64,000 nucleotides of DNA, taken from contig JABSOX010000003.1 in NCBI GenBank assembly GCA_013215655.1, positions 1-64,000 on the forward strand, read 5' to 3'. Positions 1-64,000 of the stretch are shown one piece after another. Every line of letters starts with the position of its first letter. Positions within the stretch are counted from its first letter, which is position 1. The DNA comes from Colwellia sp. Its GTDB lineage: Bacteria > Pseudomonadota > Gammaproteobacteria > Enterobacterales > Alteromonadaceae. The notes beneath the pieces are model-generated. The model saw only the letters and a list, made by a program, of their open reading frames with translations, was not told the DNA's origin and searched no databases. The position numbers and the translations under genes were made by a program.

Positions 1-993
1 GTAGCTCGCATCGCTGGTGTTTCAGTGGCATCCGTTTCACGCGTATTAAACAATGGCCCAAAAGTCAGTAAAAAGACCATTGAAAATGTATTAAAGGTGG
101 TGAAAGACTTAAACTACACCCCTAATGCCAATGCGCGTGCTTTAGTCACACAAAAGAGTACAACCTTGGGGGTGGTCATTCCTGATCTAATCGACCCATT
201 TTTTGCCTCATTAGCGAATGGTGTTGAGCAAGTAGCCCGCCAAAACAACATGCAATTATTATTGAGTACCGGACTAGTAAGCGCAGAAACAGAAATGCAG
301 GCCATCAATGTATTAATTGAAAGGCGCTGTGACGTGATGGTGGTCCATAGCAAAAAATTATCAGATCAAGCCTTAATTGAGTTGGCCAATAAAGTCCCTG
401 GTTTAGTGCTTATTGACCGCTATATTGAAGCAATAGCACAACGCTGTGTTTGGTTAGATAATCTAGAAGGTGGTAAAATCGCCGCACGGCATTTATTAGC
501 CTTAAATCATCAAAGCTTTGCCTGTATTTCCAGCAAACATCAAATAGACGACCCACTTCTGCGCCTACGAGGCTTTCAAAGCGAATTACAATCGTCTGGA
601 ACTGATATTGAAGAAGACCTGATTGAATATGGCGATCCTACCCTGCAAGGCGGGGAAATGGCAACTCAAAAGTTGCTGGCCTCAGGAAAGCGTTTTTCTG
701 CGCTGTTTGTTTATAACGATGCCATGGCTATTGGTGCAATATCGACCTTGGAAGATAATGGTTTTAAAGTTCCATCTGATATTTCAGTACTCGGCTTTGA
801 TGATGTTTTGCTTTCAAGATATTCAAGACCAAAATTGAGTACGCTAAATTACCCTATTGAAGAAATGGCAATGCAAGCTGCCAATATAGGGCTTGAACTA
901 ACAGCTAAGCAAGTAGACATTAATAAAAATAGAAACTATAAACACATTCCTAGACTTGTTAAACGAGAGTCAACAAGCTTTAACGTGAGTTAA
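1..993 (+). CDS. LacI/GalR-family transcriptional regulator (5' partial)
   Basis: DNA-binding repressor of the LacI family, truncated by the window edge. The reading frame is open from base 1, and the first codons (VARIAGVSVASVSRVLN) are the recognition part of the LacI helix-turn-helix, so only about the first 5-8 residues are missing. A hinge helix (NARALVTQ) follows, then a periplasmic-binding-protein-like effector domain starting LGVVIPDLIDPFF and containing SALFVYNDAMAIGA and SVLGFDDV, which are typical of the family. The C-terminus is complete. The ligand cannot be told from the sequence. Members of this family usually control a neighbouring sugar-use gene, but nothing of that kind lies downstream, so the target is probably upstream of the window. 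Confidence 0.93.
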   Translation, partial: VARIAGVSVASVSRVLNNGPKVSKKTIENVLKVVKDLNYTPNANARALVTQKSTTLGVVIPDLIDPFFASLANGVEQVARQNNMQLLLSTGLVSAETEMQAINVLIERRCDVMVVHSKKLSDQALIELANKVPGLVLIDRYIEAIAQRCVWLDNLEGGKIAARHLLALNHQSFACISSKHQIDDPLLRLRGFQSELQSSGTDIEEDLIEYGDPTLQGGEMATQKLLASGKRFSALFVYNDAMAIGAISTLEDNGFKVPSDISVLGFDDVLLSRYSRPKLSTLNYPIEEMAMQAANIGLELTAKQVDINKNRNYKHIPRLVKRESTSFNVS

Positions 994-1367
994 TTACAAA
1001 CATTGATTGATATTAATATCTAGTTAAAAAACACTCTGTCCACAATTAATCATCACTCACCAAGTAGAAGACCTAAAGAGTAGCCAATTACTAATGCCTT
1101 CTATCGGATACTGAAGTCTAAATTAAAGTTAAAACTCTATGGCGCTCTGTCATAGCCATAATATAGTGTTATATGTTTAAGTTATTGAAGAGTGTATACT
1201 TCTAAGCTTATTAAATTGATAATTTAATAAGCTTAATTTTTTACACACTATTGTATTTTTTTTATACACATTTTTATACTCACTATAAAAACAGCCATAA
1301 AAGACAATAATGCTTCAGCCCTTATCAGTGCTGCCTTATCTCAATATTAGCAAGAATTAGAAACAAC
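994..1367. other. Intergenic region between the LacI-type gene and sbcB
   Basis: 374 bases without a convincing gene. It contains a strong hairpin at 1203-1235 (listed separately). At about 1094-1154 a short stretch can be read as NAFYRILKSKLKLKLYG, which resembles the end of an IS3-type integrase core, but a stop codon lies just upstream and nothing else of an insertion sequence is visible. The remaining bases are AT-rich and presumably hold the sbcB promoter. I could not place a clear -35/-10 pair. Confidence 0.4.
1203..1242 (+). terminator. Rho-independent-type hairpin before sbcB
   Basis: A perfect 15-bp inverted repeat (left arm 1203-1217, right arm 1221-1235) with a GAT loop is followed by six T at 1237-1242. 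The arms are AT-rich, so it may be a weaker terminator than average. It would stop transcription coming from the LacI-type gene, although it lies 210 bases downstream of that gene. Confidence 0.6.
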
Positions 1368-2825
1368 ATGACACAACAGAGAAACACTGAGACACAGCCA
1401 AACATCTTGTGGCACGATTATGAAACGTGGGGGATTTCTCCAAAATTTGACAAACCTTCACAGTTTGCTGGTATTCGTACCGATCTTGATTTAAACATTA
1501 TTGGCAAGCCTGAAATGTTTTATTGTCAGCCTCCGCAAGATTATTTACCTCAGCCTGAAGCCTGTTTAGTTACAGGCATTACCCCACAAAAGGCACAACA
1601 ACAAGGCTTATGTGAGGCTGATTTCGCTGCTCGTATTCATGGACTCTTTACTCAACCAAATACTTGTGTCGCGGGTTATAACAATATTCGTTTTGATGAT
1701 GAAGTTACTCGCTACCTTTTATATAGAAACTTTTACGACCCATATGCCCGTGAGTGGCAAAATGGTAATTCTCGGTGGGACATTATTGATATGGTACGCG
1801 CTTGTTATGCGCTGCGCCCTGAAGGCATAAATTGGCCAACGGTAGAGCGTGACGGTGAGCAGGTAGTTAGCTTTCGTTTAGAGTTGCTGACCAAGGCTAA
1901 TGGTATCGCCCATGAAGCAGCTCATGACGCGATGAGTGATGTTTATGCAACTATTGCTATGGCAAAACTTATTAAAGATAAACAACCTAAGCTTTATGAG
2001 TTTATTTTTAATTTAAAAAATAAAAAACAAGTCGCAGAATTACTTGATGTTTATAACATGACACCGGTAGTTCACACGTCCAGTAAAATTTCTTCCGCGC
2101 ACGGCTGTACCAGCTGGTTTGCACCATTTGCTTATCATCCAAGTAATAAAAATGCCATTATCGCGGTTGATTTAGCACAAGATCCTCAGCCTTTATTTGA
2201 TTTAAGCAGTGATGAAATTAAAGCACGTTTATATACTCGACATGATGATTTGGCCCCGGATGAATTACCCATTCCGATAAAGCTTATTCATCTTAATAAA
2301 TGTCCTGTCGTTGCACCAGCCAAAACCTTATTACCTGAAAATGCTCAGCGATTAAATATTCCACGTGAACTCTGTTTAACTAATTTAGCTAAGTTAAAAC
2401 AGCATTTGGAGGTTAGAGACAAACTTAGCGATGTATTTAGTGCCGATTTTGAGGGCGATGAAAACATTGATGCAGAACAAGCATTATACGGCGGTAACTT
2501 TTTCTCTCATAGCGATAAAGCGCAAATGGAAATTTTACATCAATTACCCATTGAGCAATTGGCAAGTCACCCTTTTCAATTTCAAGACCCACGCTTATCA
2601 ACATTATTGTTTAGATTTCGCGCACGCAATTATCCACAAACATTAACCACACAAGAGCAGCAAAAGTGGCAACAACATTGCCAAGACAAAATTCAATCTG
2701 CTGGTAAAGGTTTATTAAGCCTTGATGAATATATGATCAAAATTGAAAATTTGGTACATGAGTTTGAGAGTAATGAAGCAAAGATGAAAGTATTAAAAGC
2801 CCTGTATCAATATGTTCAAGGCTAA
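1368..2825 (+). CDS. sbcB: Exodeoxyribonuclease I
   Basis: Single-strand-specific 3'-5' DNA exonuclease used in recombination and mismatch repair. The 485-residue protein is close to the E. coli length (475). The N-terminus has the DEDD exonuclease motif I (WHDYETWG, residues 15-22), then GYNNIRFDDE (about 104-113, motif II) and HEAAHDAMSDVYATI (about 181-195), the DEDDh motif III with its His and Asp. The rest is the SH3-like and C-terminal helical part of the family. The ATG at 1368 gives the usual N-terminus. It stands alone, with no co-directional gene close on either side. Confidence 0.96.
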   Translation: MTQQRNTETQPNILWHDYETWGISPKFDKPSQFAGIRTDLDLNIIGKPEMFYCQPPQDYLPQPEACLVTGITPQKAQQQGLCEADFAARIHGLFTQPNTCVAGYNNIRFDDEVTRYLLYRNFYDPYAREWQNGNSRWDIIDMVRACYALRPEGINWPTVERDGEQVVSFRLELLTKANGIAHEAAHDAMSDVYATIAMAKLIKDKQPKLYEFIFNLKNKKQVAELLDVYNMTPVVHTSSKISSAHGCTSWFAPFAYHPSNKNAIIAVDLAQDPQPLFDLSSDEIKARLYTRHDDLAPDELPIPIKLIHLNKCPVVAPAKTLLPENAQRLNIPRELCLTNLAKLKQHLEVRDKLSDVFSADFEGDENIDAEQALYGGNFFSHSDKAQMEILHQLPIEQLASHPFQFQDPRLSTLLFRFRARNYPQTLTTQEQQKWQQHCQDKIQSAGKGLLSLDEYMIKIENLVHEFESNEAKMKVLKALYQYVQG

Positions 2826-3210
2826 TTTTCTAAGTAATACCAATATTTTGAGTTATTGATCTCCTTTGAAATAGGAAATAGGAAATAGGAAATAGTGGAT
2901 TATATAGGTTAATAACTTTACGTTGTTTTAAGTTCACTTTTTGTAAATCTTCGCCGATATGACGTAAAAAAAATAGCAAGCGGATTGACATTTCAATACA
3001 AGGTTTGACTCAATCAAGAGAGGCTTATTTATTTCCGCCTTGGCAGCATAATAAACTTCAACAGCAGACAATGGGAAGTAATCGACAATCCATCTCTAAC
3101 AACTAATCAACGCAACGCACACATTATTATTTACTCACTCGACGATATAAAACAAAACAAACAAATTAAACTAAACTGTATATGTGCCAACTAATTTTGT
3201 GGTGATTATT
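2826..3210. other. Intergenic region between sbcB and the barrel protein
   Basis: About 385 bases without a recognisable gene. It contains four exact tandem copies of the heptamer GAAATAG at 2868-2895. A TTGACA at 2985-2990 could be a -35 element, but no good -10 follows at the right distance. I see no terminator with a clear T tract after sbcB. Confidence 0.4.
2868..2895. repeat. Four tandem copies of GAAATAG
   Basis: Seven-base unit GAAATAG repeated four times without mismatch, 43 bases after the sbcB stop. It is a simple short tandem repeat and could vary in copy number between strains. Confidence 0.85.
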
Positions 3211-4413
3211 ATGTTATTTAATAAAAGTTCATTCCTATTTATGACCTTTATAGTTTTGTACAGCACAGTAAGCCCTGCCGATTCTCTATCGGAAGCATTA
3301 GATAAAGGTAAAGCGTATGCAAATCTAAATTTACGTTTTGAAAATGTAGAACAGGATAATGCTAAAAAAGATGCCGATGCCTTAACTTTAAGAACAAGAT
3401 TTGGTTTTAAATCAGCTCCTGTAAAACTATTTTCTTTTGCAATTGAATTTGAAGACTCTAGAGTAGTCGCTGGTAATGATGATTATCATAATGCAAATGG
3501 AAAGCACAGTGATTATTCAACCATTGCAGATCCTGAAACAACAGAACTCGATCAGTTTTATATTCAATATAAAACTCATAATTTCAGCAGTAAAATTGGC
3601 CGCCAAGTGTTAACTTTGGACGATCATCGTTTTGTTGGCCATGTTGGATGGCGACAAGACCGACAAACATTTGATGGCATTTCAGCAATATATTCTGCAA
3701 ATGATAATTTAAAATTTAACTATGCTTTTATTAATCAACGTAATCGTATTTTTGCTCAGGAAAAAGATATTGATTCCGAAGACCATTTGTTGAATGCCTC
3801 TTACAAAACATCTATTGGTACCTTAATTGCGTACGGTTATTTACTAGAAATTGATGATACCAACGATAATAGTATAGATACTTGGGGTATACGTTGGGTA
3901 AATAATGGCAAAAGTAAACCCAAACGTATGTTTTATTTACTTGAATTTGCCTCTCAAGAATCTCGAGTTGCAAACATAGATTATGACAGTGATTATCTTC
4001 ACCTTGAAGTTGGTACTGTATTTAACGGCTTAACCGGAAAAGTTGGTTTTGAATCTTTAGGATCAGACAATGGTAACTATGGTTTTTCAACACCTTTAGC
4101 AACATTACATAAGTTTAACGGTTGGTCAGATCAGTTCCTTGGTACACCCAAACAAGGCCTAGAAGATTTATATATTTCATTAGCAGGTAAAGCCTTTGGC
4201 GGCAAATGGACAGTGGTTTATCATGATTTTAATGCCGATGAATCTACCGACAATATTGATGACTTAGGTAATGAAATTGATTTCAGCTACGGTAAAGGTT
4301 TCGGTAAACATTACTTTGCTGGAATTAAATATGCGAGTTATTCAGCTGGAGATCAAGCTGCAGGGAAAGTTGATACCGATAAGTTATGGTTATGGTTAGG
4401 TGTAAAATTTTAG
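3211..4413 (+). CDS. Putative outer-membrane beta-barrel (porin-like, alginate-export type)
   Basis: Predicted exported outer-membrane protein of 400 residues. The ATG at 3211 gives a standard signal peptide (short basic start, hydrophobic FLFMTFIVLYSTV, cleavage near SPADS). An in-frame GTG at 3184 would add nine residues in front and looks less likely. The mature part consists of alternating polar/hydrophobic strands separated by Gly/Asn/Asp-rich turns, with no Cys, and ends in a phenylalanine (LWLGVKF), the usual recognition signal for barrel assembly. The region around QFYIQYKTHNFSSKIGRQ and DDHRFVGHVGWRQDRQTFDG recalls the alginate-export/OprO-like barrels. The substrate is unknown. It is convergent with the cytochrome gene downstream. 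Confidence 0.7.
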   Translation: MLFNKSSFLFMTFIVLYSTVSPADSLSEALDKGKAYANLNLRFENVEQDNAKKDADALTLRTRFGFKSAPVKLFSFAIEFEDSRVVAGNDDYHNANGKHSDYSTIADPETTELDQFYIQYKTHNFSSKIGRQVLTLDDHRFVGHVGWRQDRQTFDGISAIYSANDNLKFNYAFINQRNRIFAQEKDIDSEDHLLNASYKTSIGTLIAYGYLLEIDDTNDNSIDTWGIRWVNNGKSKPKRMFYLLEFASQESRVANIDYDSDYLHLEVGTVFNGLTGKVGFESLGSDNGNYGFSTPLATLHKFNGWSDQFLGTPKQGLEDLYISLAGKAFGGKWTVVYHDFNADESTDNIDDLGNEIDFSYGKGFGKHYFAGIKYASYSAGDQAAGKVDTDKLWLWLGVKF

Positions 4414-4506
4414 ATAAATTATAAACACCAGATTTTATTATTAGTTATTGGTTAGTATATTGAGTTTGTAATATTGAGATTTTTGCTTGGTGCCTAAAAT
4501 TGTTTT

Positions 4507-6360
4507 TTATTGAGCCGATCTTTTCAAAGTTATTTTACCTTGTATATGACCGGCTAACTTTAGCTCAATAGACTTTTGCTGACCAATCTCTAATGTAGTA
4601 GTAAATAAACCAAATTTAGGTAACCAGATTTTAATTTCTTTAAACTTCTCCGGAAAACCTGTCATGGAAAATCGTTGGTAATTTTGATTAGCCTTAAATT
4701 TAGTTATTTTATAAAATTTACTGCTAATTGAACCAACCCAGGAGCTCATATACAAATGTAAACGACATTTCATTTCAACAAAAATATCATTATCCCAGAA
4801 TAATTCCTGCTCGAAACTTGAGTTAGGTGGCATATAGTTTAATTGCCAACGAACATTTTGCTTTTTGTCTTTTACATATATGGTGTGGCCGACTTCATCA
4901 GAATTACGCAAACTCATTTGGCTGCCTTTATTGCCTAAAATTAGTTTCTCGCTAAAGTAGCCGTTGTTGTGATCCATGATTGGAACATTTTTCAAACTAT
5001 GATCTTCCGGCCAATAAATTGCCATGACAGGTGGAATAAATTGACTATTAATAAATTGAACTTCGACTTGTAAACCTGGCCCCGTTAATATGTTTGATTT
5101 TAAGGGCAATAGATTATTATAGGTTAATTTATTAGGCTTAATTTGAGTCTTGTTAAATTTCACGTTATCTGGTGTTGGTAACGTTTTTAGCCATTGATGA
5201 ATTAACGATAAAGCCTGATAGTCAACTTTTTCACTTGCTAACATTGGCATTCTATAGTCTTCGTCTGTGCTGTTCATTCTCAAATATAAAGCACTTTGAT
5301 ATAGCGCGAGTTCATCTTGACTAGCCCCAAGAATTATATAAGGCACAGCGGTAAAATTTCTAGTTTTTTGATTAACTGCCGTGGTATATACGTTTGTTTT
5401 TGCCAGTGTATCAAAAGATAATTCATGTCTAAAATTCAGATGTTCTGCTTCTTGTTCTGCTGCATGACCCAACTTATTGTGACAATTACCACAGTTAGCG
5501 TGTAAGTACCCTAATACTTTTTGCTCTATTTCTACACCAGGTAAAACAGGTGTGTCTATTGGATGCGTTAAACGATTTTTGGATATTAGAGATTTTAACG
5601 TCCATTCATTTTCTTTTCGCTGAGTGCCATGTCCAAAAGCATATTTACCTTGTTTATCACTTAACTGTATTGCTTCAAAGCCAAGTATTATGTCGGTATT
5701 TCCTTTGTGACAGTCAATGCAGTCTTGTTGAGTAGGTATATCATGTTCAGTATTTAATACGTTATTTACTCCCGAATTTAAATACGCTTCCGTTTGCTCT
5801 ATATTCCATAGATAGGTGTTTAATAACCAAGAATTGATTCCTGCCCCTGATTTTATTTTTTGTAAATGTCGAGTTTCAACTTTAATTTCGTTGTTGGTCT
5901 TGGTTGATATTTGACGAAATTCTTTAAAAATTTGGGTACCAACAGGAAATATCCATCTATCCGGGTTTGAAGTATTAATTTGAGTGTTTTGTGGTAAATA
6001 AATCCAGCGAGTTTTAGTGGCTCCATCACTCCACAGTTGATAATTAGGGGTGAATTTTATTAATTGACTCGATACATTTAGCTGTTCTAAATCTTTATAT
6101 ATACACGATTGTGAAAGCTTTATTGGGACTTTTGTATACTTCGATGTTACTGCACAACTAATTTTTTTTGGATTGGGAGTTACATTTATGAAATGGCATG
6201 AAGCTAAGGCAGTTGTTATCGATAAAATAAAAATTAACTTCGCTAATTTAAGTAGTGCCAATTGTATTTTACAGCGTAGCATTGTGATATTTAGCATATT
6301 TAATTCAAGCCATTTTTCGAAATTAAATAAAGTTATCTTTCTATCCCCCCCTGCAAGCAT
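4507..6360 (-). CDS. Diheme cytochrome c lipoprotein with C-terminal cupredoxin-like domain
   Basis: Predicted periplasmic, lipid-anchored electron-transfer protein. A hydrophobic segment ends in the lipobox LASC (Cys55). The start at 6360 leaves a long leader, so Met22 (6297) or Met27 (6282) would give a normal lipoprotein signal. The domain at about 100-190 contains LWSDGATKTRWIYLP and FPVGTQIFKEF, seen in SO_2930-like multihaem proteins. Haem motifs are CIDCH (214-218) and CGNCH (290-294), and Met373 in RMPML could be an axial ligand. The C-terminal part (about 425-617) carries GHTIYV and CRLHLYM, i.e. His492, Cys532, His535 and Met538, the spacing of a type-1 copper site. The haem motifs are certain. 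The copper site is inferred. Confidence 0.75.
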   Translation of the reverse strand: MLAGGDRKITLFNFEKWLELNMLNITMLRCKIQLALLKLAKLIFILSITTALASCHFINVTPNPKKISCAVTSKYTKVPIKLSQSCIYKDLEQLNVSSQLIKFTPNYQLWSDGATKTRWIYLPQNTQINTSNPDRWIFPVGTQIFKEFRQISTKTNNEIKVETRHLQKIKSGAGINSWLLNTYLWNIEQTEAYLNSGVNNVLNTEHDIPTQQDCIDCHKGNTDIILGFEAIQLSDKQGKYAFGHGTQRKENEWTLKSLISKNRLTHPIDTPVLPGVEIEQKVLGYLHANCGNCHNKLGHAAEQEAEHLNFRHELSFDTLAKTNVYTTAVNQKTRNFTAVPYIILGASQDELALYQSALYLRMNSTDEDYRMPMLASEKVDYQALSLIHQWLKTLPTPDNVKFNKTQIKPNKLTYNNLLPLKSNILTGPGLQVEVQFINSQFIPPVMAIYWPEDHSLKNVPIMDHNNGYFSEKLILGNKGSQMSLRNSDEVGHTIYVKDKKQNVRWQLNYMPPNSSFEQELFWDNDIFVEMKCRLHLYMSSWVGSISSKFYKITKFKANQNYQRFSMTGFPEKFKEIKIWLPKFGLFTTTLEIGQQKSIELKLAGHIQGKITLKRSAQ

Positions 6361-6417
6361 CTAGTCTCATGACTCTATCAATGACCTCACCATAGATAGG
6401 GTGGTTTTTTCTAAAAC

Positions 6418-6440
6418 TTAACCATTAACCATTAACCATT
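6418..6440. repeat. Short tandem repeat of ATTAACC-type heptamer
   Basis: About three copies of a seven-base unit (TTAACCA register) followed by degenerate versions up to about 6460. It lies between the cytochrome gene and the stop codon of the chemoreceptor gene. It resembles low-complexity intergenic sequence and has no obvious role. Confidence 0.6.
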
Positions 6441-6452
6441 AAACCTTAACCC

Positions 6453-8159
6453 TTAAACCTTAAACTGCTTGACCAAGGAAGCAAGCTTGTGAGACAACTT
6501 AAGTATATTTTCGCTTGCACTCATCGTACTTTCAACTGCAGCTGTGGTCGTAGCAAAACTATCATTGATATCAACAATATTATGATTAATATCATCTGCA
6601 ACCATGGTTTGCTCTTCTGCAGAAGTTGCAATCATAGTATTAAGATCGTTAATTTCATTTATTTTTTTCTCTATCGTTTCGAATGAAACCCCTGTTTGAT
6701 CAGCTTGTTCTGACACATGTTGTGCTTCTTTACTACCATCAGACATAAGGTGGACTGCATTTTGAGTACCGGATTGTAAATTGGTTATGATATTATTAAT
6801 TTCGGAAGTTGATTCTTTAGTGCGTTGTGCTAACGTTCTTACTTCATCAGCCACTACAGCAAAACCTCGGCCAGCTTCACCGGCTCGTGCCGCCTCTATT
6901 GCTGCATTTAATGCTAGCAAATTTGTTTGTTCTGAAATACTACCAATAACGTCTAAAACACTGCCTATTTCAGTACTATATTTATCTACTTCTTGTATAG
7001 CTTGATCAGCTTTTTGGATAAGTTTTGACAGTTCCTGCGTTTCAGATATCGAACTATCTACTTTTTGTCGCCCTTCGGTAGCGGCTTCTTTGGCAAAAAG
7101 TGTTGATTGGGTTGCTTGTTCTGTATTTTCTGCAACACCTTGTACTGTTGTTGCCATTTCAGTGATGGCTGTGGCCACTTGTTCTGTGGCTCTTTGTTGC
7201 TCTTCGACACCTTCTTTGGCTTTTTGCATTAAATTTACTAAATTTGAAATCGCACTATCGAGCTCTAAACATGACTCGCTCACTTGACTAACTATGCTAG
7301 AAAATTGGTCCATCATAAGGTTAAAAGAAGTTCCTGTTACCCCGATTTCATCCATGTTTCTCACTTCAAACCTCAATGTTAGATCTGATTCTTGCTGTAT
7401 CTTTTCAACCGTGTTTCTAAGTCTTTCTATTGGAACACAAAGTTCCCTGTTCATTAAATAACTAAACAATAAACTGAGTGAAACAATGATTATTAATATA
7501 AAAATTGAAACACTGAGCAAGGTAGAGTTTTTTTCAACGATACTATCTGCTGATAGTTTTAATTTATTGCCTGAAAGAGTGACAATCTGCCCCGCTTTAC
7601 TCGTTTTTTCGCTAATTTCATTTAGTTTGCCATTGCTCTCTTGTTTAAAATCATCAATAAGTTGTTCAATCTCTAGAACTAATAATCGTCCATCGGCAAC
7701 CGTTGAATTACCTTTTACACGATTCTCGTCAACATAGGCGTCTACAGCCTCTAACATTAAATCATTCAATTGTTCGATTTTATTCGATAAATTTTGTGAG
7801 AGGTTATTGTCTATCTCAGAAAGTTGGGCTAGCAGTGTTTTTAGACTCTCAAGTGAAGTATTCGCATTGTCTTCAGCTTCATTTAACCAGCTAACTGAAA
7901 GGTCTAATAACCAAGCACGTAAATCTCTAAACTCTTGGTCAATCTGAATGATCAACGCCTGTTTGTTTCTTTCTTCATCTTGTACATTTTGCAGTGAGTC
8001 TTGTTGTTCTATTGCTCTAAGTTGTTCATTAACAAAACCTTGTTGGATTACACTAATGTTGGATGTTGACTGAACATTAAATAATATATAAATCAGCGCT
8101 ATCGCAACAACAGCAGAAAAACTTAAACTGCCAACAATTAACTTGGTTGAAATATTCAT
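6453..8159 (-). CDS. Methyl-accepting chemotaxis protein
   Basis: Transmembrane chemoreceptor that signals to CheA/CheW. The 568 residues show a first membrane helix (about 8-28), a helical periplasmic domain (29-213), a second membrane helix (214-236), HAMP (about 237-290) and the cytoplasmic signalling hairpin with its conserved tip around [18 protein letters not shown] (410-427) and [18 protein letters not shown] (430-447). The periplasmic part is rich in coiled-coil sequence and could be a four-helix-bundle sensor. It is the last of three minus-strand genes and starts 26 bases after the stop of the c-haem gene. This suggests it transmits a signal sensed by the two exported proteins upstream. 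Confidence 0.93.
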
Positions 8160-8185
8160 AGCTTTTGACTTCTATATTATTTACA

Positions 8186-8914
8186 TTACTGATAAATGAT
8201 AAGGCTTATTGCTCCACCTAATTCACCTAGAACTCCACCTTCCTTTTTACCGCCTGAAATATCCCTTTCACCTTTAGGTTCTCCATGACATTTTAGACAT
8301 GACTTACCATAATATTCTGGTAAAATAAACCGAAAAGCGTCCTTACCTTTAACATTGCTTTGCTCTGAAAAAGCTTTACCTTTTTGATAGTCTGCTTTTT
8401 TGAACATATTTTCTATTACATTATGTTCCCACTTGTCAGGACGGTTTGCTCGGTTGCGAACATATTTCTTGGGAGCTGTCAGTTTAATTTTCATTTTACC
8501 TGACATTTTATTGTTAAATTTGTTAGCCAATTGACGAGCAAAAATAGCAGGTAAAAACCCTTTAAAACCAACGTCTTGTTCATTTATAAGATCTTGGTTC
8601 TCATTCATTACATCTTGAACTGAATTGAACATTGCTTTTTGACTTTCACTCATACTTTTCATCGTTAAAGATTTATTATTGGCTTTATTATAGTTTTCTA
8701 AAGCCTTGGAACTAACGACTTTACCTGACAAACCTTTATCACCAATATTCGCCGTATTAATATGTCCTTGATTATCTGAAATTACTTTCCTTGCTGCTCT
8801 ATATAAACTGGTTAATTCTTGGCTAATATTGTCTTGAGATTGAGCGAAACTCAACTCTGGCATTATCATAGTGAGACAAAACAAAGCGCATAAACATCGT
8901 TTGGTATTCATCAT
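8186..8914 (-). CDS. Periplasmic Tll0287-like (DUF3365) c-type haem protein
   Basis: Exported protein of 242 residues with a signal peptide (MMNTKRCLCALFCLTMIMPELSFA) and a single covalent haem motif CLKCH at 206-210, followed by GEPKG. This arrangement (N-terminal helical PAS-like fold, CxxCHGxP near the C-terminus) is that of the Tll0287-like/DUF3365 family, a proposed haem-based redox or gas sensor domain that also occurs fused to chemoreceptors and histidine kinases. Here it is a separate protein between a binding protein and a chemoreceptor. The haem attachment is directly supported. The sensing role is inferred from context. Confidence 0.82.
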   Translation of the reverse strand: MMNTKRCLCALFCLTMIMPELSFAQSQDNISQELTSLYRAARKVISDNQGHINTANIGDKGLSGKVVSSKALENYNKANNKSLTMKSMSESQKAMFNSVQDVMNENQDLINEQDVGFKGFLPAIFARQLANKFNNKMSGKMKIKLTAPKKYVRNRANRPDKWEHNVIENMFKKADYQKGKAFSEQSNVKGKDAFRFILPEYYGKSCLKCHGEPKGERDISGGKKEGGVLGELGGAISLIIYQ

Positions 8915-8994
8915 TTTGTTCCTTACCTTATTGAACTTACAAACCTACATTAAATTTCTTAAACATGATTAAGTATAGACAATATCAAAATTTA

Positions 8995-9777
8995 TCAAAG
9001 CTTCCTTTTTGGGCAAAGTGGGAACTGGTTTGGTGCTAATTCTGATAACTGTTTTTGTGCTCTCACTTCACTCAAAGCCGCGTTAAATTCGTTCATAAAA
9101 ACTTGAGCATTATTATTTTTTTTAGAAACTAGTAGTCTAAGAGCAATTCTACGCTTTCGAAATGGGATGGGATGTACTTTAATATTTTTTGCTTCAGGCT
9201 CTTTAATTTGATTAATGATTGATAACCCAACTCGTTTGTCGACCAAGAATAAGTCAATTTCTCGATTTAATAATAAGTTTATGTTGTGACGATCAGTTCC
9301 TGATACCTCAACGTTAGGTCTATCCATATCCAGTAAGCGTTTTAAATCACTTCCATAAGCGTAACGTGCGGTAATGCCTATTGTAAATTCACGGTCTAAG
9401 TCTTCAATGTTTGACCAATTGAATTTGAGATCTTTATGGTAAAATATGGCTGTTTCTTCATAACCTATAGGGTCACTAAAGATAAAGTCATTCACTCTTG
9501 ATTGGTTACATTCCCAACCAGCAGCCACATCTAATAAATTAGCTTTGACTTTAACCAAGGCGCCAACTCCCGTACGATACCAAACCACTTCAACTTGTTG
9601 ATTTAGTTTCTCAAAAACGCTGATTATTAAAGCTAGTTGTTGTCCGCCATTAGCTGCATTCTTTGAATAATAAGGAGGCCAGTCAGTCACGGCAATTTTA
9701 ACTGTACCTTGCGCAGATGACATGGCCATTAGAGATGCAAAGACAATTAATAATAAGTATCGGAAGGAAGCATACAT
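8995..9777 (-). CDS. Periplasmic amino-acid-type substrate-binding protein (solitary)
   Basis: Family 3 extracellular solute-binding protein, 260 residues, with a cleavable signal peptide ending near MSSAQG. Recognisable parts are VKIAVTDWPPYY at the mature start, LDVAAGWECNQSRVNDFIFSDPIGYEE (typical of the ligand-binding cleft), FTIGITARYAYG and the hinge region INLLLNREIDLFLVD. No permease or ATPase gene is nearby, so it is unlikely to serve a transporter encoded here. It is the first gene of the unit and is followed after 80 bases by the c-haem protein. A role as ligand-binding partner of the chemoreceptor is an inference. The ligand is unknown. Confidence 0.8.
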   Translation of the reverse strand: MYASFRYLLLIVFASLMAMSSAQGTVKIAVTDWPPYYSKNAANGGQQLALIISVFEKLNQQVEVVWYRTGVGALVKVKANLLDVAAGWECNQSRVNDFIFSDPIGYEETAIFYHKDLKFNWSNIEDLDREFTIGITARYAYGSDLKRLLDMDRPNVEVSGTDRHNINLLLNREIDLFLVDKRVGLSIINQIKEPEAKNIKVHPIPFRKRRIALRLLVSKKNNNAQVFMNEFNAALSEVRAQKQLSELAPNQFPLCPKRKL

Positions 9778-9892
9778 ATAAACCTCTAGATGGGCATAGT
9801 GTTCATTGAGTATAGCGTCAAAATGTTGTTCTTCCAGATATGAGATTTAAACTTAAAAGTAAATTGAGAGGAAGTGAAAAAAAGGCTGTTCG

Positions 9893-9927
9893 CATTATTT
9901 ACACATTTGCCAAATGTGTAAATAATG
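9893..9927. promoter_or_regulatory. 35-base perfect palindrome (possible operator or hairpin)
   Basis: Arms of 17 bases (9893-9909 and 9911-9927) are exact reverse complements around a single central C. The core reads ACACATTT...AAATGTGT. It lies 116 bases upstream of the binding-protein start codon. There is no T tract directly after it on the minus strand, so an operator or structured RNA fits better than a simple terminator. A shorter palindrome with the same core lies at 51102-51124. Confidence 0.55.
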
Positions 9928-10102
9928 TTAGTTTGATCTTCTCAAAAAAAGGTGAGTCTTGATGAAAGAAGTTTATTAAAAGCCAGTCAAAACAATGATG
10001 GTTTAATAGGCCTGTAAAACAATAAATAGGACCGATTGAACTTTCGTATTTTTCTCTGGAATTATTGAGGTTATTTACACTATCAAGGGCGTCGTCAAGC
10101 AT
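9899..10102 (-). CDS. Doubtful small open frame (67 codons)
   Basis: An ATG-initiated frame of 67 codons with no ribosome-binding site and no similarity I recognise. Its stop lies inside the 35-base palindrome. It could be a decayed fragment or chance. It is listed only because the region has no better candidate. Confidence 0.15.
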   Translation of the reverse strand: MLDDALDSVNNLNNSREKYESSIGPIYCFTGLLNHHCFDWLLINFFHQDSPFFEKIKLTLFTHLANV

Positions 10103-10214
10103 TTATATAAAATGACTTCACAAACGCCTGAAATTATTTAATGGTTCAAACACCTAAATAAAAAGAAGACGAATAAAATCAACAGCCTGATACTTTATGG
10201 AGCTTGCGCTCTAT

Positions 10215-11084
10215 TCAGCTGATTTTAAATCGAGAAATTAAACTCGATGTATCCCAACGATTACCGCCACTTTCTTGAATTTCTTGGTAATAACCGTCAA
10301 GTTGTTTAGTAATAGTAAGATCTGCACCTATTTTCTCAGCCTCCGCAAAAGCCATACCTAAATCTTTTCGAAGCCAATCAACAGCAAAGCCAAAGTCAAA
10401 TTCTCGGTCACACATGGTTTTACCACGATTTTCCATTTGCCAAGAACCAGCAGCTCCTTTAGAAATAGTTTCAAGTAGTTTATCTGTATCTAATCCTGCT
10501 TTTTGCGCAAAACTTAAACCCTCGGCGAGACCTTGTACCGTATTAACAAAGCATATTTGGTTAACCATTTTTGCTAACTGGCCACTACCACATTTCCCCA
10601 TTAACTGGCTAAAACGTGCATAGACATCCATTATAGGTGCAACTCTATCAAAGGTAGTTTGTTCTCCACCACACATAATCGTTAATTCACCCTTTTCAGC
10701 TCCCGCTTGACCGCCAGATACTGGCGCATCCAAAAAGAACTTTCCTTGAGTCGTTGCTACATCATTAAGTTCTCGCGCCAATTCAGCCGAGGCGGTGGTA
10801 TGGTCTACTAAAGTAGCCCCTTCCTTTAACCCTGTTAAAACTCCATTTTCACCTAAAGTAACTGACCGTACGTCCTCATCATTACCCACACAACAAAATA
10901 CTACTGCACAATTTTCCGCTGCAAGTGCTGGTGTATTGGCAACTTTACCGCCAAACTCTTGCTGCCATTTTAGTGCTTTTTCATGGCTACGATTATAAAC
11001 ACAAACTTCATAACCTGCTTTTTGTAAATGCCCCGCCATAGGATATCCCATAACACCTAAGCCAATAAATGCGACTTTCTTCAT
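10215..11084 (-). CDS. NAD(P)-dependent beta-hydroxyacid dehydrogenase (3-hydroxyisobutyrate dehydrogenase-like)
   Basis: Cytoplasmic oxidoreductase of 289 residues in the 3-hydroxyisobutyrate dehydrogenase / tartronate semialdehyde reductase family. The Rossmann motif GLGVMG is at residues 8-13, the substrate motif DAPVSGGQAGAEKGELTIMCGG at about 119-140, and the catalytic-Lys region GQLAKMVNQ at about 168-176. The start is supported by AAAGGAG just upstream on the minus strand. It stands alone with no valine-degradation genes next to it, so the substrate (3-hydroxyisobutyrate, tartronate semialdehyde, succinic semialdehyde or another) cannot be decided. Confidence 0.85.
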   Translation of the reverse strand: MKKVAFIGLGVMGYPMAGHLQKAGYEVCVYNRSHEKALKWQQEFGGKVANTPALAAENCAVVFCCVGNDEDVRSVTLGENGVLTGLKEGATLVDHTTASAELARELNDVATTQGKFFLDAPVSGGQAGAEKGELTIMCGGEQTTFDRVAPIMDVYARFSQLMGKCGSGQLAKMVNQICFVNTVQGLAEGLSFAQKAGLDTDKLLETISKGAAGSWQMENRGKTMCDREFDFGFAVDWLRKDLGMAFAEAEKIGADLTITKQLDGYYQEIQESGGNRWDTSSLISRFKIS

Positions 11085-11174
11085 GATTAAAACTCCTTTA
11101 ACAACACGCTAATAACTACTCTCTACATTTTACGAAATGTAAAAACAGCAAACAATAGCTAAAGACCTGAATAC

Positions 11175-11203
11175 TTGATTAAATACTACAAACACACTAT
11201 ATT
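11175..11203 (+). promoter_or_regulatory. Predicted sigma-70 promoter of the gpx-ohrR unit
   Basis: TTGATT at 11175-11180, a 17-base spacer, and TATATT at 11198-11203. The predicted start site falls about 25 bases before the gpx ATG, within or just after the palindrome at 11200-11213. Confidence 0.65.
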
Positions 11204-11213
11204 GTGCACAATA
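11200..11213. promoter_or_regulatory. Palindromic operator overlapping the gpx promoter
   Basis: TATTGTGCACAATA is a perfect 14-base palindrome covering the end of the predicted -10 element and the start-site region. MarR/OhrR proteins bind AT-rich palindromes of this size at such positions. The next gene pair includes an OhrR-like protein, so autoregulation is a reasonable inference. Confidence 0.55.
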
Positions 11214-11235
11214 CAATTGCGAACTACTTAAACTA

Positions 11236-11718
11236 ATGACTAAATCTATCTACCAATATGAAGCAAATGATTACCGTGGCGAAACTATCAATTTATCAAA
11301 ATACACAGATAAAGTTGTTTTGATTGTAAATACCGCTAGTAACTGTGGATTTACACCACAATACAAAGGGTTACAACAGTTACATGAAAACTATCACCAA
11401 CAAGGTTTAGAGATACTTGCCTTTCCCTGTAATCAATTTAAACAGCAAGAACAAGCAAGTAATGAAGAAATAAAATCTTTTTGTGATTTACAGTTTAATA
11501 TTAAATTTGAGCTCTTTAGCAAAATTGATGTTAATGGTGAAAACGCTCTGCCGCTTTTTAATTTTCTAAAAGAGCAAGCTCCCGGGATCTTAGGCTCTCA
11601 AAGTATAAAGTGGAATTTCACTAAGTTTTTAATTAATAAAAACGGACAAGTAGTCAAACGTTTTTCACCGCTCACTAAGCCATATGCCATTGAAGAGTAT
11701 ATTGAAGAGTTGTTATGA
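11236..11718 (+). CDS. Glutathione peroxidase family protein (Cys type)
   Basis: Peroxidase of 160 residues that reduces hydrogen peroxide and organic hydroperoxides with thiols. The peroxidatic cysteine is Cys37 in NTASNCGFTPQY. A second Cys in FPCNQF (family motif) and the WNFTKFLI motif (about 137-144, Trp and Asn of the catalytic tetrad) are present. It lacks a signal peptide, so it is cytosolic. In many bacterial members the real donor is thioredoxin. It overlaps the OhrR-like regulator by four bases (ATGA), which means co-transcription and coupled translation. Ohr is the usual partner of OhrR, so pairing with a GPx is less common. Confidence 0.93.
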   Translation: MTKSIYQYEANDYRGETINLSKYTDKVVLIVNTASNCGFTPQYKGLQQLHENYHQQGLEILAFPCNQFKQQEQASNEEIKSFCDLQFNIKFELFSKIDVNGENALPLFNFLKEQAPGILGSQSIKWNFTKFLINKNGQVVKRFSPLTKPYAIEEYIEELL

Positions 11719-12155
11719 GCGAACAGCTAAATTTAGAAAATCAGTTATGTTTTCGATTATATAAACTCAATAAAAGTTTAACTAAACTTTATGCACCATT
11801 ACTTAAGGAATTAGGGTTAACCTATCCTCAATATTTAGTGATGCTGGTCATGTGGCAAAACAATAAAGCTAGTTCAATTAAAGAAATTGGTGATCTATTA
11901 GAATTAGATACGGGTACTTTATCGCCACTTTTAAAACGTATGGAAAAACTTGATTTAGTTAAACGAACTCGCTCTGCTCACGATGAACGATTGGTATTTA
12001 TAGAATTAACATCACATGGTAAACATATAAAAGTAAAAGCCAAACTTATCCCTGCTAAACTTTTTATTTTAACAGGGCTTTCTAAAAACGAACTTATTCA
12101 ACTTCAACAATCTTTAGATGAATTACTTAACAATACTAATAAACATCTACCTTAG
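11715..12155 (+). CDS. ohrR: MarR-family organic-peroxide sensor (OhrR-like)
   Basis: Winged-helix repressor of 146 residues. The N-terminus ENQLCFRLYKLNKSLTKLYAPLLKELGLTYPQYLVM follows the OhrR pattern closely, and its single early cysteine (Cys12) corresponds to the peroxide-reactive residue of OhrR. The helix-turn-helix (KEIGDLLELDTGTLSPLLKRME) and wing (RTRSAHDERLVFIELT) follow. It begins inside the stop codon of the peroxidase gene. Oxidation of Cys12 would be expected to release the repressor from the palindrome in front of the peroxidase gene. This mechanism is inferred from the family. Confidence 0.88.
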   Translation: MSEQLNLENQLCFRLYKLNKSLTKLYAPLLKELGLTYPQYLVMLVMWQNNKASSIKEIGDLLELDTGTLSPLLKRMEKLDLVKRTRSAHDERLVFIELTSHGKHIKVKAKLIPAKLFILTGLSKNELIQLQQSLDELLNNTNKHLP

Positions 12156-12167
12156 TGTTGAGAACAA

Positions 12168-12776
12168 TTAACGTTTTTCATCAATAGCTTGTTGTATTTT
12201 GTCTAATTCATCTGCGCTGTATTCACCATGTGACAATAACCGAACAATGCTATCGGCCGCTACTTTTCCATCGGTAACAAATTCAAATGAATGACTTTTT
12301 GATGTATCAATATGGAGCTTAGACATATCTTTGACAACCTTCATCATCGTACTCTTATCGTAACGTGAGTCGTAACGTGAGTCATCATGGTGTAAATCGT
12401 CATCCATGGTCATAATAACAACACGCTGCTCATCAATATTATCCGCTACTTGATGATGTTTAACATGAATCTGTTCACTGTTAATATGCAAACCACTTAG
12501 TGCCGATAATAATTTTTCACGAATATCGCCTGGTTCATTGGCAAGCTCCTCAGCTAATAATTCTTTATTGTGCAAAGCTTCTCTTGATACCGTTAAATTT
12601 GTTACTTCGCCGTCAATACTGATCATTATATTGGCATTAGGATTATCATCCGCTTCTATGGTGATTTCATGTATTTGTTTACTTGGCTCCGTTGTCATCG
12701 CCAAAGCTGACATAGTACTCGCTGCGCCCAAAAAAGATAACGCTAGTGCTAGAGATGTTTTATTAAAAAATTTCAT
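12168..12776 (-). CDS. Exported protein of unknown function
   Basis: 202 residues with a clear signal peptide (MKFFNKTSLALALSFLGAASTMSALA). I do not recognise the family. The mature protein is acidic and His/Asp-rich in the middle (MDDDLHHDDSRYDSRYDKS). The DSRY unit is duplicated there by an exact 12-base tandem repeat (12359-12382). The C-terminal part (SADELDKIQQAIDEKR) looks helical. It is divergent from a histidine-kinase/response-regulator pair and could be the target or sensor partner of that pair, which is an inference from position only. Confidence 0.75.
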   Translation of the reverse strand: MKFFNKTSLALALSFLGAASTMSALAMTTEPSKQIHEITIEADDNPNANIMISIDGEVTNLTVSREALHNKELLAEELANEPGDIREKLLSALSGLHINSEQIHVKHHQVADNIDEQRVVIMTMDDDLHHDDSRYDSRYDKSTMMKVVKDMSKLHIDTSKSHSFEFVTDGKVAADSIVRLLSHGEYSADELDKIQQAIDEKR

Positions 12777-13099
12777 TGTTTTTCCTCAAGATAGTTTTCA
12801 TTTAATTCAAATTGTATTTCAATACTATTTGTCTCTATGGTTACTATTGCTAAATTTATACCAATTCAATTTTTCTTATTAAATACAACAAAATACAATG
12901 AAATAGTTTAATTACTACCACCCCAAAACGATCATAATGACTGATATCAGGAAGTAAAACTCCTCATATCAGGATTATCACTTTTAACGTCAAACTGCGT
13001 TCTAATATGTTTATGTTTTTAAAGGTATTTTAAAACAGTCCTCGTTGGCATTATACTTGATACACTCATCTTGATTTATCTCATATCAAATGGAGCATC
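12777..13099. promoter_or_regulatory. Divergent regulatory region before the two-component genes
   Basis: 323 bases between divergent genes. It has a direct repeat of ATATCAGGA at 12944-12952 and 12966-12974, 22 bases apart (two helical turns), which could be regulator sites. At 13046-13060 the sequence TGGCATTATACTTGA has the -24 GG element of a sigma-54 promoter, but its -12 position is GA instead of GC. TATACT at 13053-13058 could instead serve as a sigma-70 -10. Both readings are tentative. Confidence 0.35.
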
Positions 13100-14617
13100 A
13101 TGTCGTTACGTAGTTATTTATTTGCCTTGGTTGGCAGTTTAATTGTTTTACTAACCGTTACTCAGCTATTTCTTGTTTATTGGATCGAAAGCAATTTAGC
13201 AGAAGAAGTAGAACTAAAAGCGCGTCACTTAAGTGAACAAGTCCTAGAATTAGCTTTTGAGAAGATTGATACGCCTGAATTACATGAAAAAGTCGTCAAT
13301 CATCGCGTAATTCATAAACAATCAGTATCGAATGATAAAATAATTGAAAAATATATTGAGGTAATTTCTCTACCTACAAAAAAGGTAAAGGACAATCAGG
13401 TATTCACTAAAGTACTTATTCAAAATGAATTAAATGAAAGTAATACGGCAGGTATTCAAATTCATTTTGAAAATAAGAGTGAGCTAGTAAATAATCAAGA
13501 AGAAGCCAGTAAAAACAATGTTATTCCTCATATCAATAAGGTCATTTTAAAAAAAGAACTCAAAACACTTATCAACACCATCCACGATCAACAAGTGCAA
13601 ATATTTACTAGTGATGACAGCCAAGCTTTCGTTTTTCAGAGCCCAAACATGATCAGCCATCAATGGGCTGTGCAACATCGAGAAAAAAGTAAAACACAAA
13701 GTTTAATTGACTACATAAAAGCTATTTTGGTCATTTGTTGTATTGTTGCGTTGATCTTTGCGTACTGGTTAAGCATTCAATTTAATAAACCACTTAAGCA
13801 ACTCACTGATGGTTTTAAAAAACTTGCTCATGGTAATTATCATCACCAAGTACCCGAGCAAGGTGTAAAAGAAATGAGAACGACTATTTCACATTTTAAT
13901 CAGATGGTTACTCGCTTAGATAAGTTAACCCAAGCTGAGCAACAACATAAAGAAATAGCACATTTAGCTGAACTCGGTGAAGTCAGTCGCGGGCTTGCCC
14001 ACTCATTAAGAAACCCCATTCATACCATTGGTTTATCAATTGAGCAATTAACTGAAAATAACCTGAGTACAGATAAACGCTCTGCCTTGTTAAAAACAGT
14101 ACAAAACAAAATCAGTCACATCGATAAAAACATAAAGGCATTATTAACGTTAACAACCTCGGGAATTAGCCGTGATGACAAGATACCTATACTTGCTGTT
14201 GTTCAAGACATCATACTTGAATATAAATTATGCCAAGAAAAGCCAGTAACTTTTAATCTTAAAATTGAAGCTACGTTGCATATTGATGGTGCTGAGTCTG
14301 AAATTCGTAGCATTTTACATACCCTAATAATTAACGCTGCTGAGGCTTGTATTAGCAGCGGCATAGTGAATATAAGCGCTCAAATAAGTGATGGGAAATT
14401 ACTTCATATAAGTATTGTTGATAATGGTACTGGCATGGATAAAAGTATTAACGAGTCTTTATTTCAACCTCATGTTTCCACAAAACCAGAAGGTGCAGGA
14501 ATGGGTTTGTATATTGCCAAACGCATAATTTCTCTGCATTATCAGGGAGATATAATTTTAACAAATAATACTCCCCAAATTGGCTGCACAGCCATTGCAA
14601 TATTTTCTATTAATTAG
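13100..14617 (+). CDS. Sensor histidine kinase
   Basis: Membrane-bound kinase of 505 residues. The first membrane helix is at about 7-28, a periplasmic sensor region at 29-204 (no family I recognise), and the second helix at 205-227. A HAMP segment follows, then a dimerisation domain with the phospho-accepting His301 in RGLAHSLRNPIHT. The ATPase domain has the N box (INAAEAC), the G1 box (DNGTGMD) and the G2 box (GAGMGLYIAKRI). The H-box context (GLAHSLRNP) resembles NtrB/AtoS-like kinases that pair with sigma-54 activators, as seen here. It is followed after eight bases by its response regulator. The signal is unknown. Confidence 0.92.
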   Translation: MSLRSYLFALVGSLIVLLTVTQLFLVYWIESNLAEEVELKARHLSEQVLELAFEKIDTPELHEKVVNHRVIHKQSVSNDKIIEKYIEVISLPTKKVKDNQVFTKVLIQNELNESNTAGIQIHFENKSELVNNQEEASKNNVIPHINKVILKKELKTLINTIHDQQVQIFTSDDSQAFVFQSPNMISHQWAVQHREKSKTQSLIDYIKAILVICCIVALIFAYWLSIQFNKPLKQLTDGFKKLAHGNYHHQVPEQGVKEMRTTISHFNQMVTRLDKLTQAEQQHKEIAHLAELGEVSRGLAHSLRNPIHTIGLSIEQLTENNLSTDKRSALLKTVQNKISHIDKNIKALLTLTTSGISRDDKIPILAVVQDIILEYKLCQEKPVTFNLKIEATLHIDGAESEIRSILHTLIINAAEACISSGIVNISAQISDGKLLHISIVDNGTGMDKSINESLFQPHVSTKPEGAGMGLYIAKRIISLHYQGDIILTNNTPQIGCTAIAIFSIN

Positions 14618-14625
14618 GAAAAAAC

Positions 14626-15987
14626 ATGAATAAGAACATTAACATTTTGGTGGTTGAAGATGAGCCAGAACAACGTGCTTTAATATGCGATATATTATCT
14701 GCTAGTGATTTTAATATCAGTAGCGCAGACAGTGTAGAGCAGGCCATTTTACTGATAAAAAAACAGTCTTTCGATGTTATTTTTTCCGATTGGAAATTAG
14801 GTGAATTATCAGGAATAGATTTACTTAATTATGTACGTAGAAATGTACCGGAGTTAGGATTTATTATTGCCACAGCCTATGGCACCATTAATCACGCCGT
14901 GACCGCAGTACAACAAGGCGCGGATGATTACTTACCAAAACCGTTTAAACGACAAGAACTATTACTAACCATAGATAAAGCACTAAAGGCTCAACAGTTA
15001 CGCCGAAAAAACAAGTCTCTAACTGCGCAGCTCAGCGAACAAAAACAACTTGTTGGTTTAGTGGGTAAGGCGCCTTGCATGCAAAAAGTTTATCAACGTA
15101 TTAATAAGCTTTCAGCCACTAACGCTACCGTACTTATTCTAGGTGAAAGCGGAACAGGCAAAGAACTTGCAGCTCGTGCATTACATGACAGTTCAACTCG
15201 TTGCCATGAAAAATTTATCGCCATCAACTGTGGTGCTATTGCTGAGTCAATTGCAGAAGCGGAGTTGTTTGGCGCGGAAAAAGGGGCTTATACTGGTGCA
15301 AACACCACTAAAATTGGTCGCTTTGAAGCTGCAAATCACGGTACTTTATTTCTTGATGAAATTGGCGAGTTATCTCCCTCTCTGCAAGCTCATTTATTAC
15401 GTTTTTTACAAGAAGGTAGCATTACTCGTTTAGGCAGTAATCAAGAGCTACAACTTGATGTGAGAGTGATTGCTGCGACGCACCGAGATTTAGAACATGA
15501 GATACAACAAGGAAATTTTCGTGAGGATTTATATTATCGACTTAATGTTGTGCCGATAAAAATGCCCGCACTAAGAGAACGCCAACAAGATATTGCGATA
15601 TTAACTGAACACTTTATTCAAGTTCATTCAAAACAACATAACTGCCAAGCGCCAATATTATCAAGTGATGCTTACCGGAAATTATTAGATTATCATTGGC
15701 CTGGCAATGTCCGTGAACTTTCCAATAAAATTGAGCGCTTTGTTTTGTTATCTGATGAAGAGGAGCTAAACCTTAATTACAGCAATAAAAGTAAGCATAA
15801 TAACAATAAAATTAGCTTTAAAATGCCCATAGAAGGCTTTAGTTGGGAGCAGTTTGAACGCGATTGTTTGGCTCAGTCTTTAAAAATACACCATGGAAAC
15901 CGTACCAAAGCAGCTAAATATCTACAAATGTCCTATAAAGCGTTTTTATATCGATTAGAAAAATTTCAAATAAATAACAATGACTAA
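14626..15987 (+). CDS. Sigma-54-dependent response regulator (NtrC/AtoC type)
   Basis: 453 residues. The receiver domain has acidic residues near 11-13, phospho-acceptor Asp55 (FSDWKLGE) and Lys105 (LPKPFK). The AAA+ domain has Walker A GESGTGKE, the sigma-54 contact loop written GAYTGA instead of the usual GAFTGA (a tolerated substitution), and the Walker B-like LFLDEIGEL. The C-terminus is a Fis-type helix-turn-helix (GNRTKAAKYLQMSYKAFLYRLEK). It activates sigma-54 promoters on phosphorylation by the preceding kinase. A start supported by AGGAAAA lies eight bases after the kinase stop. Confidence 0.95.
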   Translation: MNKNINILVVEDEPEQRALICDILSASDFNISSADSVEQAILLIKKQSFDVIFSDWKLGELSGIDLLNYVRRNVPELGFIIATAYGTINHAVTAVQQGADDYLPKPFKRQELLLTIDKALKAQQLRRKNKSLTAQLSEQKQLVGLVGKAPCMQKVYQRINKLSATNATVLILGESGTGKELAARALHDSSTRCHEKFIAINCGAIAESIAEAELFGAEKGAYTGANTTKIGRFEAANHGTLFLDEIGELSPSLQAHLLRFLQEGSITRLGSNQELQLDVRVIAATHRDLEHEIQQGNFREDLYYRLNVVPIKMPALRERQQDIAILTEHFIQVHSKQHNCQAPILSSDAYRKLLDYHWPGNVRELSNKIERFVLLSDEEELNLNYSNKSKHNNNKISFKMPIEGFSWEQFERDCLAQSLKIHHGNRTKAAKYLQMSYKAFLYRLEKFQINNND

Positions 15988-16124
15988 TATAACTAAAACT
16001 AAGGTTTAGCTACTTATTTATATTATTTTAAAGCATAAAACTTTTTTTGAGAATAATTCCATATAACCGAAGAGCCCGTATGTACTAGGCTTAAAAGGTA
16101 CTCAATTTCATGGTGAGGTTTATA

Positions 16125-16337
16125 ATGAGTAGTATATGGAGAAGTCACGGAAGTCGTTTAGCAGAATTTATAAATAATAATAATGAGACTCAAGCACATT
16201 TGTACCTTGAGCAACTAATGTTATTTCCTGTCGATATTCAAGACAGAATCATTGATGATATTAGTCATCTCTCACACTGCACAAGTGATGCTATTGCTGG
16301 CATCATCAACCGTTATACTATGTTTGAATTGAGGTGA
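16125..16337 (+). CDS. Small protein of unknown function
   Basis: 70 residues starting MSSIWRSHGSRLAEFINNNNE. The ATG at 16125 has GAGG six bases upstream, which makes it a better start than the in-frame ATG at 16110. It is soluble, helical and probably cytoplasmic (LYLEQLMLFPVDIQDRIIDDI), without cysteines apart from one in HLSHCTSD. It is not recognised. It lies downstream of the response regulator with its own ribosome-binding site and converges on uvrB. Confidence 0.65.
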   Translation: MSSIWRSHGSRLAEFINNNNETQAHLYLEQLMLFPVDIQDRIIDDISHLSHCTSDAIAGIINRYTMFELR

Positions 16338-16370
16338 TTGCACACCATGATTATTTAGATTGATAAATGT

Positions 16371-18371
16371 TTAAGTCGATAGCTGCTGAAGTCTCAATTG
16401 TGCAATTTCATCCCGCAATGCTGCAGCTTGTTCAAATTCAAGATCCTGAGCATGATTTAACATCGCATGTTCAAGTTTCTTAATTTTGTCATCTATCTCA
16501 GCCGTTGATAAAAGTTCATACATCGCCTTACTCTCGGCAATTTTGTGACGCGCTTGACCTTGTACTGTTCCAGAGCCTAACTCCATTACATCAGTAATTT
16601 TCCTTCTCACACCTTGCGGAGTAATATTATTATCAAGGTTATATTGATGCTGCATTTTTCGACGACGGTCAGTTTCATCAATAGCTTTACGCATCGAGCC
16701 GGTTATTCTTGCCGCATATAAAATTGCCCTGCCATTGATATTTCGAGCGGCACGGCCAATGGTTTGAATAAGTGAGCGTTCAGAGCGTAAAAAACCTTCT
16801 TTATCGGCATCTAAAATAGCGACGAGAGAAACCTCGGGCATGTCTAGTCCTTCACGTAGCAGGTTTATACCAACCAAAACATCAAATTTTCCTAATCGAA
16901 AATCACGGATAATTTCAACACGTTCAACGGTATCAACGTCAGAATGTAAATAGCGTGCTTTAATATCATGCTCATCAAGATAATCAGTAAGATCTTCTGC
17001 CATACGTTTTGTTAACGTGGTCGCCATTACGCGTTCATCAATAACGATTCGTTTTCTTATCTCAGAAAGTAAATCATCAACTTGTGTTTCAACTGGCCTG
17101 ACTTCGATAATGGGATCGAGCAACCCTGTTGGTCTGACAACTTGTTGAGCGATATCATCGCCAGACTTTTCTAATTCATAATTGCTTGGTGTTGCTGATA
17201 CATAAATAGTTTGTGGTGATAACGCTTCAAATTCATCAAACTTCATCGGACGATTATCAAGCGCAGAAGGAAGTCTAAACCCATATTCAACTAGGTTTTC
17301 TTTTCGTGATCTATCACCTTTATACATTGCGCCAATTTGTGGCACAGTGACATGGGACTCATCAATGATTAATAAGCCATCATCAGGTAAATAATCAAAC
17401 AAGGTTGGTGGCGCTTCACCCGACTCTCGACCAGAAAGGTAACGTGAGTAGTTTTCAATACCCGAGCAATAACCAAGCTCGGTCATCATTTCAATATCAA
17501 ATTGGGTACGTTGGACAATGCGCTGTTCTTCAACTAAGCGATTATCATCTTTAAGTCGTGCTGAGCGATGTTTAAGTTCAATTTTAATAGATTCTACAGC
17601 AGCTAATATTTTCTCACGAGGCGTTGCATAGTGAGTTTTTGGATAAATAGTTACCCGCGGTAACGTACGCTCAACTTGGCCGGTTAATGGATCAAATTGA
17701 CTTATACGCTCTATTTCTTCATCAAAAAGCTCAATACGAATGGCTAAACGGTCAGACTCTGCTGGAAAAACATCAATAACGTCACCACGAACACGATAAG
17801 TTGCTCGCTGAAAAGCCATATCGTTACGAGTATATTGCAGTTCAGCTAAGCGTCTTAAAATATCACGTTGGTTAATGATATCGCCCTGACTGATATGCAG
17901 CATCATTTTCAAATACGAGTCGGGATCACCCAAGCCATAGATTGCCGACACCGAGGCAATAATAATAACATCGCGACGCTCTAATAAGGCTTTAGTTGCA
18001 GATAAGCGCATTTGTTCGATATGTTCATTAACTGAGGCATCTTTTTCTATAAAAGTATCTGTGGTGGGTACATAAGCTTCAGGCTGATAATAATCATAAT
18101 AAGAAACAAAATATTCCACTGCATTATTAGGAAAAAATTCTCTCATTTCTCCGTATAACTGCGCCGCCAACGTTTTATTTGGCGCGAGTATCATGGTAGG
18201 TCTATTTAATGTGGCTATAACATTAGCGATAGTATATGTCTTACCTGAACCGGTCACACCCAATAAGGTTTGATGGGCTAAGCCAGAATCAATACCATCA
18301 AGTAATTGTGCAATTGCCGTCGGTTGATCGCCACTCGGTGTATAGTCTGAAACAAGCTCCATAGCTTTCAT
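16371..18371 (-). CDS. uvrB: Excinuclease ABC subunit B
   Basis: Damage-verifying helicase-like subunit of nucleotide excision repair, 666 residues (family 660-680). The N-terminus [20 protein letters not shown] and Walker A GVTGSGKT are canonical. The beta-hairpin that inserts between DNA strands ([21 protein letters not shown]), the DEAD-like box IIDESH and helicase motifs (QTIGRAARN) are present. The C-terminal UVR motif that contacts UvrC is at the end ([24 protein letters not shown]). The start codon overlaps the stop of the MATE gene by one base (TAATG). I see no LexA box directly before it, so transcription probably comes from upstream of the exporter. Confidence 0.98.
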
Positions 18372-19744
18372 TAAGCAATAGCCTCTTTTTCATTAATGTT
18401 ATCGGTAAATTGTTTTGAAAAGAGTCGATATGAAATACTCGCCATTACAACATTACCCAATAAAGCGCCGATAAAAAAACCTTGTACCCCCCAAAATATG
18501 CTACCAATATAAGCCGCAGGTACATAACAAACAAAAAGTCTGACAATGCTTAATATCAACGCCACCATAGGTTTGTGAAGTGCATTAAATGATGAATTAG
18601 TTAAAATGATGATACCTTGCAGTCCATAGCCCAAAGGTAAAATCCAAATAAACAATTTAATGATATCTGCTACAGCTTGCTCTTTTGCAAAGGCATCGGC
18701 GATGTATGGTGCAATCAAAACTAAAATTCCATAAATTAAAATTTGCCATAAAATCACGAACTTCACTGTCGTTTTGTAAGCTTTTTCAACGCGATGCATA
18801 TTACCCGCACCAAAATTTTGACTGATAAAGGGTGGTAAAGTCATAGAAAGTGCGAGTACCACTAAACAAGCAATTGACTCAATACGAGAGCCTACACCAA
18901 AAGCAGCTACCGCTGACTCTCCGTAATTTGCAACAATTGCCGTTAATATTGCTGCGGCGATAGGCGTTAACATATTAGCCCCTGCAGCCGGTAAACCTAT
19001 ATGTAAAATACCTTTACATGACTTAATAAAAACTTTTAAAGGAATAAAGTGGGTATGAACCAGTTGACGTCTTCTTGCAACAATATTGATAACTAAAGCA
19101 AATCCAAATAACCATGAGATAAATGTTGCGATTGCAGCTCCTTCAATCCCCATGGCAGGAACCGGGCCAAAGCCAAAGATAAAAATAGGATCTAAAATAG
19201 CATTTATAAGACCTGCACTACCCATAATTATACTCGGCGTTTTAGTATCTCCAGAAGCGCGTAATATTGCATTACCAATCATCGGCCCAATAAGAAATAC
19301 ACTACCAATGAACCAAACATCCATATATTGGTGGATCAAAGGCAACAGTTCATTGCTAGCACCTAACAACAAAAATATTTCATCAATAAATAAATAACCA
19401 ATGTAAGAAAGTAATGCAACAACAACTGCAGCCATATATAAAGCAGCGGTGCCAGAGTTTTTAGCCGATTCTTTATCACCTTTACCAAGCGCTTTGGCGA
19501 TGACTGCAGAGGTTCCTATTCCTAAACCTATCGTTAGACTAATAACGGTGAATGTTATCGGAAACGTAAAACTTATAGCTGCTAAAGGCTGTGTTCCGAG
19601 CAAGCCAACAAAAAAGGTATCCACTAAATTAAATGTCATCAATAAAACCATGCCGTAAATCATTGGTATGGTCATGCTTTTCAGTGTACTGCTGACGGGA
19701 TCTTCAAGGAGATTAATTTGGTTTTTATTTTTAAGTTTAGTCAT
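18371..19744 (-). CDS. MATE-family multidrug efflux transporter
   Basis: Inner-membrane antiporter of 457 residues with about twelve hydrophobic helices, beginning with the family pattern [38 protein letters not shown]. The two halves are related, as usual for MATE proteins (second half starts near [20 protein letters not shown]). It would expel cationic compounds in exchange for Na+ or H+, with unknown substrates. It is translationally coupled to uvrB. The upstream region toward the tRNA-Asn gene would hold the promoter. Confidence 0.92.
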
Positions 19745-20116
19745 TAAGGTTTTGTATTTTCGCTTAAATAGATAATAGCAAGATGATTGATAGTTAAAAC
19801 AGCGTGCATTGTAAGAGATAGTTATTAGAGTCGCTATGTAAATATTTTATTTCAATAGAGTTATTTCTCTTTTAATAAGGAATAATTAGCGTTACTACGT
19901 CTTTGTTCTTTTGTCTTTACACTAAAAATGTAAATAAGTCACAGAAAATATTAAAAAAATCTATTGCACAAAAAACACACCAGAAGGTTAATAAATAAAA
20001 AATAAAAGCACTAACCATTGATATATATGGCGTTTGTTGATTTCGGTCTTTTTTCAAGAAATAGAATATTTAGCTATACGTCAAGTGTTACGCATATTTA
20101 CACTTTAATACACAAT

Positions 20117-20141
20117 GTTATCCACAGAAATAGTGGATAAC
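20117..20141. promoter_or_regulatory. Inverted pair of DnaA-box-like sites
   Basis: GTTATCCAC (20117-20125) and its exact complement GTGGATAAC (20133-20141) are separated by seven bases. The left site continues to the consensus DnaA box TTATCCACA (20118-20126), and the right one reads TTATCCACT on the minus strand. It lies about 125 bases before the tRNA-Asn promoter. DnaA binding is inferred from the consensus only. Confidence 0.5.
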
Positions 20142-20265
20142 TATTGCTACATATTTGATTACATTTCTACTGGCGAATGTTACCGCAATTATTGTTCCCA
20201 AATCAGACGCTTTGTCTGTAAAACAAGCAAACAAACAAATAAATGAATTTTTTATAAATATTGTG

Positions 20266-20294
20266 TTGACAGTTTAGCGAGTGCCCTTTAATAT
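20266..20294 (+). promoter_or_regulatory. Strong sigma-70 promoter of tRNA-Asn
   Basis: A consensus -35 TTGACA (20266-20271), a 17-base spacer and a -10 TAATAT (20289-20294), followed by a GC-rich stretch (CCGCCCCG). A GC-rich discriminator is typical of stable-RNA promoters under stringent control. The mature tRNA begins 38 bases after the -10. Confidence 0.85.
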
Positions 20295-20331
20295 TCCGCC
20301 CCGTTAGCCAAGCAGCTTGGCAAAACATAGT

Positions 20332-20407
20332 TCCTCAATAGCTCAGTTGGTAGAGCAACGGACTGTTAATCCGTTTGTCCCTGGTTCAAGTCCAGGTTGA
20401 GGAGCCA
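20332..20407 (+). tRNA. tRNA-Asn (GTT)
   Basis: 76 bases with encoded CCA. The acceptor stem TCCTCAA pairs with TTGAGGA, the D loop is AGCTCAGTTGGTAGAGC, the anticodon stem-loop has GTT at 20365-20367 (ACGGA-CTGTTAA-TCCGT), and the T arm CTGGTTCAAGTCCAG is intact. It closely follows the E. coli tRNA-Asn pattern. It is followed at once by a strong terminator and then by two degenerate copies. Confidence 0.98.
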
Positions 20408-20411
20408 CATT

Positions 20412-20442
20412 AAGGGCTACGATTTATCGTAGCCCTTTTTCT
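20412..20442 (+). terminator. Terminator of tRNA-Asn
   Basis: An 11-base stem (AAGGGCTACGA, 20412-20422, with its complement at 20427-20437) with a TTTA loop and a T tract. Versions of the same stem follow the degenerate tRNA copies, so the terminator was duplicated together with the gene. Confidence 0.9.
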
Positions 20443-20472
20443 TTGCGTTAAATAAAATACTTGTTAATACAA

Positions 20473-20576
20473 ACCAACAACAACTCAGTTGGTAGAGCAA
20501 CGGACTGTGCTCTTATAATAAATAGGCGTTTGTCCCTGGTTCAAGTCCCTTTATTTAAACAAGGAGCTAGGAGCCA
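20473..20576 (+). pseudogene. Degenerate tRNA-Asn copy 1
   Basis: Contains CTCAGTTGGTAGAGCAACGG and GTTTGTCCCTGGTTCAAGTCC identical to the intact tRNA, and ends GGAGCCA. The anticodon 3' half is replaced by an insert reading GCTCTTATAATAAATAGG, the acceptor 5' strand no longer pairs, and extra bases disrupt the T-arm/acceptor junction. It cannot fold as a tRNA. It is followed by a terminator related to that of the intact gene. Confidence 0.85.
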
Positions 20577-20594
20577 CTTACCTAATAAAGAATA

Positions 20595-20624
20595 GGCTAC
20601 GAGAAATCGTAGCCCTTTTTTTTT
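20595..20624 (+). terminator. Duplicated terminator after degenerate tRNA copy 1
   Basis: Stem GGCTACGA (20595-20602) and its complement (20607-20614) with a GAAA loop, then nine T. The stem sequence matches the terminator of the intact tRNA-Asn. Confidence 0.85.
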
Positions 20625-20650
20625 GTTAAATAAAGTACTTACTAATACAA

Positions 20651-20739
20651 TCAGCAACAAACTAGTTAGTAGAGCAACGGACTGTGCTCTTATGATAAAT
20701 AGACGTTTGTCCCTGGTTCAAGTCCAGGTTGATGAGACA
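20651..20739 (+). pseudogene. Degenerate tRNA-Asn copy 2
   Basis: A second decayed copy, with TAGAGCAACGGACTGTGCTCTTATGATAAATAG in place of the D-arm/anticodon sequence. It shares the insert of copy 1 with two differences and then has an intact T arm (CTGGTTCAAGTCCAGG). The acceptor end is mutated (TTGATGAGACA for TTGAGGAGCCA). The insert common to both copies shows that it arose before the second duplication. Copy spacing is 177 bases. Confidence 0.8.
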
Positions 20740-20810
20740 TATTAAAGGCTGCGAGCCACTTACCATTCTTTTGCAGCAAATTAAATAAATTTTATCGATT
20801 TCGTTTAAAC

Positions 20811-20835
20811 AAAAAAGCCAGCAATACTGCTGGCT
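20811..20835 (-). terminator. Terminator of perM
   Basis: An eight-base stem (AGCCAGCA, 20816-20823, paired with 20828-20835) with a four-base loop. On the minus strand it is followed by six T (20811-20816 are A). It lies 24 bases past the perM stop. Confidence 0.88.
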
Positions 20836-20859
20836 CTATATAAAAATTTAAAAGTAGAC

Positions 20860-21927
20860 TTATTCTTGTGTAAATTCGCCTTGTGTTGATGACCAAGCAT
20901 TAAGTACAGCTTTAACTAGAGTGGCCAAAGGTATAGCAAAGAAAACACCCCAAAACCCCCATAAACCGCCAAAAAGGATCACAGCAATAATGATAGTAAC
21001 AGGATGCAAATTTACCGCTTCTGAGAATAAAAGAGGGACTAATAGATTACCGTCTAACGCTTGAATAATGCCGTAAGCAATCATCACATAGCCAAACTCA
21101 GCAGATGTTCCCCATTGAAACAAAGCCACTAACATCACAGGAAGAGTTACTATCGTTGCACCTACATAAGGAACAAGTACCGATAATCCCACTAAAACCC
21201 CTAGCAAAACCGCATATTGCAAGCCTAAAACGATAAAAGTAATAGTAGATACCGTACCAATGATCAGAATTTCGATCACTTTGCCACGAATATAGTTCAT
21301 TATTTGCTGGTTCATTTCATTACCAACTTGCGAAGCCATTCTGCGATCTCTGGGCAGAAACGCGCTAAAACTTGCCAACAAGTCTTTTTTGTCTTTAAGA
21401 AAGAAGAACACCATCAACGGTACCAAAATGAAATAAATGATCAGTGCAACTAAGTCAGAAAGTGAATTGAGAGAAGCTTTTAAGATCACTTGACCCCATT
21501 CAATGAATTTCTCATTAACCATTTTGATTACGGTATCAATTTGTTCAACGGTAATAATTTCAGGATATCTCTCTGGTAATGTCAGCAAATAACTCTGCCC
21601 TTCACTGACCATATGAGGCACTTCTTGTAATAAATTACTACCCTGTTGCCAAATAACAGGCATTAACCCCAAAATAGCAATCAAAGCTATTGCGACAAAA
21701 GCACTCACTACAATAACAACAGCCATCGTTCTTGATACGCCAATATATCGAAAGCGATTAACAGGTAAATCTAATAAAAACGCAATCGCAACCGCAACAA
21801 AAACAGGCATCAGTAAGCTGCTAAAAAAATATATAAACAAAAAGGTACTGAGCAAAATAACCAATAAGGTCACAGCACTAGGATCTGAAAAGTTACGTTT
21901 ATACCAATCAGTAAAAAGAGAAACCAT
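20860..21927 (-). CDS. perM: AI-2E family transporter (PerM-like)
   Basis: Inner-membrane protein of 355 residues with the helix pattern of the PerM/TqsA family: two to three N-terminal helices (LLVILLSTFLFIYFFSSLLMPVFVAVAIAFLLDLPVNRF), a soluble middle portion, then four to five C-terminal helices containing the conserved LVPYVGATIVTLPV and FWGVFFAIPLATLVKAVLNAW. Family members export signals or act as permeases, but the substrate here is unknown. It starts eight bases after the TusA-like gene, and the pair is probably one transcript. Confidence 0.9.
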   Translation of the reverse strand: MVSLFTDWYKRNFSDPSAVTLLVILLSTFLFIYFFSSLLMPVFVAVAIAFLLDLPVNRFRYIGVSRTMAVVIVVSAFVAIALIAILGLMPVIWQQGSNLLQEVPHMVSEGQSYLLTLPERYPEIITVEQIDTVIKMVNEKFIEWGQVILKASLNSLSDLVALIIYFILVPLMVFFFLKDKKDLLASFSAFLPRDRRMASQVGNEMNQQIMNYIRGKVIEILIIGTVSTITFIVLGLQYAVLLGVLVGLSVLVPYVGATIVTLPVMLVALFQWGTSAEFGYVMIAYGIIQALDGNLLVPLLFSEAVNLHPVTIIIAVILFGGLWGFWGVFFAIPLATLVKAVLNAWSSTQGEFTQE

Positions 21928-21935
21928 AAATGAAC

Positions 21936-22157
21936 TTACCTGTTTTTTATGGATAATTCGACTGACGTCAAGTCTACTATCCGTTGAGTGAATACATACC
22001 CTGCACTTGTTAAATATTTGGGTATATCTTTAAGAGAACCTTTATCGCTAATGCGTATTAAGCATGTATCGTCATATTGCATTTTTTTTAGCATCATACG
22101 CATTTTAACTAAAGGTAATGGGCATTTGTCTTTGGTTGCATCATATTCATGTAACAT
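21936..22157 (-). CDS. TusA/YedF-family sulfurtransferase-like protein
   Basis: 73 residues beginning MLHEYDATKDKCPLPLVKMRMMLKK. The CPxP motif (Cys12) at the N-terminus is the mark of TusA-like proteins, which carry persulfide sulfur on that Cys. The ATG at 22157 gives the usual family length. A TTG at 22202 would add 15 unlikely residues. No clear ribosome-binding site precedes it. The gene lies directly before perM. Whether it works in tRNA thiolation, molybdenum cofactor synthesis or another sulfur relay cannot be told. Confidence 0.82.
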   Translation of the reverse strand: MLHEYDATKDKCPLPLVKMRMMLKKMQYDDTCLIRISDKGSLKDIPKYLTSAGYVFTQRIVDLTSVELSIKNR

Positions 22158-22202
22158 AATAAATTTTATATTAAAAACCACCGCTAATACTTGATTATCC
22201 AA

Positions 22203-22542
22203 TTTGCCACCATTGATTACAATGACCTTATTATAATTATTTTACTATATTCCCAAACAACTCTAAGATGCATGACCCAGCTAAAAATAAAAACGTGTTT
22301 AAGCTAATAGAAGAGACTTCTGAGTAAATCATGCTCGCCGTTGTATCTGTTTTTATGAAAAATAGGTTAAGTGCAATTCAAACTTACAATAAAATGAAAT
22401 TTATTAATATTTTGCGTGAATCTTTTGATATTATTGCTGTCACAGAATATATATCCATAAGATTTCAAAGTACGAATTTTCAGAATGCTTGAGTTAACAT
22501 GGGTATGGGCGCATTACCAAATTAAATTAATAAAGAAGTGGA
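22203..22542. other. Intergenic region between TusA-like gene and bepA
   Basis: About 340-385 bases between divergent genes. Two short frames in the same register occur (22268-22327, 19 codons, and 22331-22492, 53 codons, starting MLAVVSVFMKNRL). Neither has a ribosome-binding site or a recognised product. They could be remains of a broken gene. The bepA promoter must lie here, but I cannot place it. Confidence 0.35.
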
Positions 22543-24006
22543 ATGATAAATTTGTTTAAATTTAAACCTCTTATTTTAGCATCTAGTATAGTCGCGGCTG
22601 TAACAAGTTCTTTTTTATTCGCGGAAGAATCAAATAAAAACAGACTACCCGAAATTGGCACCGCGGGCTTTAGTGTTTTATCTATAGATAAAGAACGTCA
22701 TATTGGTGAAGCAATGATGCGCCATATAAGAGCATCGCAACCCGTGATCAGTGATCCTGTACTCAGTGAATATATCAATGGCCTTGGTAACCTCATGGTG
22801 AAAAACGCTCATGATGTTAATTACAGTTTTGAGTTTTTTTTAGTAAATAGTAGAGAACTCAATGCTTTTGCCTTTTTCGGAGGTCATGTCGGTGTTCATA
22901 GTGGACTATTAACCACCGCAGAAAATGAAAGTGAACTTGCTTCTGTTATTGCCCATGAAATATCTCACGTCACACAACGTCATTTAGCACGGCGATTAGA
23001 GTCTCAAAGTCGTTCACAGCCACTAACGATGGCAGGTATGATTTCAGGCTTGCTAATAACGTTAATAAATCCCAGCTTAGGCATTGCTGCCCTGACAACC
23101 AGTATGGCGGCGTCACAGCAGGCAGGTATTAACTATACCCGTGGTAATGAAAAAGAAGCCGATCGAGTTGGCATTACATTACTTGCAAATAGTGGTTTTG
23201 ATCCGATGGGCGCGCCCAATTTTTTTAGAAAAATGGCAGCTAAGTACCGTTATAAAAGCAAACCACCGGCAATGCTACTCACTCACCCGATGCCAGAATC
23301 TCGAATTGCAGAGGCACGTATTAGAGCGCAAAATTTACCTCCCAAACGTTTAGCCCCAAGTTTAAATTTTGAGTTAGCAAAAGCACGTATCATCGCTCGC
23401 TATGAAAGAGATCCTGAAGTTAATATTCAGCTCTATTTAGAAATACTTAAAAAGCAACGATATGCCATCAAAGAAGCAGCAAATTATGGTTTAGGTATTT
23501 CATATTTTGAACATGGTGAATACAAAAAAGCAAAACTAATTTTACAAAAACTACTCAAAGATGATCCTAACAACCTCTTCTATGTGGATGTTTTATCAGA
23601 TATTTATATCAAAACAAAAGAATTTAAACAGGCTAACATGTTACTAGCCGAGTTGAATTTATTGATGCCTAATAATCAAGTTGTTGCTTTAAACTATGCC
23701 AACGTACTTCAAGAAGGAAAAGAATATGAGCAAGCAGCGGTTATTCTGCAAGATTTTTTACTTGTTAATCCCGGACACTTCATTGCCAATGATTTATTAT
23801 CTACCGTATATCGAAAGCTAGAGAAAACCGCTTTAATGCACGTTACCAATGCTGAGGTTTATGCTTTGTTGGGTGCTTACCCAAAAGCTATTGACGAATT
23901 ACAAACCGGTTATAACTTTGCCGAAGAGCAACCCTTGGTTAAGAAACGTATCAAAGCAAGAATATTACAGCTGCAAGAAAAAGAGCTAAAACTGAAACGA
24001 TTATAA
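22543..24006 (+). CDS. bepA: Periplasmic M48 metalloprotease with TPR domain (BepA)
   Basis: Outer-membrane quality-control protease that assists assembly of LptD and degrades misassembled barrel proteins. 487 residues with a signal peptide ending near FLFA. The zinc motif HEISH is at 138-142, with the third ligand in NEKEADRVG (about 204), and LTHPMPESRIAEA follows as in E. coli BepA. The C-terminal half (about 280-480) is a set of TPR helices (NYGLGISYFEHGEYKKAKLILQKLL and repeats). AAGTGGA precedes the ATG. The ArsC-like gene yfgD follows BepA in E. coli as here. Confidence 0.95.
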   Translation: MINLFKFKPLILASSIVAAVTSSFLFAEESNKNRLPEIGTAGFSVLSIDKERHIGEAMMRHIRASQPVISDPVLSEYINGLGNLMVKNAHDVNYSFEFFLVNSRELNAFAFFGGHVGVHSGLLTTAENESELASVIAHEISHVTQRHLARRLESQSRSQPLTMAGMISGLLITLINPSLGIAALTTSMAASQQAGINYTRGNEKEADRVGITLLANSGFDPMGAPNFFRKMAAKYRYKSKPPAMLLTHPMPESRIAEARIRAQNLPPKRLAPSLNFELAKARIIARYERDPEVNIQLYLEILKKQRYAIKEAANYGLGISYFEHGEYKKAKLILQKLLKDDPNNLFYVDVLSDIYIKTKEFKQANMLLAELNLLMPNNQVVALNYANVLQEGKEYEQAAVILQDFLLVNPGHFIANDLLSTVYRKLEKTALMHVTNAEVYALLGAYPKAIDELQTGYNFAEEQPLVKKRIKARILQLQEKELKLKRL

Positions 24007-24042
24007 AACCAAACAACTATTTAATTTACCGAAGAGAAAACC

Positions 24043-24381
24043 ATGTTAACAATTTATCATAACCCTCGCTGTTCAAAGAGCCGACAAACATTGGCGCTTA
24101 TCGAAGAAGCAAATAAAGAGGTAAACATTATTGAATACCTGAAAACGCCCTTAAATCAAACAGAAGTTCGCTCACTACTTACGCTTTTATCGATAGAGCC
24201 TATTCAAATGATGAGAACAAAAGAAGCTGAATTTAAAGAGCAACAATTAAAAAATGCTGATAACGATACTTTAATCGCGGCAATGGCCAATACACCAAAA
24301 CTTATCGAACGCCCAATTGTTGCCACAGATAAACAAGCAATTATTGGTCGACCACCTGAAAACGTTTTAGCTTTGCTTTAA
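24043..24381 (+). CDS. ArsC-family (arsenate reductase-like) protein, YfgD type
   Basis: 112-residue thioredoxin-fold protein. The N-terminus LTIYHNPRCSKSRQT has the reactive Cys10. The later IERPIVATDKQAIIGRPPENV is the ArsC substrate-Arg region (ERPI). It would use glutaredoxin/glutathione if it reduces arsenate. The absence of other ars genes and the conserved position after bepA suggest a YfgD-like housekeeping role of unknown nature. It is preceded by GAAGAGAA and lies 36 bases after bepA. Confidence 0.92.
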   Translation: MLTIYHNPRCSKSRQTLALIEEANKEVNIIEYLKTPLNQTEVRSLLTLLSIEPIQMMRTKEAEFKEQQLKNADNDTLIAAMANTPKLIERPIVATDKQAIIGRPPENVLALL

Positions 24382-24414
24382 ATATAAACTTACCTTAAAG
24401 AAAATTTTACCTTT

Positions 24415-24804
24415 ATGACCTCCAATAAAAGATTTACCACTCAATCCTTAAAAAAAATAACGCTTGTCAGTTATTTTTCATTATTAATATTTATGCCACT
24501 ATGGTTAATTGTCTTAAGCCCATCACAAGGACTCTCGCCGATATTATCATTATGCATGTTCACCCTTCCCCTTTTACTTCCAATGAAAGGTTTATTAAAG
24601 GGAAATCCTTATACCTTTGCTTGGGCAAATTTCGTTTTAATGATTTACTTTTTACACTCATTAACGACCTTTGTCGTCTCAAAAGAAGACAGAGTTTGGG
24701 CGATAATAGAATTCATCCTAGTCAGTATCATGTTCTTATCAGCAAGTTATTACGCAAAATATCGCGGTCAAGAGCTAGGGTTAAGCATCAGAAAGAAAAA
24801 ATAA
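24415..24804 (+). CDS. DUF2069 integral membrane protein
   Basis: 129 residues with about four membrane helices. The segment LLPMKGLLKGNPYTFAWANFV is characteristic of the DUF2069 family, found after the YfgD-like gene in many gammaproteobacteria. The function is not known. It lies 33 bases after the ArsC-like gene and is probably in the same transcript (bepA-yfgD-DUF2069). It ends with a basic tail (SIRKKK) on the cytoplasmic side. Confidence 0.85.
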   Translation: MTSNKRFTTQSLKKITLVSYFSLLIFMPLWLIVLSPSQGLSPILSLCMFTLPLLLPMKGLLKGNPYTFAWANFVLMIYFLHSLTTFVVSKEDRVWAIIEFILVSIMFLSASYYAKYRGQELGLSIRKKK

Positions 24805-24954
24805 AGTTAAACTATTGTAATAGTAAGTGGAATGATTAGTTGCCTGCTTTATGATACCTAATTAGCTCCTTTTAGGTACTCTTTATAGAGGCTTTGTTAA
24901 TGAGGTGTTAAGATATGGTTAGCATTAAAAATAACGAATTATTGAGGTTTAAGA

Positions 24955-26922
24955 ATGAAAATTGTTTTGTCACTGACTATTGCAAGTTTACTGTTTGGCT
25001 GTGGCGGCGGTTCTGGAGGAGGTTCAGGTACAACCACTGTTACTCCAACAACTCCCCCTCCGACAACACCTGTAGAGGGTGAAAAATCTATAGTCGCTTT
25101 TGCTGATAATATTAAAATAGGCCAAGCAGTAGATCTGTTTCTCTACTTCCCCAATGATGAATTAAGCAATATTCAATGGACTGAAACATCAAGTCACTCA
25201 ACAATTGTTCTAGCTGGCACCAGTAAAGGTATCGCTTTTACACCAACAGTTGCAGGAGAATATAGCTTTGACGTTTCCTTTTCTGTAAATGGGGCTGCTA
25301 GTGAAACCTTAAACCATACATTCACTGTAAGTGATGAAACATCACTGTTATCCGTTCGTTTAGGTCATGCCGTTTTAGAGGGCAATAAAGTCTCATTACG
25401 CGCATCACTTGATAATGCTTTATCACAAGAATCTATTACCTGGACCCAAACTTCTGGACCTAACATAACATTCACAGAAAGTAGCAATGGTCAATTAGCA
25501 GTATTTTTTAATGCACCTGAAGTCACTCAAGATACTTTATTAACTTTTGAAGTAAATGCTTCAGGTAATGGAAGTAATTATTCAGATATTGTTTCTGTTT
25601 TAGTTGAAAATGCTGGAACTATCGATATAGCTGACGATAATATATCGTTTAAAAACCGCCTTGCTAATGTATTTCCATACAAAAACAATTCACCTTATGC
25701 CGATTCAATAGTTAATTGTGTATATAAAAATACAATTGAATTTCCTCAAACCTGTACGTTTAATACTTTGCCTCTAATTGCTCAAGATCTAATTGCTAAA
25801 GGTACAACAACACCAACCGTTGATGACATTATGGATCGCGTGGTGGTTTCTCATGAATGGATGGGTAAACGCTTTAAAGATTTTCTGGAAAATTATGACG
25901 TGAATGGTGATTTTAAAAATTTGTTAAGAGCAACTACAGCCATTGTTATTTCATACGATGTTAGGCCTTCTTTTTATTGGGCCGTAACGGGAGCAATCTA
26001 TTTAGATGCAAACTATTTTTGGCTAACGCCCGATGAACGCGATACCATTAACCAAGCACCAGACTTTAGAGCTGCATTGGGTGATGAATTAAACTTCGAT
26101 ATGCCATGGCGTTACGTAAAAGATAATGATTATGTTGACAGTTATATCTCTGCAGATGACCGCACCGCTCGCTCCGCTGACAGTGCTGCATTTAGCCTAA
26201 TCTCTCTGATGTACCATGAACTTGCTCATGCCAATGATTTCTTTCCAAGCAGTCAGTGGAGTAATTATCCGATGTCGGATCGTATTTTAGATGCAGTTGA
26301 TAAACAATTTCGCTCATCAGGGTTTGAATCAGATAAACTCGATAATGCTATGCCGTTACTAAGTCAAGAAATGAAAGATTTGGCTCAGGTTAGATTTCAT
26401 ACAGGTAACCCGCCGAATGACATTCAAAAAAGTTATACGCCAAGTGATGTCACGCAATTTTTCAGCAATGATCAAGCACCACAGTTTTATAACTATTCCA
26501 GCATACGTGAAAACTATGCGATGTTATTTGATGGCTTCATGATGAAAGCACGTTATGGCATTGATAGAGATGTTGCCATAACCAACCAGCGTGACGCCAA
26601 TGGATTTACAGTTGAGTGGGGGCAACGTGGTCGTATCAGTGATGAGTTAATAAAACCCAAAGTATCTTATGTGGTAGAACGTATATTACCTGATTTTAGC
26701 GGAGCACAAGCCATCATTGATAGTTTACCAGAGCCTATACAAATGATATCAGGTAAAAGTTGGATGGAAAACTTACCTATAAGCCCTACTTTTGCGCCAA
26801 AATCAATTGCCAGTGCACAAGTATCAGCAAATATTCAAAAAGCGGCTCAACGTCGCCAAGTACAAGCTTTACATAATCACTTTTATGAAAAGCCTCTACC
26901 AAAATATAAAAGCTTAAAGTAA
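24955..26922 (+). CDS. Large surface/periplasmic lipoprotein with HExxH motif
   Basis: 655 residues. A short signal peptide ends in a lipobox LFGC (Cys16), followed by a flexible Gly/Ser and Thr/Pro linker (about 17-43). Two beta-rich Ig/PKD-like segments occupy about 45-220 (TWTQTSGPNITF is PKD-like). The rest is a mainly helical domain of unknown family with HELAH at 421-425 in SLMYHELAHANDFFP, the pattern of a zinc metallopeptidase. A third ligand is not certain. I know no named family for it. The peptidase activity is inferred from the motif only. GAGG lies before the ATG, and it stands alone between DUF2069 and the convergent hda. Confidence 0.72.
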   Translation: MKIVLSLTIASLLFGCGGGSGGGSGTTTVTPTTPPPTTPVEGEKSIVAFADNIKIGQAVDLFLYFPNDELSNIQWTETSSHSTIVLAGTSKGIAFTPTVAGEYSFDVSFSVNGAASETLNHTFTVSDETSLLSVRLGHAVLEGNKVSLRASLDNALSQESITWTQTSGPNITFTESSNGQLAVFFNAPEVTQDTLLTFEVNASGNGSNYSDIVSVLVENAGTIDIADDNISFKNRLANVFPYKNNSPYADSIVNCVYKNTIEFPQTCTFNTLPLIAQDLIAKGTTTPTVDDIMDRVVVSHEWMGKRFKDFLENYDVNGDFKNLLRATTAIVISYDVRPSFYWAVTGAIYLDANYFWLTPDERDTINQAPDFRAALGDELNFDMPWRYVKDNDYVDSYISADDRTARSADSAAFSLISLMYHELAHANDFFPSSQWSNYPMSDRILDAVDKQFRSSGFESDKLDNAMPLLSQEMKDLAQVRFHTGNPPNDIQKSYTPSDVTQFFSNDQAPQFYNYSSIRENYAMLFDGFMMKARYGIDRDVAITNQRDANGFTVEWGQRGRISDELIKPKVSYVVERILPDFSGAQAIIDSLPEPIQMISGKSWMENLPISPTFAPKSIASAQVSANIQKAAQRRQVQALHNHFYEKPLPKYKSLK

Positions 26923-26933
26923 AACATATTTAT

Positions 26934-27656
26934 CTAAAGCAATACCTCTTTAATAAAGGGAATGGTGATTTTTCGCTGTTCCCTTATCGAAGCTTTATCT
27001 AATTCATCAAGCGCCAGTAATAGGCTACCCATTCCTCGCGATAATCGACTCAATAAAAATCGTCCAACATCATCAGTTAAGATCAATCCTCGTTGTTGCG
27101 CACGAAACTGCAACGCAATAAGTTTTTCATCATCAGTTAATATTTTAACTTGCTCTGTTAGACCCCAACTTAGTCTTGAAACAAGATCAGGTAACGTGAT
27201 CCCTAATTGATTAGCACTTTGGTTTCCGCTGATTAATAAGCTTTTATTCTGCTCTGTAAGACGATTAAACAAATCAAAAACAGCTTGTTGCCAATCCGTA
27301 TCTCCAGCAATTAAATGTAAATCATCTAAACAAACTAAATCAATATTCTCTAAACCATCAAAAACCTCAACTGTAAGTTGTTTTAATTCAGAAAAGGATA
27401 AACATAAAGACGATAAACCTAATTCACTTGCATAAGCACAGCTGGCATGCAACAAGTGTGATTTACCTACGCCGCTAAGGCCAAACAAATAAAAGCCGTG
27501 TGGTCTATCTTCTTTAATTGCAGCTGTATTTATAAATTGTTGTAATTGTGCAACAACTGCTTGATTGGTGCTACCTTGATAACTTGAAAACGTTTCATCA
27601 TCAGGCAACTGCACCGAAAGCGCTAACTGCGCGTTATGCTTCACGGCTTTCTCCAA
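26934..27656 (-). CDS. hda: DnaA regulatory inactivator Hda
   Basis: AAA+ protein of 240 residues that, with the DNA-loaded sliding clamp, stimulates ATP hydrolysis by DnaA and prevents over-initiation. The N-terminal QLALSVQLPDDETFSSY carries the clamp-binding segment (QLALSV). Walker A is GLSGVGKSHLL, Walker B LVCLDDLHLI, and the sensor 2 region is near LSRGMGSLLLALDELDKAS. It overlaps the upstream DUF2066 gene by 16 bases, so the two are translated from one message. This gene pair divergent from purM is common in related gammaproteobacteria. Confidence 0.94.
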   Translation of the reverse strand: MEKAVKHNAQLALSVQLPDDETFSSYQGSTNQAVVAQLQQFINTAAIKEDRPHGFYLFGLSGVGKSHLLHASCAYASELGLSSLCLSFSELKQLTVEVFDGLENIDLVCLDDLHLIAGDTDWQQAVFDLFNRLTEQNKSLLISGNQSANQLGITLPDLVSRLSWGLTEQVKILTDDEKLIALQFRAQQRGLILTDDVGRFLLSRLSRGMGSLLLALDELDKASIREQRKITIPFIKEVLL

Positions 27657-28765
27657 TAAAAAATAGGGGCGGCATTTACATCGACATCCGCTAAGGGATC
27701 AATATATTGTTGCAGTTGTTTATTTAACTGTAATGAAGCTAATAAAGATTGCTGCGAACCTAACAAGGTTAAATTAAAACGACGTTGACTACCATGCGCA
27801 CTAACTAATTTGACTTTTTGCACTGAAGAAAGCTCATTTAAAAATGAAGTTAAGGCGATATATGACTCAAAATTATTGATATTGGCAACATCAATTATAA
27901 ACTCATTACTCGTTGTCGTTGATAACGCATAACGTTTATAAATATTATCAGTAATATCATCCAGCGCTTGTCTTAATAATGTTAATTGATCTCCCCCATG
28001 ATATTGGCGTCCAAATTCTTGGTTACTCTGATCATTATATGCTTGAGTATTCAATTGATGGGGATCAGAAATGAAGCTCCAATCCACAGCATAATTATTT
28101 TGTTGACATAAAAGCTCACAATCAACTTCATGGTTGCTTTCAGAAATTAAACTACTGTTTGAAATTCTAATAATCACTATCGCTTCAGGTGCATATCGAC
28201 TCGAGGCCATTTGTATTGGTTGAGAAAATCGTCCCCACAAGTCAGAAACACTTATTTGATTAGCATCGGTTAAATCCATCAGCGGCATAATAATAGGTAG
28301 ACCACGAGTTTGAGAAAACAATTCAACCACGCTTGGTATCTCAGAAGGTGTGGAATCAGACAAGACAACTCGATTTAAACCTTCTTCATTAACTACCCAT
28401 AATAAAATTTGTGGACGTAAACGGCCCCAAATAGGCAGGTTTGCTTGCACTAGCAACTTGTTAATTTTATCTTCATCAAAAGTAACAACTAATTGATTAC
28501 CTACTTTTTCACGTTGGTAACGGTACTGTTGTACATAACTATTATAATTTTTTAATGCTTTTTTAATGATTGGCTGTTGCAAAAAAGATGATTTACCGCC
28601 TACTTTAATGATCACACCTTTCATCGCCGCTTTAAGTGCTTTACTTCTTTGTGCGCTGGTTTGTGAGCTGACATTTACTTTAGCAACATATAAATCTTTA
28701 ACTTCAATAGCGAATGCGGAAGCTGTATGAAAAAGGATAATTAAAACAAGCCAATATCTAAACAT
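27641..28765 (-). CDS. DUF2066 exported protein
   Basis: 374 residues with an N-terminal signal peptide (MFRYWLVLIILFHTASAFA). The start VKDLYVAKVNVSSQTSAQRSKALKAAMKGVIIKVGG is characteristic of the DUF2066 family, which sits next to hda and purM in many Alteromonadales and Vibrionales. The function is unknown and the protein is predicted periplasmic. It has no haem or metal motifs. It is the first gene of the hda transcript, with a promoter in the intergenic region shared with purM. Confidence 0.86.
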   Translation of the reverse strand: MFRYWLVLIILFHTASAFAIEVKDLYVAKVNVSSQTSAQRSKALKAAMKGVIIKVGGKSSFLQQPIIKKALKNYNSYVQQYRYQREKVGNQLVVTFDEDKINKLLVQANLPIWGRLRPQILLWVVNEEGLNRVVLSDSTPSEIPSVVELFSQTRGLPIIMPLMDLTDANQISVSDLWGRFSQPIQMASSRYAPEAIVIIRISNSSLISESNHEVDCELLCQQNNYAVDWSFISDPHQLNTQAYNDQSNQEFGRQYHGGDQLTLLRQALDDITDNIYKRYALSTTTSNEFIIDVANINNFESYIALTSFLNELSSVQKVKLVSAHGSQRRFNLTLLGSQQSLLASLQLNKQLQQYIDPLADVDVNAAPIFYWRKP

Positions 28766-28854
28766 AGTTTACGGAGAAATAATTCTAATAAGACAAAATA
28801 TTATCATATTTCAGGTGATTTTAGTGACATAAAAAAATAATTTATTATAAAGAT

Positions 28855-28882
28855 TTTAACCTTGCCCGCGCGCTGGTAGAAT
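28855..28882 (+). promoter_or_regulatory. Predicted purM promoter (extended -10)
   Basis: TTTAAC at 28855-28860, a 16-base spacer and TAGAAT at 28877-28882, preceded by TG in the extended -10 position (TGGTAGAAT). I did not find a convincing PurR box. Confidence 0.55.
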
Positions 28883-28928
28883 ATGCGCCTTTACAATACC
28901 ATTAGTAATTAATTGAGGTTCCCCCCCC

Positions 28929-29975
28929 GTGAGTGAGCAAAAACAATCTCTAAGCTATAAAGATGCTGGCGTTGATATCGATGCAGGTAATGCCCTTGTT
29001 GAAAACATTAAAGGTGCAGTTAAACGTACAACTCGCCCTGAAGTAATGGGTGGCATAGGTGGTTTTGGCGCTATTTGTCAAATACCTACGGGTTATAAAG
29101 AACCGGTATTGGTATCAGGCACTGACGGTGTAGGCACCAAACTGCGTTTAGCTATCGACCTGAAAAGGCACGATACCGTTGGTATCGATTTAGTAGCTAT
29201 GTGTGTTAATGACTTATTAGTACTAGGTGCCGAACCTTTATATTTTCTAGATTATTACGCGACAGGAAAATTAGATGTAGATGTTGCCGCTGATGTAGTA
29301 ACAGGTATTGCTGAAGGTTGTATTCAGTCAGGTTGTGCTTTGGTCGGTGGAGAAACAGCTGAAATGCCCGGTATGTATCATGCCGGCGACTATGATATTG
29401 CCGGTTTTTGTACAGGTATTGCTGAAAAGTCGGAATTAATTGATGGCTCTAAAGTTACTGCGGGTGATCAACTGATTGCTTTAGGTTCATCTGGTCCTCA
29501 TTCAAATGGTTTTTCATTAATTCGTAAAGTATTAGAAGTCAATAATACCGATACTGCTGAAATACTAGGTGAAAAGAGCATTGCTGACCATTTGTTAGAA
29601 CCAACAAAAATATATGTTAAATCTATTTTAGCAATGCTAAAAGAAGTGAAAGCCCACGCGCTTTCTCATATTACTGGCGGTGGATTTTGGGAAAATATCC
29701 CACGCGTATTACCTGAAAATGCCCAAGCTGTTATTAATGGTAATAGCTGGCAATGGCCTGAAATATTCAACTGGTTACAAGAAAAAGGTAATATCACTGA
29801 GCATGAAATGTATCGTACCTTTAACTGTGGAGTTGGTATGATCATCGTGGTACCTGCTGACCAATTAGCTAAAAGCATCGAACTATTAAATGCACATGGT
29901 GAAAATGCTTGGCATTTAGGCGAGATAGCCGACATGAATGATGGCGATGACCAAGTCGTAATCAACAAAGGTTAA
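28929..29975 (+). CDS. purM: Phosphoribosylformylglycinamidine cyclo-ligase
   Basis: AIR synthetase, the fifth step of purine synthesis: closes FGAM to aminoimidazole ribotide using ATP. 348 residues with the family landmarks [12 protein letters not shown] (N-terminus), [37 protein letters not shown] and [15 protein letters not shown]. The start is GTG at 28929. The ribosome-binding site GAGG (28915-28918) is separated from it by TT and a run of eight C, a spacing of ten bases. It is followed after five bases by purN, so the two are co-transcribed. Confidence 0.98.
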
Positions 29976-29980
29976 CCATT

Positions 29981-30625
29981 ATGCGTAGCCGAATTGTTGT
30001 TTTAATTTCTGGTGGCGGCACAAATTTACAGGCGATTATTGACGCCTGTATAGCACAAGATTATCCCGGCGAAGTTGTTGGTGTCATCTCTAATGTGGGT
30101 GATGCTTATGGCTTAACTCGTGCTAAAAATTCCGCCATACCAGCAATAACTCTATCCCATAAAGAATACGATAGCAGAGAAAACTATGATCTTGCTTTAA
30201 TTAAAGAAATTGATCAGTTTTCGCCTGATATTATTGTACTTGCCGGTTTCATGAGAATTCTCACACCAAAATTTGTACAACATTATTGTGGAAAATTATT
30301 GAACATTCACCCATCTTTGTTGCCTAAGTACCAAGGATTGAATACTCATCAACGCGCAATTGACGCTGGTGACAAAGAACATGGCGTAAGTGTGCACTTT
30401 GTTACTGAAGAACTTGATGGTGGTCCAGTAATTTTACAAGCTAAAGTGCCTATTTTTGCAGGTGATGAAGCCGCTGATTTAGCAGAAAGAGTTCATGAGC
30501 AAGAACATAGAATTTACCCTTTAGTGGTTAAATGGTGTTGTTTAAAGCGTGTTGTCATGGATAATGACCAAGTATTATTTGATAATAGCGTCATTCCTGC
30601 CTCCGGTTATGCAAGTGAAGAATAA
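29981..30625 (+). CDS. purN: Phosphoribosylglycinamide formyltransferase
   Basis: GAR transformylase, the third step of purine synthesis, using 10-formyltetrahydrofolate. 214 residues. Visible motifs are VLISGGGTNLQAIID (phosphate loop, 7-21), LAGFMRILTP, NIHPSLLPKYQGLNTHQRAIDAGDKEHGVSVHFV with the catalytic Asn/His, and ELDGGPVI with the catalytic Asp. It is directly downstream of purM as in E. coli. Confidence 0.98.
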   Translation: MRSRIVVLISGGGTNLQAIIDACIAQDYPGEVVGVISNVGDAYGLTRAKNSAIPAITLSHKEYDSRENYDLALIKEIDQFSPDIIVLAGFMRILTPKFVQHYCGKLLNIHPSLLPKYQGLNTHQRAIDAGDKEHGVSVHFVTEELDGGPVILQAKVPIFAGDEAADLAERVHEQEHRIYPLVVKWCCLKRVVMDNDQVLFDNSVIPASGYASEE

Positions 30626-30705
30626 ATACCCATGATACTTCAAAATCTGGATTTCAACTGAAAGCACTATTTTGAGGTAACATGTTAATAATAAAAGGTA
30701 GATTT

Positions 30706-31452
30706 ATGTTAAAAGCTTTATGTGGTAGCGCAATATTATATTCAATAATATCTATATCAAACTTAGCAAATGCGGATGATTCTGCTAAAAACACCGCTAA
30801 GTTACCCATAAAGCCTTTCATTGCTGAATATAATATTATCCATAAAGCGGATCCTGTTGGCAAAGGAATTCGCCAACTAAAACATCTTGAAAATGGTAAC
30901 TATGAATTTAGTTATAATACCCAAATTGACTGGTTAATATTTTCAGATACTCGCGAAGAAGCTTCTATCGTTAGTTATGATGGAAAAAATCTCATCCCTT
31001 CACAATATGATTTTAAACGAGAAGGGACAGGAAGAGACAAAAAACAGCAATGGTTATATAACATCCCCAATAATCATATTGTTGATGCTTCTAAAACCAA
31101 AACTAAAGAATTTTATATTGATTTACCTGAAGGCATTCAAGATAAACTCAGTTATCATTTACAGCACCGCGTTAATCTAATAAATAATCCTCAACAAAAA
31201 GATTCATCCTTTTCGGTGATCAATACTTCTGGGAAAGTAAAAAATTATACCTATAAGTATGATGGCGAAGAAGACCTAATGTTACCCTATGGTTTAGTTA
31301 ACACCGTAAGATTTAAGCGAGTAAAAAACAAAAGAACAACCATGATTTGGTTTGCTCCAGAATTAAACTACCTTTTAGTAAAGCTTTATCAGAAAAAAGG
31401 CAGCTTTGAACAGTTTGAAGCGCAGTTAGTTTCCGTAAAAGTTACCGACTAG
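30706..31452 (+). CDS. DUF3108 exported protein
   Basis: 248 residues with a signal peptide (MLKALCGSAILYSIISISNLANA). An alternative ATG at 30682, preceded by GAGGT, would add eight residues (MLIIKGRF). The ATG at 30706, preceded by AAAGGT, gives the more usual leader. The mature part (PFIAEYNIIHKADPVGKGIRQL and later RFKRVKNKRTTMIWFAPELNYLLVKL) has the signature of DUF3108, a periplasmic beta-rich family of unknown function often found after purN in gammaproteobacteria. It is probably the third gene of the purMN transcript or uses its own promoter in the 56-80 bases before it. Confidence 0.85.
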   Translation: MLKALCGSAILYSIISISNLANADDSAKNTAKLPIKPFIAEYNIIHKADPVGKGIRQLKHLENGNYEFSYNTQIDWLIFSDTREEASIVSYDGKNLIPSQYDFKREGTGRDKKQQWLYNIPNNHIVDASKTKTKEFYIDLPEGIQDKLSYHLQHRVNLINNPQQKDSSFSVINTSGKVKNYTYKYDGEEDLMLPYGLVNTVRFKRVKNKRTTMIWFAPELNYLLVKLYQKKGSFEQFEAQLVSVKVTD

Positions 31453-31489
31453 TACCTTATACAGACTAGCCTTATACAGAATTGGTACT

Positions 31490-32284
31490 TTACCCAGCTA
31501 AACCTTCGGCTCCCTTCGCAATAGCTTCCCCTAATCTGAAAAGTTGCCATTGACCTGCTGACATTTTTTGCCACGTTTCATCATCAGTTAATGGTTTGGT
31601 TGCTATGACAGTAACCACGTCATTAGCCGTAGTCTCTTGATGAAAATCAACCTCCATTTCAGCATCAATCAAACTCGCTTTACCAAATGGAGCACGTCGT
31701 GTTATCCAATGTAAATTATTTGAGCAATAGGCAAATAAACATTCACCGTTTGTAATAATAAGATTAAAAACGCCTAATTTATTTATTTTTTCGCTCAAAT
31801 GGGCGACAAATGAAAATAGCTCAATATCGTTAGGAATATGACTGCCAAACTGTAGATGAAGCTGATCCATGATCCAACAAAAGGCGTGTTCACTATCTGT
31901 TGTGCCTATCGGAAGATGAAACTTTATTGGTAGTTCCTTTTGAAAGTCTTTAAGTTGTCCATTATGAGCATAGGTCCAATTTCTTCCCCACATTTGACGA
32001 ATAAACGGGTGAGTATTTTCCAAACAAACAGCACCAGAATTGGCTTGACGAATATGGCAAACCACAGCCTCACTCTTAATGGGATATTCAGTTACTAATC
32101 TCGCAATGGCTGATTCAGCACTCGGTAGTGGATCTTTAAAGCTACGACACCCTTTACCTTCATAGAAAGTGATCCCCCAACCATCTTTATGTGGCCCAGT
32201 GTTACCACCTCTTTGCATAAGCCCACTAAAGCTAAAACAAATATCGGTTGGTACATTAGCACTCATTGCCAACAGCTCACACAT
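31490..32284 (-). CDS. Class II glutamine amidotransferase, YafJ-like
   Basis: 264-residue N-terminal-nucleophile amidotransferase. The sequence starts MCELLAMSANVPTDICFSFSGL, so removal of Met exposes the catalytic Cys2. HKDGWGITFYEG, CHIRQANSG and FAHNGQL-type motifs (YAHNGQLKDF) of the family follow. YafJ-like proteins stand alone without a synthase domain, and their acceptor substrate is unknown. The gene sits divergent from fadE. In E. coli, yafJ is also next to fadE, which supports the name. Confidence 0.9.
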   Translation of the reverse strand: MCELLAMSANVPTDICFSFSGLMQRGGNTGPHKDGWGITFYEGKGCRSFKDPLPSAESAIARLVTEYPIKSEAVVCHIRQANSGAVCLENTHPFIRQMWGRNWTYAHNGQLKDFQKELPIKFHLPIGTTDSEHAFCWIMDQLHLQFGSHIPNDIELFSFVAHLSEKINKLGVFNLIITNGECLFAYCSNNLHWITRRAPFGKASLIDAEMEVDFHQETTANDVVTVIATKPLTDDETWQKMSAGQWQLFRLGEAIAKGAEGLAG

Positions 32285-32499
32285 AATCTAAAACTCCAAA
32301 AAAATAGCTTTTATACTTAAATCCATTATAACTAAATATGACCCATTCAAATAGAACAATAACAAAACGTTAACTGTTTGATATTTTCTACTTTTCATAA
32401 TAACCTAACAAGGTCAGACCAGTATTATTGGTAATAAGATTAAAAATATAATAACGGCTGAAAAACAAGACCAATAACCAACAATAAAAAGGAAAGCCT

Positions 32500-34926
32500 G
32501 TGGAAGATATGACTTGGATAATATGTGCAATCGCACTTTGCTGGTTTATGGCTTATAGCCGATCATCATTATCAACCTTTACGTTATCATTTGCGATCCT
32601 AATGGCTGTTGGTACCGTATTAAACACTATTTCTTTTTTAGGATGGCTACTATTTGCAATTGTTGCATTACCATTAAATATCGCTAACGTCAGAAAACAA
32701 ATTATTAGCCTGCCCTTATTACAACTGTTTAAATCAATCATGCCGGAGATGTCTAAAACAGAACAAGAAGCCATAGACGCAGGAACAACTTGGTTCGAAG
32801 CTGATTTATTTAGAGGCACACCTGATTGGAAAAAGCTGCATAATTATCCGCAACCACGACTGAGCGCTGAAGAACTCGCTTTTTTAAAAGGTCCTGTTGA
32901 ACAAGTTTGTAAAATGACCAACGATTGGCAAACAACTCACCAACTGGCGGACTTATCACCTGAGGTTTGGCAGCCCTTAAAAGATAATAAATTCTTTGCG
33001 ATGATCATCAAAAAAGAGTTTGGTGGTCTAGATTTTTGTGCCTACGCACAATCAAGAGTATTACAAAAACTATCTGCGGTTAGCACGGTACTTGCGAGTA
33101 CGGTTGGTGTACCCAATTCATTAGGCCCCGCTGAGTTATTACAACATTACGGTACAAAAGAACAACAAGAACATTATTTACCTCGCCTTGCTACAGGTGA
33201 AGAAATTCCCTGCTTTGCGCTCACCAGTCCTGAAGCTGGCTCAGATGCAGGCAGTATTCCTGATTTTGGTATTATTTGTCATGGTGAATTTGACGGCCAA
33301 CAAGTACTTGGAATGAAATTAACATGGGATAAACGCTATATAACTCTAGCTCCTGTAGCCACTGTCTTAGGTCTAGCGTTTAAATTAAGAGATCCTGAGC
33401 ATCTGCTAGGTGAAACAGTTGAGCTAGGTATCACTTGCGCGCTCATTCCAACAAATATTGAAGGTGTTATCATTGGTCGTCGTCACTTTCCACTCAATGT
33501 ACCCTTTCAAAATGGACCAACACAAGGTAATGAAGTATTTGTTCCTTTAGATTTTATTATTGGAGGTGCTGAACGTGCAGGACAAGGTTGGAGAATGCTG
33601 GTTGAATGTTTATCAGTAGGTCGAGCCATTACCCTGCCCTCAAATAGCACAGGAGGTATAAAGTCGATTGCTTTAGCAACAGGTGCTTATAGCCGCATTC
33701 GACGCCAATTTAAAATGCCAATAGGAAAAATGGAAGGTATTGAAGAGCCTCTAGCTCGTATTGGCGGTAACGCTTATTTAATGGATGCTGTCACTACCTT
33801 ATCTACAGGTGCAATTGACCTTGGCGAAAAACCCTCGGTGATTTCAGCGATATGTAAATACCATTTAACCGAAAAATTACGCCAATGTATTAACGACGCA
33901 ATGGACATTCATGGTGGTAAAGGTATCTGTTTAGGAAAAAGTAATTATCTCGCCCGTGGTTACCAAGGAGCACCGGTTGCTATAACCGTTGAAGGTGCCA
34001 ATATTTTAACCCGCAGTTTGATAATTTATGGTCAAGGGGCAATTCGTTGTCATCCTTATGTACTTGCAGAAATAGAGGCAGCAAGTAATAAAGATGAACA
34101 ACAAGCACTTGATGACTTTGACCATGCCCTGTTTGGACATATTGGCTTTGCTATTAGTAATATTTGTCGCAGCTTTTGGTTCTCGTTGACCGGATCTCGA
34201 CTACAACAAGCCCCCTTTCAAGATAATACGCGTCGTTATTACCAATTAATGAATCGTTTTAGTGCAAATTTAGCGATGTTATCAGATATCGCCATGTTAA
34301 CACTCGGCGGTGAATTGAAAAGGCGCGAACGTATTTCAGCCCGTTTAGGAGATATTTTAAGCTATCTGTATCTAGCCAGCGCCACTTTAAAAAGATATAA
34401 CGATGAAGGACGCCAAGTTGCCGATTATCCATTAATGCAATGGGCTGTAGAAGACTCTTTATATAATATCCAACATGCTATTGATGAGTTAATTAGCAAT
34501 TTCCCCAATAAGATGGTTGGCAAAATACTCAGAGTGATTATTTTCCCTTTAGGTACTTGGCTAACCAAACCTTCTGACATCACAGAACATCAAGTTGCTG
34601 TGATATTGCAAACCCCTTCAGATACCAGAACACGTTTAGGAAAAGGACAATATTTAACAAACGAACCGGAAAATGTTGTTGGTCAATTAGAGCAAACTCT
34701 AAAGGATGTTATTGCTAGTGAACCTATTTTTGATAAAGTTTGTCGGCACTTAGAGAAAAAACTCCCGTTTACGCAATTAGACTTAATTGCTGAACAAGGC
34801 TTAGCACTGAAAATTATTACTGAACAAGAAGCAGATTTATTACGTCGTACAGAAATAGGACGTAAAGCCGCAATTGATGTTGATGATTTTGAGCATGAAG
34901 AGCTAATAAGTAATACCAAGATTTAA
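32500..34926 (+). CDS. fadE: Acyl-CoA dehydrogenase FadE
   Basis: First enzyme of fatty-acid beta-oxidation, a flavoprotein that makes trans-2-enoyl-CoA. 808 residues, the long bacterial form (E. coli 814). The N-terminus has two hydrophobic segments (about 4-60) that would hold it at the membrane. The catalytic domain includes [30 protein letters not shown] and [29 protein letters not shown] at 32500 is chosen because GGA lies six bases before it. The ATG at 32509 would be too far from that site. A terminator follows at 34943. Confidence 0.96.
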
Positions 34927-34942
34927 CTATCATAAATAAAAT

Positions 34943-34980
34943 GAAGTCGAGTAATTTCTCTACTCGGCTTCTTTATTTAT
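34943..34980 (+). terminator. Terminator of fadE (possibly bidirectional)
   Basis: An 11-base stem with one G-T pair (34943-34953 with 34961-34971), a seven-base loop and then TTTATTTAT. On the minus strand the stem is also followed by a T-rich run, so it could serve the convergent membrane-protein gene. Confidence 0.8.
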
Positions 34981-34996
34981 TGAATATAATCGTTTT

Positions 34997-35515
34997 CTAG
35001 CCTGCCTTTTCGACAATACTTTTAGCAACAATTTTTTTACGCATATATGAAATACTCTCCAATGGGATCACCAACGCTTCGCCACTATCACGATCGTAAA
35101 AATAGGCGAACCGGCTAGAGCTGCCAAGTAAACTTAATACTTGTTCTGTTAACGCATTTTCATAATTTGGCACCAAAACAACATACTCATCTTTAACTTT
35201 CTTTTTAACGCTTTCAGCATTATCTATAGCTAAATCTCGAACAAATAATCCTGTACCTAGAGTTAACACAAAGAATAAAAGAATAGGATCTGAATATTTG
35301 GATTTTAATCGCTTAGTAGCAAAGTTTCCATAAAACTGAAATCGATTACGCAACCAAAGCTCCATTCTAGAGGTAATAAAATGTAAAATTACAAAGATTA
35401 CAAATATTGTTATCGACAAGGGTTCTAATATCGAAGCCAGTAAAAAATCACTAATATCAGAAAACTTAAGGATATAAATACCAAACTCAAGATAGAAAAA
35501 TACGCTATAGATCAC
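34997..35515 (-). CDS. Membrane protein of unknown function (N-terminus uncertain)
   Basis: From GTG at 35515 the frame gives 172 residues, with membrane helices at about 1-20 and 28-48 and a soluble C-terminal part (SSRFAYFYDRDSGEALVIPLESI). No ribosome-binding site precedes the GTG. The same frame stays open for 33 more codons to 35614 and encodes plausible protein (TIESILKIYYREHP followed by a hydrophobic segment), with a strong AGGGGAG seven bases before an ATC at 35597-35599. The true protein is probably about 200 residues and starts at a non-standard codon, or its ATG has been lost. I do not recognise a named family. Confidence 0.6.
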   Translation of the reverse strand: MIYSVFFYLEFGIYILKFSDISDFLLASILEPLSITIFVIFVILHFITSRMELWLRNRFQFYGNFATKRLKSKYSDPILLFFVLTLGTGLFVRDLAIDNAESVKKKVKDEYVVLVPNYENALTEQVLSLLGSSSRFAYFYDRDSGEALVIPLESISYMRKKIVAKSIVEKAG

Positions 35516-35663
35516 GCCAATGAGGGTAATAACAAAATAACAAACAGTAAGTAATAGTGTTGGATGTTCCCGATAATAAATTTTTAAGATGCTTTCGATG
35601 GTATGACTCCCCTCTTATTTTCACTAAATTCTATCAGCTATCTATTATTTTCATAGACTTAAA

Positions 35664-35689
35664 CTAAAAAAAGCTGCAATTGCAGCTTT
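35664..35689 (-). terminator. Terminator of the thiolase gene
   Basis: A perfect 20-base palindrome (AAAGCTGCAATTGCAGCTTT, 35670-35689). On the minus strand it is followed by further T (A run 35665-35671 on plus). It lies about 95 bases past the thiolase stop. Confidence 0.75.
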
Positions 35690-35781
35690 ATATTGGGGAT
35701 GAAGAGTATGTCACACCCACACCGATGTGAAAGAGTGACTACATTTAGATACGAGTAGCAGCTTAATGTAAGATATAATAC

Positions 35782-36966
35782 CTAAATCATTTCAATAGCA
35801 AATGCAGTGGCTTCACCACCACCAATGCAAAGTGATGCTAAACCTTTTGATAAACCTTTATTTTTTAATGCATGAATCAAAGTAACGATGATACGTGCAC
35901 CACTAGCGCCTAGCGGATGACCTAATGCACAAGCACCACCATTAACATTCACTTTAGTATCATCAAGTTCAAGCTCTTTTATGGCTAACATTGTGACCAT
36001 CGCAAAAGCTTCATTTATTTCCCATAAATCAACATCAGCGATTGACCAATTAGCCTTTTCTAAAACCTTATTCATTGCGCCAACAGGAGCAACAGTGAAC
36101 TCAGCTGGTTTTTGAGCATGTGTAGCATGAGCTACAACTTTACATAAAGGTGTTAAACCACGTTTTTGTGCCTGTGATAATTTCATCATCACTAAAGCAG
36201 CCGCGCCATCTGAAATCGAACTAGCGTTAGCAGCGGTAATAGTACCGTCCTTTTTAAAGGCAGCACGTAATGAAGGTATTTTTTCAGGACGAGCATTACC
36301 CGGTTGTTCATCAATAGAGAATACTGAATCACCACGACGAGATTTAATGGTTACTGCACTAATTTCATTCTTAAATGCACCTGACTCAATCGCCGCATTA
36401 GCACGACATAACGAGCGAAGTGCATATTCATCCATAGCTTCACGTGTAAAACCAGCATCATCGGCTGTTTCTTGGGCAAAACAGCCCATAGCGATGCCAT
36501 CATAAGCATTTTCTAAGCCATCAGTCATCATATGATCAAGTATTTGACCATGCCCCATTTTTATACCACTACGGCCTTTTGGTAAAATATGTGGTGCGTT
36601 AGTCATACTTTCCATACCACCCGCAATAGCAATATCAATAGAACCTGCTATTAATGCATCATGAGCTTGCATTGCTGCTTTCATACCCGAGCCACATACT
36701 TTATTAATGGTGGTACAAACTGTTGATAATGCTAGCCCCGCATCAAGAGCAGCTTGACGAGCAGGCGCTTGTTTTAAACCAGCCGGTAAAACACAACCCA
36801 TAATCACTTCATCAATTTGATCATTTGCTAAATTAGCCGTTTCTAAAGCGCCACGAATAGCTGTTGCCCCTAAACTTGGTGCAGTAACCGCTGATAAACC
36901 GCCCATAAAACCGCCCATAGGGGTTCTGGTAGCAGCAACAATAACAATAGGATCTGTAGTAGACAT
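35782..36966 (-). CDS. Acetyl-CoA C-acetyltransferase (thiolase)
   Basis: 394-residue degradative/biosynthetic thiolase that cleaves acetoacetyl-CoA with CoA into two acetyl-CoA. The nucleophilic Cys is in NKVCGSGMKA (about 90), the His in NGGACALGHPLGASGARI (about 350) and the second Cys in SLCIGGGEATA (about 380). It is divergent from liuR, with a LiuR-type inverted repeat at 37030-37045 in front of it. It would finish leucine degradation by splitting the acetoacetyl-CoA made by the ScoAB transferase encoded on the other side. Confidence 0.94.
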   Translation of the reverse strand: MSTTDPIVIVAATRTPMGGFMGGLSAVTAPSLGATAIRGALETANLANDQIDEVIMGCVLPAGLKQAPARQAALDAGLALSTVCTTINKVCGSGMKAAMQAHDALIAGSIDIAIAGGMESMTNAPHILPKGRSGIKMGHGQILDHMMTDGLENAYDGIAMGCFAQETADDAGFTREAMDEYALRSLCRANAAIESGAFKNEISAVTIKSRRGDSVFSIDEQPGNARPEKIPSLRAAFKKDGTITAANASSISDGAAALVMMKLSQAQKRGLTPLCKVVAHATHAQKPAEFTVAPVGAMNKVLEKANWSIADVDLWEINEAFAMVTMLAIKELELDDTKVNVNGGACALGHPLGASGARIIVTLIHALKNKGLSKGLASLCIGGGEATAFAIEMI

Positions 36967-37029
36967 GGAAGCTCTCCGATAATAAAAATGGAAGTATAAA
37001 TAATGGCGACAGATTAACTCAATTTAACG

Positions 37030-37045
37030 TTAACGCCAACGTAAA
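37030..37045 (-). promoter_or_regulatory. Predicted LiuR operator upstream of the thiolase gene
   Basis: Read on the minus strand: TTTACG-TTGG-CGTTAA. It matches the inverted repeat TTTACG-N4-CGTAAA seen before liuR with one mismatch, and lies 64 bases before the thiolase start. Confidence 0.6.
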
Positions 37046-37147
37046 CTTTAGTACTATACTCATCGCAACTCGTATATAAATATGCACGGTAGAATTTACA
37101 CCGCGACATATAAAAGCAACAGCTATAAACAATTACAGATAGCCAGC

Positions 37148-37163
37148 TTTACGTTTACGTAAA
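37148..37163 (+). promoter_or_regulatory. Predicted LiuR operator upstream of liuR
   Basis: TTTACG-TTTA-CGTAAA, a perfect inverted repeat with a four-base centre, 43 bases before the liuR start. MerR-family regulators bind such repeats between -35 and -10. A TAAGGT at 37171-37176 could be the -10. Confidence 0.7.
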
Positions 37164-37205
37164 CTTCCTGTAAGGTTATCACTATCATTAAGCATAGGTC
37201 AACTT

Positions 37206-37607
37206 ATGAACCAAGCAAAAGCAATCACCTACTCTATTGGTGATTTAGCAAAAGAATTTGATATTACTACCCGTAGTATCCGATTCTACGAAGATCAAGG
37301 TTTACTTAAACCGACTCGTAAAGGCCAAACTCGCATTTATAAACAGAGAGACAGAGTTAGACTAAGGTTGATTTTAAGAGGAAAACGACTAGGATTTTCA
37401 TTAGCTGAAACGGGTCGCATCTTTGAATTATATGACCACGACCGAACCAGTGCTACTCAATTAAAAACCATGATGAGCATCATTGCAGAAAAAAAAGAAC
37501 ATTTAACTCAACAGCTTGATGATATAAAAATAGTATTACTAGAACTTGATAGCCTAGAAACTAGCTGTAAAGAAACGTTAGCAGCAATTGATAAACAATC
37601 GGCATAG
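37206..37607 (+). CDS. liuR: MerR-family regulator LiuR
   Basis: 133-residue DNA-binding protein. The N-terminus YSIGDLAKEFDITTRSIRFYEDQGLLKPTRKGQTRIY is a MerR winged helix, followed by a coiled-coil dimerisation helix (about 80-118). It lacks the metal-binding cysteines of the metal-sensing members. Its position as first gene of the isovaleryl-CoA operon matches LiuR, the known MerR-type regulator of branched-chain amino acid degradation in gammaproteobacteria. The presumed ligand is a pathway acyl-CoA or related metabolite. liuA begins 53 bases later. Confidence 0.92.
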   Translation: MNQAKAITYSIGDLAKEFDITTRSIRFYEDQGLLKPTRKGQTRIYKQRDRVRLRLILRGKRLGFSLAETGRIFELYDHDRTSATQLKTMMSIIAEKKEHLTQQLDDIKIVLLELDSLETSCKETLAAIDKQSA

Positions 37608-37660
37608 CAACAATTTATTAAAAAAAATCTATTACACATAATTAATACAAAGGGTTCACC

Positions 37661-38830
37661 ATGATTTCTTCTTTCACATCTTTAAACTTTAATTTAGGCG
37701 AAACCGTTGAAATGATCCGCACCACGGTCAACGCTTTTGCTCGTGACGAAATAGCGCCACGTGCCGAAAAAATCGATATTGATAATGAGTTCCCGAGTGA
37801 TTTATGGCGTAAATTTGGTGACTTAGGTTTATTAGGCATGACCGTTGATGAACAATACGGCGGCTCAAATCTAGGTTACTTAGAACATATGGTCGCTATG
37901 CAGGAAATTTCGCGTGCTTCAGCTTCTGTTGGCTTAAGTTATGGCGCCATGTCCAACCTTTGTTTAAATCAATTAAATAAAAATGGTTCACATCAACAAA
38001 AAGCGAAATACTTACCCAAGCTTTGCACCGGTGAACACGTAGGTGCATTAGCCATGAGTGAGCCCAATGCTGGCTCCGATGTAGTTAGCATGAAACTACG
38101 CGCCGATAAAAAAGGCGACAAGTACATTTTAAACGGCAACAAAATGTGGATCACCAATGGCCCTGAAGCTAATGTTTATGTAGTTTATGCTAAGACAGAT
38201 ACCTCAGCCGGTTCAAAAGGCATTACCGCCTTTATCATTGAACGTGATTACCCTGGTTTTTCCCGTCATCAAAAATTAGATAAATTAGGTATGCGCGGCT
38301 CAAACACTTGTGAACTTGTTTTTCAAGATTGTGAAGTACCTGCAGAAAATATTTTAGGTGAAGAAGGAAAAGGTGTCCGTGTATTAATGTCTGGTCTCGA
38401 TTATGAACGTTTAGTATTAACCGGTGGCCCACTAGGCATTATGGATGCATGTATGGACCTCGTTGTACCTTACATTCATGACCGTAAACAGTTTGGTCAA
38501 TCAATCGGCGAATTCCAGTTAATTCAAGGGAAAATAGCAGATATGTATACCCAAATGAATGCTGCTAAATCTTATGCTTATTTATGTGCACAAGCCGCTG
38601 ACCGTGGTGAAACTACACGTAAAGATGCTGCGGGTGTGATTTTATTTGCCGCCGAGTTAGCAACAAAAATGGCTTTAGATGCGATTCAATTATTAGGTGG
38701 TAATGGTTACATTAATGAATTCCCTGCGGGTCGTTTATTACGTGATGCGAAGCTTTATGAAATTGGCGCAGGTACTTCTGAAATTCGCCGGATGTTAATA
38801 GGCCGTGAGTTATTTAACGAATCTAAATAA
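37661..38830 (+). CDS. liuA: Isovaleryl-CoA dehydrogenase
   Basis: Flavin-dependent oxidation of isovaleryl-CoA to 3-methylcrotonyl-CoA in leucine degradation; electrons pass to ETF. 389 residues with family landmarks [60 protein letters not shown] and a C-terminal [41 protein letters not shown]. The glutamate that acts as base in IVD lies at a different site from that of other acyl-CoA dehydrogenases, and the region [17 protein letters not shown] fits IVD. It is the first enzyme gene of the liu operon. Confidence 0.95.
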
Positions 38831-38971
38831 CTTAATTTATTGTAGTTCGAGGTTTGCTTAAATAGAGCCTCGACAAATAGGTAATTACATCGAGCCTAGT
38901 TTTATTTGTATCGACCTACAATATTCGACCCTATAACCTTACTGATAATATTCCACAACAAAGGTAATACC

Positions 38972-40579
38972 GTGGCTAAAATAATTTCAAAAATCAATCC
39001 TCGTAGCCCTGAGTTCATTGAAAATGCTGCCCATATGCAGCAACAAGTTGATGACTTAAAAACTAAACTTGAAGAAATAAAGCTTGGCGGTGGACAACGT
39101 AGTCGCAATCGTCATTTATCTCGAGGTAAATTATTACCAAGAGACCGTGTAAATGCCCTACTTGATCCCGGCTCAGCATTTTTGGAATTATCGCAATTAG
39201 CCGCTTATGAAGTTTATGAAGATAACATTCCTGCTGCGGGTATTATTACTGGCATCGGCCGTGTTGGTGGCCAAGAATGTATTATTGTTGCTAATGATGC
39301 CACCGTAAAAGGTGGAACATACTTCCCTTTAACGGTGAAAAAGCACTTACGCGCACAAGCCATTGCCCAAGAAAACAACTTACCATGTGTCTATTTAGTT
39401 GACTCTGGTGGCGCTAACTTACCAAATCAAGATGATGTTTTTCCTGACAAAGAACACTTTGGTCGTATATTTTTCAATCAAGCCAATATGTCAGCACAAG
39501 CGATTCCACAAATTGCGGTAGTTATGGGCTCTTGTACCGCAGGTGGTGCTTATGTACCGGCAATGGCAGACGAGGCTATTATTGTTAAAGATCAAGGTAC
39601 TATATTTTTGGCAGGTCCCCCGCTGGTAAAAGCGGCTACCGGTGAAATAGTCAGTGCCGAGGATTTAGGCGGTGCGGATATTCATTGTCGTACCTCAGGT
39701 GTAGCCGATCATTATGCACAAAACGATCATCATGCCTTAGAAATAGCACGTACGATTGTTGGTAACTTAAACCGTGTAAAAACAATCACCATGAACATTC
39801 AACCCGTTGTTGAACCCGCTTATGATACTCAAGAAATTTATGGCATTGTACCTAAAGATACTCGACAACCGTATGATATTAGAGAAATTATAGCTCGCAT
39901 CGTTGATGACAGTAATTTCGATGAATTTAAAGCGTTATATGGTACAACCCTCGTTTGCGGCTTCGCTCGCCTCTATGGCTATCCTATCGGTATCGTTGCC
40001 AACAACGGTATTTTGTTTGGTGAGTCTGCGCAAAAAGGCGCTCACTTTATTGAACTCTGTGCACAACGAAAAATTCCTTTAGTATTTTTACAAAATATCA
40101 CTGGTTTCATGGTGGGTAAACAATATGAAGCTGACGGTATCGCCAAACATGGCGCAAAAATGGTCACCGCGGTAGCTACCGCAAAAGTACCAAAATTTAC
40201 CGTATTAATTGGTGGTAGTTTTGGCGCAGGTAATTACGGCATGTGTGGCAGAGCCTACGATCCTCGTTTCTTATTTATGTGGCCCAATGCTCGAATTTCA
40301 GTGATGGGTGGTGAACAAGCCGCAGGTGTTTTAGCGCAAGTAAAACGTGATCAAAAAGAAAAACGTGGTGAAACATGGTCAGAGCAAGAAGAGCTAAATT
40401 TTAAAAAACCGATCATTGAAAGTTATGAACATCAAGGTCATCCATATTATGCCTCTGCCCGCCTATGGGATGACGGTATTATTGATCCTGCAGATACTCG
40501 ACAAACATTGGGCTTAGCCATTTCAGCCTCTTTAAATAAACCTATTGAAGAAACCAAATTTGGACTCTTTAGAATGTAG
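38972..40579 (+). CDS. liuB: Methylcrotonyl-CoA carboxylase, carboxyltransferase subunit
   Basis: Beta subunit of MCCase, which transfers CO2 from carboxybiotin to 3-methylcrotonyl-CoA. From GTG at 38972 (preceded by AAAGGTAATACC) it has 535 residues, the usual length. Reading from the TTG at 38906 would add 22 residues that do not look like the family. Motifs include [67 protein letters not shown] and [20 protein letters not shown]. It works with LiuD, encoded two genes later. Confidence 0.95.
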
Positions 40580-40587
40580 GAGCTGTT

Positions 40588-41478
40588 ATGAATACATTAA
40601 ATAATATGAATGATAAAAACAATAACCATGTTTTATTTGACGTTGACCAACGTGGCATAGCAACGGTTACCTTAAATAATCCTGACAAACATAATGCATT
40701 TGACGATGCTATCATCGCCCAATTAACTGAGATATTTAGAGAAATAGCTGAACGTCGAGACATCAAATTAATGGTATTAGCGTCAACAGGCAAAAGTTTC
40801 TCCGCAGGTGCAGATTTAGGCTGGATGAAGCGGATGGCAAGTTATACTTTTGAAGACAATTTAAAAGATGCCAATGCATTAGCTATTATGCTTAAAACAC
40901 TTAATTTCTTGCCACAGCCTACTATCGCAAAAGTTCAAGGTGCGGCATTTGGTGGCGCGGTAGGATTAGCAAGTTGTTGCGATATAGTCATTGCCAGTAA
41001 TAAAGCTAGCTTTTGTTTAAGTGAAGTGAAATTGGGTCTTATCCCTGCAACGATTAGCCCCTATGTTATTAATGCTATGGGTCAAAAAGCCTGTCGCCGA
41101 TATTTTCTAACCGCGGAGCGCTTCTTTGCAGATAAAGCAATGCAACTTGGTTTAGTCAATGAAGTCGTAACACCTGACGATTTAGATAAAAGCATTAATG
41201 ATATGGCCAATGTAATACTGGCTAATGGTCCTCACGCGGTGAGAGAAGCCAAGCAACTAGCTCTTGATGTTGCTTACCAAGATATTAATGAGGAATTACT
41301 TAACGTCACTAGTGAACGTATTGCAGCTATTCGTGTATCAGCAGAAGGACAAGAAGGACTTGGCGCTTTTTTTGAAAAAAGAAGCCCTAACTGGCAAACA
41401 TCTACTTCACCAGATTTAACGAACTCAGAAGACTTAACTCCATCAAAAAGCCCAACTTTATCAAAGACAAAAGGATAA
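40588..41478 (+). CDS. liuC: Methylglutaconyl-CoA hydratase (enoyl-CoA hydratase family)
   Basis: Crotonase-fold enzyme that hydrates 3-methylglutaconyl-CoA to HMG-CoA. The oxyanion-hole segments GKSFSAGADLGWMKRM and GAAFGGAVGLASCCDIVIAS are clear. The 296-residue protein is longer than the usual 265 because of a low-complexity C-terminal tail rich in Ser/Thr/Pro (SPNWQTSTSPDLTNSEDLTP), which is unusual for the family and probably disordered. It lies eight bases after liuB and five before liuD. Confidence 0.92.
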   Translation: MNTLNNMNDKNNNHVLFDVDQRGIATVTLNNPDKHNAFDDAIIAQLTEIFREIAERRDIKLMVLASTGKSFSAGADLGWMKRMASYTFEDNLKDANALAIMLKTLNFLPQPTIAKVQGAAFGGAVGLASCCDIVIASNKASFCLSEVKLGLIPATISPYVINAMGQKACRRYFLTAERFFADKAMQLGLVNEVVTPDDLDKSINDMANVILANGPHAVREAKQLALDVAYQDINEELLNVTSERIAAIRVSAEGQEGLGAFFEKRSPNWQTSTSPDLTNSEDLTPSKSPTLSKTKG

Positions 41479-41483
41479 TCACC

Positions 41484-43514
41484 ATGTTTACTAAAATACT
41501 CATTGCAAACCGTGGTGAAATTGCCTGTCGAGTGATCAAAACTGCACGTAAAATGGGCATCTTAACGGTTGCCGTTTATTCAGACGCAGATGCTGATGCT
41601 TTACATGTGAATATGGCCGACGAAGCCGTTCATATTGGCGCATCTCCTTCTCGGGAAAGTTATCTACTCAGTGAAAAAGTCATTGCAGCCGCAAAAAGAA
41701 CTGGCGCTCAAGCTATTCATCCCGGTTACGGTTTTTTATCTGAAAATGCCGATTTTTGCCGGATGTGCGAACAAGAAGGTATTGTTTTTATTGGTCCTCC
41801 TGTTACGGCAATAGAAGCAATGGGTTCGAAGTCTGCCGCCAAGAACATCATGGAAAAAGCGAATGTACCACTGGTTCCAGGCTATCATGGTGACGATCAA
41901 AGTGAAGCGGTGATAAAAAAAGCTGCTGATGATATGGGTTACCCCGTGTTATTAAAAGCCACAGCAGGTGGTGGCGGTAAAGGTATGCGTCAAGTATGGA
42001 ATGAAAGTGAGTTTTCAGAGGGACTCGCTGCGGCAAAACGTGAAGCCAAGTCTTCTTTTGGTGACGATACCATGTTGGTCGAAAAATATTTAACCCAACC
42101 TCGCCATGTAGAAATTCAAGTTTTTTGTGATAATCATCAAAATGCTGTTTACCTTTTTGAACGTGACTGTTCAGTACAACGACGTCATCAAAAAGTTATC
42201 GAAGAAGCGCCTGCGTTTGGTATGAGTGAAGAATTACGCACTCAAATGGGCGAATGCGCCATAAAATCAGCGCAAGCGATTGGCTATCAAGGTGCAGGTA
42301 CCGTTGAATTTTTATTGGATGTTGACGGTTCTTTCTACTTTATGGAGATGAATACTCGTCTACAAGTAGAGCATCCCGTTACTGAATTCATCACAGGACA
42401 AGATCTTGTAGAGTGGCAACTTAGAGTTGCTGCTGGGGAAACATTACCAAAAACACAAAGTGAACTTAAAATTAACGGCCATGCTTTTGAAGCACGTATT
42501 TACGCTGAAGATCCAAATAATGATTTTTTACCAGCAACAGGTAAACTTAACTTTTTACAGCCTCCCATAGAAAGCGAATTTGTTCGAATTGATACGGGTG
42601 TTCGCCAAGGTGATGAAGTCAGTGTTTTTTACGATCCGATGATTGCAAAATTAATTGTTTGGGATGAAAATCGAGAAAAAGCATTACAACGTTTAGCTAA
42701 AGCACTATCTGAGTATCGTATTGAAGGTGTCACCACTAATATAGATTTTCTCTATAATTTAGCAACTTGTGCACCCTTTATTAATGAAGACATCGATACC
42801 GGTTTCATTGAAAAAAATAAAGACCTTATTTTTCATGACAATGAGCAAGCCCTTGCCGGTGAACTACCGATGGCGGCTTTGTATTTAGTTTTATCACAAG
42901 AAGCATCGGCGTCAATTATTGCTCAACAAAGTAGTGACCCCTATTCACCTTGGCATACCACTAATGCTTGGCGATTAAACGAAGCCCATATTCATCAGCT
43001 AACATTAGCCCATAATGACATTGAATATGCTGTTAATGTTGAACAAAAACGTCATGGTAGCGGCAGTTATTATTTGATTACTGTTGATGGGCAAACCGTT
43101 GACTGTCAAGGTCGTATTGACGGCGATACACTATATGTCAGTATCGACGGCTACCGTAGTCATGCGACGATTGCAAAAATAACATTAGAACGTAATACCC
43201 AAATTAGTCTCTATTACCAAAACGGGGTCTTTAATTTCACTCACATTCTTCCTGATTGTGGTGATAGCCTTGATGATGAAAGTCATGGTGGCTTACTTGC
43301 ACCCATGAATGGCACTATGGTTGCTGTCTTAGTTAAAGCTGGCGAGCAAGTGGACAAAGACCAAACCTTAGTCATCATGGAAGCGATGAAAATGGAACAT
43401 ACCATTAAAGCACCTGCAGACGGCGTTATCGACGCGATATTTTATGCTGAAGGTGACATGGTTGATGGCGGCTGCGAATTGCTATCGTTTGTTGCAGAAG
43501 ACGAAGGTAAATAA
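41484..43514 (+). CDS. liuD: Methylcrotonyl-CoA carboxylase, biotin-carrying subunit
   Basis: Alpha subunit of MCCase: biotin carboxylase plus biotin carrier. 676 residues. The biotin carboxylase domain starts [19 protein letters not shown], with the ATP-grasp motif [12 protein letters not shown] (about 153-164), [17 protein letters not shown] and [14 protein letters not shown] (about 291-304). The linker domain is in the middle. The carrier domain at the end has EAMKMEHT, whose Lys is biotinylated. The start has a GGATAATCACC leader. liuE begins one base after its stop codon (TAATATG). Confidence 0.96.
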
Positions 43515-43515
43515 T

Positions 43516-44430
43516 ATGAACCATGCTAACTTGCCGAAAAAAGTAAAGATTGTTGAAGTTGGGCCACGTGATGGTCTGCAAAATGAAAGCACACCAATCA
43601 GCGCTGGCGATAAAGTATCACTGATCGAGCAACTGGCCGATGCTGGGGTTACATATATCGAAAGTGGCAGTTTTGTTTCCCCTAAATGGGTACCACAAAT
43701 GGCGACATCTACAGACGTTTTTAATCAACTAAAAAGAAAAGAAAACGTCACCTACGCCGCCTTAACACCCAATATGAAAGGTTTTGAAGCAGCCATTGCT
43801 GTTAATGCCGATGAAGTCGCTATTTTTGGTGCAGCCTCTGAAGCCTTTAGTAAAAAGAATATTAATTGCTCAATTGATGAAAGTTTAGAACGTTTTAAAC
43901 CAGTTGTAGATGCCGCTCAAAAAGCCGGCATAAAAGTACGTGGCTACGTATCCTGTGTTTTGGGTTGTCCCTATGATGGCTTTATCGAACCAGAGCAAGT
44001 GGCAATTGTTGCTGAAAAATTATTCAAGCTCGGCTGTTATGAAATATCACTAGGCGATACCATAGGTGTTGGTAATGCCGCCAGCGTACAAAAGATGTTA
44101 CAGGCTGTATCAGCCCGTGTACCAACAGATAAGCTAGCAGTTCACTTCCATGATACCTACGGACAAGCGTTAACAAACATTTACACTGCTTTACAATCTG
44201 GCGTAATGGTAGTCGATAGTGCCATTGCTGGATTGGGCGGATGCCCTTATGCTATGGGCGCATCAGGTAATGTTGCAACCGAAGATGTTGTATATTTACT
44301 TAATGGCTTAGAAATAGAGTCAGGTATCGATTTAGACAAATTACTAAAAGCGGGCTGGTTTATTAGCGATAAGCTAAATAAAAAGCCGGTTTCAAAAGTT
44401 TCAAATGCCTATCGAGCGAAGTTGTCTTAA
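43516..44430 (+). CDS. liuE: Hydroxymethylglutaryl-CoA lyase
   Basis: Cleaves HMG-CoA into acetoacetate and acetyl-CoA. 304 residues from ATG at 43516, preceded by GAAGG within the end of liuD. An upstream in-frame ATG at 43444 lies inside liuD and would add 24 unrelated residues. Family motifs are [11 protein letters not shown] (with the catalytic Arg and Asp), [30 protein letters not shown] (metal His) and [19 protein letters not shown] with the active-site Cys. It is the last liu enzyme. scoA follows after 87 bases. Confidence 0.96.
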
Positions 44431-44517
44431 CAACAAACTTATTAAAATTAGTTAAATTAATTCATGAATTTATGCTCATTAGCTTAAGTTCACAAGATTT
44501 AAAAAGAGGAGTAGATA

Positions 44518-45240
44518 ATGGCCGGATTTGACAAAGTAGTCGCTAGTTATGAAGAAGCCATGGCGGGTCTTACCGACGGCATGACCGTTATTGCTGGTGG
44601 TTTTGGCTTATGTGGTATTCCTGAAAACCTTATTGCCGAAATCAAACGTAAAAACACCAAAGACTTAACCGTCGTATCAAATAACTGCGGTGTTGATGAT
44701 TTTGGTTTAGGTGTATTATTACCAGAACGTCAAATTAAGAAAATCATTGCCTCTTATGTCGGTGAAAATGCTGAATTTGAACGTCAAATGATGAATGGTG
44801 AACTTGAGGTAGAATTAACACCACAAGGTACTTTAGCTGAAAAAATGAGAGCTGGCGGAGCGGGTATTCCTGCTTTTTACACCGCCACAGGTTATGGAAC
44901 ACCAGTCGCTGAAGGCAAAGAAGAGCGCGAATTTAACGGTCGGAAATATATTTTGGAGCCCTCTATTGTTGGCGACTTTGCCATAGTAAAAGCTTGGAAA
45001 GCGGATCGATATGGTAATTTAGTCTTTAGAAAAACAGCACGTAATTTTAATCCTTTGGCAGCAACCGCAGGAAAGATTACCGTTGTTGAAGTTGAAGAAA
45101 TTGTTGAGCCGGGTGAATTAGATCCAGATCAAATTCATACACCGGGTATATATGTTAACCGCCTTATTCAAGGCCGTTTTGAAAAACGTATTGAGCAACG
45201 AACCACTCGCCCATCATCATCAGCAACAGCGTCTGCATAA
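44518..45240 (+). CDS. scoA: 3-oxoacid CoA-transferase subunit A
   Basis: Alpha subunit of succinyl-CoA:3-ketoacid CoA transferase, 240 residues, N-terminus [34 protein letters not shown] with the CoA-transferase family 1 glycine-rich motif. The end ([12 protein letters not shown]) is a low-complexity tail. It is preceded by AAGAGGAG, a strong ribosome-binding site, and followed after 11 bases by subunit B. It activates acetoacetate from the liu pathway to acetoacetyl-CoA, so it completes the operon functionally. Confidence 0.95.
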
Positions 45241-45251
45241 GGAATTTTATA

Positions 45252-45908
45252 ATGGCTTTATCAAGAGAACAAATTGCACAGCGTGTTGCCCAAGAACTTA
45301 AAGATGGTTATTACGTTAACTTAGGCATAGGTATTCCCACATTGGTTGCTAATTACGTACCTACCGATATTGAAGTAATGTTGCAGTCAGAGAATGGCTT
45401 ATTAGGTATGGGGCAATTTCCTACCGAAGAAGAAATTGATGCTGACCTGATCAACGCGGGTAAACAAACCGTAACCATGGCAAAAGGTGCCTCTATTTTT
45501 GATTCCGCAGAATCATTTGCGATGATCCGTGGTGGTCATGTTGATTTAACCGTACTTGGTGCTTTTGAAGTAGATGTAAATGGTAATATCGCCTCTTATA
45601 TGATCCCGGGCAAGTTAATAAAAGGCATGGGCGGCGCAATGGATTTAGTTGCCGGTGCTGATAACATTATCGTCACTATGACCCACGCCTCAAAACATGG
45701 TGTATCAAAGTTATTGTCTAATTGTTCATTACCACTAACTGGTAAAGGCTGTATTAAAAAAGTATTAACAGACCTTGCTTATATTGAAATTAAAGACGGA
45801 CAATTTCATTTAGTAGAGCGTGCACCGGGTGTGACCATTGAGGAAATAATCAAGCTTACTGAAGGTGAACTGATTATTCCTGAAAATGTTCCAGAAATGA
45901 GCCTTTAG
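45252..45908 (+). CDS. scoB: 3-oxoacid CoA-transferase subunit B
   Basis: Beta subunit, 218 residues, carrying the catalytic glutamate in LQSENGLLGMG (about 48-58). The N-terminus DGYYVNLGIGIPTLVANYVP and GGHVDLTVLGAFEVD are as in the family. It is followed by a terminator, so the liuRABCDE-scoAB transcript ends here. The order A then B and the small gap suggest coupled synthesis of the two subunits. Confidence 0.96.
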   Translation: MALSREQIAQRVAQELKDGYYVNLGIGIPTLVANYVPTDIEVMLQSENGLLGMGQFPTEEEIDADLINAGKQTVTMAKGASIFDSAESFAMIRGGHVDLTVLGAFEVDVNGNIASYMIPGKLIKGMGGAMDLVAGADNIIVTMTHASKHGVSKLLSNCSLPLTGKGCIKKVLTDLAYIEIKDGQFHLVERAPGVTIEEIIKLTEGELIIPENVPEMSL

Positions 45909-45939
45909 CTTCGCCATTACATAGCCTTTATTACAATTT

Positions 45940-45969
45940 AGCCGAGATTTTTATCTCGGCTTTCCTTTT
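45940..45969 (+). terminator. Terminator of the liu-sco operon
   Basis: A nine-base stem (AGCCGAGAT, 45940-45948, with 45953-45961), a TTTT loop and a T-rich tail interrupted by CC. Confidence 0.85.
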
Positions 45970-46288
45970 AATAATCACCATCCGTTTAATTAATATACTC
46001 ATAAACCTCACCAACTTATTTTACCTAAATACGCTATCTATATGTTACGTAACTGTTAAATTGTACATGCATACGATTTCAATATTAAAAAAGTTGTTGA
46101 TTTATTGAGTTGTTTTGTTAATACTGAAGATGACAAAGAAAAGGCAAAACACGCGAAAACGTGTTACGCAAAACCACCGGTCTAAGGAAAAAGCTAATTT
46201 TAGCCTATTCTATGACAGCGGAGTTACCAAGTTGGTACATCCCGTGGTTTTTTCTTTTACTAACTCACTTTATTTAAAGGTTATTAAA

Positions 46289-46648
46289 ATGAAAAAATTA
46301 TTACTAGTTTCTACTATTACTGTTTTATTATTAACGTCTGTTGTTACGACGCCGAAAGCTCAAGCAGCGAACATTGCTCAAAGCATATGTGAATATGTGG
46401 CTGCCGACGACAAAAAACGCATGCGCTCTTATTTAAAGACGAATAAATTAAAAATTCGTAGTATCTTCAAAGGTATTCAATGTAATGGTAAAAATTTGTT
46501 GGTGTTTGCATCAGTGAAAGGTTCAGTTAAAACAGGTTCTTTGCTAATTAAAAAGTTACCAAAGAAAACTGTTACAGCTAATTTAGCATTTTTGCAATCC
46601 GGATCTCAACCATTGATAGACGCAGCTAACAAACGCGTTAGCAGCTAA
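46289..46648 (+). CDS. Small exported DUF3718 protein
   Basis: 119 residues from ATG at 46289, preceded by AAAGG at the right distance. The frame is open for 58 codons further upstream but that part has no good start. A signal peptide (MKKLLLVSTITVLLLTSVVTTPKAQA) is followed by ICEYVAADDKKRMRSYLKTNKLKIRSIF and IQCNGKNLLVFA, the pattern of DUF3718, a small family seen mainly in Alteromonadales. Two Cys in the mature part could form a disulfide. The function is unknown. A terminator follows. Confidence 0.78.
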   Translation: MKKLLLVSTITVLLLTSVVTTPKAQAANIAQSICEYVAADDKKRMRSYLKTNKLKIRSIFKGIQCNGKNLLVFASVKGSVKTGSLLIKKLPKKTVTANLAFLQSGSQPLIDAANKRVSS

Positions 46649-46719
46649 GATTATTTTCAAGTAGGCGTTATTTGTTTTTGCAGGAAATGTTTTACTAGTT
46701 AAATATTCTATGTCATTTA

Positions 46720-46747
46720 AAAAAGCCAGCAATTGCTGGCTTTTTTT
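46720..46747 (+). terminator. Terminator after the DUF3718 gene
   Basis: A 13-base perfect inverted repeat centred at 46732/46733 (core AAGCCAGCAATTGCTGGCTT) followed by T to 46747. The same AGCCAGCA stem occurs in the perM terminator. Confidence 0.9.
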
Positions 46748-46748
46748 A

Positions 46749-47134
46749 TGTTCGGGCCTCTCTCAGACATCCTGTCTTTCAAGGCATTAGTGCATCCATG
46801 CACGTCGATGAACAGTCAACCGTGTTGAATAAAGAGGGTTCCTGACAAAAGTTAAGACCTGCGTCTATGCAGGCAATATTGTGGTGTCATGAATGACAAT
46901 GAACAACGGTGTTCAGGCCTCTCTCAGACATCCTGTCTTTCGAGGCATTAGTGCATCCATGCACGTCGATGAACAGTCAACCGTGTTGAATAAAGAGTGT
47001 TCCTGACAAAAAAGTTAAGACCTGCGTCTATGCAGGCAATATTGTGGTGTCATGAATGGCAATGAAAAACGATGTTCAGGCCTCTCTCAAACATCCGGTC
47101 TTTCGAGGCATTAATGCATCCATGCACGTCGATG
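46749..47134. repeat. Tandem array of about 162-bp units with internal hairpins (2.3 copies)
   Basis: Unit 1 is 46756-46916 (161 bases), unit 2 is 46917-47079 (163) and a partial third runs 47080-47134. The units are nearly identical, apart from scattered substitutions and a two-base indel. Each full unit contains several small hairpins: GACA-TCC-TGTC, GTGCA-TCCA-TGCAC and CCTGC-GTCTAT-GCAGG. No open frame is preserved. It fills the space between the DUF3718 terminator and the end of the M28 peptidase gene. It looks like a species-specific intergenic repeat family. Confidence 0.9.
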
Positions 47135-47170
47135 TCCATAACTTTTCAATTGTCGTATTTATTACAATGA

Positions 47171-48829
47171 CTACTTTGAGTTTTTCATCATCGCATCTCT
47201 AGTACCTTTAAATTCAGTACCTTGATGCCAGTTTGGCCAATCTTTAGTATTTGCTAATAAGTAGCCTACTTCAAAAAATAACTGTAGTTCTTCGACCATG
47301 CCATCCCAGCCCCAACTTTCGTTATATTCATCACAAGTTTGGTGATAACAATTACTCACTATCGCCCTAACCTTTTTAGCAATAGCCACTTCTTTATCAT
47401 TAAGTGATATAGAGCCACCACCAGCACTTAACGCCGGTACACCTTTTTTAGCTAAGCTAAAATGGTCAGAACGATAATAATAACCACGTTCAGGTGTTTG
47501 CTCTGACGTTAAGGTTTTATTTTGACGCTTAGCTGCTATTGTTAAATAGTCTTCAAGTTGTGACTTACCATAACCGACTACCGTTATATCTTTTTTCTTA
47601 CCGGTAATATCAAGACTGTCCATATTAACAAGGCCAACTATCTTGTTTAATGGCATAGTCGGATGATTGGCAAAATAACGAGAGCCCAATCGTCCCTGCT
47701 CTTCTGCAGTAACTGCAATCATGGTTATTGAACGTTCAGGTTTTTGTTTAAGTGTTTGATAGGCTTTGGCAATATGAATTAAACCTGCGGTACCCGTCGC
47801 ATTATCATGAGCACCATTATATATCTCACGTTTACCATCAACGATAGTTGAACCTAAATGATCCCAATGAGCCATATAAATAATATGCTCGTCAGCTGAG
47901 ATTCGACCAGGAATAGTCGCAATAACATTATTAGAAATCGATTGAACAATATCATTGTTAACATTTATTGAAGCAGTTGTTTTAAGAGAAACTGCTTTAA
48001 AGTCCTTACTCAATGCAGCTTTTTTTAATGACTCAAAATCATGTCCTGTCTTTGCCATTAGTTCTACAGCTTTATCACGGCTGATCCACATTTCAATATC
48101 AACTGCAGCCTCATTGACTTCTTTCGCTGGTAAATGATACTGAGCTCCCGTCCAGCTACTTTCAATAACATTCCAACCATAACTTGCAGGTTTAGTTTCA
48201 TGAACAATAATGGCACCTTTAGCCCCTTGTCGAGCAGCTTCTTCGTACTTATATGTCCAGCGGCCATAATAGGTCATGGTATTACCATCAAATAACTCAG
48301 GGTTTTGTGTTGCATAACCGGGATCATTAACTAAAATAATCACTGTCTTACCCTTAACATCAATCCCCTTATAATCATTCCAGTCATGCTCAGGCGCATT
48401 AATACCATAACCAACAAAAACTAGTTCAGAATCATTAAGCGATAGTGTTTTTTTAGTTTGACGAGAGCTGGCGACAAAGTTTTTTGGATACTCAAAATTC
48501 ATATCGGCAATTTTTAAAGTCGTTGTTGGTGTACTTGTTATTGAGACCATAGGTACAGCTTGAATAAAACTGTCACCATTTCCCGGTTGTAAACCGAGTT
48601 GTTTAAATTCACTTATGAGTAAATTTGTTGTTAATTTTTCACCTGCGCTAGCGGGCTCTCTGCCGCCAAATTCATCAGATGAAATTTGCTTTACATGAGC
48701 CTTTATTTGTTTAATATCAAAAGATTGATACGCTTTATCAAAGTCCTCATTGGCAATACAAGTTGTGGTAACAAGTAAACTCATTAAACAACCGATAAGT
48801 TTTTTATTGGTATTATTATTCAAAATCAT
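47171..48829 (-). CDS. M28-family metallopeptidase (exported)
   Basis: Zinc aminopeptidase-like enzyme of 552 residues with a signal peptide (KKLIGCLMSLLVTTTCIA). A protease-associated (PA) domain insert is visible around GKTVIILVNDPGY and GAKGAIIVHE (about 150-215). The catalytic domain has the two-zinc ligands in MAHWDHLG (His), HDNATGTAG (Asp), TAEEQGRLGS (Glu-Glu), VNMDSLD (Asp) and RSDHFSLAKKGVPAL (His). Such enzymes digest peptides in the periplasm or outside. It is transcribed alone, toward the repeat array. Confidence 0.93.
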   Translation of the reverse strand: MILNNNTNKKLIGCLMSLLVTTTCIANEDFDKAYQSFDIKQIKAHVKQISSDEFGGREPASAGEKLTTNLLISEFKQLGLQPGNGDSFIQAVPMVSITSTPTTTLKIADMNFEYPKNFVASSRQTKKTLSLNDSELVFVGYGINAPEHDWNDYKGIDVKGKTVIILVNDPGYATQNPELFDGNTMTYYGRWTYKYEEAARQGAKGAIIVHETKPASYGWNVIESSWTGAQYHLPAKEVNEAAVDIEMWISRDKAVELMAKTGHDFESLKKAALSKDFKAVSLKTTASINVNNDIVQSISNNVIATIPGRISADEHIIYMAHWDHLGSTIVDGKREIYNGAHDNATGTAGLIHIAKAYQTLKQKPERSITMIAVTAEEQGRLGSRYFANHPTMPLNKIVGLVNMDSLDITGKKKDITVVGYGKSQLEDYLTIAAKRQNKTLTSEQTPERGYYYRSDHFSLAKKGVPALSAGGGSISLNDKEVAIAKKVRAIVSNCYHQTCDEYNESWGWDGMVEELQLFFEVGYLLANTKDWPNWHQGTEFKGTRDAMMKNSK

Positions 48830-49059
48830 TCCTTAGTTAATCTGTGCTTTAAACATTTGACCTAAGGTTATCTTTAATAAGTCATTAATGCCAATATCAA
48901 GCGTATTTAGTCTAAATTATTAGCGGGTAAAGAAACTTTACTATACTAGGGTCTAGTTGACCCTAAGCTTTGTAAAACTAATTCAAAGACTTGTTGCGTT
49001 GTTAATGCTTTGTTAAGGTTGTTTAGATTTATATAATATTAACAAAAAAGGTTAAATCG

Positions 49060-51069
49060 ATGTTTTCAGTGGATTCAATTCAAAAGAAAATACTAGTCGC
49101 TATCTCTGCTTTTGCCATTATTGCTATTTTGCTGCGTACCATTATTTTTGCCAGTAGTAATTATGAAGATGTACGTATTCAAATTCAAAATCAAATTGAT
49201 ACACAAATTGAACGTGATGCCTTAAAAATCACTAGTTTTTTCACCCAATACGCCCGTGTTACTGATACTTTTATAAACTCCCCTGAAGTCATTGATTGGA
49301 TTGTTAACCATACTGAACGAGGCAGTCTAACGGGTACCGAACCCGGATATCACGGCCTAAATAGGGTTTTACATGCCGTGAGCGATCGTGATCCCAACGT
49401 ACTATCTGCTTTTTATGCATCAGAAATCACTCAAGAATATTTAGCTGAAGACCGTGTTACTGGCGTCCCCGCTGAAGGCAAAGAATTTGATCAAGAAAAA
49501 GGCTATTTTGTTAAAGTTCGCCCTTGGTACAATCATGTTATTGAATATAAAAAAATGCTCACCACGCCCCCTGCTGTCGATATAATTACCGGTGGTATTT
49601 CAGTTTCTTTAGAACAAGTGATGTATCACGATGGGCAGCTTATCGGTGCTGGCGGTATTGATATGTCGATTAACAATATTACCCAGTTAACTTCGTCGAT
49701 AAATTTTGTAGGACAAGGTTTTGCCGCACTGTTTGATGACAATTGGCAAAATGTCACCTTTCCCAAAGACATCGTTGAAATTGATATTAATTCTTCATTA
49801 AGTGATATTGATAAACAAGCAGGTTTTAAAAATTTGGCTGCCATTCAACATGCGCCACCTCAACAACTCATTCCAGTAACCATTAATAATAGTGAATTTT
49901 ACGCACTGTCCATGCCGATAAAAGCAGATATGCCATTAATGACTTGGCAGTTAGTTTTGTTTATTCCTACATCCGTAATTGATGATCCCGCCAGAGATGC
50001 GGTTATCGGTGAAATAACCTCAAGTATTGGAATTTTAGTGATAGTGCTTATTATTTTAGTAGTGATCACTACAATTATTAGTAAACCATTACAGCTACTT
50101 ACTCATGCTTTTTCAAGCGTCGCTGAAGGTGACAGTGACTTGACCCTAAAACTTGACGTGAGTAGTAAAGATGAAACGGGTCAACTGGCTAATTATTTTA
50201 ATATTTTTCTACAAAAACTACGTCGTGTAATTACCAGTGTCAGTGAAGGTAAAAATCAAGTGCAAGTCGTTTCAGGCCATATTGAAACAATATCAGAGCA
50301 ACTTGTTGAACGTAGCTTTAATGAAAAACAAAACCTTGAATCAGTGAGTGTTGCGGCAACACAATTGTCAGCAAGTGCTAATGAAATTGAAAAAAATGCC
50401 ACTCGCACTTCTGATGCCGCCAATGAAATGAGAACAAAAACTGATACTACCATTGCCACTGCACAATCCGCTTCAGAGCATATGAACATGTTAGGTGAAA
50501 AAATTGCAGATGTTGATCAAATCGTTAAAGGCTTAGAAACAGCCTCAACCAATATTGGTCAAGTCATTGAAGTGATCAACTCTATCGCAGAACAAACCAA
50601 TTTATTAGCTCTTAATGCTGCTATTGAAGCCGCAAGAGCTGGTGAGCATGGCCGTGGTTTTTCTGTTGTTGCCGATGAAGTAAGAAACTTAGCCAGTAGA
50701 ACACAAGATTCTACCAAAGAAATTTCCAATGTCATTGAAGACCTACAAGAAAAAATTGTTCAGGCGGGTCAAGGAATAACAGCGGGTATGGAACAAACAG
50801 AAGTTGTTAACGAGGAAATTAAAAACTCTAGTGCATCGATGCAAGAAATAGATAGCCTACTTGATAATATTCAAGATGAAATGAGTCATGTGGTTACTGC
50901 TTGTATTCAACAAACGAAAGCTATTAGTGAAATTAGTGAAACCATGGTTCACGTGACAGAATCTGCCATTGATGGTTCAGTTGTTATTGAACGACTTGGT
51001 GAACATGCCATTGAATTACATGCTTCAGTCGAAGGTCTCGATCATCAATTAAAACAATTTACTTATTAG
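49060..51069 (+). CDS. Methyl-accepting chemotaxis protein with Cache sensor
   Basis: 669-residue chemoreceptor. The first membrane helix is at about 10-30, a long periplasmic dCache-type ligand domain at 31-318 ([31 protein letters not shown] is typical), the second helix at about 319-341, then HAMP and the signalling hairpin with tip [32 protein letters not shown]. It would detect a small molecule such as an amino acid or organic acid, with unknown ligand. AAAAGG precedes the ATG. It stands alone, followed by a 23-base palindrome. Confidence 0.94.
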
Positions 51070-51101
51070 TCCATCAAAAAATCTTACAATATGCTTACTG
51101 A

Positions 51102-51124
51102 CTAACACATTTTAAATGTGTTAG
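51102..51124. terminator. 23-base palindrome after the chemoreceptor gene
   Basis: Arms of 11 bases (51102-51112 and 51114-51124) around a central T, core ACACATTT-T-AAATGTGT. It is 32 bases after the chemoreceptor stop, but no T tract follows directly (GATTTTT comes eight bases later). It could be a weak terminator or a protein site. The core is shared with the palindrome at 9893-9927. Confidence 0.4.
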
Positions 51125-51162
51125 CTTAGCTTCGATTTTTATATAAAACATATGGTTATTTA

Positions 51163-52269
51163 ATGGAATTGATGAAAAATGGTTTGTCCGAGCCAGCAAT
51201 ACAAAGGATCGCTAAAGCATTTTCACAGGTATATCCTTCATTTAATTCTAATAACTTTATCAAAGATGTATTGCTCTCATACGGCAGTCTTGAGTTAAAA
51301 GAGCGTGTTAATCATATCATCACGATATTACATCAGCAGATGCCTAGGGATTTTACTGAGACAGTTAAAGTCTTTAAGCAAATACCTGTTATTTGGGATA
51401 GAGGTAACCCCGACGATCCTTTAAGAAGCTTTGCTGTTTGGCCAATAAATGATTATTTAATCGATTATGTTTTATCACAAATTCAAGAGTATTTCGACAT
51501 CTTAAAGCAATTAACATGATTATTTTCAGCTGAATTTGCTATTCTCCCTTTCATTAAAAAATACCCTGACGAGTGCCATCAACAGTTTTTACTTTGGATA
51601 GATGATGAAAGTGAAGATATCAGACGCCTAGTATCAGAAGGCACCAGACCTAGATTACCTTGGGGTATGCGTTTGCACCAGTTTATTGATAGCCCAAAGT
51701 GTAATATTCCTTTATTAACAAGTTTAAAAGATGACTCAAGCTTATATGTAAGACGTTCGGTAGCGAATCACCTTAACGACATTGCCAAAGATCATCCAAA
51801 CCTTGTTATTGATGTTTGTAAACAATGGTATAAAAATTCAAATAGTGAATTAAAGTGGTTAATAAAGCACGCTACAAGAACATTAGTAAAAGCTGGGCAC
51901 GCTGAAGTTTTTCCTTTATTGGGTTTTACTGAAAATCCACAGATTGCCATTGAACAATTATCGTTATCAAATAAAAAAATCAAATTGGGTGAAAGCATCG
52001 CTTTTCAATTTAATCTGCTGTCCAAAAGCAATAAAGGGCAAAAATTGGTTATCGATTATGCCATTCATTTTGTAAAAGCCAACGGTAAACAACAAGCTAA
52101 AGTCTTTAAATTGAAAAATATCAATCTGAAAAAAGAAGAACAAATCACTTTAACTAAACAATTTTCATTTAAACCTATTAGTACTCGTAAGTACTATAAA
52201 GGTGAACATAAAATCGAAATACTTGTTAATGGTATTTGTATGGCAAACGAAAACTTTAATGTTTTATGA
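51163..52269 (+). pseudogene. alkC-like DNA alkylation-repair glycosylase gene with in-frame TGA
   Basis: The frame from ATG 51163 codes for an AlkC-like HEAT-repeat protein (QVYPSFNSNNFIKDV, LELKERVNHIITILHQQMP) and meets TGA at 51517-51519. The same frame then continues without a further stop to 52269 with the conserved middle and C-terminal part (LFSAEFAILPFI, RRLVSEGTRPRLPWG, LYVRRSVANHLNDIAKDHP). Together it would be 368 codons, the full family length. AlkC-type enzymes remove 3-methyladenine from DNA. One substitution (for example GGA, CGA or TGG to TGA) explains the break. The downstream part could restart only at a poorly placed ATG (51667). Confidence 0.88.
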
Positions 52270-52391
52270 TAGTAAAAAAATGCTTTGTTGAAGTTATTTT
52301 ACAACTCAAGATATACTTTGATTTATGTCACATTTTCAAAAGAAGTAACTTGATATAATTTTGCTAATTTCATTTATTAGGAAAATTATTG

Positions 52392-53507
52392 ATGTCCATT
52401 TCACGTACGAGAAGCGCACAGCACAAGGTATACATTCCCACATCAGCACGAGAAAACCAATATTTACTTGCTAAATTTGTAATAACGGACGAAATGTTAG
52501 CTACGTTTTCAACAGCCGAAAATAACGACCAACCATATCAGCACTTTTATCAAAGCTTAGCAAAAATATTCTTTAAAATTAATGATGATTTAGACATAGA
52601 AAATGGACAATTTGTTGCCAACGACAAATTTACTCGCGTTCGTTTTAGCCCTGAAAAATTAACAGCACAAACAGATCAACAAATAATATTCTTATATAAC
52701 TCTCATTATCATAACAGCCAAAATTCATATTTTTATGGTAATAAAAGAGCTAAAAAAATCAACTTGGTTTTTCTAGCAAATGGCAGTGAAATTCGTCACG
52801 ATGCAGCAAAATTTCATAAAAAGGTAAAACAAGCAGTTGCTCTATTTTCACAGCAAATTGGACTTAAGGGACAAGATATTCGTATTTGCGATCATCAGCA
52901 TCTAACCTATGACTTATTTGCAAAAGACAAAGGAGTTGAAGGAACTCAAGCCCATAAATTTCGTTCAATGAAAAATAGATACCGTAGCGATGATTTAGTA
53001 TTACCCGACAATACCGATGCATTAACCTATGCAATAGTAGATATACCATTAAATCGACGCATAAGAAAACTTGCCACTGTAGATGAAACAAGTAGTGAGC
53101 CCTATAGCCCTCTATATAACCTTATTGCTGATGCGTTTATTAGTGCCGCCAAAAAACATAATTTAAATAATGCCGCTATCATCGCTAATGGTTTAATTCC
53201 AATAGTACGTAGAAGTGATGACGAAGTAGTCGTCGCCAATGGTGAGCTACAGATGTTAGGTTACAACCCCAAACATACCAGTGTTGGCTATACCTGCAAA
53301 TGGTCTGCGGACAAATTAGTTGATGCTGTACAATTAATATTTGTAGCATCAGAGCAACATAGTACCCATCATGGTTATGGTAAGTTTTTAAACCAAATTG
53401 AGCATGCTTTACACTCTCTCGCAGAGCTTCTTGACTATATAGCTAGTAAAGAAGAAATGTTAGTCCGCTTTCATCAACATATCGGCTTTTACATAAAAGA
53501 AACGTAG
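52392..53507 (+). CDS. DUF3083 family protein
   Basis: 371 residues from ATG at 52392, preceded by TAGGAAAA. The N-terminus RSAQHKVYIPTSARENQYLLAKFVIT and the segments FVANDKFTRVRFSPEKL and YNPKHTSVGYTCKWSADKLVDAVQLIFVA match my memory of the DUF3083 family, known from Shewanella, Vibrio and relatives. It is a soluble cytoplasmic protein with no motif that suggests a reaction. It stands alone, followed by a hairpin at 53532-53557. Confidence 0.8.
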   Translation: MSISRTRSAQHKVYIPTSARENQYLLAKFVITDEMLATFSTAENNDQPYQHFYQSLAKIFFKINDDLDIENGQFVANDKFTRVRFSPEKLTAQTDQQIIFLYNSHYHNSQNSYFYGNKRAKKINLVFLANGSEIRHDAAKFHKKVKQAVALFSQQIGLKGQDIRICDHQHLTYDLFAKDKGVEGTQAHKFRSMKNRYRSDDLVLPDNTDALTYAIVDIPLNRRIRKLATVDETSSEPYSPLYNLIADAFISAAKKHNLNNAAIIANGLIPIVRRSDDEVVVANGELQMLGYNPKHTSVGYTCKWSADKLVDAVQLIFVASEQHSTHHGYGKFLNQIEHALHSLAELLDYIASKEEMLVRFHQHIGFYIKET

Positions 53508-53531
53508 CTGATGAGTAAATTACAGCAAATT

Positions 53532-53557
53532 AACATTTAGTTGGAAAACTAAATGTT
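53532..53557 (+). terminator. Hairpin after the DUF3083 gene
   Basis: An 11-base perfect stem (AACATTTAGTT, 53532-53542, with 53547-53557) and a GGAA tetraloop, followed by GATTTTATTT. The tail is T-rich but interrupted, so termination is likely but not certain. Confidence 0.65.
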
Positions 53558-53632
53558 GATTTTATTTGCAGGTGTTTTCCATATTTTGATAATATACAGC
53601 TCTGCTCTTCTAATAATAAGCCTGACATTTCA

Positions 53633-54256
53633 TTGATAGATTTCACTTTATTAAGTTTATTCATACCAACATTCTTTATCGTTAGTCTCACTCCCGGTAT
53701 GTGTATGACTTTAGCAATGACACTAGGCATGTCCATAGGAATTAGAAGCACTTTATGGATGATGTGGGGTGAGCTCTTAGGAGTAGCTATCGTTGCAATG
53801 GCATCCGTTATTGGTATCGCAGCAATCATGTTGCAATACCCACAGTTATTTAGTGTATTAAAAGTACTCGGTGCTTGTTACTTATTATATATTGGCATAA
53901 ATATGTGGCGTTCGAAAGGTAAAATGGCGGTAACCACAACCACGAATAAAGCCATAGAACTAAGTAAACAGAGTTTATTTAACCAAGGTTTACTCACCGC
54001 AATTGCAAACCCAAAAGGCTGGGCATTTATGATTTCATTATTACCGCCCTTCATCAATAAAAATGTCGAATTACTCCCACAACTCTCTTTACTAATAGCG
54101 GTTATTTTAATATCTGAATTTATTTGCATGATGTTATATGCAACAGGAGGGAAAACGATAGGGAAAATATTAACTAAAAAAAACAATATTAAGTTACTTA
54201 ATAGAACATCCGGCAGTTTAATGATAATAGTGGCTATTTGGCTGGCCTTAAGTTGA
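53633..54256 (+). CDS. LysE-family amino-acid exporter
   Basis: 207-residue inner-membrane protein with about six helices. The N-terminus FIPTFFIVSLTPGMCMTLAMTLGMSIG is the LysE/RhtB signature (normally SLTPGP; here Met replaces the Pro). The later segments LKVLGACYLLYIGINMWRSK and GLLTAIANPKGWAFMISLLPPFI are also characteristic. The start is TTG at 53633 because no ATG or GTG lies at the right place and the family begins near here. Exported substrates are usually amino acids, which one is unknown. Confidence 0.88.
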   Translation: MIDFTLLSLFIPTFFIVSLTPGMCMTLAMTLGMSIGIRSTLWMMWGELLGVAIVAMASVIGIAAIMLQYPQLFSVLKVLGACYLLYIGINMWRSKGKMAVTTTTNKAIELSKQSLFNQGLLTAIANPKGWAFMISLLPPFINKNVELLPQLSLLIAVILISEFICMMLYATGGKTIGKILTKKNNIKLLNRTSGSLMIIVAIWLALS

Positions 54257-54274
54257 GGATTAATAATGAAATAG

Positions 54275-54742
54275 CTATAAACGCGTACTGGTAAAATCAA
54301 TAAAAAACGTCTTTTTCTTCTTTAACTTTAACGTTTTCTCATTATCAGTTGATGCTTCGACCGTAACCCACAAACGCCACACCATATTATCTTCACTGCA
54401 ATTAGCCAATAAAATTTCTGAGATTTGTTTATTTTCATTTTTCATCTTAGTAAAAAATACTGGGATTTTTCCCATAAACATATCTTTGCCTTCCAAATAG
54501 GCTGAAAACTTGATGTCGTTATCGTTTGAGTCATAAGTAATACTCAGTTCAAAAGGAAGTTCTCCATGTATTTCTTCAACATTAAACAGTAAATTAAATT
54601 GACCAAGTTCATTAGTCACCACACATTTACTTTGAGACGCTAAACACTGGGGTTTGATAGTTGAACTCTTTATTTCTGGTTTCGGATTACAGGCTATCAG
54701 TAGCCATAAAAAAGAAACTAAAATGCAATGCTTTTTATACAT
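54275..54742 (-). CDS. Small lipoprotein of unknown function
   Basis: 155 residues with a lipoprotein signal (MYKKHCILVSFLWLLIAC, Cys18). The mature part contains ECxVTNELGQFNL-like beta-rich sequence (KCVVTNELGQFNLLFNVEEIHGELPFELSITYD) and two further Cys (QCLASQSKC, LANCSEDN). It recalls small periplasmic proteins encoded near cytochrome oxidase genes in related genera, but I cannot assign a family. It converges on the LysE-type gene and is divergent from the FNR-type regulator. Confidence 0.68.
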   Translation of the reverse strand: MYKKHCILVSFLWLLIACNPKPEIKSSTIKPQCLASQSKCVVTNELGQFNLLFNVEEIHGELPFELSITYDSNDNDIKFSAYLEGKDMFMGKIPVFFTKMKNENKQISEILLANCSEDNMVWRLWVTVEASTDNEKTLKLKKKKTFFIDFTSTRL

Positions 54743-54909
54743 AAAAACGCTTCAAGGGATATTTTTTCACATCATACACAAGCTTTCATATCCAAGCCAC
54801 CTCAAGGTAATAATTCCGTAGACGCTAAAAGTCCATTCACTTGATGTAGAACAAATCAATGCCGTTAAGTTTACCTTATTCTGTTTAGGCGTAATCAAGA
54901 AGGTTAACT

Positions 54910-55668
54910 ATGAATAACTGCGAAAAACAAAAAAATACAGAGTCTGACTCGTGCACCGACAAAACCTGTCAACATTTTGTTGATTGCAGTCATTGCACAA
55001 TGGCTCCTATTTGCACGCCAATAAAAGCAAATAAAAACGCTATCTCACTAGCACAAAATTACCTTTCAAAGCATACTTCAACAAATGCCAACAGTGCTCT
55101 TTTTGTAAAAGGTGAAGAGCTTTCTTGTATCTATGCAGTATCTTCTGGCTTATATAAACTTACCGATATCAATGAAAATAATGAAGAGAAAATATTAGGT
55201 TTTAGGTTTACTGGAGAATTAATCGGTGAAGATGCCATCTATCCCAAAGAACACAGCTACAACGCAATAGCAATCGGCAATAGCTCAGTGTGTAAAGTTA
55301 AAGTCGATGATTTATTTGCATGTAGTAAAGCCGTTCCAGATCTACAACTAAACTTAATTGAACTGCTTAATCGACAATGTTACTTAAGCCAACAAGAATT
55401 TCGAGCATTAATCTCTAAAAAATCGGCAGAAAGTTTACTTGCTGCATTTCTCTTAAATGTAACCAAACGAAAATCTCAGCATGATCATTCAACAATAATG
55501 CTGAATTTACCCATCAGTCGAGATAATATCGCCAACTTTTTAGGATTACGAAGAGAAACACTGAGCCGAATATTTTCCAAATTACAAAAAGAGCAACTCA
55601 TTCAGGTTACAGGGAAAAACATTCTACTACTGCAACCTGAAAAACTTTCTTTATTATCAAATATCTAA
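54910..55668 (+). CDS. Crp/Fnr-family regulator with FNR-type cysteine cluster (first copy)
   Basis: 252 residues. The N-terminal CSHCTMAPIC (Cys27, Cys30, Cys36 region) has the FNR spacing C-x2-C-x5-C, and a fourth Cys lies in SSVCKVKV (about 137), so it can be expected to hold an oxygen-labile 4Fe-4S cluster. The cyclic-nucleotide-like domain is followed by a helix-turn-helix (SRDNIANFLGLRRETLSRIFSKLQ), whose ETLSR fits recognition of TTGAT half-sites (FNR has ETISR). It lies directly upstream of ccoN with a long gap, and the window holds a second FNR-type gene at its end. It may be a specialised oxidase regulator. Confidence 0.88.
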   Translation: MNNCEKQKNTESDSCTDKTCQHFVDCSHCTMAPICTPIKANKNAISLAQNYLSKHTSTNANSALFVKGEELSCIYAVSSGLYKLTDINENNEEKILGFRFTGELIGEDAIYPKEHSYNAIAIGNSSVCKVKVDDLFACSKAVPDLQLNLIELLNRQCYLSQQEFRALISKKSAESLLAAFLLNVTKRKSQHDHSTIMLNLPISRDNIANFLGLRRETLSRIFSKLQKEQLIQVTGKNILLLQPEKLSLLSNI

Positions 55669-56082
55669 AAGAGGGAATTGCTCATCATCTAGCTATTCAG
55701 TTGTCTGCCCTTTTTCTTCAGAGTCTCAAATATAGCCTATAATCATTAGCTGAAAGTTCTAAAATACTTAAACGCTTTTTAAAATTATCGCTGATCAAAC
55801 TTGTTTGTATTTTAATCAACCTTCTAAACTAATGAAAAACATAATTTTTACTTTATTTCAAATAGCCTTAATAATTGTAAGTTAAGATGTTTTTTATTGA
55901 TTTAAATCATGATTTTTTATTGATTTTTCATACCTCAGAAAGGTAAAATTGCAGTGTAAATGATGTATTTGAAGATTTCTCGTGATAAAAGTCACTTTTG
56001 ATTAAAAATACCGCATATAACAGCGCTAATTGTGCTTTTGGGCAATAGCAAAAAATTAATCTTGTTAACGGAACAAAAAAAA
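55669..56082. promoter_or_regulatory. Regulatory region before ccoN
   Basis: 414 bases without a gene. It contains a good FNR-type site at 55897-55910 (listed) and a weaker match, TGTATTTTAATCAA, at 55806-55819. The ccoN leader from the predicted start site to ATG would be about 140 bases. I see no attenuator or riboswitch. Confidence 0.5.
55897..55910 (+). promoter_or_regulatory. FNR box upstream of ccoN
   Basis: TTGATTTAAATCAT matches the FNR consensus TTGAT-N4-ATCAA in nine of ten conserved positions. It lies 173 bases before the ccoN start, with an AT-rich region after it where a promoter could sit. Oxygen-dependent control of cbb3 oxidase by FNR is well known, and two FNR-type proteins are encoded next to this cluster. 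Confidence 0.7.
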
Positions 56083-57504
56083 ATGACAACAACGCTCGAA
56101 CATTCGTCATACAACTACAAGGTGGTACGTCAATTTACCGTCATGACAGTTATATGGGGAATTGTTGGTACTCTAGTAGGTGTTCTTATCGCGGCGCAAT
56201 TAATTTGGCCAGTTTTAAACTTTGACACACCTTGGTTAACCTACTCTCGTCTTCGTCCCTTACATACCAATGCAGTAATTTTTGGCTTTGGTACCAGCGC
56301 CCTCTTTGCCTCTTCTTATTATGTGGTTCAGCGCACCTGTAGAACTGCGTTATATGGTGGAAAATTGGTAGCATTTACCTTTTGGGGCTGGCAAGCAGTT
56401 ATTGTTCTTGCCGCAATCACTTTGCCACTTGGTTATACCTCAAGTAAAGAATACGCTGAATTGGAATGGCCTATCGATATCCTCCTCGCTGTAGTTTGGG
56501 TTTCTTATGCTATTGTATTTTTCGGCACCATTATCAAGCGTAAAATGTCTCATATTTACGTTGCCAATTGGTTTTTTGGCGGTTTCATTATAACCGTTGC
56601 GGTATTGCATATTGGTAATAGCATGGTCATTCCTATTTCCATGACTAAATCTTATTCCCTGTATTCGGGTGCCATTGATGCCATGATGCAGTGGTGGTAT
56701 GGACACAATGCTGTTGGATTCCTACTGACTGCTGGTTTCCTTGGTATGATGTATTATTTTGTGCCTAAACAAGCCGAGCGTCCGGTTTATTCGTATCGTT
56801 TATCCATTGTTCATTTTTGGGCATTAATTTCTCTCTATATATGGGCCGGACCTCATCATTTGCATTACACCGCATTACCAGACTGGGTTCAATCGGTGGG
56901 TATGGTGATGTCAATGGTATTATTCCTCCCTTCATGGGGTGGTATGATCAACGGTATTATGACGCTTTCAGGCGCGTGGCATAAACTTCGTCATGACCCC
57001 ATTTTACGTTTCTTGATTGTTTCATTATCTTTTTATGGCATGTCGACCTTCGAAGGTCCCATGATGGCGATAAAATCGGTAAACGCCCTATCACACTACA
57101 CAGATTGGACCATTGGTCATGTTCATTCAGGTGCTTTAGGTTGGGTTGCTATGATCTCCATTGGTGCTATGTATCATTTGATTCCAGTGCTGTTTAACCA
57201 AGGGCGCATGTATAGCATAAAACTTATCAATGTACATTTTTGGCTGCATACAGTAGGCATCGTTTTATACATAGTTGCGATGTGGATTTCAGGTGTTATG
57301 CAAGGGTTAATGTGGCGAGCTGTTAATGCCGACGGTACCTTAACTTATAGTTTTGTTGAGAGTTTAACTGCGTCATACCCGTTCTACTTTATACGTTTTG
57401 TTGGTGGTCTATTGGTTGTTGCCGGATTCTTACTGATGGCCTATAACATGTTTAAAACAATGTATGCGCAAGACAATAGTCTTAAGCCAATTGAAGTAGC
57501 ATAG
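56083..57504 (+). CDS. ccoN: Cytochrome cbb3 oxidase subunit I
   Basis: Catalytic subunit of the high-affinity cbb3 oxidase: haem b, haem b3 and CuB in the inner membrane. 473 residues from ATG at 56083, preceded by AACGGA. An upstream frame to 56032 adds 17 residues without family resemblance. About twelve helices are visible. Metal-ligand histidines sit in [37 protein letters not shown] and [14 protein letters not shown]. It heads the operon ccoN-ccoO-ccoQ-ccoP, and its promoter region has an FNR box. Confidence 0.98.
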
Positions 57505-57513
57505 GAGCCTAAT

Positions 57514-58170
57514 ATGACTAATAAACATAAAAATCAACATGAGAAAATAGAAACAAATATAGGTTTGTTTATCTTCTTCACTGTTATTGCGATTAGCATT
57601 GGTGGTTTAGTTGAAATCACACCGTTGTTCTTTCAAAAAGCACTAACAACACCTGTTGATAATTTAAGACCTTATACGGCCTTAGAAATGGAAGGTCGTG
57701 ATATTTACATTCGTGATGGCTGTCACGTTTGTCATAGCCAAATGATCCGTCCATTTAGAGCAGAAACAGAGCGTTATGGTCACTACAGTGTCGCTGGCGA
57801 GCATGTTTGGGAACATCCATTTTTATGGGGTTCTAAAAGAACAGGTCCAGATTTAGCACGTGTCGGTGGTCGTTATAGCGATGATTGGCATATTGCTCAT
57901 CTAATAGATCCTCGCTCAGTCGTTCCTGAATCTAATATGCCATCATTTAAATGGTTAAGTGAAAATATCCTAGATGGGGAATTAACCAAAAAGAAACTAG
58001 AAACGTTTAATTGGCTAACACGTAATCGTAGCCATAAAGATGAACAAGGTAATGCCATCCCATTATATTCCAAGGAAGAACTCGACGGCGCTAAAGCTGC
58101 GGTTAAAGGAAAAACAGAAATGGATGCTCTTGTAGCATATTTGCAATCCCTTGGTCATGCGTTGAAATGA
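57514..58170 (+). CDS. ccoO: Cytochrome cbb3 oxidase subunit II (monohaem c)
   Basis: 218 residues: one N-terminal membrane helix (about 16-40) and a periplasmic cytochrome c domain with GCHVCHSQ and the axial Met in ESNMPSF. The motif [30 protein letters not shown] is typical of CcoO. It starts nine bases after ccoN with a GGAG site and overlaps ccoQ by four bases. Confidence 0.97.
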
Positions 58171-58352
58171 TGATGGACTATGGAACACTAAGAGGCTTAA
58201 TTGCCCTATTAATATTCGCACTTTTTATCATTATAGTGGTGTGGTCGTATAGCAAAAAACGAAAAGCTTCGTTTGATGTTGCTGCTAATTCTATTTTTGA
58301 TGAAGATAACAACGAAAAAGTCAACAAACAGGAGACTAATAATAATGTCTAG
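58167..58352 (+). CDS. ccoQ: Cytochrome cbb3 oxidase small subunit
   Basis: 61 residues with one membrane helix ([21 protein letters not shown]) followed by a basic and then acidic tail. This is the form of CcoQ, which stabilises the oxidase complex. Three consecutive in-frame ATG codons (58167, 58170, 58173) overlap the end of ccoO. The last codons overlap the start of ccoP. Confidence 0.9.
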
Positions 58353-59313
58353 CTTCTGGAGTATTTGGATATCAGTACTAACTCTTGGCACCTTAGTAGG
58401 GTGTTATCTACTATTACGTTGGTGTTTAAATGATTATACCGGTGTTAAAGAAGGTGAGTCCATGGGACACAGCTTCGATGGCATAGAAGAATTGAATAAC
58501 CCGGTACCTAAATGGTGGAGTACGTTCTTCGTTTTAACCATTGTTTGGGGATTTGGTTATTTACTGCTTTACCCAGGATTAGGTAATTGGCAAGGTCTTT
58601 TAGGTTGGAAAAGCTCTAACCAAGGAATACTCAATATTGCTGAGTCCAAAGCACAAACAATCCAATCAAAAGCTGATGGGATGTTAATTCAATATGACCG
58701 TGAAATAGCTTCTGCAGATGCGAAATACGGTCCGATTTTTGAGGCTTATGCAGCACGCAGTATTGAAGACTTAGCAACAGATACTAAAGCGCTAAAAGTA
58801 GGTCAACGTCTATTTTTACAAAACTGTTCACAGTGTCATGGTTCAGATGCCCGTGGTACCACAGGTTTTCCTAATTTAGCCGACAAAGATTGGCTATACG
58901 GTGGTTCACCTGAGGCCATTAAACATAGCATCATGAACGGCCGAAATGCCAATGGCATGATGGCTTGGCAAGGCGCATTAGGTGGAGAGCAAGGTGTTAA
59001 AGACGTTGCCGCTTATGTGATTAGCTTAAGTGGTCGTGAAGTAGACCCTGTTGCCGCCGAAGCGGGTAAAGCTAAATTTGCTTTATGTGCGGCATGCCAT
59101 GGCGCTGAAGGACAAGGCAGTTTAGCTATGGGTATACCTCTAGGTGCTCCAAACCTTACTGACAATACGTGGTTGTATGGTGGTTCACAACGTGCAGTTG
59201 AAGAGTCTATCCGTAATGGTCGTGCCGGAGTAATGCCAGCATGGAGTCACATTTTAGGTGCTGAAAAAGTACATGTTATTAGTGCTTATGTGTATAGCCT
59301 TTCTCAAGACTAA
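58345..59313 (+). CDS. ccoP: Cytochrome cbb3 oxidase subunit III (dihaem c)
   Basis: 322 residues from ATG at 58345, preceded by CAGGAGAC. A frame opening at 58273 overlaps ccoQ and lacks a good site. Two membrane helices occur near the N-terminus (about 3-23 and 58-78, separated by GVKEGESMGHSFDGIEELNNPVPKWW), then two cytochrome c domains with NCSQCHG and LCAACHG. This is the electron-entry subunit. A terminator follows after the stop. Confidence 0.97.
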   Translation: MSSFWSIWISVLTLGTLVGCYLLLRWCLNDYTGVKEGESMGHSFDGIEELNNPVPKWWSTFFVLTIVWGFGYLLLYPGLGNWQGLLGWKSSNQGILNIAESKAQTIQSKADGMLIQYDREIASADAKYGPIFEAYAARSIEDLATDTKALKVGQRLFLQNCSQCHGSDARGTTGFPNLADKDWLYGGSPEAIKHSIMNGRNANGMMAWQGALGGEQGVKDVAAYVISLSGREVDPVAAEAGKAKFALCAACHGAEGQGSLAMGIPLGAPNLTDNTWLYGGSQRAVEESIRNGRAGVMPAWSHILGAEKVHVISAYVYSLSQD

Positions 59314-59336
59314 ATACATCTAGATCATACTATCCC

Positions 59337-59374
59337 AATGGCCTCATTAATTTAATTAATGAGGCCATTTTATT
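59337..59374 (+). terminator. Terminator between ccoP and fixH
   Basis: A 14-base perfect stem (AATGGCCTCATTAA, 59337-59350, with 59356-59369) and a short AT loop, followed by TTTATT. It separates the oxidase structural genes from the assembly genes. Confidence 0.88.
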
Positions 59375-59396
59375 AGTTCCTCTACAATAAACCCCG

Positions 59397-59402
59397 TATA
59401 AT
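59397..59402 (+). promoter_or_regulatory. Possible -10 element before fixH
   Basis: A perfect TATAAT 40 bases before the fixH start and just past the ccoP terminator. The matching -35 is weak, so this is a tentative promoter for the assembly-gene unit. Confidence 0.4.
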
Positions 59403-59441
59403 ATCGATAATAATTTAAAACATTTGAGAAAATAAAATTTA

Positions 59442-59936
59442 ATGAAAACATCTTGGTATAAAGAACCTTGGGCATGGTTTGTATTTATTCTTCCCTTTAC
59501 TGCCGTAGTTGCCGGTATAGCCACCTATTTTATTGCTAATAGTAATCCTGACCCTTTAGTTGTTGGTGATTATTATAAAAAAGGTAAAGCAATAAATATG
59601 GAAGTGGGTAAAGTTAAACACGCTCAAAAGTTAGGTATTCGCTTTGCACTAAAATTAACGAATAATGAATTAGTGATAAAACCAACCGGCATCGAAAAAA
59701 CATTTCCACTATTAAATGTTAATTTTTATCACCCAACTTTAGAAGGTAAGGACTTTTATTTAGCCCTAACGCCTGACGGTAATGGCTATTTTAGAAAGAC
59801 CTTTGACCATCCTGTAAATGGTAAGTGGAAAATAACCATTACTCCTTTTGAAGGTCATTGGAAGATACAAAATACTATCTACCTTCCTCAATCAAACTAT
59901 ATTGATATCATACCAAGCCCTACTGAAGCACAATAG
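59442..59936 (+). CDS. fixH: FixH-family cbb3 oxidase assembly protein
   Basis: 164-residue membrane-anchored protein. The N-terminus MKTSWYKEPWAWFVFILPFTAVVAGIATYFIA and the following DPLVVGDYYKKGKAINMEVGKVKHAQKLGI are characteristic of FixH, which works with the copper transporter CcoI in oxidase maturation. Its stop codon (TAG) shares one base with the GTG start of ccoI. No ccoG lies between ccoP and fixH, where some bacteria carry it. Confidence 0.9.
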   Translation: MKTSWYKEPWAWFVFILPFTAVVAGIATYFIANSNPDPLVVGDYYKKGKAINMEVGKVKHAQKLGIRFALKLTNNELVIKPTGIEKTFPLLNVNFYHPTLEGKDFYLALTPDGNGYFRKTFDHPVNGKWKITITPFEGHWKIQNTIYLPQSNYIDIIPSPTEAQ

Positions 59937-62317
59937 TGATTATTAACTGCTTCCATTGTGGAGAGGTTGTGCCTAAAGGCACTGATTTATCAGTTAATAT
60001 TGAAAATAATAAACAGCCGATGTGTTGTCTCGGTTGTCATAGTGTTGCAACAACGATAATTGATAATAATCTCAGCGATTATTATCGTTTTCGAACAGAG
60101 AACGCTCAAAAAGCTCAGCCGCTAATACCGCAACAATTAAAACAAAATCAGTTGCTTGATGATGATACATTACAAGATGAATTTACTTATAAAACTGAAA
60201 CTTACCGAGAAACGATATTAACCATTGATGGTATGAGTTGTGCCGCATGTGCTTGGTTAATCGAAATGCAGTTGTCTAAAGTATCCGGTATCATCTCTAT
60301 TAATGTTAACGCCACCACACAACGAGCCACAGTTCGCTGGAATAACGACCAAATAAAACTCAGTGATATTTTATTTAAAATCGATAAAATTGGCTATCAA
60401 GCCCTGCCCTTTAAAGCTAGTCAACAGGAAGCCTCTAATCAAAAATTAAGTAAAGCATTTATTAAACGTTTAGGTATTTCAGGCATTTTAATGATGCAAA
60501 TACTGATGATTGCTACTGGCCTTTATTTTGGTGCATTCTCTGATATGTCAACCATTAACCGGATGTACTTAAGATGGGTCAGTTTATTCCTGACAATGCC
60601 TATTATTACTTATGGTGCCTTTCCGTTTTATATTGGCGCAATAAAAGCGTTAAGAGTAAAACGTTTATCCATGGATGTCCCGGTTTCAATTGCAATTATT
60701 TTGGCGTTTAGCGCTAGTGCATGGGCAACATTAAGCCAACAAGGTGAGGTTTATTTTGAATCTGTTTCAATGTTTACCTTTTTATTATTAATTGGAAAAT
60801 TCTTAGAGTTTAGAGCACGTTTACGCGCAGCAGAAACCTCAGCAAACTTATTGAAGTTAATGCCCATGACCGCAACAATTATTTGTAATCAAGTAGAGCA
60901 ATTAATTGCAGCTAAAAAATTGAAAAAATTCGATATTGTCATTGTAAAGCCGGGTGAAACGATCCCCGCTGACGGCATTATTATTTCAGGTAAAAGCCAG
61001 TTAAATGAGTCAATGTTAACAGGCGAACAACTCCCTATAAATAAAACCGTCGGTGAGTCAGTATTTGCAGGCACCATTAATGGTGATGGCAACCTTAATA
61101 TTGAAGTAAAACAAGAAAACCAACATTCATTCTTAAGTCAACTCATTCGCCTAAGTGAATCATCACAAACACATAAACCTAAACTTGCACAGTTATCAGA
61201 TAAGATAGCGCAATATTTTGTTGGTATTATTTTACTAACAGCTATTTTTACGGCTCTTTATTGGCAACAACATTTACCAGAACAAGCCTTTTGGATCACC
61301 TTATCCGTATTAGTAGCAACTTGTCCTTGCGCACTATCATTAGCAACACCTACCGCACTCACCTGTGCAACAGTTAAATTAAACCGTGAAGGTATTATGG
61401 TGAAATCCAGTCATGTAATGGAAACTATTCCCTATATTGACTGTTTTGCTTTTGATAAAACAGGAACATTAACAACGGGCGAATTTGTTATAAACAAGGT
61501 AGTTATGGTTGATGTCAGTCAAAATAAAGAACATATATTGGCCATATCAGCGGCACTTGAGTCATATTCCGAACATCCTTTAGCAAAAGCTTTTACTACT
61601 TATCGTGATTTTAATATCAATATTGCAAACGCGGTTGTTGAACCCGGCGCGGGTATCTGTGGTGAATATCAACGATTCTGCTATAAAATTGGTAAGCCAT
61701 CTTGGTTGTTATCTGCAGAAGATTTAACTCAATACAGTGATGCTCAATGTGTTTTAATGGAAAATCAGCGTTTAATTGCGGTATTTTATTTACAAGACAA
61801 TATTAGGGATGATGCGGCAACATTACTTACCTATTTAAATAAGCAGCAAATTGATACCCTAATGATTTCAGGCGACAACCAATCAGGTTGCGATAGAGTT
61901 CAATCGATGCTGAGCCTAAATGCTGTTCACAGTGGTTTATCTGCTCAAGATAAAATGACTATCATCAAAAACAAACAAAAGAATCATACGGTAGCAATGT
62001 TGGGTGATGGCGTTAATGATACGCCAGTTTTTGGCACTGCACATGTATCAATTGCCATGGGCGGCGGCACTGATATTGCTAAAAATGGTGCTGATGTAAT
62101 TTTGTTAAATAATAAACTCAGCACAGTAATGACATTAAGAAGTATTGCCCAAAAAACTAAAAAAATTATTTGGCAAAATTATTTATGGGCGTTTGGCTAT
62201 AATGCGATTATATTACCACTCGCCGTAAGTGGACATATTACCCCTTATATGGCCGTTATTGGCATGTCGGCCAGTTCAATTTTAGTGATTAGCAATTCAT
62301 TAAGACTATTAAAGTAA
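59936..62317 (+). CDS. ccoI: Copper-exporting P-type ATPase for cbb3 assembly
   Basis: 793 residues, starting at GTG 59936. The N-terminal Cys-rich extension (NCFHCGE, CCLGCH at 30-34) is typical of CcoI/FixI and absent from ordinary CopA. A metal-binding HMA domain with MSCAACAW (102-105) follows, then six to eight membrane helices with TCPCALSLATPTA (CPC metal motif), the phosphorylation site DKTGTLTTGEF, TGEQLP and GDGVNDTP. It moves copper to the periplasm for CuB insertion. It is coupled to fixH upstream, and ccoS is 14 bases downstream. Confidence 0.96.
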   Translation: MIINCFHCGEVVPKGTDLSVNIENNKQPMCCLGCHSVATTIIDNNLSDYYRFRTENAQKAQPLIPQQLKQNQLLDDDTLQDEFTYKTETYRETILTIDGMSCAACAWLIEMQLSKVSGIISINVNATTQRATVRWNNDQIKLSDILFKIDKIGYQALPFKASQQEASNQKLSKAFIKRLGISGILMMQILMIATGLYFGAFSDMSTINRMYLRWVSLFLTMPIITYGAFPFYIGAIKALRVKRLSMDVPVSIAIILAFSASAWATLSQQGEVYFESVSMFTFLLLIGKFLEFRARLRAAETSANLLKLMPMTATIICNQVEQLIAAKKLKKFDIVIVKPGETIPADGIIISGKSQLNESMLTGEQLPINKTVGESVFAGTINGDGNLNIEVKQENQHSFLSQLIRLSESSQTHKPKLAQLSDKIAQYFVGIILLTAIFTALYWQQHLPEQAFWITLSVLVATCPCALSLATPTALTCATVKLNREGIMVKSSHVMETIPYIDCFAFDKTGTLTTGEFVINKVVMVDVSQNKEHILAISAALESYSEHPLAKAFTTYRDFNINIANAVVEPGAGICGEYQRFCYKIGKPSWLLSAEDLTQYSDAQCVLMENQRLIAVFYLQDNIRDDAATLLTYLNKQQIDTLMISGDNQSGCDRVQSMLSLNAVHSGLSAQDKMTIIKNKQKNHTVAMLGDGVNDTPVFGTAHVSIAMGGGTDIAKNGADVILLNNKLSTVMTLRSIAQKTKKIIWQNYLWAFGYNAIILPLAVSGHITPYMAVIGMSASSILVISNSLRLLK

Positions 62318-62330
62318 ATAAAGGAAAATA

Positions 62331-62534
62331 ATGAGCATTATTTATGTATTAATACCTATTGCCATATTACTTACTGCTATTGGCATTTATATTTTTTTCT
62401 GGGCAGTCAAAACTGAGCAGTTTGATGATTTAGAAAAACAAGGTTTAAGCATTCTTTTTGACGAGCAAGAGGATGTGCCAAGTCAAAATAAAAGTAAAAA
62501 CGAGTCAATAAAAGACCAGCAAAATGACACTTGA
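62331..62534 (+). CDS. ccoS: cbb3 oxidase assembly protein CcoS
   Basis: 67 residues with one N-terminal membrane helix and the conserved FFWAVKTEQFDDLEKQGLSILFDE segment of CcoS, needed for haem and copper insertion in CcoN. It is preceded by AAAGGAAAAT and overlaps the next gene by 11 bases. Confidence 0.93.
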   Translation: MSIIYVLIPIAILLTAIGIYIFFWAVKTEQFDDLEKQGLSILFDEQEDVPSQNKSKNESIKDQQNDT

Positions 62535-63195
62535 TTATTTTTCAGCATTTGTTATCGGGCTTATTGGTTCCGCTCATTGTGTAGGCATGTGTGGCGGCAT
62601 CGCCAGTATGTTAACAACGGCATTATCAAAACAAAACAAAACTTCCAATGTAACTCTCGTTTTCCTTTATAACACGGGTAGAATTTTCTCTTACGCACTT
62701 ATTGGCGCTATTGTCGGCTACACAGGTTCTACCGCAGCGAGAAATATGGGTATACCTCTCGCTGGATTGCGTTTAGTTGCAGCTATCTTCTTGATCTTTT
62801 TAGGTTTGTATTTAGGCCAATGGCTAATGTGGATCACTCGTATTGAGACTTTAGGAAAAATTCTTTGGCAAAAGATATCACCATTAAGTAAAAGTTTAAT
62901 TCCCGTTGATACCCCTCTAAAGGCACTTGGCCTTGGAGCCTTATGGGGATGGTTACCTTGTGGACTAGTTTACTCAACACTTACATGGTCAATGGCAAGT
63001 GGTAATGCACTATCCGGTGCGCTAATTATGCTATGTTTTGGTCTTGGTACTCTACCAGCGTTAGTCCTAATGTCATTAAGTACAATAAAGATCAAACAAT
63101 TCGTTAATCAGCCTTTTTTAAGAAAAACCCTTGCTTTTGGCATCATTCTCTATGGTATTTACAGCTTAATCGTTGCATATCACCTATTGTTCTAA
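62524..63195 (+). CDS. Sulfite exporter TauE/SafE-like membrane protein
   Basis: 223 residues with six to seven membrane helices. IGSAHCVGMCGGIASML at the N-terminus and GLGALWGWLPCGLVYSTLTWS in the second half are conserved in the family member that always sits beside ccoS (annotated sulfite exporter/heavy-metal transport family). The paired Cys motifs (HCVGMC and PCGLVY) suggest a role in copper handling or thiol chemistry during oxidase assembly, which is not proven. It overlaps ccoS, so it is translationally coupled. Confidence 0.9.
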   Translation: MTLDYFSAFVIGLIGSAHCVGMCGGIASMLTTALSKQNKTSNVTLVFLYNTGRIFSYALIGAIVGYTGSTAARNMGIPLAGLRLVAAIFLIFLGLYLGQWLMWITRIETLGKILWQKISPLSKSLIPVDTPLKALGLGALWGWLPCGLVYSTLTWSMASGNALSGALIMLCFGLGTLPALVLMSLSTIKIKQFVNQPFLRKTLAFGIILYGIYSLIVAYHLLF

Positions 63196-63238
63196 TATGA
63201 TCCGCATCATTATATAGCTAAAATGTGTACGAGTATTT

Positions 63239-63958
63239 ATGCAAGACAACCAATGTCAAGGTCAACAACATATTCACTGTCAAAGCTGTAGTATCAGTGA
63301 ATTATGCATCCCTTTTTCTTTAAATGATAAAGAACTCGAAACATTAGACAATATTATCGATCGTAAACGTCCTATTCATAAAGGCGAACAAGTCTTTCAA
63401 GACGGTGATAAAATGCAATCACTGTACGCTATTCGCTCAGGTACATTTAAAACATTCACAGTGAGTGAACAAGGTGAAGAACAGATCACCGGTTTTCATC
63501 TCGCTGGAGATTTATTAGGTTTTGATTCAATAGCAACAGGTGAGCACCCAAGCTTTGCTAAAGCGCTTGAAACATCAATGGTATGTGAGATCCCTTACAA
63601 TACACTTGATGAACTTTCTAATTCGATGCCTAAATTAAAGAAACAAATTTTACGCATGATGAGTTCAGAAATTCGTTCAGATCAAGAGATGCTAACTTTG
63701 CTTAACCGAAAAAATGCAGAACAACGTTTAGCAACTTTTATTAGTACACTAGCCGCGAGATACCATGCCCGTGGATTATCTGCAGTAGAATTTAGATTAA
63801 CCATGACGCGCAGTGATATCGGCAACTATATTGGCCTCACTGTTGAGACAATTAGTCGTTTACTTAATCGTTTCCACAAAAATGGTTTAATTCTGGTTGA
63901 AGGCAAATTAATTACTATTTTGAATAGTGATAAACTCACCGAAACAGCAGCTTTATAG
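63239..63958 (+). CDS. fnr: Anaerobic regulator FNR/EtrA
   Basis: 239-residue global regulator of oxygen response. It has the cluster ligands [10 protein letters not shown] (Cys14, Cys17, Cys23) plus a Cys in SMVCEIP (about 116), the FNR arrangement for a 4Fe-4S cluster. The effector domain includes [35 protein letters not shown], and the helix-turn-helix reads [23 protein letters not shown], with ETISR as in E. coli FNR for TTGAT half-sites. The position after the ccoS unit matches etrA in Shewanella. It is 43 bases after the SafE-like gene and ends 42 bases before the window edge. Confidence 0.96.
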
Positions 63959-64000
63959 GTTCATTTTTTAACAATAAAAAGCTTGCTAGTAGATAACCAG

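Follow-up and report, generated by a model that had tools for sequence, protein, structure and literature searches.

Gene content and layout of the cluster

The window, by which we mean the whole 64,000-nucleotide stretch of Colwellia sp. DNA analysed here, contains three closely spaced open reading frames on its minus strand (8995-9777, 8186-8914 and 6453-8159), with intergenic gaps of 80 and 26 bases. An earlier sequence-only reading had interpreted them as a family 3 binding protein without a transporter, a one-heme protein of the DUF3365/Tll0287 type and a chemoreceptor with a helical periplasmic domain. The open reading frames and Pfam matches confirm both the existence and the positions of all three genes, and the three descriptions agree with the domain analyses given below. 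Together with a fourth gene, the features are:

8995-9777, minus strand: solitary family 3 solute-binding protein (SBP3), 260 amino acids, an optional cluster member (SBP_bac_3 match; ortholog with 57% identity at locus L027)
8186-8914, minus strand: stand-alone sCache_heme (DUF3365/Tll0287-like) protein, predicted to be exported, 242 amino acids, duplicated-helix subfamily (PF11845 match and structural model)
8678-8812, minus strand: first copy of the duplicated helical segment of the heme protein, residues 35-79 (profile-profile match to the second copy)
8504-8638, minus strand: second copy of this segment, residues 93-137 (profile-profile match)
8285-8299, minus strand: CLKCH heme c attachment motif of the heme protein, residues 206-210 (sequence)
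6453-8159, minus strand: chemoreceptor (MCP), 568 amino acids, with HAMP and MCP signalling domains (Pfam)
7506-8078, minus strand: periplasmic four-helix-bundle sensor domain of the MCP, modelled residues 28-218, the proposed docking site of the heme protein (model and co-occurrence)
4507-6360, minus strand: diheme c-type (SO2930/TIGR03806-like) protein, a probable extra cluster member (TIGR03806 match below cut-off; a neighbour in relatives)

Signal peptides of the window proteins were judged by eye only. SBP3 matches SBP_bac_3 at 32.5 bits (cut-off 26.4), and a phmmer search of it against the PDB returned nothing at E ≤ 0.001. No permease or ATPase gene lies beside it in the window, where a role as importer subunit is consequently not supported, although a transporter may be encoded at a distance. 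The chemoreceptor exceeds the Pfam cut-offs for both HAMP (26.9 bits, cut-off 25) and MCPsignal (149.1 bits, cut-off 34.6), and its periplasmic domain is modelled by AlphaFold as four helices with a mean pLDDT of 92.5. It is one of many in this organism, with 17 MCP-signal matches in the window genome.

Two further features of the region were recorded. A porin gene of the Alginate_exp type is found close to the cluster (3184-4413), and a gene of this type directly precedes the heme gene at locus L162 (5573-6940). A perfect inverted repeat with 17-base arms and a 1-base spacer (9893-9927) is situated 116 bases upstream of the SBP3 start. It was dropped as a candidate operator: three other such repeats occur in the window, and perfect repeats with arms of at least 8 bases were not found upstream of the clusters at L049, L050, L028, L153 and L032.

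The heme protein belongs to a separate, duplicated-helix branch

The middle gene product matches PF11845 (Tll0287-like) at 73.1 bits against a cut-off of 24.1, over residues 86-240 only, and carries a single CLKCH motif whose cysteines are the only ones after residue 13. The CXXCH columns are invariant in the A1 alignment of its subfamily. In the part of the protein preceding the PF11845 region, profile-profile comparison identified a repeat of the helical segment that follows (probability 98%, E 2.4e-13, 45 columns); neither copy matches the heme half of the protein. The duplication is also visible in single sequences, where none of 500 shuffles reached the observed score for 14 of the 19 proteins and 1 to 23 did so for the other five.

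The structural model (pLDDT 90.6) predicts two helix pairs followed by a sheet. Over 143 residues this model aligns with the Cache fold of Tll0287 (PDB 5b82) at Z 13.1, with the next entry at 7.4. Searches of the PDB returned nothing for the model with Foldseek at E ≤ 0.001, Tll0287 emerging only in a second comparison, and nothing for the sequence with phmmer at E ≤ 1; a profile of its family reaches Tll0287 at E 0.0001. The closest named relatives, at 78 and 75% identity, come from Colwellia metagenome-assembled genomes (MAGs). Elsewhere in the window genome, Tll0287-like domains occur inside frames of 1196 and 603 amino acids (L002, G000:C105; L004, G000:C86), which are probably fused sensors. 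In another genome, a 60-amino-acid frame (L016, G109:C1:451445-451600) aligns, at 62% identity, with no more than the C-terminal 52 residues of the heme protein and is perhaps a gene remnant.

The classical stand-alone proteins, namely Tll0287 and the P. putida protein described in PMC12889525, are exported and unfused with one heme c, as predicted for the window protein, and share its predicted fold. They differ from it in a further cysteine, which is present in 39 of 39 classical controls, typically within GGPxxAIxVC, and which we take to be the axial heme ligand by analogy with Cys59 of the P. putida protein (PMC12889525). The window protein lacks this mark of the classical redox-type stand-alones; some of its subfamily relatives have cysteines at other places. 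A tree computed on the region that all these proteins share places the duplicated-helix group on one side of a branch with support of 100/99, and 39 classical and 21 fused or membrane-type proteins outside it. This tree of 101 proteins was computed without L029-L031, L049, L058, L071, L165 and the fused entries after the first 20, and the tree program warned of long branches, L039 foremost. On the absent cysteine and the separate branch, we rejected identification of the window protein as a classical Tll0287-type carrier.

Heme and chemoreceptor genes form a recurrent pair

Relatives of the heme protein were collected by sequence, not by gene neighbourhood. The subfamily was defined as the window locus plus matches above 200 bits to the A1 profile, itself built from 19 of the resulting proteins; with L049 omitted for lying on the same contig as L027, this gave 36 loci. 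An adjacent same-strand MCP gene was found at 26 of them, with gaps of 6 to 303 bases, and an MCP gene separated by one or two intervening genes at four more (L032, L033, L054, L058). Two loci have a hybrid histidine kinase as partner (L163, L164) and four have no transducer (L056, L059, L060, L073), two opposite-strand MCP-profile matches at L056 being left uncounted. Clustering at 90% identity reduces the set to 27, of which 17 have an adjacent MCP, four an MCP with genes between, two a hybrid kinase and four none.

The MCP gene lies downstream of the heme gene at 25 of the 26 adjacent loci. At the other, L052, it lies upstream, and this MCP itself matches PF11845 weakly (27.5 bits). Adjacent pairs occur in Colwellia, Planctomycetota, Nitrospinia, Deltaproteobacteria and Thermodesulfobacteriota, and at L028-L031 the pair sits beside genes that we read by eye as cheB, cheD, cheR, cheW, MCP and cheA. 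Conversely, none of 40 control sCache_heme loci has an MCP or SBP3 gene within about 4 kb, some of these flanks being cut by contig ends. The controls were picked by hand from frames of about 185-260 amino acids, skipping entries close to the start of a contig, repeat genomes and some others, and are therefore not a random draw; one of them (L109) is a membrane-type protein. A further 11 loci were omitted from the 36 as more distant or broken (L034-L039, L154-L156, L165, L166): one has an MCP gene next to the heme gene (L165), six have an SBP3 gene and four have neither. At L165 (G779:C165) an in-frame TAG interrupts the subfamily heme gene, which still precedes the MCP gene.

The stand-alone heme protein is thus genetically tied to transducers, and heme protein and chemoreceptor constitute a recurrent pair across bacterial groups. 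The sequence-only reading had proposed that separate polypeptides share one sensing task. For heme protein plus chemoreceptor this idea is well supported by recurrence; for all three genes it does not generalise, since the order SBP3-heme-MCP is present at just two of the 36 loci, the window and L027, and a general three-gene module is rejected on that count.

A sensor domain co-occurs with the heme protein

The sensor domain of the window MCP has no appreciable match to any Pfam family. Partner MCPs ranging from the Colwellia group to two Planctomycetota MAGs have this domain in common; its W, D, L and S positions are invariant, as are a later D and R. After re-alignment, the nearest solved domains to its modelled bundle are those of McpS, TorS and LytS at Z 14.4-14.9, with TorS and LytS at 14.4-14.7, values that are only modestly telling for helical bundles; the listed LytS structures are complexes with a binding protein.

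We compared the distributions of domain and heme protein across genome samples, using a domain profile built from heme-linked copies. In the family sample, the domain occurs in 8 of 147 genomes, the same eight that contain the heme protein at E ≤ 1e-90. The hypergeometric chance of this overlap is 2e-13, uncorrected for kinship among eight genomes that represent only four genera, and the comparison assumes that both searches covered the same 147 genomes, as the agreement of the listed handles indicates. In G073, one of the genomes surveyed, two additional MCP genes or gene fragments carry the domain at a distance from a heme gene. The class samples differ in size, with 369 genomes for the heme protein and 321 for the sensor domain. 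Here three genomes have the domain. Two of them, the window's and G451, also have the heme gene; in the third, G209, the match is weak and the retrieved stretch contains no heme gene. Distant heme relatives are present in three other genomes of the class (G160, G322, G456), with no transducer next to them. In the phylum sample, all three genomes with the domain out of 190 (the window's, G564 and G583) have the heme gene.

Both hybrid kinases also have this domain, and their neighbour is a heme protein of the same kind. Since the domain is found on MCPs and hybrid kinases alike, it is the domain, and not the output, that goes with the heme protein. This, together with the overlap in the family sample, makes the four-helix domain the likely docking site of the heme protein. 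The domain profile has no match in the partner MCPs of deltaproteobacterial and Thermodesulfobacteriota MAGs; among these MCPs, one has a dCache_3 match above cut-off and one just below.

It is very improbable that the SBP3, heme and MCP genes are neighbours by chance. Such an explanation could draw on the four subfamily loci without a transducer and on the 10 of 11 distant loci without an MCP, but we rejected it on the recurrence counts and the empty control loci, and the eight-of-eight co-occurrence speaks against it as well.

The binding protein is an optional member

SBP3 is a less constant companion. The SBP3 at L027 is 57% identical to that of the window, and the gene order is the same. 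The test named in the sequence-only reading, co-occurrence of the trio in other genomes, is borne out only in part. Two other groups of SBP3 adjoin the heme subfamily. One lies directly downstream of the heme gene at six loci (L034-L038, L166), which lack an adjacent MCP, and the other directly upstream in two Nitrospirota MAGs (L059, L060). The three groups show no convincing BLAST similarity to each other (best E 0.004). Because these two groups lie next to heme genes from other branches of the same subfamily, the window SBP3 is unlikely to be a random neighbour, and the recurrence of SBP3-heme pairs points to a functional connection that the receptor can do without.

The sequence-only reading had named regular pairing of the binding protein with an ABC permease elsewhere as evidence against its proposal. 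Among 59 of the 88 open reading frames flanking SBP3 relatives at 28 loci, no ABC-transporter family occurs in two or more, single-member families being incompletely listed. The nearest same-family relatives of the SBP3 outside the trio form short tandem SBP3-like arrays (L168-L171, L188-L191, L194; G095, G124, G061, G013). The heme proteins at L034-L038 and L166, one of them in the window genome (G000:C95), form a second duplicated-helix group, with an SBP3-like gene directly after the heme gene at six of six loci. In the two Nitrospirota MAGs, genes for Fnr-like, copper-nitrite-reductase-like, SBP3 and heme proteins form one strand run (L059:4377-8654; L060:1677-6002), the first two matching below NCBIfam cut-offs (202-208 bits against 296 for the reductase).

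SBP3 could be the true detector for the MCP, as in indirect amino-acid chemotaxis, with the heme protein only tuning or protecting it. The presence of SBP3 genes beside three branches of the heme subfamily would fit such a role. However, 34 of the 36 subfamily loci lack the trio and the heme-transducer pair mostly occurs without an adjacent SBP3, and we regard this arrangement as improbable.

A diheme neighbour and a possible role in electron transfer

The sequence-only reading overlooked a gene for a diheme c-type protein situated 92 bases beyond the MCP gene (4507-6360), which matches TIGR03806 at 141 bits, below the 313-bit cut-off. Such a gene adjoins the cluster at four loci: the window, L027, L050 and L032. 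At L027 the same four genes occur in the same order on the opposite side of an sbcB-like gene relative to the window, and the set has therefore been held together through rearrangement.

This neighbour lends some weight to an account in which the heme protein carries electrons in the periplasm, perhaps together with the diheme protein. The MCP would then only be co-expressed, letting cells swim while this electron path is used, and would make no contact with the heme protein. Stand-alone sCache_heme proteins are moreover assigned redox roles in PMC12889525. Most loci with the heme-MCP pair, however, have no diheme gene, and the window protein falls on another branch than the classical stand-alones and lacks their cysteine. 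A tie to one particular sensor domain, shared by MCPs and kinases, would also be unexpected for an electron carrier. We therefore consider electron transfer without contact an unlikely explanation, if one with somewhat more in its favour than detection by SBP3.

A proposed model for heme-dependent chemoreceptor signalling

We are now able to propose a function for the pair. The heme protein is probably a separate periplasmic heme-c sensing subunit, responsive to NO or redox state, that acts non-covalently on the adjacent chemoreceptor. The genes, domains, heme motif, helix duplication, pairing and domain co-occurrence on which this model builds are observed, as is the fold in its predicted form; the adjacency of heme and MCP genes falls short of proving contact. 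The loci without a transducer, and the single MCP among the 11 distant loci, count against a sensing subunit, as do the partner MCPs that do not match the domain profile and the domain copies without a nearby heme gene in G073 and, as a weak match, in G209.

According to this model, the exported sCache_heme protein would serve as the periplasmic sensing subunit of the MCP. Its one heme c would change state, either by binding a diatomic ligand, most likely NO, or by a change in oxidation. The heme protein would dock on the four-helix-bundle domain, which may then relay the change via HAMP to the kinase-control tip and so steer swimming. For the window genome, a second chemical signal may enter through the solitary SBP3, and the redox state of the heme may be under the control of the diheme protein. 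We place NO ahead of oxygen because, in PMC12889525, tight NO binding is described for a signalling-type sCache_heme protein, and a stable oxygen complex for none of the proteins tested. No NO-related genes adjoin the window cluster, and the missing axial cysteine and the nitrite-reductase-like neighbours at L059 and L060 bear on NO sensing only indirectly. Redox sensing is also possible, as in GSU0582 and GSU0935 of Geobacter, whose heme has a methionine ligand (PMC8396549).

Several known systems share parts of this arrangement. In GSU0582 and GSU0935, too, an MCP receives its input from a periplasmic heme c Cache domain (PMC8396549), but there the heme domain is fused to the receptor, whereas the window protein is separate, has a duplicated helical segment and partners an MCP with a helical domain of its own. 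In XylFII-LytS (PDB 5xsj/5xsd), a transporter-free binding protein feeds a helical sensor domain; here the main partner is a heme protein, and the binding protein is optional. The nearest working analogue of the heme-MCP pair is the TorS/TorT/TorC system of E. coli, in which the all-helical periplasmic sensor domain of TorS is addressed both by TorT, a binding protein of the periplasm, and by apo-TorC, the heme-free state of a c-type cytochrome (PMC8534201, PMC10845959). The likeness lies in a helical sensor domain with a separate periplasmic partner, and the modelled window domain aligns to TorS at Z 14.7, little above common bundles. The differences are considerable. TorS has a histidine kinase output, while the window protein is an MCP and hybrid kinases occur only at L163 and L164; TorC is a membrane-anchored pentaheme protein that acts without heme, unlike the one-heme window protein; and TorT and SBP3 belong to different families of binding protein.

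More speculatively, the duplicated-helix proteins could form a third sCache_heme class. Its members would be unfused NO sensors, serving chemoreceptors and hybrid kinases as detachable subunits by way of the dedicated, unnamed four-helix domain, and solitary SBP3s would have been recruited repeatedly, letting one receptor read gas and solute together. We offer this wider proposal tentatively, as a possibility.

Among the open-licence literature, no paper describes the heme-protein/chemoreceptor pair in its title or abstract; a description may exist in print elsewhere. The 2026 preprint PMC12889525 contains neither 'operon' nor 'gene order' and uses 'neighborhood' once, in a cited title. There, the stand-alone half of the sCache_heme proteins is given redox roles, and the question is raised of whether signalling occurs at all. 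The subfamily described here is a stand-alone heme Cache protein tied genetically to transducers, and the domain that co-occurs with it points to a likely docking site. If our model is correct, a chemoreceptor can employ, as an exchangeable subunit, a heme-c protein that senses gas or redox state.
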